Assembly: GCA_016286145.1 (NCBI GenBank) | Contig: JAEESD010000007.1 | Coordinates: 1-32,346 of the forward strand | Source: Bacteroidales bacterium | GTDB lineage: Bacteria > Bacteroidota > Bacteroidia > Bacteroidales > UBA932 | Direction of reading: 5' to 3' | Length of the DNA: 32,346 nucleotides | Shown: in pieces, positions 1 to 32,346 of the stretch | How the letters are laid out: each line of letters opens with the position of its first letter | How positions within the stretch are numbered: position 1 is the first letter of the stretch | Translations under genes and position numbers: made by a program | Notes under the pieces: model-generated | Databases searched by the model: none | What the model saw: the letters and a program-made list of their open reading frames with translations, nothing else | What the model was told of the DNA's origin: nothing

Positions 1-244
1 AGGCGAAAAGGATTCCGAGCACGAGGAAAGTCCTCAGAAGTTTTCCCCAGAAGGCTCCGTTCAGCTGGGCGAGGAGGGATTTCTTCTCGGCGACGCCCTC
101 CCAGAGGTGCCAGGTCGAGAACTTGGCAGCGGAGAAGTCGAACCAGCCAGTCAGAACCGCAACGCAGGCGATGGCGATGACTATGAAGCCGATCCATACG
201 GCCATCCAGTCTTCGCTCGTCAGTTTCTTGGTTAAATTACTCAT
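1..244 (-). CDS. YeiH-family putative anion (sulfate) exporter, N-terminal part only
   Basis: This is an open frame of 81 codons that starts with ATG at 242-244 and runs off the left edge, so the C-terminal part is missing. The N-terminus contains the stretch SEDWMAVWIGF, followed by a hydrophobic helix at about residues 13-33, a polar linker, and the start of a second hydrophobic helix at about residues 68-81. This matches what I recall of the N-terminal extension of Bacteroidota members of the YeiH/UPF0324 membrane family (conserved hypothetical family 698), annotated as putative sulfate exporters. The substrate is not established for the family. A good Bacteroidota-type promoter lies just upstream, so the gene is probably transcribed separately from the CpXC gene. 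With only 81 residues visible, another multi-spanning membrane protein is possible. Confidence 0.6.
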   Translation of the reverse strand, partial: MSNLTKKLTSEDWMAVWIGFIVIAIACVAVLTGWFDFSAAKFSTWHLWEGVAEKKSLLAQLNGAFWGKLLRTFLVLGILFA

Positions 245-277
245 TACTTATTAGGATTTAGGTTTTTCGTAAACATG

Positions 278-310
278 CAAATATAAGGAAATTACCGGAA
301 ATTCTCCAAA
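278..310 (-). promoter_or_regulatory. Bacteroidota-type promoter for the YeiH-like gene
   Basis: Read on the minus strand, TATATTTG (278-285) fits the -7 consensus TAnnTTTG, and TTTG (307-310) fits the -33 element with a 21-bp gap. The -33 element lies in the last codons of the CpXC gene. The ATG follows at 244. Confidence 0.5.
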
Positions 311-900
311 ACCCACCCCTGGTCGACGGAAACGAAGCCGTCTTCGCCTTCTCCGGCCTCTCTGCGGGCAAGTATGGCGCGGCAATCCTCATAAACATTG
401 AACCCTGCCTTTGCCGACATCATCCTGCCCTCCAGGGCGAACGAGAACACGATTTCATTGTCGGCGCCTTCGAGGCGGACGAATCTTATTCCCTGGACTT
501 CCTTTTCCATTTCCTGGGAGCAGACCCATTTGCAAAGCTCCATGGCCCTGTCGTCAAGGCCGGTTTCAAAAATGTTGATCTTTTCTATTAGGGCTCCGGG
601 GGAGGAGACGGTCCTGAGAATGTATCCGTCCAGCGAAGAAGCTGCGGCGCCGAGGGCCTTAAGGGCATCCGCACCTTCGTTCCCCGAGCCTTGGAGCCAT
701 ATCATCACTTTCAGGTCAGGATCGTGGTAAAGGAACGGATAATCAAGGAGATATGTCTTTCCGCACGACGGACAACTGGCTATGAAAAGGCTGCCGTCGC
801 GGACTTTTTCCTTAAGCGCGGGGGCTTCGGAAGTGTTGATTCCCGCTATTGCGGAAACTTCGTGCGCGGAGCGGCAGTATGGGCAGACGGATTGCGTCAT
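292..900 (-). CDS. CpXC-domain zinc-ribbon protein
   Basis: The protein has 202 residues and begins with a zinc-ribbon-like pair of CxxC motifs: CPYC at residues 6-9 and CPSC at about 43-46. This is the arrangement of the CpXC domain, a family of unknown biochemical function with a probable metal-binding N-terminus. The rest has no motif I recognise. It appears cytoplasmic, with no signal peptide or membrane helix. I chose the ATG at 898-900 over the upstream in-frame ATG at 913-915. The chosen start overlaps the stop of the LamG gene as ATGA and is preceded at 8 nt by GGAGG, a good ribosome site. It is the last gene of an apparent galK / LamG lipoprotein / CpXC operon. Its role there is unknown. 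Confidence 0.75.
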   Translation of the reverse strand: MTQSVCPYCRSAHEVSAIAGINTSEAPALKEKVRDGSLFIASCPSCGKTYLLDYPFLYHDPDLKVMIWLQGSGNEGADALKALGAAASSLDGYILRTVSSPGALIEKINIFETGLDDRAMELCKWVCSQEMEKEVQGIRFVRLEGADNEIVFSFALEGRMMSAKAGFNVYEDCRAILARREAGEGEDGFVSVDQGWVLENFR

Positions 901-1982
901 TTGATTATCCTCCACTCAATCGGTCCCTGGGCGTCGGCATAATAACGTCCGGTTTTGTCAAGGATGGAAGCAGGATCGGCTGGAGACGTGGTGAAGTCCC
1001 ATGCGGCCTCAAGGCCGTCCTCGTTTCCGGAAACATCGCTGTCTTTATATTTGCGGATCTCGCTCTGGGTCAGTTCTTTACGCCAGATGCGGACTTTCTT
1101 TACCGAAGCGCTGAGGCCCATCGTGTGCCGCCCGGAACCCGTGGTTGCCGGGTTGCACAGCAGTGTGAGCTGCGTCGGCTTTGCCGGAGGCGCGTATTCT
1201 GCGGCATGCGTGTCCTCGAGGATGATTTCTCCGTCGATGTATATCACCGTGTGGCCTTTCTCCGCATCGAAGGATGCTGCAATATGGTGCCACCCGGTGT
1301 AGTCGTTCCATGCAACGCCCGGTTCGCGGAGCGCACCGCCCCTGTAGCAAAGCGACATCCTTATTATGTACGGCCCTTTCCGGGGGTGGGTATCGTCCGG
1401 CTCGGTGGTAGTGCCCCAGGGATTCATGCCCCCTCCGTCAAACGGCCTCTCCCCCTTGATATTGCCAATGATCTTCTCCTGCGGCTGATAATGCAGGACT
1501 TTGTCGCCCCGGAACCAGAGTTCGGCTGTGAAAGTGGTCAGGCCGTCGAACTCTCCGGCTTTGCCAAGCAAGATGCCGCACTGGACGTTCGTCGCACCCG
1601 GTACATACATCTCGCACGGGGTTTCGACATATCGGTATTGTGCCTGAAACGCGTCTATCGCCGCTCTTGCGGCAGATACCGCATCATCGATCTTGTCCTG
1701 TGCAATCTCTCCCGAGCGGGCCTTGTCCCTGGCTTCGACGGCGGCTTTCCTGGCCTCTTTCAGGGCGGAGAAAGCCTCGTCCGGATAGCCGGACCACGGC
1801 TGCTCCTCCTCAAGGGCGAGGAGTTCGTCCATCTTAGCTATCATAAAGGACAGGCCGGACCAGTCGGGGCGCGTTTCCGTCGGAGGAACAGGCCCCGGAT
1901 TATCCGTCGGGGTTTTTCCGCAGGAAACGGCCAACAGACCGAGCACGAAGCAGGAAATAAAGCGTAAATGCCTGGATGACAT
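897..1982 (-). CDS. LamG/concanavalin-A-like domain lipoprotein
   Basis: The protein has 361 residues. The N-terminus is a lipoprotein signal: positive n-region, hydrophobic core, then a lipobox LAVSC with Cys21 as the expected lipidation site, followed by a proline-rich linker. Residues about 42-115 form a charged Ala/Lys/Glu-rich helical segment resembling the FIVAR-type repeats of surface adhesins and glycosidases. Residues about 125-350 fit a LamG/concanavalin-A-like jelly roll, including the WHHIAASFD and IYIDGE strands typical of LamG_3. It is probably a surface or periplasmic carbohydrate- or protein-binding lipoprotein; no catalytic residues are evident. Its ATG overlaps the galK stop by one base (TAATG), and its stop overlaps the CpXC start (ATGA), so translation is probably coupled across the three genes. 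Confidence 0.8.
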   Translation of the reverse strand: MSSRHLRFISCFVLGLLAVSCGKTPTDNPGPVPPTETRPDWSGLSFMIAKMDELLALEEEQPWSGYPDEAFSALKEARKAAVEARDKARSGEIAQDKIDDAVSAARAAIDAFQAQYRYVETPCEMYVPGATNVQCGILLGKAGEFDGLTTFTAELWFRGDKVLHYQPQEKIIGNIKGERPFDGGGMNPWGTTTEPDDTHPRKGPYIIRMSLCYRGGALREPGVAWNDYTGWHHIAASFDAEKGHTVIYIDGEIILEDTHAAEYAPPAKPTQLTLLCNPATTGSGRHTMGLSASVKKVRIWRKELTQSEIRKYKDSDVSGNEDGLEAAWDFTTSPADPASILDKTGRYYADAQGPIEWRIIK

Positions 1983-3133
1983 TATTCTATCTTTCGGGCA
2001 CCGTCACTGATGACGACGTCGTAGACCTTGGGCTCGTGGCCGAATTTCTCGGCGAAACGGCTTACTGCCTCGCTGATGAAGGCATCGTAGAGCTCGTCTT
2101 TAACGAGGTTGATGGTGCATCCGCCGAAGCCTCCGCCCATAACGCGGGATCCGGTGACGTCCATCTTGCGGGCCAGTTTGTTGAGGAAGTCGAGCTCTTC
2201 GCAGCTGACTTCGTAGAGGCGGCTCATTCCGAAATGGGTCTGATACATCATCTCGCCAGCGGTCTCGAAATCTCCCCTTTCAAGGGCGTCGCAAACATCG
2301 AGAACCCTCTGGACTTCGCCGATGACGTATTCCGCACGGAGGAAGTCCTCCTCGGGAATCTCTGCGCGTACCTCTTCGAGCCAGACTCGTTTTGCGTCGC
2401 TGAGGAACTCAACCTCCGGATGGTACTTACGGATTGCTGCCGCAGCGTTTTCGCAGGAAGCGCGGCGCTTATTGTAGGCAGAAGAGGCGAGTTCGTGTTT
2501 GACACAGGCATCGATCAGAACGAGTTTATAGCCTGCAGCCTCGGGATCGAAGGGGAAATACTTATACTCGAGGGTCTTGCAGTTGAGGCGAATAAGGCAG
2601 CCCTGCTTTCCGAAGCAGGAAGCGAACTGGTCCATAATTCCGCACATAACGCCGCAGTAATTATGTTCAGTACTCTGGCCTATCTTTGCGAGCTCGAACT
2701 TGTCGATGTTGTTGCCGTTGAGCTCGTTGATTGCGAATGCGAAGCAGCTCTCGAGGGCGGCCGATGAGGAAAGACCGGCGCCGAGGGGAACGTCGCCCGC
2801 GAAGACCGTATCGAAGGCGGCTACCTTTCCGCCGCGCTTGATAGTCTCACGGCAAACGCCGAAGATATAGCAGGCCCACTGCTGTTTCGGCTTATCCTCC
2901 TCGTTCAGGCCGAACTCGACCATCTCGTTGTAGTCCAGCGAGAAAGCGCGCACCTTATTGAGGCCGTTGAGCTTAATCTGGGCCATAATACCCTTGTCGA
3001 TTGCGCCGGGGAAAACATAACCGCCGTTGTAATCCGTATGTTCGCCGATAAGGTTAATACGGCCTGCGCTGGCAAAGAGGTTTCCCCCCTCTCCGAAGAG
3101 AGTCTTGAATTTGTTCTGAATCTTTGATTTCAT
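1982..3133 (-). CDS. galK: galactokinase
   Basis: GalK phosphorylates alpha-D-galactose with ATP to galactose-1-phosphate in the Leloir pathway in the cytoplasm. The 383-residue length is normal. All three GHMP-kinase signatures are present: GRINLIGEHTDYNGG at about residues 24-38, with Asp34 contacting sugar; the Gly/Ser-rich ATP loop PLGAGLSSSAA at about 116-126; and GSRVMGGGFGGCT near the C-terminus. The catalytic-base aspartate lies in GIMDQF (Asp168). No galT, galE, galM or sugar transporter gene is adjacent. Instead the gene heads an operon with a LamG lipoprotein and a CpXC protein. A Bacteroidota-type -7 box lies about 30 bp before the ATG. Confidence 0.97.
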   Translation of the reverse strand: MKSKIQNKFKTLFGEGGNLFASAGRINLIGEHTDYNGGYVFPGAIDKGIMAQIKLNGLNKVRAFSLDYNEMVEFGLNEEDKPKQQWACYIFGVCRETIKRGGKVAAFDTVFAGDVPLGAGLSSSAALESCFAFAINELNGNNIDKFELAKIGQSTEHNYCGVMCGIMDQFASCFGKQGCLIRLNCKTLEYKYFPFDPEAAGYKLVLIDACVKHELASSAYNKRRASCENAAAAIRKYHPEVEFLSDAKRVWLEEVRAEIPEEDFLRAEYVIGEVQRVLDVCDALERGDFETAGEMMYQTHFGMSRLYEVSCEELDFLNKLARKMDVTGSRVMGGGFGGCTINLVKDELYDAFISEAVSRFAEKFGHEPKVYDVVISDGARKIE

Positions 3134-3163
3134 ATCGTATTGGTTTTAGTTTCGAGGCGAATA

Positions 3164-3171
3164 CAAATATA
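3164..3171 (-). promoter_or_regulatory. -7 promoter element upstream of galK
   Basis: Read on the minus strand, TATATTTG matches the Bacteroidota -7 consensus TAnnTTTG. No clear -33 TTTG is seen; GTTTAG at a suitable distance is the nearest candidate. The box lies 31 bp before the galK ATG and beyond the hairpin that follows the PPIase gene. Confidence 0.45.
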
Positions 3172-3193
3172 ACGATTTTCCCTCTAAACGCAC

Positions 3194-3221
3194 ATACCCC
3201 CGGCTATTCTGCCGAGGGTAT
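3194..3221 (-). terminator. hairpin after the SurA-like PPIase gene
   Basis: Two 11-nt arms (3194-3204 and 3211-3221) pair with one mismatch around a 6-nt loop. It lies 26 bp past the stop of the leftward PPIase gene and before the galK promoter. The U-run after it is poor, so it may act as a terminator or as a 3'-end stabiliser. Confidence 0.5.
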
Positions 3222-3246
3222 GCTCCGATATCTGATTTCGGGACCG

Positions 3247-5334
3247 CTAGAAGTAGCGGGCGCGGTTGTCGACCACGTTTGCAGCTTCCTGCATCACGGG
3301 GAGGATCATCTGCGAAGAGTACTGGGCTTTCTGAGAAGCGAAGTTCTTCGCATCCTGCTCGGTGTAGAACTGACCGGCTTCGCGGCGATTGACCTTGAAG
3401 ACATAGACGGCGTTCATACCCTGGACGGGTCCGCAGACCTCACCAAGCTCAGCCTTAAGGATAGCACCGAGAAGAGCCGGCTCCAGAACACCTGCGCTCA
3501 TAGGCGAGAAGCTGATGTCGCTGCGGGTGGTAACGGTTGTTCCGTTAGCCTCTGCAATAGCCTCAAGGGTAGGATTACCGGCGAGGGTCTGGGCTACCTG
3601 AGCGGCCTTGTTGGCATTGCGCTTTTCGTTATAGAGCTTGCTCTGAATCTGGCTTGCAACTTCCTTGAGCTCGGCAACTCCGTCCTTGCGGACTTCCTTG
3701 ACGGCTGCGATAAAGAAGAAGTTGTTGTTCACGGTGATGATGCCGGAAGCCTTGCCTTTCTTTGTCTTGTCGTCAAAGATCCAGCGGGTGACTTCCCTGG
3801 CCTGGTCTACCGATCCGAAGGTTGAGGTACTCTCGAGAACACGATTCTGCTTGTGGGAGTAGACTCCGAGAGAATCTACGGCCTTGAGGTAACCCTCGAG
3901 GGTACCGCCGGCGATGGTGGCGAACTTGTTGGCTTCGTTATAGAAACCGTTGAAGGTCTCCTTGCTTGCAAGGACAGACTTCTCAAGAATCGCAACCTGC
4001 TTCTTGGCGATGGGCTTGGTGGTCTTTGTAACAACTACTACGTGGCTGCCGTACTGGGTCTTGATGACGAAAGGCTTTCCAACCTTTGCGGTCATCACGG
4101 ACTCGAAACCGGGAATCATATAGCTCTGAGTCATCCAGCCGATGTTTCCGAGCTGGCCGTCGTCGGCCGAACCCTGATCGGCGGAGTGTTCGAGAACGAG
4201 TTCAGCAAAGCGTGCGGGGGCCTTGGCAACGACGGCGACGAGGCTGTCTGCTTTCTTGGCCGCACCGGCTCCCTGAAGGAGGATATGCTTTACATAAACA
4301 GAATCCGGAACGTTTGCGCTTTCAATTACACGGGCAGAGAAGAAAGAATCGCCTTCCTTGACAACGGGCGAAATACCCTTATTGCCGGAGAATACGAACT
4401 TGTCGATGTCTGCAGATACAGTTGCAAGCTCGCCCTTCTTGTACCAGCGGTTGGAAAGGGACCTGTCTGAGTTCTTGAGAAGGAAGTTCTTGAGGTTGTC
4501 TGTCGAGGCAAACTCGCCAAGAACCTCATCCATTGCCTTCTCTGTAGCGGCTACGTCTGAATCCGAAGGTTTAACCTCGAAAACGACATACTCTACGTCG
4601 CGGCTGGCCTTCTGCTTGTATTCGTCCTGATGGGCATTGTAGTAGGCCTTGATCTCCTTGGAGCTGACACTTACAGTAGTATCTACTGCGAATCCGTAAG
4701 GGATGGTAACGAGCTCGATGTCGGCGGTAGTGTTGCCTTCCTCAACTGCCTGCTTAAGGGTCAGAGGGCTCTCGATAGAACTAAGGCTGAAGAGTGAGCC
4801 ATACTTGGCATAGAACTGCTGGGTACGGATAGTCTGCTTCAGATAGTTCCAGTAAAGCTTGAGAGTCTCGTCTGTCTCGGCCTGGCGGTTGATCTCGCGG
4901 ACTCTCTCTACAGAGAAAGTTCCGTCCTCAGCGGCGAACAGAGGGTTCTGCTCGATGATGGGGCTGAGGTGGTTTCCGGCGATGAGGTCTGCGACCTCGG
5001 CGTCACCTACCTTGATTCCGGCGGCCTCGCAGTTCTTGAAGAACATATAGCGGTCCATAAGGGACTGCCACGCCGCGTTGCGGATCTGCTGGTGGGCCTG
5101 CTCAGTCTGAGCGCTGGAGCCTGTAGTAATTTCGTTGATCGTTGTGAAGGTTCCCACCTCGGCGGTGAAATCCTCATACGAGATACCTGTACCATTGATC
5201 TCACCTACATTCTCAGGCCTGCCGAAAAGATTCATCAGGTCGTCCATAGGGGCGATGAAGTACAGGAGGGAAAGCGCGATGATTACGGAGATAGCTACTC
5301 CGAACTTGTTGCGCATCTTTTGTAGTACTGCCAT
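3247..5334 (-). CDS. SurA/PpiD-like peptidyl-prolyl isomerase, inner-membrane anchored
   Basis: The 695-residue protein resembles the PpiD-like periplasmic folding factors of Bacteroidota. A short cytoplasmic N-terminus is followed by one membrane helix (about residues 12-30, GVAISVIIALSLLYFIAP). Then come a SurA_N-type chaperone region (about 40-200) and a parvulin-type rotamase domain (about 345-440) starting at YVKHILLQG and containing the LGNIGWM and YGSHVVVV segments. A long C-terminal chaperone-like part follows. It is expected to assist folding of periplasmic and outer-membrane proteins. It is the last gene of the envelope cluster after lptC. In the Bacteroides order I recall, a CBS-domain CorC/HlyC-like gene sits between lptC and this gene; here only 57 bp separate them. 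A second catalytic parvulin domain is not evident. Confidence 0.9.
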   Translation of the reverse strand: MAVLQKMRNKFGVAISVIIALSLLYFIAPMDDLMNLFGRPENVGEINGTGISYEDFTAEVGTFTTINEITTGSSAQTEQAHQQIRNAAWQSLMDRYMFFKNCEAAGIKVGDAEVADLIAGNHLSPIIEQNPLFAAEDGTFSVERVREINRQAETDETLKLYWNYLKQTIRTQQFYAKYGSLFSLSSIESPLTLKQAVEEGNTTADIELVTIPYGFAVDTTVSVSSKEIKAYYNAHQDEYKQKASRDVEYVVFEVKPSDSDVAATEKAMDEVLGEFASTDNLKNFLLKNSDRSLSNRWYKKGELATVSADIDKFVFSGNKGISPVVKEGDSFFSARVIESANVPDSVYVKHILLQGAGAAKKADSLVAVVAKAPARFAELVLEHSADQGSADDGQLGNIGWMTQSYMIPGFESVMTAKVGKPFVIKTQYGSHVVVVTKTTKPIAKKQVAILEKSVLASKETFNGFYNEANKFATIAGGTLEGYLKAVDSLGVYSHKQNRVLESTSTFGSVDQAREVTRWIFDDKTKKGKASGIITVNNNFFFIAAVKEVRKDGVAELKEVASQIQSKLYNEKRNANKAAQVAQTLAGNPTLEAIAEANGTTVTTRSDISFSPMSAGVLEPALLGAILKAELGEVCGPVQGMNAVYVFKVNRREAGQFYTEQDAKNFASQKAQYSSQMILPVMQEAANVVDNRARYF

Positions 5335-5391
5335 ATGATAGTTTTTTCTTTAAAATTATCGAAATTGGGCTGCGAAGATAGTAATAATTCT

Positions 5392-6021
5392 TTATTTGAG
5401 CAAAGGTCCGATGAAGTTGACCGAATCTATCTTCACGACGGTCGAATCTGACTGCGAATAGCCGTAGCTGTCGAAAGGCCTCAGAAGGATAGCGTTACGA
5501 GCGCGGTCGTCTGAACGCATTCCGTATCCCTGCATCATTCCGTCTTCGGAATACAGTTTTACGTAGGCGTCTGTATAGATCTCTTCTTTCTTGCGGTCCC
5601 AGTACAAGGTGTCGGTTTCCATCGTCTCCTTCTTGATGACGTTTGAGACTATCACATTGCCGGTCGCCTCCCAGAGTTCGCCGGAAGAGCGCTTCCCGGA
5701 CGCGACGTGCTTAGCCTTGTCCGCCATAATGATTGTCTCGAGAAGGCCTTCCTCGGTATAGCCGAAGACGTGGAGACCGTTCGGGAAGAGGTCGTAGTCG
5801 ATAGAGTCGGTAACGAACTTCAGCATCACCGGAGACTCGAAGCGCTGCTTGACGAGGCCGTCTGCGGTATTGACCGCAAACATGTCGTTAACCACCTGAG
5901 TAGGGGTCTCTGCCAGGTTTATCTTGTCTGCTTCCTTGAGTTTCCCGCCACACCCGAAAACGACAAAAGCAACCGCGATAAAAGCGGTTGCCTTAGTCTT
6001 GATATGCGGCCAGGTCCTCAA
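5392..6021 (-). CDS. lptC: LPS export periplasmic protein LptC
   Basis: LptC belongs to the Lpt bridge that carries lipopolysaccharide from the inner to the outer membrane, working with LptB2FG and LptA. The 209-residue protein has the length and pattern of Bacteroidota LptC: an N-terminal lipobox-like signal (AFVVFGC, Cys24) and then a beta-jelly-roll region rich in alternating strands, such as ESPVMLKF and ATGNVIVSN. The start is TTG at 6019-6021. There is no ATG between the preceding stop and the signal sequence, and the next internal Met lies well past the lipobox, so TTG is the most reasonable start. It is only 2 nt from the TPR-gene stop, suggesting coupled translation. Family assignment rests on pattern and gene neighbourhood. 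Confidence 0.85.
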   Translation of the reverse strand: MRTWPHIKTKATAFIAVAFVVFGCGGKLKEADKINLAETPTQVVNDMFAVNTADGLVKQRFESPVMLKFVTDSIDYDLFPNGLHVFGYTEEGLLETIIMADKAKHVASGKRSSGELWEATGNVIVSNVIKKETMETDTLYWDRKKEEIYTDAYVKLYSEDGMMQGYGMRSDDRARNAILLRPFDSYGYSQSDSTVVKIDSVNFIGPLLK

Positions 6022-6023
6022 CT

Positions 6024-7352
6024 CTACTTCTGCGTCTTGACGGTTGTCGTCTCGCGGAAGGCTCCGCAGCTGACGGTGTAAGAGTCGCCATCCTTGACGT
6101 CATACATAAAGGCGTCTGCGGCGGTAGGATAGTACTGGCGGAACTGCGCGATCATCTTGTTGGCCTCATCTGTGAGGGAAGAATCTGCGCGCTTTGCTTT
6201 CTCGAGGAAGTCTACTGCAACCCAGTAAGGAGCGCGGACTGCGATTTCATTGCCTTCGCAGCGGACGTTGCCCCAAACGGTAGCAAGAAGCATATAGTTC
6301 TTACCCTTGAGTTCGCTCTTCGAGGTCATTGCGACCGAACGCTTGGCTGAGCTTTCAGCAAGCTGAGGGCGGCCGGACTTGTATGCGTAGACCGCAAGCT
6401 CATAGTAAAGGTCTGCATCTGCCTCGGTGTCGGAGTCGGGGGCTGCAATAGCCTCTTCCATATACTTGACCGCGAGATCTACCTTGCCCTGGGCGGCATT
6501 CAGCTGATAGAGCATCTTTGCTGCGGCAGCGCTGGGGTTGTCGTTGTAGACGGTAGTCGCGGCGGCGATGAACAGGTTGTTGTCCATACAATCCTCGGCG
6601 GAAGACATAATCCTGACGACCTTTGCGGCGAATTCGGCATCCGAAGGATTAGCCTCGAAGCGGGGGCCGTACAGGGAGATGATCTTGTCGCAGTCTGCGA
6701 GCTTGCTGGCTACGAACAGATTATCGAGATCAGTACGGACTTTCTCGTTCGCTTCTTTATCTGTCGCGGTCTTGGCCTCTGCGTTATCGAGGAGACCTGA
6801 GTTACGCTCATAGATACCGATTACCTCTTCTTCATCGATAAGGCCGATCTTGCAGAGCTCGATAGCGGCGTTGAGGTTGAAGATATAGAGGCTGGGCTTA
6901 GTGTCTCTCTCGTTGAATTCGATTATTTCGTTGAGGCCCTCGTAGAGGCGCTTGTTGTCGTCCTTGATGTAGTTTGCCATATCGAGGCCCTTGTTGTTGC
7001 GGGCGGTAACTCCGTACTTCGGATAGTACTCGATACGTACGTCGTGGATCATCATCAGAGAGTCGACGAGCTGAGCCTTATAAACAGGATTCTTGGCGTT
7101 CTTGGAGATGAGCTTGCGCATCAGGGCCGTACCGTCTACCAGCATAGTCTGGTTTGCGGTAGGAGGGCAGATCCGGAACGCCTCACGCCAGTTGGGGGTA
7201 GCGGAGTCGTAGTTTTTCTGCTTAAAGTACTCTTTGTAGTAAGAAAGGTACTTGATGCACTCGGCGCTGTCTGCGCCATACTTGCCCTGTGCAAATACGC
7301 TAGTCGCGCTGAGAGTGGCGACAGCCAGAATTGCGATAATCAGTCTTTTCAT
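6024..7352 (-). CDS. TPR-repeat periplasmic protein of the envelope cluster
   Basis: The protein has 442 residues. A clear signal peptide (MKRLIIAILAVATLSATSVFA, cleaved near residue 21-22) is followed by helical repeats. An N-terminal TPR-like unit (YYKEYFKQKNYDSATPNWREAFRICPP) and later units around residues 270-360 (LYYELAVYAYKSGRPQLAESS) are visible. It is a secreted, probably periplasmic or outer-membrane-associated scaffold with no enzymatic motif. A TPR protein between the beta-barrel gene and lptC is a conserved arrangement in Bacteroides as I recall it. That suggests a function in envelope assembly, but no partner is established. Confidence 0.85.
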   Translation of the reverse strand: MKRLIIAILAVATLSATSVFAQGKYGADSAECIKYLSYYKEYFKQKNYDSATPNWREAFRICPPTANQTMLVDGTALMRKLISKNAKNPVYKAQLVDSLMMIHDVRIEYYPKYGVTARNNKGLDMANYIKDDNKRLYEGLNEIIEFNERDTKPSLYIFNLNAAIELCKIGLIDEEEVIGIYERNSGLLDNAEAKTATDKEANEKVRTDLDNLFVASKLADCDKIISLYGPRFEANPSDAEFAAKVVRIMSSAEDCMDNNLFIAAATTVYNDNPSAAAAKMLYQLNAAQGKVDLAVKYMEEAIAAPDSDTEADADLYYELAVYAYKSGRPQLAESSAKRSVAMTSKSELKGKNYMLLATVWGNVRCEGNEIAVRAPYWVAVDFLEKAKRADSSLTDEANKMIAQFRQYYPTAADAFMYDVKDGDSYTVSCGAFRETTTVKTQK

Positions 7353-7367
7353 ATCCTTGTTGTTTGT

Positions 7368-8690
7368 TTATTCATACCTGGGCTGCTGGAACCATATGTC
7401 GAAGAGATTGACTCCAAGGCTGAAGCCGACATAGGTTTCGCGAACCATACTGTTTTTCAGCGATCCTCTCTGACCAATTTCCATACCGAAAGTAAGGCCG
7501 TTGTTCCAGCGGAACACCGGGAGAGTTGCTCCTAAAGTGATGCCTCGAGAGTAGATTTCGTTGCCTGAGACACCAAAATATTCCTTTGTGTAGTACACTC
7601 CCGCCCTGTAGGCGATGAGTTTGTAGTAGTAGCGGATGTCCGTAGGGTTGGGGATGTATTCCACTCCCGCACGAAGCGACTGCGAAACTCCGGTAGTGAA
7701 GATCGGGCCGGCTGCGCCATTAACCGCAAAACCGCTTACCGAGCTGAATCCGGTGTTTGTCCAGTCCGAACGGACGAAATCTATTTCGGCCCTAAATTTA
7801 GGGCCATAAACCACGCTGAGGCCGACTCCCGCTTCGCCGGCAAGGTAAAGCCGGGACGAAGCGCCTCCTATCTGGACGGTATCCTTTTTCTCGATGCCGC
7901 TGGTCGTAGTATTGATCAGGCGGCCCCCAAGACGGGCGTCCAGTCCGTAGACGGCTCCCACCCCGATGCGGAGTTTGTCGCCGATAGGCTGTTCGTACTG
8001 AAGGCCGAACCTTGCGGAATTGGCATTCAGCTGCATCTCGTTTGTCTTGGTAAGACCTACTGCTGCCGGATCCGAAAGAGTCTCAGTATAGGTTTTCTTT
8101 ATATTTCCGAAGTAGTGTGTGAACTCCGCGCCGACGGAAACTTTTTTGAACAGATCCACTCCGACTGTAGCAAAAGCCTGATAAAGGCTTCCAAGACCAC
8201 TGTAAGAGTGCGCTACATTTCCTACCGTAGCGATGGTTGTTGGATTGGTCTCGTAGTATCCGTAGGAGTAACCGGTAGAGCTGTAGGGCTTAATACCAAG
8301 CATCATCGAGACGTCTGCCGGCTTAGAGTAGAACAGCGGGAACGAAATGATGAAGTTATTGATATTGAACAGGTTGTTGGCCGAAACCCTACCGTCCTGA
8401 CGGAGTATCTTGTTTGTTTCGTAAATCGAAAAATCAGACATAAAGGACAGGGAGTCGCGGGCGGTAACGGCGGCCGGGTTCAAGATGTTGATAAATCGGG
8501 CGTTGCGCGAAGCGATTCCTACTCCTCCCATCGTCTTGTTGTACGCTGTACCGGGGGTCATCAACTCCCCTATTCCAAAAACGGAATACGGGGTATAACC
8601 GGCATAGGAGCCGCCGTCCTCGGCTTTCAAACTGAGAACGGGCAGCAGCAGCGCCGCCAGAATAAACATTTTAACCCTACTTCCTGTCAT
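7368..8690 (-). CDS. outer-membrane beta-barrel protein (conserved Bacteroidota family)
   Basis: The 440-residue protein has a signal peptide and many short amphipathic, aromatic-ended strands. Its N-terminus contains YSVFGIGELMTPGTAYNKT and an LNPAA motif, as in FadL/PorV-like outer-membrane proteins of Bacteroidota. The C-terminal strands (YVGFSLGVNLFDIWFQQPRYE) are typical of a barrel. The start at 8688-8690 overlaps coaX by 14 bp and gives a signal peptide with Arg5 and Lys7. The alternative ATG at 8667-8669 would remove these positive residues, so I prefer the longer form. The gene lies between coaX and the TPR gene. Its substrate, if any, is unknown. Confidence 0.8.
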   Translation of the reverse strand: MTGSRVKMFILAALLLPVLSLKAEDGGSYAGYTPYSVFGIGELMTPGTAYNKTMGGVGIASRNARFINILNPAAVTARDSLSFMSDFSIYETNKILRQDGRVSANNLFNINNFIISFPLFYSKPADVSMMLGIKPYSSTGYSYGYYETNPTTIATVGNVAHSYSGLGSLYQAFATVGVDLFKKVSVGAEFTHYFGNIKKTYTETLSDPAAVGLTKTNEMQLNANSARFGLQYEQPIGDKLRIGVGAVYGLDARLGGRLINTTTSGIEKKDTVQIGGASSRLYLAGEAGVGLSVVYGPKFRAEIDFVRSDWTNTGFSSVSGFAVNGAAGPIFTTGVSQSLRAGVEYIPNPTDIRYYYKLIAYRAGVYYTKEYFGVSGNEIYSRGITLGATLPVFRWNNGLTFGMEIGQRGSLKNSMVRETYVGFSLGVNLFDIWFQQPRYE

Positions 8691-9399
8691 AATCTTCCGA
8701 GATAGTCGCGAGCCCCATCAAAACCAGATTGGAGACCACAAATATCGAGTTTTTAGTCTGTCTTGCAAAGTAGCTGGCATCCCCTCCGGTAAACACTACT
8801 ACACTGCCGGGGGCCCCAGCGATGTAGTTGTCAACCTCAAAGACTATGCCCGAAATAACTCCGGCCTCTATTCCCGATGTTTCCGATGTCCCTATTGCGG
8901 GCGGGTTTTCGGGCGTATCTACCAGCGGCAGAGTCCTTGAATAGCGGTTCAGCGCCTTGAAGCGAGTCCGGCATCCGAGCGAAAGGTTTCCACTCTGATA
9001 AGTCCCCTCCGCAGAGACGGAATCGATAGAGAGCACGGTTCCGAAATCGAAAACCAGGCAGGGCTTACCCTTGAAAAGTTCCCTTGCCGCGATTATCGAG
9101 GCGGCACGCGAAGGCGACAGGTACTCAGGAAGGCCATAGGCCCTCAGAATCGCGGGGTGATTGCGGTCTATAAGGACCAGCTGCCCACACCTTTCGCGTA
9201 TTTCGCTTATATCCTCCTCGGGTATATCGCGCACTGAAGCCAGAACCAGGACATCGGGCTTCTCCTTTGCAAGGAGAGTTCCGAGAAGGAAACCGTGAAG
9301 CCTTTCTCCCTGGTAACGCACTGTTTTTCCGAGGGTTCTACCCTCAGCCCAGGCAGCCTTCAGCGCCGTGTTTCCAATCTCTATCAGCAGGTTCGCCAT
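8677..9399 (-). CDS. coaX: type III pantothenate kinase (CoaX), possibly degenerate
   Basis: CoaX catalyses ATP-dependent phosphorylation of pantothenate, the first step of coenzyme A synthesis. The 240-residue length and overall pattern fit: phosphate-1 loop IEIGNTALK at residues 6-14, FDFGTVLSIDSV at 117-128, and TGGD at 204-207. Two positions differ from the family as I know it. The metal-binding Asp of the DIGNT loop is Glu7, and the catalytic-base Asp of the conserved GxDR motif is Ser97 in LSPSRAAS. The third conserved Asp (Asp118) is kept. GNISPG is altered to GNLSLG. It could be a slow enzyme or a pseudoenzyme retained for another role. It begins the envelope cluster and overlaps the beta-barrel gene by 14 bp. 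Confidence 0.85.
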   Translation of the reverse strand: MANLLIEIGNTALKAAWAEGRTLGKTVRYQGERLHGFLLGTLLAKEKPDVLVLASVRDIPEEDISEIRERCGQLVLIDRNHPAILRAYGLPEYLSPSRAASIIAARELFKGKPCLVFDFGTVLSIDSVSAEGTYQSGNLSLGCRTRFKALNRYSRTLPLVDTPENPPAIGTSETSGIEAGVISGIVFEVDNYIAGAPGSVVVFTGGDASYFARQTKNSIFVVSNLVLMGLATISEDYDRK

Positions 9400-9412
9400 A
9401 TTTACAAGCCGA

Positions 9413-9443
9413 CAAATTTAAGAAATTATTGCAACTTCTTCAA
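9413..9443 (-). promoter_or_regulatory. Bacteroidota-type promoter for the coaX-envelope cluster
   Basis: Read on the minus strand, TAAATTTG (9413-9420) matches TAnnTTTG, and TTG (9441-9443, inside the end of mfd) is 20 bp upstream. The coaX ATG is only 13 bp past the -7 box, so the 5' leader would be very short. Confidence 0.5.
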
Positions 9444-12400
9444 GGTATTGAGCGCCGCTTCTGTAGAATCTATACCCCTGGTGATGATCTTCAACTTGCC
9501 TTCGGTCTGCTTCAGGGTGAAGGGGGAGTTGTTTCCTATCCTCACGAGGAGTTCGCTGAACTGATCGCTCTTGTAGTAAGGAGACAGGGCGTTGGAGATA
9601 AAGAAGCAGATAAACATACCGTTCTTAATAATCACCTTCTCAAAGCCGAGCGAACCTCCCAGATTTCTGATTTTCACCACGTTGAAAAGATTGTCGACCT
9701 CCGGCGGAGTTTCTCCGAAACGGTCTGCCAGCTGGGAGTGGAAGCGGTCTATTTCTTTCTCTGACTTCATCGAATCCAGCTGTTTGTAGATACGTATCTT
9801 TTCGGCGGTAATGTCTATATAGTCATCAGGAATGTAGGCCGGCTGGTCGGTCTCGACCGTGCAGTCCGCGCTGAAGCGGGCCTCTGCCCGGCCGCCGACA
9901 GCTCCGCCCGTCTCTATTCCCAGCTCCTCCATCGCCTCGGCCAGTATCTTCTGATAAGTCTCGTAGCCCATATCCATAATGAATCCGCTCTGCTCCGCGC
10001 CGAGCAGGTTGCCCGCGCCGCGGATGTCGAGGTCCTGCATAGCGATGTTGAAGCCGCTGCCCAGGTCGGAGAACTCCTCGATCGCCTTGAGGCGCTTTCG
10101 GGCATCGTCCGTGATGCTTACCAGCGGCGGAACTATGAGGTAGCAGAACGCCTTCCTGTTCGAACGGCCTACCCTGCCCCTGAGCTGGTGAAGATCACTG
10201 AGGCCTATGTTCTGGGCGTGGTTGATGATTATCGTGTTGGCGTTGGGGATGTCGAGGCCGTTTTCGATGATGGTGGTGCAGAGCAGCAGGTCGTAGTCTC
10301 CGCGGATGAAATCGAGCATCTTGTCCTCGAGTTCCTTTGCCGCCATCTGGCCGTGGGCGATACATATCCTCATATCCGGCACGAGCCGGTGGAGGATCTC
10401 GCCGATGGCGGATAGCTGCTCTACGTTGTTGTGGAGGAAGAAAACCTGGCCTCCGCGCTTGAGTTCGTACTCGATTATGGACTTTATCTCTTTCTCGTCG
10501 AAGAGGATGATCTCGGTCTGGATAGGGATACGGTTGGCCGGCGGGGTAGCGATGATGCTGAGATCGCGCGCGCCGAGCAGCGAAAACTGAAGCGTCCGCG
10601 GGATAGGGGTCGCCGTAAGGGTGAGGGTATCCACCTCAGCCCGCAGCTGGCGCAGCTTTTCCTTGGCCGTGACGCCGAATTTCTGTTCCTCGTCTATTAT
10701 GAGCAGGCCCAGGTCCTTGAATTCGAAGCCGTCGCCGAGCATTTTGTGGGTGCCGATGATTATGTCTATCTGGCCGGAGGCGAGGGCTTTTTTTATCTCC
10801 GCAAGTTCCTTCGGGGTACGCAGGCGGCTGACATAGTCTACCTTGACCGGGAAGGAGGCCAGGCGCGAGCTGAAGGTGGTATAGTGTTGCAGGGCGAGGA
10901 TCGTGGTCGGAACAAGCACGGCGACCTGCTTGCCGTCCGTAGCGGCCTTGAACGCGGCGCGGATGGCTATTTCCGTCTTGCCAAAGCCCACGTCGCCGCA
11001 GATCAGGCGGTCCATCGGGAAGCTCTCTTCCATATCGCGCTTGACCGCGCGGGTTGCCTCTTCCTGGTCCGGGGTGTCCTCGTACATAAACGACGATTCG
11101 AGCTCGGTCTGAAGGTATGAGTCCGCCGAATAGGCGAAGCCCTTCGAGGCCCGGCGTTTCGCGTAGAGTTGGATAAGCTCCTTCGCTATGTCTTTAACCT
11201 TACTCTTGGCCCCGTTTTTAAGGGCGATCCACGATTTGGAGCCGAGCTTGTTGATGCGCGGGGTCTCACCGTCGGCCGGGCGGAAGCGCGAGATCTTATG
11301 GAGGGCGTGGACCGAAACGAAGACGACATCGCCGTCTTTGTAAGTCAGCTTGACGACCTCCTTCATACGTCCATAGTCGTCCTTGACCCTGACCAGGCCG
11401 CCGAAGACGCCTACGCCGTGGTCGATATGGACTATATAGTCGCCTATGTTGAACGAGGCGAGGTCGTTGAGGGTGAGTTGCTCGGTCTTTTCAACCGAAC
11501 GGCGGATCGAGACGCGGTGGAAGCGGTCGAAGATTTCGTGGTCTGTATAGTGACAGGTTTTGTCTTGCTCGTCGATAAAGCCGTTGTGGATGCTCTTGCC
11601 CGTTATAAACTCGGGCAGGGGACAGCGCTCTTCTTCGAGGATGGAGCGGAGCCTGTCGGTCTGAGTCTGCTTTTCGCCGTAGATGTAAACCTTGTAGCCG
11701 GTTTCGGTTTTTGTTCGGATATCGGCTGTAAAGAGTTCGAAGTTTTTATTGAAAACCGGCTGGGGAGAGACGCTGAACTGAACGGCATCTGCTTCTTTTC
11801 GGTCGATAGGAATTTCGAGAAAGACCCTTTTGTAGCTAGAGGTAAGGCTGAAGAATTCCCTGTCCTTGTACATATCTGAGGAGTCCAGCCAGATTACAGA
11901 ATCGGCGGACAGGGCCTCGAGTATGTTTTGCGATGCGCCCCCCGGATTACACACCATATCGGAGATTATCCTTACTTCCGGAATTTCTTCTCCGGAAAGC
12001 TGGGTGTTGCAGTTGAAGGTGTGGATGTATTCTATTTCATCGCCCCAGAAAGAAACACGGACGGCCTCACTGTCTGAGTATGAGAAAAGATCGATGATGC
12101 TTCCTCTTACCGCGAACTGTCCGGGGGATGAGACGAAGTCTACTCTTTCAAAGCCCAGGTCGGATAGCTTTTCAATTATTTCAGAATGGGATATTTCCTG
12201 GCCCTTTTTCAGTTCAAAGGCGGAAGCCGTAATATTGTTGCTGAGCGGAATAAGTTCCTCGAGGGCCTCGGGGAAAGTAACTATTACGGTAAGGTCTTCT
12301 TTGTTTGAGGAGAGAATACTCTGAACTGCCGAGGTTCGCTGGACGCTGAGAGATGATTTATAGTTGCTGCGCTCAACCCCGGCGCCTGAAGCGGGGAGGA

Positions 12401-12614
12401 AGAATACCCTATCTCCTTCGATCAGGTTATAGAGATCGTTGGCGCAGTATTCCGCGGCCTCGCTGTTAGGAAGCACTATAAGATGGAGACCCTTCTCGGC
12501 ACAGTTTGAAAAGACAAACCACCGGGCGGAGAGAAATAATCCCCGGCAGAATATTTCCTTTGAGGAAACTATCCTGCTTTTCAAAAGAGCGCTGGCGGCA
12601 GAATTAACCTGCAT
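9426..12614 (-). CDS. mfd: transcription-repair coupling factor Mfd
   Basis: Mfd is a DNA translocase that removes RNA polymerase stalled at lesions and recruits the UvrABC excision machinery. The 1062-residue protein, slightly short for the family, shows the expected order. A UvrB-like N-terminal region covers about residues 1-330. The RNA-polymerase-interacting domain begins near 388 (FNIGDYIVHIDHGVGVF). The helicase motor follows, with Walker A GDVGFGKT near 538, a DEEQ box (IIDEEQKFG) near 640 and the LRGRVGRS motif near 810. The TRCF C-terminal domain lies at about 930-1040. The ATG at 12612-12614 lies beside the DnaA-box cluster, with a relaxed box ending only 6 bp upstream. It is transcribed divergently from ruvB. 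Confidence 0.97.
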   Translation of the reverse strand: MQVNSAASALLKSRIVSSKEIFCRGLFLSARWFVFSNCAEKGLHLIVLPNSEAAEYCANDLYNLIEGDRVFFLPASGAGVERSNYKSSLSVQRTSAVQSILSSNKEDLTVIVTFPEALEELIPLSNNITASAFELKKGQEISHSEIIEKLSDLGFERVDFVSSPGQFAVRGSIIDLFSYSDSEAVRVSFWGDEIEYIHTFNCNTQLSGEEIPEVRIISDMVCNPGGASQNILEALSADSVIWLDSSDMYKDREFFSLTSSYKRVFLEIPIDRKEADAVQFSVSPQPVFNKNFELFTADIRTKTETGYKVYIYGEKQTQTDRLRSILEEERCPLPEFITGKSIHNGFIDEQDKTCHYTDHEIFDRFHRVSIRRSVEKTEQLTLNDLASFNIGDYIVHIDHGVGVFGGLVRVKDDYGRMKEVVKLTYKDGDVVFVSVHALHKISRFRPADGETPRINKLGSKSWIALKNGAKSKVKDIAKELIQLYAKRRASKGFAYSADSYLQTELESSFMYEDTPDQEEATRAVKRDMEESFPMDRLICGDVGFGKTEIAIRAAFKAATDGKQVAVLVPTTILALQHYTTFSSRLASFPVKVDYVSRLRTPKELAEIKKALASGQIDIIIGTHKMLGDGFEFKDLGLLIIDEEQKFGVTAKEKLRQLRAEVDTLTLTATPIPRTLQFSLLGARDLSIIATPPANRIPIQTEIILFDEKEIKSIIEYELKRGGQVFFLHNNVEQLSAIGEILHRLVPDMRICIAHGQMAAKELEDKMLDFIRGDYDLLLCTTIIENGLDIPNANTIIINHAQNIGLSDLHQLRGRVGRSNRKAFCYLIVPPLVSITDDARKRLKAIEEFSDLGSGFNIAMQDLDIRGAGNLLGAEQSGFIMDMGYETYQKILAEAMEELGIETGGAVGGRAEARFSADCTVETDQPAYIPDDYIDITAEKIRIYKQLDSMKSEKEIDRFHSQLADRFGETPPEVDNLFNVVKIRNLGGSLGFEKVIIKNGMFICFFISNALSPYYKSDQFSELLVRIGNNSPFTLKQTEGKLKIITRGIDSTEAALNTLKKLQ

Positions 12615-12654
12615 CCTGATGTGTAAAAGCTTGTGGAAAACCGGTGTATAAAAC

Positions 12655-12686
12655 TGTGGATAAAACAGGGTGATGAGTTATCCACA
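12655..12686. promoter_or_regulatory. pair of perfect DnaA boxes in inverted repeat
   Basis: TGTGGATAA (12655-12663) and TTATCCACA (12678-12686) are exact inverted copies of the DnaA 9-mer, 14 bp apart. Confidence 0.75.
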
Positions 12687-12820
12687 ACGGTTTTACAAAG
12701 TTTCCAACAAGTAATTAAAAACGCCTTGTGTACCTAATAAATTGATACTCAGCAGGGTTTTATGTTTATCAACATTTCCACAGCAGTAATAAAATCAACA
12801 AAAAATCAAGAAATAAAGAT

Positions 12821-12828
12821 TATATTTG
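12821..12828 (+). promoter_or_regulatory. -7 promoter element upstream of ruvB
   Basis: TATATTTG matches TAnnTTTG and lies 25 bp before the ruvB ATG. I see no convincing -33 TTG at the usual spacing; the upstream DNA is an A-rich stretch. Confidence 0.4.
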
Positions 12829-12853
12829 TAGACCAATTAACCAGCCAGGGGAA

Positions 12854-13879
12854 ATGTCAGATTTCGACCCTCACCGCAGTATCGAGGACAAAGATAAGGA
12901 TTTGGACGGAATTATCCGACCGCAGGACCTTGAAGATTTCACGGGTCAGCGGGAGATTGTGTCCAATCTCCATATCTACATCCAGGCCGCAAAACTCAGG
13001 GGCGAGTCTTTGGACCACACCCTTTTCCACGGCCCTCCCGGTCTGGGTAAAACAACTCTGGCCCACATCATCGCAAACGAGATGGGTGTGAATATGAAAA
13101 TCACATCCGGTCCTGTTCTCGATAAACCCGGAGATCTTGCCGGCCTTCTTACTTCGCTTGAGCCGGGAGATGTCCTTTTCATTGATGAAATTCATCGTCT
13201 TTCTCCTGAAGTTGAGGAATATCTGTATTCCGCAATGGAGGATTTCGTAATAGATATTATGATCGACAAAGGCCCCGGAGCCCGTTCGGTCAGAATTTCA
13301 CTTAACCCGTTTACTCTGGTAGGAGCTACTACCAGAAGCGGTCTTCTCACAGCTCCTCTAAGGGCCCGTTTCGGCATTACCTGCGCCCTGGAATATTATG
13401 ATGTTGAGGATCTCAAGCGAATTGTAAAACGCAGTGCAGCTATCCTTAAGGTTGACATAGACGATCAGGCAGCCCACGAAATAGCAATGAGAAGCCGCGG
13501 TACGCCTCGTATCTCAAATGCTTTGCTTCGCCGAGTGCGTGATTTTGCCCAGGTGATGGGAGACGGAAAGATAGATATAAAGATAGCGAAGTATGCTCTT
13601 GATAAACTAAAGATAGATACTCGCGGACTTGACGCTATAGACAATAAGATTCTGAGTACTATCATCAATACTTTCAAGGGAGGTCCTGTAGGAGCCAATA
13701 CCATAGCTACCGCTATAGGAGAGGATCAGGGAACCTTCGAGGAAGTATATGAGCCTTTCCTTATCAAGGAAGGATTTATAGTTCGTACTCAGAGAGGCCG
13801 AATCGCTACTGACCTGGCCTATAAACACCTTGGAGTCAACCCCAACAGGGTTTCTTCCGACACTTTATTTGGAGAATAG
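12854..13879 (+). CDS. ruvB: Holliday junction branch-migration helicase RuvB
   Basis: RuvB is the hexameric AAA+ motor that, with RuvA, drives branch migration of Holliday junctions. The 341-residue protein is complete. It has Walker A GPPGLGKT at residues 60-67, Walker B FIDEIH at 109-114, a sensor region [18 protein letters not shown], and the C-terminal winged-helix part with [14 protein letters not shown]. The start at 12854 is preceded by AGGGGAA and leads into a short acidic N-terminus before the conserved [11 protein letters not shown]. It is the first rightward gene after the candidate origin. RuvA is encoded 7 kb downstream rather than next to it. The sdhA gene follows after 23 bp with no terminator visible. 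Confidence 0.97.
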
Positions 13880-13902
13880 TAATTAACTCAATTCATAAAC
13901 AA

Positions 13903-15849
13903 ATGGCAGATAAACTCATCTCAAAAATTCCGGATGGCCCGCTTGCCGAAAAATGGACCAAGCGTAAGTCCGAAATCCATCTTGTCAGCCCCAACAACCG
14001 CAGAAAACTCGAGGTTATCGTAGTCGGTACAGGACTCGGCGGCGCATCTGCAGCTGCTACCCTCGGCGAGTTGGGCTACAACGTCAAGGTATTCTGTATC
14101 AGCGACTCTCCTCGTAGAGCACACTCCATCGCTGCTCAGGGAGGTATCAATGCTGCGAAGAACTATCAGAACGACAACGACTCGGTTTACCGTCTTTTCT
14201 ATGACACTATCAAGGGAGGAGACTACCGCAGCCGTGAAGCAAACGTCTACCGTCTTGCTGAAGTAAGTGCAGCCATCATCGATCAGTGTGTGGCTCAGGG
14301 TGTTCCGTTCGCCCGCGAGTACGGCGGATACCTTGCAAACCGCTCGTTCGGCGGTGTTCAGGTAAGCCGTACCTTCTATGCCCGCGGTCAAACCGGCCAG
14401 CAGCTGCTCCTCGGAGCTTATGCCGCTCTCAACCGTCAGATCGCAGCCGGAACAGTAAAGAGTTACCCGCGCTACGAGATGCTCGACCTCGTCCTCGTTA
14501 ACGGCCAGGCCAAGGGTATAATCGCCCGCAACCTCGTTACCGGCCAGCTCGAGCGCTTCGGAGCCCACGCAGTCATCATCGCTACCGGTGGTTATGGAAA
14601 TACCTATTTCCTCTCAACCAACGCTATGAACAGCAACGGTTCGGCGGCTATGCAGTGCTGGCGCAAGGGCGCATTCTTCGCAAATCCTTGCTTCGCACAG
14701 ATCCACCCTACCTGTATCCCGGTCCACGGCGACCAGCAGTGTAAGCTCACCCTTATGTCTGAGTCGCTCCGTAACGACGGCCGCATCTGGGTACCTAAGA
14801 AACTTGAGGATGTAGAGAAACTTCGTAAACACGAAATCAAGCCTTCTCAGATTCCTGAAGAAGACCGCGATTACTATCTCGAGCGCCGTTATCCCGCTTT
14901 CGGAAACCTCGTTCCCCGCGACGTTGCTTCCAGGGCAGCTAAGGAGCGCTGCGACGCTGGCTTCGGTGTAAATGAGACCGGTAAGGCCGTGTTCCTTGAT
15001 TTCTCGGAGGCTATCCAGCGTCTCGGACATCAGAGAGTTGCAGAGCGTTATGGTAACCTCTTCGAAATGTATGAGAAGATTACCGCTTCCTCGCCTTGGG
15101 AAGAGCCTATGATGATTTATCCGGCTATTCACTACACGATGGGTGGTATCTGGGTCGACTACGATCTCCAGACTACTATCCCTGGTCTGTATGCGATCGG
15201 TGAGGCCAACTTCTCCGACCACGGCGGAAACCGTCTTGGTGCTTCTGCTCTTATGCAGGGTCTGGCAGACGGTTATTTCGTTGTTCCGGTAACTATCAGT
15301 GATTATCTTTCCAATAAGTTCGCCGAGCCTAAGACCGATGTAAATTCCAAGGAATTCATCGAGGCTGAAAAGGCAGTTCAGGCCCGTATAGACAGACTCT
15401 TCTCCATCAAGGGAACCGAGACCGTAGATTCTATCCACAAGAGACTCGGAAACATTATGTGGGAGTATGTTGGAATGGCCCGCGATGAGGCTGGACTTAA
15501 GAAGGCTATCGAAGAGATCAAAGCCCTTAAGGAAGAATTCTATAAATCTGTCAATGTCCCCGGAGATCAGTACGAGTTCAACCAGGAACTCGAGAAGGCT
15601 CTCCGTCTCGAAGACTTCTTCGACACAGGTATTCTGATGGCTCAGGACGCTCTGAATCGCCACGAATCCTGTGGAGGACACTTCCGCGTTGAGAGCCAGA
15701 CCGAGGAAGGCGAGGCTAAGCGCGATGACAAGAACTTCATGTATGTAGCGGCCTGGGAGTATAAGGGTGAAGGAAAAGATCCCGTTCTCCACAAAGAGCC
15801 TCTCAACTACGAATTTATCGAGGTTAAGACCAGAAACTACAAAGACTAA
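13903..15849 (+). CDS. sdhA: succinate dehydrogenase / fumarate reductase flavoprotein subunit
   Basis: This is the catalytic FAD subunit that interconverts succinate and fumarate on the cytoplasmic face of the inner membrane. In anaerobic Bacteroidales it mainly reduces fumarate. The 648-residue protein has the dinucleotide fold [20 protein letters not shown] (about 40-59), the covalent-FAD motif [10 protein letters not shown] with His74, [12 protein letters not shown], the substrate-site segment IHPTC, and the C-terminal [18 protein letters not shown]. It belongs to the longer subtype found with di-haem cytochrome b anchors. sdhB follows after 5 bp. The usual upstream cytochrome b gene (sdhC) is absent: only 23 bp separate ruvB from this gene. 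Fumarate reductase FrdA is an equally valid name. Confidence 0.95.
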
Positions 15850-15854
15850 GTACG

Positions 15855-16634
15855 ATGGAATTCAATCTTAAGATATGGCGTCAGAAAAACGCCAAGGCAA
15901 AAGGCCATTTCGAGACCTACCACATCAGCGGTATCGAGGAGGACGCCTCTTTCCTCGAGATGCTCGATATCCTCAATGAGCAGCTTATCAGGGAAGGTTG
16001 CGACCCTGTAGCTGTAGAGAGAGGATGCAAGAGCAGCGGTCCTGTTTCGTTCGACCACGACTGCCGTGAGGGTATCTGCGGAGCTTGTTCGCTGTATATC
16101 GACGGCCGTGCCCACGGTCCGGACGACCACGTCACAACCTGTCAGCTCTTTATGCGCCACTTCAAGGACGGTGCTACTATTACGGTAGAGCCTTTCCGCA
16201 GTGCCGCATTCCCCGTTATCAAGGATCTCGTAGTCGATCGTCGTGCGTTCGATAAGATACTCCAGGCTGGAGGCTTTATCTCCGTACGTACCGGTTCAGC
16301 TCAGGATGCCAACGTAATGCTCATTCCCCACGATAAAGCTGAGGAGAGTATGGATGCGGCAGCCTGCGTAGGTTGCGGCGCTTGCGTTGCTACCTGTAAG
16401 AACGGATCTGCGATGCTGTTCGTCGCTGCCCGCGTCAGCTCTCTCGCTCTGCTTCCTCAGGGACGTCCCGAGGCTAAGCGCAGGGCTGAGGCTATGGTCG
16501 CGAAGATGGACGAACTCGGCTTCGGTAACTGTACCAACACCCGCGCCTGCGAGCTCGAGTGTCCTAAGGGTATTACAGTAGCCCACATCGCCCGCCTGAA
16601 CCGCGAGTTCCTTAAAGCTAAATTCTCTGAGTAA
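15855..16634 (+). CDS. sdhB: succinate dehydrogenase / fumarate reductase iron-sulfur subunit
   Basis: SdhB carries electrons between the flavin of SdhA and the quinone-reactive membrane anchor. The 259-residue protein has the plant-ferredoxin-type [2Fe-2S] cysteines C70, C75, C78 and C96. The C-terminal ferredoxin part has [11 protein letters not shown] (C171, C174, C177, C181) and [11 protein letters not shown] (C226, C232, C236), which supply the [4Fe-4S] and [3Fe-4S] ligands. All cluster ligands are present, so the protein appears functional. The gene lies 5 bp after sdhA and ends at a bidirectional hairpin before the convergent hflX. No anchor subunit gene follows, so the complex must use a cytochrome b encoded elsewhere. 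Confidence 0.95.
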
Positions 16635-16639
16635 CTGTC

Positions 16640-16660
16640 ATCCCCGGCTTGTCCGGGGAT
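16640..16660. terminator. bidirectional terminator hairpin between sdhB and hflX
   Basis: A perfect 8-bp GC-rich stem (16640-16647 with 16653-16660) has a 5-nt loop. It lies 5 bp past the sdhB stop and 3 bp past the hflX stop. The T-run is weak (CCTTT on the plus side), so its strength is uncertain. Confidence 0.6.
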
Positions 16661-16663
16661 CCT

Positions 16664-17848
16664 TTACCATAAGAAATTATTGAACGGGTAGCGCCCGGCA
16701 TGAATCTCCGCAACCATCTTGTAGATGTCGTTGCGGAGTTTTTCTATACCCGTTTTGTTGATTGCAGATATAAAGATACAAGGCGCCTTTTCTCCTGCTA
16801 TCCAGCTGTTCTTAAGTTCTTCAAGAGTCCTGTTTTCCTTTGATTTAGGTTCCAGGGAGAACTCATCGTATGGTTCGAAGGTGTAGGCGTCTATCTTGTT
16901 GAAAACTACATAGACAGGTTTGTTTGCCGCGCCTATGTCGCGAAGAGTCTGTTCTACAGTTTTCATCTGATCTTCGAAGTCCGGGGCGGAGATATCTACT
17001 ACGTGGACCAGGATATCTGCCTCCCTGACCTCGTCAAGGGTACTCTTGAAGGCCTCTACGAGCTGAGTAGGGAGTTTACGGATAAATCCTACAGTATCGC
17101 TTAGAAGAAAAGGTACGTTTTCGATAACTACTTTCCTTACAGTAGTATCCAGAGTAGCAAAGAGTTTGTTCTCAGCAAAGACGTCAGACTTAGCCAGAAC
17201 GTTCATCAGAGTAGATTTTCCTACATTGGTATAGCCTACCAGGGCGAGCCTTACCATACTGCCTCGATTGGAGCGCTGGGTAGCCATCTGACGGTCTACC
17301 TTCTTAAGGTCTTCCTTGAGTTTTGTAATACGCTCTTTTACGATACGGCGGTCTACCTCTATCTGGGTCTCACCCATTCCGCCTCGGGTACCGCGACCGC
17401 CGCGCTGCCTTTCGAGGTGGGTCCACATTCCCGCCAGACGGGGGAGCATGTAGTTGTAGCGGGCAAGTTCGACCTGCATTTTTGCGTAGGACGACTTTGC
17501 TCTCTGGGCGAAGATTTCAAGGATAAGGCTGGTTCTGTCTATTACTGAGCTGCATTTGATTACCTTTTCGATGTTGCGCTGCTGCATTCCGGACAGTTCA
17601 TCATCGAATATAACGTAGGTTATGTGGTTTTCCTCGCAGTATGAAGCTATTTCTTCGAGTTTTCCGCTTCTGATATAGGTTGCATTATCCGGACGGTCTA
17701 CCCTCTGGACGAACTTTTTATCGCCCACCGCTCCGGCAGTCTCTGCCAGAAATTCAAGTTCGTCGAGGTATTCCTTTACTCTTCTTTCGTCGTCTGTCGG
17801 TCTGATTATTCCGACAAATACGGCTTTCTCTGTCTGCTGTTCGTTCAT
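16664..17848 (-). CDS. hflX: ribosome-associated GTPase HflX
   Basis: HflX is a GTPase that binds 50S subunits and can split or rescue stalled ribosomes under stress. The 394-residue protein has the HflX N-terminal domain, and its glycine-rich segment GGRGTRGGMGETQIEVDRR lies near residues 150-168. The G domain follows: G1 GYTNVGKST near 203, G3 DTVGFI near 251, and G4 NKID near 308. A C-terminal SAINKTG (G5-like) segment is present. It is one of only two leftward genes to the right of the candidate origin. It lies downstream of tonB but is separated from it by a strong terminator, so it is probably transcribed from its own promoter. Confidence 0.95.
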   Translation of the reverse strand: MNEQQTEKAVFVGIIRPTDDERRVKEYLDELEFLAETAGAVGDKKFVQRVDRPDNATYIRSGKLEEIASYCEENHITYVIFDDELSGMQQRNIEKVIKCSSVIDRTSLILEIFAQRAKSSYAKMQVELARYNYMLPRLAGMWTHLERQRGGRGTRGGMGETQIEVDRRIVKERITKLKEDLKKVDRQMATQRSNRGSMVRLALVGYTNVGKSTLMNVLAKSDVFAENKLFATLDTTVRKVVIENVPFLLSDTVGFIRKLPTQLVEAFKSTLDEVREADILVHVVDISAPDFEDQMKTVEQTLRDIGAANKPVYVVFNKIDAYTFEPYDEFSLEPKSKENRTLEELKNSWIAGEKAPCIFISAINKTGIEKLRNDIYKMVAEIHAGRYPFNNFLW

Positions 17849-17859
17849 TATTCGGATTG

Positions 17860-17887
17860 AAAAAAGGCCGTCCTCTGCGGACAGCCT
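17860..17887 (-). terminator. Rho-independent terminator of tonB
   Basis: Read leftwards, a 9-bp stem with one mismatch (17887-17879 with 17873-17865) and a 5-nt loop is followed by six T residues (17865-17860). It begins 22 bp past the tonB stop and is a canonical intrinsic terminator. Confidence 0.85.
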
Positions 17888-17909
17888 CTTGTTTTAACTA
17901 AATCGCGTG

Positions 17910-18599
17910 TTATCTGAGCTGGAAGATAACAGGGAAGGTGTAAGTCACTCGGACTGCGCGGTCCCTCTGCTTTCCAGGGCTCCATTTAGGAGAGCTGGAA
18001 ACAACGCGGACAGCTTCCTTGTCGATCGAAGGATCTACTCCACGGAGAACGCGGACGTTGGTCACCCTACCGTCTGATTCTACAGTGAACTGAAGCATAA
18101 CCTTTCCCTGAACACCGTTTTCCTTAGCAATTTCAGGGTAAACGAGTCTTTCGTTGACCCACTTGCTGAACTGGTTAGCGTCGCCTCCACGGAAAGACGG
18201 TTTAGTCTCTACGAGCTGGAACGGAATAGCTTCTTCTTCGATTTCCTCTTCTTCCGGTCCCTCGACATATTCCATGATTTCTACTCCGAGGTCGTCGTCA
18301 TCCTCGAGGTTGAGGATATTGTCGTCTACCTGGATATCGTCATCGATAATATCGATCTGGTCTGAAAGGACAGGAACTTTCGGGGTCTCGGGCGGCGGGG
18401 GAGGAGTTTCCTGGGTAATAGGGATAATCTCTTCCTCGATAACCTGCTGAGGGCCCGCGTCGAGAAGGGAGGTCTGCTTGTCTGCGGTACCGAACGAGAA
18501 CGCTCCGTACACTATTCCAAGGGTAACGACCAAACCCAACTCCACGAAAAGAAGCCGCTTGTTCTCAAGGCTTGCTTTTGGTGTTTTCTTAACTTCCAT
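17910..18599 (-). CDS. tonB: TonB energy-transducer protein
   Basis: TonB spans the periplasm and passes proton-motive-force energy from ExbB/ExbD to TonB-dependent outer-membrane transporters. The 229-residue protein has a short basic N-terminus, one membrane helix at about residues 14-31, and a proline-rich stretch (TPPPPPETPKVP, about 64-75). An unusually acidic linker (about 80-125, many Asp and Glu) follows. The C-terminal TonB domain runs from FRGGDANQFSKWVNE through YPEIAKENGVQGKVMLQF and ends with the conserved WSPGKQRDRAVRVTYTFPV. It is monocistronic: it has its own promoter upstream and a strong terminator downstream. No exbB or exbD is adjacent, and Bacteroidota usually carry several tonB genes. 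Confidence 0.93.
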   Translation of the reverse strand: MEVKKTPKASLENKRLLFVELGLVVTLGIVYGAFSFGTADKQTSLLDAGPQQVIEEEIIPITQETPPPPPETPKVPVLSDQIDIIDDDIQVDDNILNLEDDDDLGVEIMEYVEGPEEEEIEEEAIPFQLVETKPSFRGGDANQFSKWVNERLVYPEIAKENGVQGKVMLQFTVESDGRVTNVRVLRGVDPSIDKEAVRVVSSSPKWSPGKQRDRAVRVTYTFPVIFQLR

Positions 18600-18629
18600 A
18601 TCTCAGTTTACTTTTTTACGGATTTCCTT

Positions 18630-18660
18630 CAAAGGTAAAAATTATTCTGTTTTAATCCAA
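18630..18660 (-). promoter_or_regulatory. Bacteroidota-type promoter for tonB
   Basis: Read on the minus strand, TACCTTTG (18630-18637) matches TAnnTTTG. TTGG (18657-18660) supplies the -33 element with a 19-bp gap. The ATG is at 18599. Confidence 0.6.
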
Positions 18661-18679
18661 TTTTTAGATTTAATAGTTG

Positions 18680-18687
18680 TAGATTTG
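18680..18687 (+). promoter_or_regulatory. -7 promoter element upstream of ybeY
   Basis: TAGATTTG matches TAnnTTTG and lies 25 bp before the ybeY ATG. The -33 element is not clear; the DNA upstream is T-rich and shared with the divergent tonB promoter. Confidence 0.45.
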
Positions 18688-18712
18688 TGCGTCTTTTTTC
18701 AGCTGAAAAACT

Positions 18713-19135
18713 ATGATCAGGTATTATTGCGAGGACATTTCATTTAAACTCAAGGATAAAGCGCTTAACAACAAGTGGTTGAAGATGGTCGCGGCGAGTG
18801 AGTTAAGAAAGATAGGGGATATTAACATAATCTTCTGTTCTGATAACTATATACTCGACGTGAATATGAAGTATCTGCAACACGACTACTTCACAGATAT
18901 CATTACCTTCGACTACTGCGAAAAGGATATTCTGAGCGGAGACCTGTTCATCAGTATAGACAGCGTACGGGAGAATGCCCTCTTCTACGGAACAGAGTTC
19001 CCTGAAGAATTGAACAGGGTAATGGTCCACGGCGTCCTCCATCTCATCGGTTATGACGATCATACTGAGGAGGACATCAAGACTATGCGTTCCAAAGAAA
19101 ACTACTATCTCGACCTCAGAAAGCAGATTGGATGA
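18713..19135 (+). CDS. ybeY: rRNA maturation endoribonuclease YbeY
   Basis: YbeY is a zinc-dependent single-strand endoribonuclease involved in 16S rRNA 3'-end maturation and ribosome quality control. The 140-residue protein has the metal-binding signature [12 protein letters not shown] with His106, His110 and His117. The third histidine is one residue later than in the classic HGxLHLxGYDH pattern, a variant I believe is common in Bacteroidota. The middle part contains DIITFDYCE and [10 protein letters not shown], typical of the family. The stop overlaps the mnmG start as ATGA, so translation is probably coupled. It opens the rightward ybeY-mnmG-ruvA-sufS cluster and has a -7 box upstream. 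Confidence 0.93.
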
Positions 19136-20994
19136 GAAGGGAGTATGACATAATTGTCGTCGGCGGGGGACATGCCGGCTGCGAGGCTGCGATGGCGGCT
19201 TCGGGGCTTGGGTCTTCCGTGCTTCTCATTTCGATGGACACCCTCGCCTTTGCGAAGATGTCCTGCAACCCGGCAGTCGGCGGAATAGCGAAAGGCCAGA
19301 TCGTAAGGGAGATCGACGCGCTTGGCGGATGGTCTGGAATAGTTACCGACGAGTCTACCCTTCAGTTTAGGATGCTAAACCGCTCGAAGGGCCCGGCTAT
19401 GTGGAGCCCCAGGGCGCAGTGTGATAAAATAGCCTTTTCTGAAAATTGGCGCGCTAAACTTCTAAGTTCTTCATTATTAAGTATTTACGAAGATACAGCA
19501 GTAGGTTTTATCTTCCAGGGTTCAAAAATCCAGGGAGTCAAGACTAAAACTGGAGAGATTTTTTACTCTCAGGCGGTTATTCTTACAGCCGGGACCTTCC
19601 TTGGAGGTAAGCTTTTCGTCGGAAGGAATCAGTTGATAGGAGGCCGAATCGGTGAAGAAGCTTCGTATGGTCTTACCGAACAGCTCAAGAGTCTTGGGGT
19701 TCGGACAGACAGGATGAAGACTGGTACTCCTCCGAGAATCGACATTACTTCGGTCAACACCTCGGTCCTTACCCTTCAGTTTGGAGACGAATCTCCCGAG
19801 CGTTTCTCTTTCCTGCCGGTCGAATCCAAGGTTCAGAAAGAAGGCAAGCAAAAGCCCTGCTATATCCTCCATACCAACGAAAGTGTCCATGACGCCCTAA
19901 GGGAGGGTTTCAAAGATTCGCCCCTTTTTACGGGTATCATCTCCGGACGCGGTCCGCGTTACTGCCCGAGTATCGAGGATAAGCTCCGCGTTTTCCCGGA
20001 CAAGGACAATCATCAGCTTTTCCTCGAACCGGAAGGGGAGAACACAAACGAGTATTATCTCCAGGGATTCTCCTCCTCGCTTCCTATGGAAGTCCAGCTT
20101 AAGGCGCTTCACCGTATCGAGGGCATGGAGAATGCCAGAATCTACAGACCTGCCTATGCGGTCGAGTACGATTACTTCGATCCTACCCAGTTGAAAGCTA
20201 CCCTCGAACTCAAGGATTTCGACGGTCTTTTCTTCGCCGGCCAGGTCAACGGAACTACCGGATACGAGGAGGCTGCCGCCCAGGGGTTGATGGCAGGAAT
20301 CAATGCCCACCTTAAGGTGAACGGGAAAGATCCTTTTATTCTCCGCAGGGACGACGCCTATATCGGGGTCTTGATAGACGACCTTATCACCAAGGGAGTA
20401 GACGAGCCTTACCGCATGTTCACCTCTCGTGCCGAGTACCGTATTCTTCTAAGACAGGATAATGCGGACCAGAGACTTACTCCGCTCAGTTATCAGATCG
20501 GACTGGCTTCGCGCGAGCGCTTTGAGGCTTGTGAGGAGAAATATAAGGCGGTCCGGCAGTTGGAAGAGTTCTGCTATACCCATAATCTCAGAGCAGACAA
20601 GGTCAACTCTTATTTGGAATCCAAGGGCTCAGCTCCTTTGACGGAGTCCAAGAAAATAGCAGATATAGCCGCCCGTCCTGAGGTGAACCTGGCCGAGTTG
20701 CTCAGTTTTGTTCCACGTGGAACACAGTATCCGGCCGAGGTTATCGAGTCTGTAGAAATCTCGATCAGGTACAAGGGTTACATAGACAGGGAAAGAAGCA
20801 ACGCGGAGAAAATCAATCACCTTGAGAACCTTCGTATCCCTGAAGGATTTGATTTCTCAAAGGTTTCCGGCCTCAGTATCGAGTGTCGTCAAAAACTGGA
20901 GCGTTATAAACCGGATACGATAGCTCGGGCTTCTCGTATTTCGGGCGTTTCCCCTTCGGATATTTCCGTACTTTTAGTATATTTCGGAAGATAA
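19132..20994 (+). CDS. mnmG: tRNA uridine-34 modification enzyme MnmG (GidA)
   Basis: MnmG is an FAD enzyme that works with MnmE to place the carboxymethylaminomethyl group on wobble uridine 34 of certain tRNAs. The 620-residue protein has the FAD-binding start [19 protein letters not shown] (about 8-26), the family signature [22 protein letters not shown] (about 46-66), KTGTPPRID and [12 protein letters not shown]. The C-terminal helical domain ends with [15 protein letters not shown]. The gene is complete. Its coding sequence contains a 16-bp parS-like palindrome at 20709-20724, which encodes VPRGT near residue 528. It overlaps ybeY by 4 bp, and ruvA follows after 12 bp. Confidence 0.97.
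20709..20724. promoter_or_regulatory. parS-like ParB-binding site (perfect palindrome) inside mnmG
   Basis: TGTTCCACGTGGAACA is a perfect 16-bp palindrome and fits the widely conserved parS consensus TGTTnCACGTGnAACA. It lies 8 kb from the DnaA-box cluster. Confidence 0.75.
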
Positions 20995-21006
20995 TAAAGA
21001 GTCGTT

Positions 21007-21600
21007 ATGATAGATTATATTTCAGGAAAAGTAGCCGAGCTGACACCTACCAGAGTGGTGATAGACAACCAGGGTATAGGGTATTCCATGGAGATTTCCG
21101 TTCAGACTTATGCCGCGCTGGAAGGGAAGGAGGCAGCCAAGGTTTATGTATATCATCATCTCCAGTCCAATTCCGATACCGAATTGTTCTACGGCTTTTC
21201 CTCTAAAGACGAAAGAGCGCTTTTCGAAACCCTTATCAGTGTTTCTGGGGTGGGAGTGAATACCGCCAGAATTATTCTGTCTTCGCTGAGCGCAGACGAG
21301 CTCAGAACAGCCATTCTTTCCGAGAATGTAAATACCATAAAGAGCGTCAAGGGTATCGGCCTTAAGACGGCTCAGAGGATGATCCTTGAGCTTAAGGATA
21401 AGATAGTTAAGGGAGAGGGAAGCGCTTCGGATGCTCTCTTTATCGCAGAGTCCAACGCAGCGGCGGAAGAGGCTACTACCGCTCTCGTTATGCTGGGCTT
21501 CACTAAACCCAATGTCGCAAAGGCTGTTCAGGCTATCCTTAAGCAACATCCTACCGCTAAAGTGGAAGAGATTATCAAGGCTGCCCTTCAAATGCTATGA
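21007..21600 (+). CDS. ruvA: Holliday junction-binding protein RuvA
   Basis: RuvA binds four-way junctions as a tetramer and loads the RuvB motor. The 197-residue protein starts with the N-terminal OB-fold (MIDYISGKVAELTPTRVVIDNQGIGY). It then has the two helix-hairpin-helix motifs (LISVSGVGVNTARIILS near 76-92 and IKSVKGIGLKTAQRMILEL near 113-131). A C-terminal domain that contacts RuvB (EEATTALVMLGF) follows. Length is normal. The stop overlaps the sufS start as ATGA. Its partner ruvB is separate, 7 kb to the left beside the candidate origin. Confidence 0.96.
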   Translation: MIDYISGKVAELTPTRVVIDNQGIGYSMEISVQTYAALEGKEAAKVYVYHHLQSNSDTELFYGFSSKDERALFETLISVSGVGVNTARIILSSLSADELRTAILSENVNTIKSVKGIGLKTAQRMILELKDKIVKGEGSASDALFIAESNAAAEEATTALVMLGFTKPNVAKAVQAILKQHPTAKVEEIIKAALQML

Positions 21601-22820
21601 CGGTAAAAGAGTTAAGAAAACAATTCCCCGGGCTTGATAGGGAGGTTTATGGAAAGCCTCTTATCTATCTGGATAATGCAGCAACCTCGCAGCGTTGTCT
21701 TGGAGCCATAGATGCCCAGGCAGACTCCGCCGCCCATCATAACGGCAATACACACCGCAGCGTCTATGCGCTGGCGGCCGAGGCCACGCGCGCGTACGAG
21801 AGCGCTCGCGAGCGCGTTGCTAAGTTCATCGGCGCGTCTTCTCCCGAGGAGATAGTCTTTACCTCAGGAACAACCGCCTCCATCAACCTTGTCGCTTCAT
21901 CGTTCGGCGGTAAATTCATCGGCCCCGGTGACGAAATAATCATAGCCGAGTCTGAGCATCATTCAGACATTATTCCCTGGCAACTTCTATCTGAGCGCAA
22001 GGGCTTCAAAATAGTAGTTCTCCCGGTAGAAGATTCCGGTAAACTGCGCGTGGATGCCCTGAAAGGACTTATCAACGCGAAAACAAAGCTCGTCTGCGTA
22101 GCTCAGGTCTCCAACGTCCTGGGGCTTATCAACCCCCTTTCGGAGATAATCTCCATAGCCCATTCACAAGGCGTTCCAATCCTCGTCGACGGCGCCCAGG
22201 GAGTGGTCCACCAGAAGATTTCCGTTAAGGATCTGGACTGCGACTTCTATGCTTTCTCCGGACATAAGATGTATGCGGCAACCGGAATCGGAGTCCTGTA
22301 CGCCAAGAAGGCTATCCTCGAGCAGATGCCTCCGTATATGGGAGGCGGGGAGATGATAGGCGACGTAAGCTGGGAAGGATCAACCTATGCCGATGTTCCA
22401 TACAAGTTTGAGGCAGGAACACCCAACATAAATTCTGTCCCTACTTTCGTCCCAGCAATCAATTTACTGGAAGACATTTGGGCCTCAGAAACAGCCCTGG
22501 AGATAGCTGAGATAAAGAAATACGTATACGACGCCCTTTCCTCTGATGAGCGAATTGTTCTACGTGGAACAACGGAAAATCTTGAGGAAAAGGTGCCGCT
22601 CTTTTCATTCAGCGTAAAGGGCGTCCATCACGAGGATCTTGCTCTAGTTCTGGATAAAATGGGAATTGCTGTGCGCTCCGGCCATATGTGTGCGCAGCCC
22701 CTCATGAAGCGCTTCGGCGTCACCGGAATGCTCAGGGCTTCCTTTGCGCCGTATAATACGCTTGAAGAAGCAAAATGCTTTATCCGCGCGCTTGATAAGG
22801 CTATAAACATGTTGGCTTAA
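21597..22820 (+). CDS. sufS: SufS-type cysteine desulfurase
   Basis: SufS takes sulfur from L-cysteine as an enzyme-bound persulfide and hands it to SufE for iron-sulfur cluster assembly. The 407-residue PLP enzyme shows YLDNAAT near 24-30, FTSGTTASIN near 88-97, and the PLP-binding lysine in FSGHKMYAATGIG (Lys224). The catalytic cysteine is in RSGHMCAQPLM (Cys365). It is a class V aminotransferase-fold, group II desulfurase. The expected sufB, sufC and sufD genes are not adjacent; the gene instead overlaps ruvA (ATGA). A parS-like site lies inside it at 22556-22571. A structured inverted-repeat element separates it from sufE. Confidence 0.95.
   Translation: MTVKELRKQFPGLDREVYGKPLIYLDNAATSQRCLGAIDAQADSAAHHNGNTHRSVYALAAEATRAYESARERVAKFIGASSPEEIVFTSGTTASINLVASSFGGKFIGPGDEIIIAESEHHSDIIPWQLLSERKGFKIVVLPVEDSGKLRVDALKGLINAKTKLVCVAQVSNVLGLINPLSEIISIAHSQGVPILVDGAQGVVHQKISVKDLDCDFYAFSGHKMYAATGIGVLYAKKAILEQMPPYMGGGEMIGDVSWEGSTYADVPYKFEAGTPNINSVPTFVPAINLLEDIWASETALEIAEIKKYVYDALSSDERIVLRGTTENLEEKVPLFSFSVKGVHHEDLALVLDKMGIAVRSGHMCAQPLMKRFGVTGMLRASFAPYNTLEEAKCFIRALDKAINMLA
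22556..22571. promoter_or_regulatory. second parS-like site inside sufS (one mismatch)
   Basis: TGTTCTACGTGGAACA differs at one base from the perfect palindrome in mnmG, 1.8 kb away. It encodes VLRGT (residues 321-325). Confidence 0.55.
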
Positions 22821-22835
22821 ATGACGATGAATATG

Positions 22836-22959
22836 AAATAGCGTGATGCTCTCCTGAGGACCCTGGCCACCCGCGGCCGATAGCGGGGGGACCACTAGCG
22901 CGAAGCGCGTTTGGTGGGATGAGCGAAGCGAAGGTCCGAAGGAGAGCATTACGCTATTT
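22836..22959. repeat. structured intergenic inverted-repeat element between sufS and sufE
   Basis: The 155-bp sufS-sufE gap is almost filled by a 124-bp imperfect palindrome. The outer stem pairs 22836-22855 with 22940-22959 (20 bp, one G-U), then a GA/GA internal loop (22856-22857 with 22938-22939), then 22858-22862 with 22933-22937 (5 bp). Inside are two local hairpins: 22870-22874 with 22883-22887 (CCCGC/GCGGG), and GCGC-GAA-GCGC at 22898-22908, flanked by ACCA and TGGT. The middle is GC-rich while the outer ends are less so. No T-run follows, so it is not a simple terminator. It could be a structured RNA, a processing or stability element, or a small non-autonomous mobile element. I do not recognise it. 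Confidence 0.65.
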
Positions 22960-22975
22960 GAAACATAGCAGATAA

Positions 22976-23392
22976 ATGACATTACAAGAAGCAAAACAGG
23001 CTGTGGTCGATGATTTCGCGATGTTCGACGAATGGCTGGATAAATACGAGTATATAATCGGCCTTGGGAAGAATCTGGAGGCATTTCCGGAGGAGAAAAA
23101 GACAGAGGACAGATTGATAAGCGGCTGCCAGTCAAGGGTTTGGTTGGATTGCGAGCCGAGAGACGGAAAACTCTGGTTTACCGCAGACAGCGACGCCATT
23201 ATCACCAAGGGCATCATTTCCCTTCTGATAAGCGTTTATTCGGGCCGTACGGCAAAGGAAATCGCGGAGGATGATTTCGCCTTCGTTAATGAGATAGGTC
23301 TCAGTGAGAACCTTTCTCCTACCAGGGCAAACGGCCTTTCATCGATGATAGCTACAATTAAGAAGACAGCAAGCGATTATGCAGGACAGTAA
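22976..23392 (+). CDS. sufE: SufE sulfur-acceptor protein
   Basis: SufE accepts persulfide sulfur from SufS, stimulates the desulfurase, and passes the sulfur to the SufBCD scaffold. The 138-residue protein has the family pattern, with the active-site cysteine in ISGCQSRVW (Cys51) and the downstream LLISVYSGRTAKEI and LSPTRANGLSSMI segments. It follows sufS, but a 155-bp structured element lies between them, so expression may be adjusted separately. The end of the gene overlaps the next start (ATG at 23379) by 14 bp. Confidence 0.95.
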   Translation: MTLQEAKQAVVDDFAMFDEWLDKYEYIIGLGKNLEAFPEEKKTEDRLISGCQSRVWLDCEPRDGKLWFTADSDAIITKGIISLLISVYSGRTAKEIAEDDFAFVNEIGLSENLSPTRANGLSSMIATIKKTASDYAGQ

Positions 23393-23741
23393 CGTTCTTA
23401 CCCCGGAAGCGGTAAAGGAATTGACTCCGCTCTACGACGCCGTAGTTCTTGCGCTCAAGCAGGTCTACGACCCGGAGATTCCTGTTAATATCTACGACCT
23501 GGGGCTTATCTATGAGCTTCATATAGACCAGAACCACGACGTCTCTATAACGATGACCTTCACCGCTCCCAACTGCCCTATGGCAGACGAGGTGATGGCC
23601 GAGGTCAAACATGCCGTAGAACAGACCCCGGGAATCAACTCATGTACGATCAATCTGGTATTTGAGCCGGCGTGGGACCAGAGCCTTCTGTCGGACGAAG
23701 CCCGTCTGGAATTGGGTATGGACGTAGAAATGGAGGACTAG
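23379..23741 (+). CDS. SufT-like / DUF59 (MIP18) iron-sulfur cluster assembly protein
   Basis: The 120-residue protein is a DUF59/MIP18-family protein of the kind found with SUF genes. It has DPEIPVNIYDLGLIYEL (about 31-47), MTFTAPNCPMADEV with the conserved cysteine, and INLVFEPAWDQSLLSDEARLELG near the C-terminus. Family members aid maturation of Fe-S proteins, probably as carriers or adaptors. Its position after sufS and sufE supports this role. It starts inside the end of sufE (14-bp overlap), and folK follows after 1 nt. The exact biochemical step is not established. Confidence 0.88.
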   Translation: MQDSNVLTPEAVKELTPLYDAVVLALKQVYDPEIPVNIYDLGLIYELHIDQNHDVSITMTFTAPNCPMADEVMAEVKHAVEQTPGINSCTINLVFEPAWDQSLLSDEARLELGMDVEMED

Positions 23742-23742
23742 G

Positions 23743-24177
23743 GTGGAACGTAGGCCGGTATATTTAGCTCTGGGATCCAATCTTGGCGACCGTAAGCAGA
23801 ACATACTCGAGGCGGTCAGAAGATTGGATTCTCGTTTCGGGCCGCATATGGCCCTGTCCGGTCTTTATGAATCAGGGGCAGAGGGCTTCGACGGCCCCGA
23901 CTTTATAAACGCCGCAGTCCGGTATGACCTGGACATGGACCCCCTTCAGATCCTTCGGGCATGTAAGGAGGTCGAGGCTGAGATGGGGCGGCCCCAGAAA
24001 GGTATTGAGCTGGACTCAGAGGGACGAAGAATTTATCATTCGAGAATAATTGATATCGACGTTCTGCTGATTGGTGACGAAACCGTAGACACACCCGAAC
24101 TGAAGGTCCCTCATCCCTTGATGAAAGAAAGAGATTTTGTGATGGTTCCCCTTGGGGAAATACTCGGCATTTGCTAA
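23743..24177 (+). CDS. folK: 2-amino-4-hydroxy-6-hydroxymethyldihydropteridine pyrophosphokinase
   Basis: FolK transfers pyrophosphate from ATP to 6-hydroxymethyl-dihydropterin in folate synthesis. The 144-residue protein has ALGSNLGDRKQNILEA near the N-terminus, the metal-binding DIDVLLIGDE segment and the C-terminal HPLMKERDFVMVPLGEI. The start is GTG at 23743. GGAGG lies 6 nt upstream (23732-23736), and no in-frame ATG occurs before the conserved ALGSN, so GTG is well supported. It is the last gene of the sufE / sufT-like / folK group. The promoter of glyS overlaps its 3' end. Confidence 0.93.
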   Translation: MERRPVYLALGSNLGDRKQNILEAVRRLDSRFGPHMALSGLYESGAEGFDGPDFINAAVRYDLDMDPLQILRACKEVEAEMGRPQKGIELDSEGRRIYHSRIIDIDVLLIGDETVDTPELKVPHPLMKERDFVMVPLGEILGIC

Positions 24178-24182
24178 ATTTG
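24152..24182 (+). promoter_or_regulatory. Bacteroidota-type promoter for glyS
   Basis: TTGG (24152-24155) and TAAATTTG (24175-24182) are separated by 19 bp and match the -33/-7 consensus well. The pair overlaps the last codons of folK and lies 33 bp before the glyS ATG. Confidence 0.65.
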
Positions 24183-24214
24183 TAGCCCTTCAAGAAACAA
24201 ATTAAACAAGCAAT

Positions 24215-25753
24215 ATGACTCAGGAAGAAGTTTTCAAAGTGCTCGTCGCACACTGCAAAGAGTACGGTTTTATTTTCCCTTCCAGCGAGATCTACGACGG
24301 TCTCGCGGCTGTTTACGATTACGGCCAGATGGGATCGGAGCTTAAGAACAACATCAAACAGTATTGGTGGAACGCCATGACCCGTCTGAATGAAAATATT
24401 GTGGGTATCGACTCATGTATTTTCATGCACCCCAGAATCTGGGAAGCCTCGGGCCACGTAAGCGCCTTCAACGACCCTCTGATCGACAATAAAGACAGTA
24501 AGAAGCGCTATCGCGCAGACGTCCTTATCGAGGACTTCCTCGCAAAGATCGAAGAAAAGATCAATAAGGAGGTCGAAAAGGGCCGCAAGAAGTTCGGAGA
24601 CAGCTTCGACGAAGCCCAGTTCAGGGCAACAAACCCCAACGTCCTTCGCGAGAAAGCAAAGTACGATGCCGTCCACGAGCGCTATGTAAAGGCAGAGAAT
24701 GAAAACGACCTGGAGGAGTACAGGAACATCATAGTTGACAACAACATCGTTTGCCCTATCAGCGGTACCTGCAACTGGACAGACGTCCGTCAGTTCAACC
24801 TTATGTTCAAGACCTCGATGGGTAGTACCGCAGACGCAAGCAATACTATCTACCTGCGTCCTGAGACCGCCCAGGGTATCTTCGTCAACTATCTCAACGT
24901 CCAGAAAACCGGCCGTATGAAGATTCCTTTCGGAATCGCTCAGATCGGTAAGGCCTTCCGTAATGAGATCGTCGCCCGTCAGTTCATCTTCCGTATGAGG
25001 GAGTTCGAGCAGATGGAAATGCAGTTCTTCATCAAGCCCGGAACCGAGCTTGACTGGTTCGCAAAATGGAAGGAACAGCGTATGAAGTGGCATGTCAACC
25101 TTGGAATGGGCGCGGAGAACTACCGCTTCCACGACCACGAAAAGCTTGCCCACTACGCCAATGCCGCGACCGATATCGAATTCAACTTCCCGTTCGGTTT
25201 CAAGGAGCTTGAGGGTATCCACAGCCGTACAGACTTCGACCTCGGCAACCATCAGAAATTCTCCGGCAAGAAGATCGAATACTTCGATCCGGACGAGAAC
25301 AGGGCTTACACGCCTTACGTAGTCGAGACCTCGATCGGCGTAGACCGTATGGTTCTCGCAGTCCTGAGCCACTCCTACAAGGAGGAAGACCTCGGAAATG
25401 GCGAGACCCGCGTTGTCCTCAGCATCCCCGCTCCTCTTGCTCCTGTAAAGGCTGCTGTCCTTCCGCTAGTAAAGAAAGACGGCCTTCCCGAGCTTGCCCA
25501 GAAGATTATGGACGACCTGAAGTTCGATTTCAACTGCCAGTACGAGGAGAAAGACTCGATCGGCAAGCGCTATCGCCGTCAGGATGCGATCGGAACCCCG
25601 TTCTGCATTACCGTAGACCACGAATCACTTAACGACAACTGCGTCACCGTACGCGATCGCGACACGATGGAGCAGCAGCGCGTCCCTATCGCAGAGCTCC
25701 GCGCTCTTATAGACAGCAAGGTCAACCTCAATAACCTCCTGCGCAATCTCTAA
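24215..25753 (+). CDS. glyS: glycine-tRNA ligase, single-chain class II type
   Basis: The enzyme charges tRNA-Gly with glycine. The 512-residue protein is the alpha2 single-chain type, as in archaea, eukaryotes and many Bacteroidota, not the alpha2beta2 bacterial type. It has the N-terminal class II region (DGLAAVYDYGQMGSELKNN), motif 2 region YLRPETAQGIFVNY near 212, FRNEIVARQFIFRMREFEQMEMQFF, motif 3 (YVVETSIGVDRMVLAVL), and a C-terminal anticodon-binding domain. The gene has its own promoter. Its stop overlaps the ThiL-like start by one base (TAATG). The symbol glyS is used by convention; glyQS or glyRS would also serve. Confidence 0.97.
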   Translation: MTQEEVFKVLVAHCKEYGFIFPSSEIYDGLAAVYDYGQMGSELKNNIKQYWWNAMTRLNENIVGIDSCIFMHPRIWEASGHVSAFNDPLIDNKDSKKRYRADVLIEDFLAKIEEKINKEVEKGRKKFGDSFDEAQFRATNPNVLREKAKYDAVHERYVKAENENDLEEYRNIIVDNNIVCPISGTCNWTDVRQFNLMFKTSMGSTADASNTIYLRPETAQGIFVNYLNVQKTGRMKIPFGIAQIGKAFRNEIVARQFIFRMREFEQMEMQFFIKPGTELDWFAKWKEQRMKWHVNLGMGAENYRFHDHEKLAHYANAATDIEFNFPFGFKELEGIHSRTDFDLGNHQKFSGKKIEYFDPDENRAYTPYVVETSIGVDRMVLAVLSHSYKEEDLGNGETRVVLSIPAPLAPVKAAVLPLVKKDGLPELAQKIMDDLKFDFNCQYEEKDSIGKRYRRQDAIGTPFCITVDHESLNDNCVTVRDRDTMEQQRVPIAELRALIDSKVNLNNLLRNL

Positions 25754-26724
25754 TGGCTCAGAATTTTGCAGAACTCGGCAGGGTAGAGGCTATCCGCCAG
25801 CTTTTCGAAGGGACCGGTTTCGAGCCCTTCGGAGAGCCGCTTTGGCTGACAGCCGGCCAGCAGGAATGCATCACTACAGCGTCCGGCCTGATGTCGGAGG
25901 GCGTAGACTTCGATCTGGTTTATTTTCCCCTTCCTCACCTCGGCCGCAAGGCAGTCCTTAAGGTCACTGGCGAGCTCTATGCCGTGATGGCCCAGCCCGA
26001 GTCGCTGAGTATCCAGCTCGGAATCTCCGCAAAACTGGATTTTCCCCAGATAAAAGAGCTCTGGAGCGGAATAGTCTCCGCCGCAAAGGACCATGGCTAC
26101 CGCAGCCTCAGCCTTGAGCTTCAGCCTTCGAAAAACGGTCTTACGATCGCGCTGGCTGCTACAGGCCGACACAGCGCCGCGGTCTCTGCGGCCCGTCCGA
26201 AGGCGCAGAGCAAGGACCTTGTCTGCGTCTCCGGCCCGCTGGGCGCGGCCTATCTCGGCCTGCAAGCCCTCCAGCGCGAGAAAAGCAACTTCGACAAGGG
26301 AACCCATAACCGGGAGGCCCTGGAGCGCTATAAGATGCTGGTCGCGGCCTATTTGAAGCCCGAGCTTGAGCCCGTCAGCCTCGCTGCCTCGTACGGTTAT
26401 TTCGTCACACACGGCCTTGCAGATGCCCTGCTTCGCCTCCAGCGGGACAGCGGTTTCGGCGTAAAGGTATATGCTGATAAGATCCCTTTCGAGGGCGGTA
26501 GCTTCGACCTTGGGAAGGAATTGAACCTGGATCCAGTCTCGGCGGCCATGAACGGAGGAGAGGATTATCACCTCCTGTTTGTAGTGCCGCTCGCTCAGTT
26601 TGAGCAGTTCCGCAAGGACTTCCAGACCTTCGATATCATTGGCCATCTCGCCCAGCCGGAAGTGGGCGCGGTCTTAGTTACCCCGGAAGGGGTAGAACTG
26701 CCTCTCAAGGCCCAAGGCTGGTAG
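25753..26724 (+). CDS. ThiL / AIR-synthase-family protein lacking active-site residues
   Basis: The 323-residue protein aligns along its length with Bacteroidota thiamine-monophosphate kinase: SEGVDFDLVYFPLPHLGRKAV (49-68), CVSGPLGAAYLGLQALQREKS (158-178), and NGGEDYHLLF (267-276). The residues that bind Mg and nucleotide are missing. GDDAA is absent from the N-terminus, TTD is TTA (41-43), the LSD segment is VTGE (71-74), GGDT is LELQ (121-124), and DISDGL is VTHGL (218-222). Only the late GGEDY is kept. It is therefore unlikely to phosphorylate thiamine phosphate and may be a regulatory or binding protein. It is translationally coupled to glyS and precedes dnaE by 3 bp. The frame is intact, so it is not a decaying pseudogene. 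Confidence 0.78.
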   Translation: MAQNFAELGRVEAIRQLFEGTGFEPFGEPLWLTAGQQECITTASGLMSEGVDFDLVYFPLPHLGRKAVLKVTGELYAVMAQPESLSIQLGISAKLDFPQIKELWSGIVSAAKDHGYRSLSLELQPSKNGLTIALAATGRHSAAVSAARPKAQSKDLVCVSGPLGAAYLGLQALQREKSNFDKGTHNREALERYKMLVAAYLKPELEPVSLAASYGYFVTHGLADALLRLQRDSGFGVKVYADKIPFEGGSFDLGKELNLDPVSAAMNGGEDYHLLFVVPLAQFEQFRKDFQTFDIIGHLAQPEVGAVLVTPEGVELPLKAQGW

Positions 26725-26727
26725 AAT

Positions 26728-29700
26728 ATGGCTTTTGTACACCTTCATCTCCACACCCAGTACAGTATTCTTGACGGTCTTACGAACATCAAGAAGCTAT
26801 TCGCGCGCGCGAGGGAGCTGGGTATGCCTGCCCTGGCCATCACAGACCACGGCAACATGTTCGGAGTGAAGGAGTTCTTCCGTTGGGCAGACGACAAAAG
26901 CAACAAAGACGCCGACGGAAATTATATCGTAAGGCCCATCATTGGCTGCGAGATCTACGTCACGCGCCACTACGACCACCACCTCAAGGACAACGACCAC
27001 AAACGTTACTATCACCTCATCCTTCTGGCAAAGAACTACGCCGGGTATAAAAACCTGATGAAGATAGTCTCCACGGCCCACATCGAGGGCATGTACTATC
27101 GTCCGCGCGTAAGCCACGAAATAGTCGAGAAGTACCACGAAAACCTTATCTGCAGCTCTGCCTGCCTTGCCGGAGAAGTCTCCAAGAGCATCCTGGCGGG
27201 GGATATGGAAGCTGCGAGGGCTGCGATAGCCTGGCATAAAAAGGTTTTCGGAGACGACTATTACCTGGAGGTGATGCTCCATAAACCCGAGGATCCGAGC
27301 CTCAGCCTTGACGTGTACAAAGGACAGCTTACAGTTAATCAGGCTATTTTCCAGCTGGCAGAGGAGACGGGGACGAAGGTGATTGCCACCAACGACGTCC
27401 ACTTCCTGATGAAGGAAGACGGTCCGGTCCACGACCGCCTCATCTGCCTTACGATGAACAATGACATCGACGACCCCAACCGAATCAGGTATACTCAGCA
27501 GGAGTATCTTAAGAGCGAGGCCGAGATGCGCGATCTGTTCCCGGAACACCCCGAAGTAATAGACAATACGATCGAGGTCGCCTCCAAGATTGAGCAGTAC
27601 AAGATAGACCGTCCGCCTATCCTTCCTAAGTTCAAGATCGATCCAGAGTTCCTCGCCAGGCGCGACGAGTATCTCGAAAAATACTCCGAGATAATCGAGA
27701 ACGGCAAATATTCGATTGTCAAGGACAAGAAAACGGGCGAAATAGTCAGTAAGGAGTATCGTGGAGATGATTTCTGTACTTCTGTAGCGTATCTGTGTCA
27801 CCTTACCTACGAGGGCGCCCACAAGCGTTACGGCCCTACTCTTACCGAAGAGCAGAAGTCCCGAATAGAGTTCGAGCTGAAGACCATCTCGTTTATGGGC
27901 TTCCCGGACTACTTCCTGATCGTCCAGGACTATATCGCAGCTTCGCGCCGGATGGGCTATCTGGTAGGCCCTGGAAGAGGTTCCGCCGCAGGTTCGGTAG
28001 TGGCCTATTGCCTCTGGATTACCAATCTCGACCCGATTAAATACCAGCTCCTGTTCGAGCGTTTCCTCAATCCGGATCGTATCAATATGCCGGATATAGA
28101 CGTAGACTTCGAGAACCTTACCGCGGCCCACGAATACGTAGAACATACCTACGGAGCGGACCACGTCTCGCGCGTCATCACCTTCGGAACGATGCTCGCC
28201 AAGGGTGCGATCAAGGACGTTGCCCGAATAAGCCACGTCTCGATAGACGAATCCAACAGGCTTACGAAGATGGTCCCCGACCGTCTTTCCGAAAAGATAG
28301 AGAAGGAATATCCCTTCAACCCTAAGCTGGATGAGCTTAAACCTGGTTTTAAGCAGGTAGAGAAGGACGGAAAGATATTCCAGGTAGGTAAGGAAGATAC
28401 GGATGTCAAGGTTACTCTCGGCAGCTGTTTCCGCCTGGTCCCGGATATGAAAAACGAGCTTGAGAATGGCCCTGAGCTTAACAGGGAAGTGCTCAAGTAC
28501 GCCAGCCAGCTAGAGGGAACCATCCGCCAGGTCGGCCAGCACGCCTGCGCTACCATCATCGGCCCCAGCGACCTTACCGAGAATATCCCTATCTGCCTTT
28601 CGAAGGATAAGGAAACGGGACTGGACGTCTGGACCTCGCAATACGACGGACACTATATCGAGAGCGTAGGAATGCTCAAGATGGACTTCCTGGGACTGAA
28701 CACCCTCTCGATTATCCACAAAACTCTTGACAATATCAAGGCCCGCCACGGTATCGATATCGACATCGAGGCTATCCCTATCGACGATAAACCGACCTTT
28801 GAACTCTACGGACGCGGAGATACTACGGTAGTATTCCAGTTCGAGTCCGAGGGTATGAAAAGCTGGCTCCAGAAGCTCCACCCGGAGCGTTTTGAAGACC
28901 TTATCGCTATGAACGCCCTGTATCGTCCGGGTCCTATGGACTATATTCCGGACTTTGTAGACAGAAAGCAGGGCCTTAAGCCTATCGAGTATGATCTCCC
29001 CGAGATGGAGGAGTATCTTACTGATACATACGGAATTACGGTTTATCAAGAGCAGGTTATGCTTCTGTCCCAGAAGCTCGCAAACTTCACTAAAGGCCAG
29101 GCAGATACCCTCCGTAAGGCTATGGGTAAGAAGCAGCTGGACGTAATGATGGACCTTAAGGAGAAGTTCATGAGCGGCGGTATGGCCAACGGCCACCCCG
29201 AGAAGGTCCTGGACAAGATCTGGAAAGACTGGGAGAAATTCGCTCAGTACGCGTTCAACAAGTCCCACGCAACCTGCTACGCCTGGGTCAGCTATCAGAC
29301 AGGATGGCTCAAATGTCACTATACAGCAGAGTTCCTTTCCGCCAATCTCTCCTGCAATCTCTCCGATATGGACGAGATCAAGAAGATTATGGCAGACTGC
29401 AAGCTCCATAAGATAAAGGTTCTTAACCCTGATATAAACGAGTCTGAGGCCAGTTTCACCGTAAACAAGGCTGGAGACATACGCTTTGGACTTGGCGGAA
29501 TGAAGGGCTTTGGCTCCAATATCGTAGACACTATCGTAAGGCAGAGAGCCCTGAACGGCCAGTTTAAAGACGTTTGGGATTTTGTAGAGAGGATGGCAGA
29601 GTATAATGGGATGGATCCCAAGAACAACGCTCCGGTAGGAAGGAAGCCTCTTGAATCGCTCATCTACGCGGGCGCATTCGACTCCTTCGGCTACAAACGC

Positions 29701-30555
29701 ACCCAGTTCTTCCTTCCCGGAAACAGCGGAGATCTGTTTATAGACGAGCTCGTACGCTATGCTGAACTCTATAAGAACGATAAGTTGGACAACAGCGTCT
29801 CGCTATTTGGGGATTCCGAGGAGATGAAACCGGTTCGCCCCGAGATGCCGGCCGCCCCTGCCTATGAAGATCAGCTCCCGTTGCTACAGAAGGAGAAGGA
29901 AATAGTAGGAATGTTTCTTTCGTCACATCCGCTGGACCGCTACTCCTTCGAAATGGAGACCTTTACAAACTGTGAGTTGGCGGGTATCAGTGACGTAATT
30001 GCCAAGGCAAACGCGGAGCAGAAGGGTTCTAAGCTGGCTATGGGTGGAATCGTCACAGCCATCGATATCAGTACGACCCGCAACGGAAATCCGTCACTTA
30101 AAGCAACGATCGAAGATTATTCGGGCGCGTATACGCTTACTTTCTATGGTAAAAACGTCGACATTTTCCGTCCGAAACTCGAGCTTCATCAGGCTGTTTA
30201 CGTAACCGCCGAAGTAAAGGCGCGCTTCAGAGGCAAAAAAGATCCGAACGACAAGTCTCCGGAAGAGTTCGAGCTTCGTGTTATAGACATTACTATGCTA
30301 GGAAGCGTCAACGAGTCGCTCCTGAAAGCTCTGAAAGTTTACGTTAACGAGGACGTAATTACGTCACAATTCCGAAAAGATTTCCTTAAGGCCATTAAGG
30401 GAAATAAGGGCCCTACTCCTCTTACTATTGTGCTTGTCAGCCAGAAGCATAAGTGGACAATGGAGATGAAGTCCAAAAAGTACAATGTTGCAGTGTGTTC
30501 AGACTTCCTTTCCCAGCTGAAATCCCTCGGTTTGTCCTATAAAGCGGTCAGATAG
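26728..30555 (+). CDS. dnaE: DNA polymerase III alpha subunit
   Basis: DnaE is the catalytic subunit of the replicative polymerase. The 1275-residue protein has the N-terminal PHP domain (FVHLHLHTQYSILDGLTNI and ITDHGNMFG). It also has the polymerase core with GRGSAAGSVVAY near 416 and the catalytic MPDIDVDFE near 454, and the later active-site helix-rich part with FQFESEGM. The tandem helix-hairpin-helix region and a C-terminal OB-fold (MGGIVTAIDISTTRNGNPSLKATIEDYSG, near 1105-1133) follow. No intein or split is seen. It follows the ThiL-like gene by 3 bp, so glyS, ThiL-like and dnaE probably form one operon. A Rho-independent terminator follows. Confidence 0.97.
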   Translation: MAFVHLHLHTQYSILDGLTNIKKLFARARELGMPALAITDHGNMFGVKEFFRWADDKSNKDADGNYIVRPIIGCEIYVTRHYDHHLKDNDHKRYYHLILLAKNYAGYKNLMKIVSTAHIEGMYYRPRVSHEIVEKYHENLICSSACLAGEVSKSILAGDMEAARAAIAWHKKVFGDDYYLEVMLHKPEDPSLSLDVYKGQLTVNQAIFQLAEETGTKVIATNDVHFLMKEDGPVHDRLICLTMNNDIDDPNRIRYTQQEYLKSEAEMRDLFPEHPEVIDNTIEVASKIEQYKIDRPPILPKFKIDPEFLARRDEYLEKYSEIIENGKYSIVKDKKTGEIVSKEYRGDDFCTSVAYLCHLTYEGAHKRYGPTLTEEQKSRIEFELKTISFMGFPDYFLIVQDYIAASRRMGYLVGPGRGSAAGSVVAYCLWITNLDPIKYQLLFERFLNPDRINMPDIDVDFENLTAAHEYVEHTYGADHVSRVITFGTMLAKGAIKDVARISHVSIDESNRLTKMVPDRLSEKIEKEYPFNPKLDELKPGFKQVEKDGKIFQVGKEDTDVKVTLGSCFRLVPDMKNELENGPELNREVLKYASQLEGTIRQVGQHACATIIGPSDLTENIPICLSKDKETGLDVWTSQYDGHYIESVGMLKMDFLGLNTLSIIHKTLDNIKARHGIDIDIEAIPIDDKPTFELYGRGDTTVVFQFESEGMKSWLQKLHPERFEDLIAMNALYRPGPMDYIPDFVDRKQGLKPIEYDLPEMEEYLTDTYGITVYQEQVMLLSQKLANFTKGQADTLRKAMGKKQLDVMMDLKEKFMSGGMANGHPEKVLDKIWKDWEKFAQYAFNKSHATCYAWVSYQTGWLKCHYTAEFLSANLSCNLSDMDEIKKIMADCKLHKIKVLNPDINESEASFTVNKAGDIRFGLGGMKGFGSNIVDTIVRQRALNGQFKDVWDFVERMAEYNGMDPKNNAPVGRKPLESLIYAGAFDSFGYKRTQFFLPGNSGDLFIDELVRYAELYKNDKLDNSVSLFGDSEEMKPVRPEMPAAPAYEDQLPLLQKEKEIVGMFLSSHPLDRYSFEMETFTNCELAGISDVIAKANAEQKGSKLAMGGIVTAIDISTTRNGNPSLKATIEDYSGAYTLTFYGKNVDIFRPKLELHQAVYVTAEVKARFRGKKDPNDKSPEEFELRVIDITMLGSVNESLLKALKVYVNEDVITSQFRKDFLKAIKGNKGPTPLTIVLVSQKHKWTMEMKSKKYNVAVCSDFLSQLKSLGLSYKAVR

Positions 30556-30580
30556 TCGGCCTTTAAGAGCCGAGTTCACA

Positions 30581-30603
30581 ACGGGGCCAGACTCCGTCTT
30601 TTT
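30581..30603 (+). terminator. Rho-independent terminator of dnaE
   Basis: A 6-bp stem (30581-30586 with 30592-30597, one G-U) with a 5-nt loop is followed by CTTTTT. It lies 25 bp after the dnaE stop. Confidence 0.75.
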
Positions 30604-30622
30604 AATAAGATTTTCTTCCACC

Positions 30623-30661
30623 GGACCTATTCTTTAAGAAATTTAAGAATAAGGTCCTTTT
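30623..30661. terminator. second hairpin, possible bidirectional terminator or attenuator
   Basis: GGACCTATTCTTTAA pairs with the complementary arm ending in AAGGTCC (30623-30657, one bulge) and is followed by TTTT at 30658-30661. It lies between the dnaE terminator and the next gene's promoter. It could be a backup terminator. Confidence 0.55.
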
Positions 30662-30711
30662 CAGAACCGTAGAGTTCAAAAATAAAACTTCTTTAAAAAA
30701 GTGTGGATTTC

Positions 30712-30742
30712 TTTGAAAGTCGTTAGAAAAAGTGTAAATTTG
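30712..30742 (+). promoter_or_regulatory. Bacteroidota-type promoter for the AAA/DUF4143 ATPase
   Basis: TTTG (30712-30715) and TAAATTTG (30735-30742) are spaced exactly 19 bp and match the -33/-7 consensus. The ATG at 30763 is 20 bp past the -7 box. Confidence 0.7.
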
Positions 30743-30762
30743 TTCTGAAAGACTATCAAAGT

Positions 30763-32073
30763 ATGAAAAGAGCTGCTTATAAGGATCTTTTACACTGGAA
30801 AAGCAATAAATTCCACCGTCCCCTCCTGGTTTATGGCGCAAGACGAACAGGTAAGACTTATTTGCTTAAAGAGTTCGCAAAAACGGAGTATGAGAAGGTA
30901 ATTTATCTCAATTTTGAGGAGAATCCGGACTACAAAACCGTATTTCAGAACGAGCCTGAAGCCAGTCGCGTACTTCGCGAAATTTCATCACTCTCAAAGA
31001 TAGATGTCACCCCCGGTAACACTCTTCTTATATGGGATGAAATTCAGTCTTGTCCAGAGGCTCTCAGTGTGCTTCCCGATTTTGTAGAGTCTGACTTCGG
31101 TTTCGACATTATAGTCTGCGGATTTCTTCCCGCAAGCCCTAAGGCAGAGGCAAAGATTGAGGAATTAAAGCAATCAAGGACTATTGAGACCCTAAGACTC
31201 TTCCCTTTTTCCTACGATGAGTTCCTCTCCGCCACCGGCCATGATAATATGGCGGGACTTCTGCGTAGTCTCGACTGGGGCGCTATCGGCTCTCTTCTTC
31301 CGAAGTACAATCAGTACCTGAAAGAATATCTTTTTTGCGGTGGAATGCCTCAGGCCGTAGCGGCCTTTGTCGAAGGACAGCTTCCTTCTCAGGTCCGCGC
31401 AGTACAGAAAGACCTTCTTACTGCCTCGGATAACGACATTCTGCGTTTTGCTCCTAAGCGCCACATAGATGAAATTACCGCTGTCCTGAATTCAGTGTTC
31501 CCTCAGCTTCTTGACGAGAACCAGAAATTCAACCTCTCAAAACTAAAAGATGGCGCCCGCCTGAAGGATTACGACAGTTCAATTTCCTGGCTCGTCCGCG
31601 CGGGACTTATATATAAGGTACATAAACTAAGTACGGTTTCGATGCCCATCGAATTCTTCCAGGACGCGAGGAGCTTCAAGCTGTTCCCTTTCGATCCCGG
31701 AATGGCGGCCGCCCTGGCAGATATAGATCCCGCAAGAATTCTGGTGGGCGATGAGGCCTTCAAGGGTTTCAATGGCGCCCTGCTCCAGACCCTCGTTTTG
31801 AACCAGATCGTTTTTCGCGGAGATCCCGTCTGCTACTATGGAGTTCAGGGATCTACCCTCTCTATAGACTTTATCGTCCAGGAGCTTTCGCGTATAGTAC
31901 CGGTAGAGGTGATGCCCTATCAGAACGGAAATTCAAAAGCTATGAGGCTCTTTTTCGAAAAGAACCCCGCGCGAAAAGGAATACGCGCTTCGCTCGACAA
32001 TCACTTCGGCCGCGAGTGGATGGATAATGTCCCCGTCTATGCGGTCTCGTTCTTTCTTGCTGGTCTGTCATGA
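30763..32073 (+). CDS. AAA-type ATPase with DUF4143 C-terminal domain
   Basis: The 436-residue protein has an N-terminal AAA_14-type P-loop domain (Walker A GARRTGKT near residues 25-32; Walker B LLIWDEIQ near 88-95). A C-terminal DUF4143-type domain, probably nuclease-fold-like, follows with SLSIDFIVQE and VPVEVMP strands. Such ATPases are widespread in Bacteroidota genomes. Their role is unknown, though toxin-antitoxin-like and DNA-related roles have been suggested. The usual arrangement is a stand-alone gene. Here it has its own promoter and overlaps the lipoate-ligase gene as ATGA, so the two may be co-translated. The gene is intact. Confidence 0.85.
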   Translation: MKRAAYKDLLHWKSNKFHRPLLVYGARRTGKTYLLKEFAKTEYEKVIYLNFEENPDYKTVFQNEPEASRVLREISSLSKIDVTPGNTLLIWDEIQSCPEALSVLPDFVESDFGFDIIVCGFLPASPKAEAKIEELKQSRTIETLRLFPFSYDEFLSATGHDNMAGLLRSLDWGAIGSLLPKYNQYLKEYLFCGGMPQAVAAFVEGQLPSQVRAVQKDLLTASDNDILRFAPKRHIDEITAVLNSVFPQLLDENQKFNLSKLKDGARLKDYDSSISWLVRAGLIYKVHKLSTVSMPIEFFQDARSFKLFPFDPGMAAALADIDPARILVGDEAFKGFNGALLQTLVLNQIVFRGDPVCYYGVQGSTLSIDFIVQELSRIVPVEVMPYQNGNSKAMRLFFEKNPARKGIRASLDNHFGREWMDNVPVYAVSFFLAGLS

Positions 32074-32346
32074 AAAAGGTGGTAATTCCCGCCGGCGCTC
32101 CGGACCGGCTTACTTTCTTCCTCGCCGCGGAAGAGTATCTCGCGAAAAGCGTGAAAGAAGAATTGTTCTTTACCTGGCAGTCGCCCCCGACCGTAATCTG
32201 CGGCCGTAATCAGGTTATCGAAAACGAAGTCAATCTCGAGTATTGCCGTGAAAACAATATTGTCGTGGTCCGCAGGAAGAGCGGCGGCGGCTGCGTTTAC
32301 TCGGACTGGGGAAACGTGATGCTCTCGTTCGTTACCCCGGACCTCG
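32070..32346 (+). CDS. lplA: lipoate-protein ligase A, N-terminal part only
   Basis: LplA attaches exogenous lipoate to 2-oxoacid dehydrogenase and glycine-cleavage H proteins. Only 92 codons are visible; the gene runs off the right edge. The segments FFTWQSPPTVICGRNQVIENEVN and VVRRKSGGGCVYSDWGNVMLSFV are characteristic: the second holds the RRxSGGGxVYxDxGN motif of LplA that binds lipoyl-AMP. The ATG at 32070 overlaps the preceding stop as ATGA. The octanoyltransferase LipM shares this fold, but the YSDWGN version favours LplA. Confidence 0.88.
   Translation, partial: MKKVVIPAGAPDRLTFFLAAEEYLAKSVKEELFFTWQSPPTVICGRNQVIENEVNLEYCRENNIVVVRRKSGGGCVYSDWGNVMLSFVTPDL

Follow-up and report, generated by a model that had tools for sequence, protein, structure and literature searches.

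The mfd-ruvB gap and its DnaA boxes

The window analyzed here, meaning the whole stretch of DNA under study, is an entire contig of 32,346 bp (C127) from a 193-contig, 1.79-Mb bacterial genome (G000) that is 91% complete and 7.5% contaminated. Within it, the divergent genes mfd and ruvB enclose 239 bp (12615..12853) whose limits are the exact starts of the two open reading frames. Of the named relatives of its RuvB, one (87% identity) is labeled Candidatus Cryptobacteroides, and most of the rest come from MAGs assigned to Bacteroidales or Bacteroidia, often named after rumen or gut, so that the window's genus, judged from these RuvB relatives, is probably Candidatus Cryptobacteroides (Bacteroidales). 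The features of the locus are as follows.

9426..12614, minus strand: mfd, transcription-repair coupling factor, left flank (TIGR00580 above cut-off)
12615..12853, no strand: mfd-ruvB intergenic region, likely oriC (box cluster, conservation in the genus, composition switch at the equivalent gap of the relative G013)
12620..12628, minus strand: weak DnaA box TTTTACACA, two mismatches, first of a phased run (sequence match)
12632..12640, minus strand: DnaA box TTTTCCACA, one mismatch, phased run (sequence match)
12643..12651, minus strand: weak DnaA box TTATACACC, two mismatches, phased run (sequence match)
12655..12663, minus strand: perfect DnaA box TTATCCACA, end of the phased run (sequence match)
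12678..12686, plus strand: perfect DnaA box TTATCCACA, first of the forward arm (sequence match)
12766..12774, plus strand: DnaA box TTATCAACA, one mismatch, at the position most conserved in relatives (sequence match)
12774..12782, plus strand: weak tandem DnaA box ATTTCCACA, two mismatches (starts 8 bp past the start of the preceding box)
12783..12820, no strand: A-rich stretch, predicted unwinding element (low G+C; A-rich at the equivalent place in relatives)
12821..12828, plus strand: TATATTTG, predicted ruvB promoter element (fits TAnnTTTG, which we take to be the -7 promoter element of Bacteroidota; kept in relatives)
12854..13879, plus strand: ruvB, Holliday junction helicase, right flank (TIGR00635 and NF000868 above cut-off)

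A preliminary description of this DNA had proposed the gap as a candidate chromosomal origin, and most of the features it named are present. The two perfect boxes are inverted with 14 bp between them, and the third perfect TTATCCACA of the window lies far off at 28712 within a dnaE-like open reading frame, so two of the three copies do sit together as described. Weaker boxes were likewise found nearby, with one mismatch at 12632 and 12766 and with two at 12620, 12643, and 12774, and the AT-rich flank put at about 27% G+C measured 27.7% (12706-12835), against 33.9% for the interval and 51.7% for the window. This AT-rich stretch adjoins the boxes, and G+C falls to 25.0% across 12776-12835. The exception is the AAAACCG/CGGTTTT pair (starts at 12637 and 12688), which had been named as an extended dyad; its center at ~12665.5 is off the axis of the perfect boxes at ~12670.5, so that it does not lengthen their dyad, and we gave it no weight. 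Further along the window, after the dnaE-like frame, lies a gene for an AAA_14/DUF4143 ATPase (30763-32073, plus strand), a family common in variable regions.

The arrangement of the boxes differs between the two sides of the gap. On the mfd side, four minus-strand boxes, two of them weak, have starts 12, 11, and 12 bp apart, or about one helical turn, and on the ruvB side three boxes (12678, 12766, and 12774) all face forward beside A-rich DNA, the last two forming a tandem pair of one strong and one weak box that overlap by 1 bp. Neither four TTWTCMACA sites nor two perfect boxes arose in any of 2000 dinucleotide shuffles of the interval (means 0.037 and 0.0015), and the window as a whole held 11 sites with at most one mismatch where 4.28 were expected, a number that 0 of 100 shuffles attained.

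Across the 1.79-Mb genome we located 59 TTWTCMACA sites, and only C127:12632-12774, with four, brings more than two close together. A better cluster elsewhere in the same genome, which the preliminary description had named as evidence that would speak against it, did not appear among these 59 sites. On contig C83, two perfect inverted copies of TTATCCACA (1392 and 1509) stand 117 bp apart and form the second-closest perfect pair in the genome. The genome encodes DnaA, with dnaA on a further contig (C119, locus L001; PF00308 match). We considered the dnaA locus as an origin and rejected it; C119 has two copies of TTTTCCACA (positions 2915 and 3135), 220 bp apart and ~0.5-0.75 kb upstream of the dnaA frame, and this pair possibly serves dnaA control. 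The oriC predicted for Prevotella intermedia likewise lies away from dnaA, a placement described in excerpts of that report as common in Bacteroidetes (PMC4755523).

Conservation of the locus and box array in relatives

Comparison of 110 ruvB loci, made up of 30 that included the window's own and 80 from further relatives, revealed mfd adjacent and divergent at 104. The six remaining comprised two that end too near ruvB to tell (L005 and L151) and four from other families of the order (L007, L011, L023, and L028), which had no mfd beside ruvB, the upstream sequence of L007 being just 0.8 kb. The arrangement recurs within the genus and not in these four outside loci. Two genomes, G019 and G032, each carried two equal-scoring RuvB copies on separate contigs, perhaps reflecting duplicated assembly.

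Once reduced to 96 distinct intergenic sequences, the window's included, the 104 loci held TTWTCMACA 225 times versus 2.0 expected from mononucleotide shuffling, with 55 occurrences in 115 kb of flanks. At least one site was present in 90 of the 96, at least two in 76, and at least three in 39, and the motif was absent from 6 of the 104 mfd-ruvB intergenics. Conservation of the boxes in related genomes, which had been suggested as a check, is strong by this measure. The two-sided layout is conserved as well, with all 93 reverse boxes falling in mfd-side bins (-300 to -190 from the ruvB start) and 130 of 132 forward boxes in ruvB-side bins (-180 to -80). Steps of 11 or 12 bp separate 95 box pairs on the mfd side, and runs of at least three boxes phased at 11-12 bp (at most two mismatches) were found in 71 of 96 genomes compared with none of the 96 after a single shuffle of each. 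Boxes that step by 8 bp are recurrent on the ruvB side (59 pairs), and the stretch beside those boxes is 50% A and 4% G on the plus strand. Intergenic G+C was below that of the mfd flank in 96 of 96. Most intergenics span 220-300 bp; those of L027 and L030 reach 372 and 486 bp because each has gained, to the mfd side of its boxes, an insert whose ends are inverted, which may be a small element, palindromic or MITE-like, next to the probable origin.

Every one of the 96 intergenics also carries TAnnTTTG within 60 bp of the ruvB start, and a gap that is at the same time a divergent promoter region would suit another explanation, namely that the boxes provide DnaA-responsive control of mfd and ruvB, with DnaA acting only as a transcription regulator and the origin lying elsewhere. 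DnaA regulates some genes, which also favors this explanation, but it does not predict that the gap should be the largest box group in G000, nor the composition switch in G013 and the outward rplB of 14 of 15 genomes described below, and we consider it very unlikely. As a secondary function, the gap boxes might still help to control ruvB.

Strand composition, rplB direction, and the origin reading

Cumulative GC skew had been suggested as a further check on the gap. Raw GC skew within the window is weak and tracks gene direction, so we used four-fold sites corrected for gene strand, and because the window is short and its skew weak, we analyzed long contigs of relatives, where for every possible origin each gene's coding-strand skew at four-fold sites was fitted to its leading or lagging position. 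In G013 (contig C1, 577 kb) the T-A fit was best at 417.5 kb (R2 0.59; bootstrap 415-420 kb; top of 300 permutations 0.039), and the mfd-ruvB gap at ~417.9 kb lies within 2.5 kb of this switch. The fraction of leading-strand genes peaks at 417.5 kb, 25-kb bins flip sign at the gap, and the raw cumulative GC and keto minima (418,064 and 418,260) fall near the start of the ruvB match at 418,033, only 31 bp from the GC minimum. In neither G013 nor G016 was the gap marked by gene-corrected GC skew, which in G013, unlike the T-A skew, had its best fit at ~55 kb (R2 0.126, higher than every permutation).

Two further long contigs gave less defined positions. In G016 (C1, 675 kb), T-A skew fitted best at 185-200 kb (R2 0.16; top permutation 0.029; bootstrap 160-255 kb), with the gap at 201.9 kb, the raw GC minimum at 224.6 kb, and the keto minimum at 650 kb, a result compatible with an origin in the gap but broad. 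In G121 (C3, 311 kb read, 62% G+C), the best T-A fit at 242.5 kb was below the 95% permutation level, the best GC fit at 255 kb was just above it, the bootstrap spanned 170-332 kb, and the raw GC minimum was at 165.8 kb; although both fits are close to the gap at 250 kb, the skew of this genome is not convincing as support. When 10-kb flanks were pooled over 77 of 79 loci, the sign of the T-A skew was as an origin predicts next to ruvB (0.297 leading, 0.125 lagging) and reversed next to mfd (0.158 leading, 0.275 lagging), a mixed outcome that we count against the origin reading. Taken singly, 45 of 57 loci had a higher leading than lagging value, and the window itself showed leading above lagging on both sides, with few genes. 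The skew case comes chiefly from G013, as the sharp switch is seen in that one genome only. Run in this way on relatives, the skew check placed the cumulative GC minimum of G013 at the ruvB start, with G016 broad and G121 not convincing.

We also scanned the same genomes for rival clusters (~1.75 Mb of G016, 577 kb of G013, and 311 kb of G121). The gap holds the densest 300 bp of the scanned stretch in G013 (three TTWTCMACA), and the gaps of G016 and G121 hold two each, each tied with one other 300-bp place. Phased triplets were best at the gap in the window and in G121; in G016 the triplet at the gap was tied with an equally good one at G016:C2:121,897, and over the 577 kb of G013 there was no phased triplet at the gap and three weaker ones elsewhere.

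These data bear on the possibility that the origin lies near the gap, within tens of kb, and that the boxes are a DnaA-titrating or -reactivating site of the datA or DARS kind. The 160-255 kb permitted by G016 would accommodate such an origin, as would G121 with no clear position, but the T-A switch of G013 is confined to 415-420 kb with the gap at ~417.9 kb, the raw GC minimum there is 31 bp from the ruvB match start, and no 300-bp place in the stretches read beats the gap in TTWTCMACA, with the single ties in G016 and G121. We regard a nearby origin as having even less chance than regulation alone.

The direction of one highly expressed gene, rplB, offered another view of the locus. Among 151 genomes of the genus searched, rplB was found in 104, ruvB in 123, and both on one contig in 15, and for an origin set immediately upstream of ruvB, rplB was transcribed outward in 14 of these 15, comprising all 8 genomes that have it on the ruvB side and 6 of the 7 that have it on the mfd side. 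Adjacency of mfd was seen under the same handle for six of the 15 (G013, G016, G017, G018, G033, and G036). An rplB that switches sides yet keeps pointing outward is the pattern expected from inversions around an origin. The sole genome with rplB towards the gap is G065 (contig C1; ruvB 184,754, rplB 298,001), in which part of one arm may have been inverted, the assembly may be wrong, or the origin may have moved.

Taken with the boxes, the conservation across the genus, and the switch in G013, the proposal of a chromosomal origin in the mfd-ruvB gap is supported, and the 239-bp gap is, with high probability, the oriC of this uncultured bacterium. The sequence evidence argues strongly for this reading, for the genus directly and for the window by homology together with its own box cluster. 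Provided that the window's species behaves like its relatives, DnaA would bind the two opposed box arrays and fill the phased run on the mfd side as an oligomer, and the tandem pair at 12766-12782 would steer it onto the A-rich DNA at ~12783-12820. This DNA would then melt and take the helicase, and two forks would leave the opened gap in opposite directions.

A DnaA residue, box base 6, and known origins

We next compare the boxes with the protein predicted to read them. The window's DnaA carries KDHSTV where E. coli (1J1V) and B. subtilis have RDHTTV and Aquifex has KDHTTV, so that a Ser takes the place of the first Thr, which the order D433-H434-T435 in the available parts of two reports (PMC7561715, PMC5742627) identifies as residue 435. 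Those excerpts list E. coli T435 among residues in specific contact with the box (PMC7561715), place DnaA helix 434-451 on the TnCACA part, and describe T435M as defective in box binding (PMC5742627). Across 24 genomes of the genus the residue is Ser in four (G000, G176, G100, and G031) and Ala in the other 20.

Box sequences were available from 20 of these 24 genomes, 4 with Ser and 16 with Ala, and base 6 of the box varied with the residue, being C in 11 and A in 2 boxes of the Ser genomes versus C in 9 and A in 41 of the Ala genomes. All 4 Ser genomes and none of the 16 Ala genomes had a majority of C (one Ala genome was tied), giving a Fisher p of 0.0002 if genomes are independent; the Ser genomes form one clade in the RuvB tree (support 89/86, below the starred level) and so are not independent, and the covariation may be a single change. 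Six of the Ala genomes were included on account of a C-type box in their intergenics, a choice that works against the trend. The G031 intergenic ends at the contig end (one exact box), and L072 was assigned to G100 on the ground that the two gave an identical place.

In other families of the order the residue was Ala in 7 of 7 readable genomes (10 tried). One locus from another Bacteroidales family (L198, G053) has TTTTCAACA and TGTTGATAA (725 and 759) next to dnaA at a distance of 34 bp, so an A at base 6 may not be confined to the genus, and a search of G050, G053, and G059, from three other families, with one pattern for two close same-strand boxes, the first TTATCMACA, gave no match. According to the accessible text of a review, most genomes have boxes that depart from TTATNCACA by no more than one mismatch (PMC10797057), so TTATCAACA alone is not strange and the coupling to the residue is the new point. 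Ala DnaA with TTWTCAACA, set against the Ser of the window's clade and its shift towards TTWTCCACA, may mean that the origin code was rewritten in this Bacteroidales group and then partly written back, with one recognition-helix residue setting one origin base and the origin kept between mfd and ruvB, a proposal that we make tentatively and to which we give slightly less than an even chance. The covariation between residue and base offers a direct test of initiator and site set changing together, though one protein reads many sites at once.

Our literature search, made in one library of papers, showed no mfd-ruvB origin in the titles and opening lines of abstracts among the matches listed, and within that library it gave no paper joining Cryptobacteroides with a replication origin. 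As Bacteroidota origins are reported away from dnaA in the portion of the P. intermedia paper available (PMC4755523), such origins would be easily missed in draft genomes of uncultured gut bacteria. A fixed mfd-ruvB landmark would anchor metagenome read-depth growth estimates across the genus.

With respect to known systems, the excerpted description of the basal unwinding system (PMC8287927) has a strong and a weak tandem box directly beside AT-rich DNA, as here, whereas the window's tandem boxes overlap by 1 bp. Its DnaA-trios, taken from the same excerpts as at least three trios with middle A starting 0-16 bp from the box, are not distinguishable here from shuffled sequence (in 90 genomes, 31 versus 32 with a shuffled tail for A on the complement strand, and 87 versus 69 on the plus strand). 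The gap differs from DnaA-dependent oriC of the E. coli and B. subtilis type in lying between mfd and ruvB, away from dnaA, and in having boxes that in most relatives read are mostly TTWTCAACA, not TTWTCCACA. It resembles that type in its grouped 9-bp boxes with a same-strand run about one turn apart, in the AT-rich DNA beside the last box, and in the leading-strand composition switch at the site in G013. As far as the available parts of those reports describe them, the predicted oriC of Prevotella intermedia OMA14 (PMC4755523) and that of Elizabethkingia meningoseptica (PMC8994065) are similar in combining a box cluster with a skew switch at a place not beside dnaA. The probable mfd-ruvB origin is, as such, a further case of a known kind, the DnaA-dependent oriC, and the covariation between the DnaA residue and the box base is its novel part.
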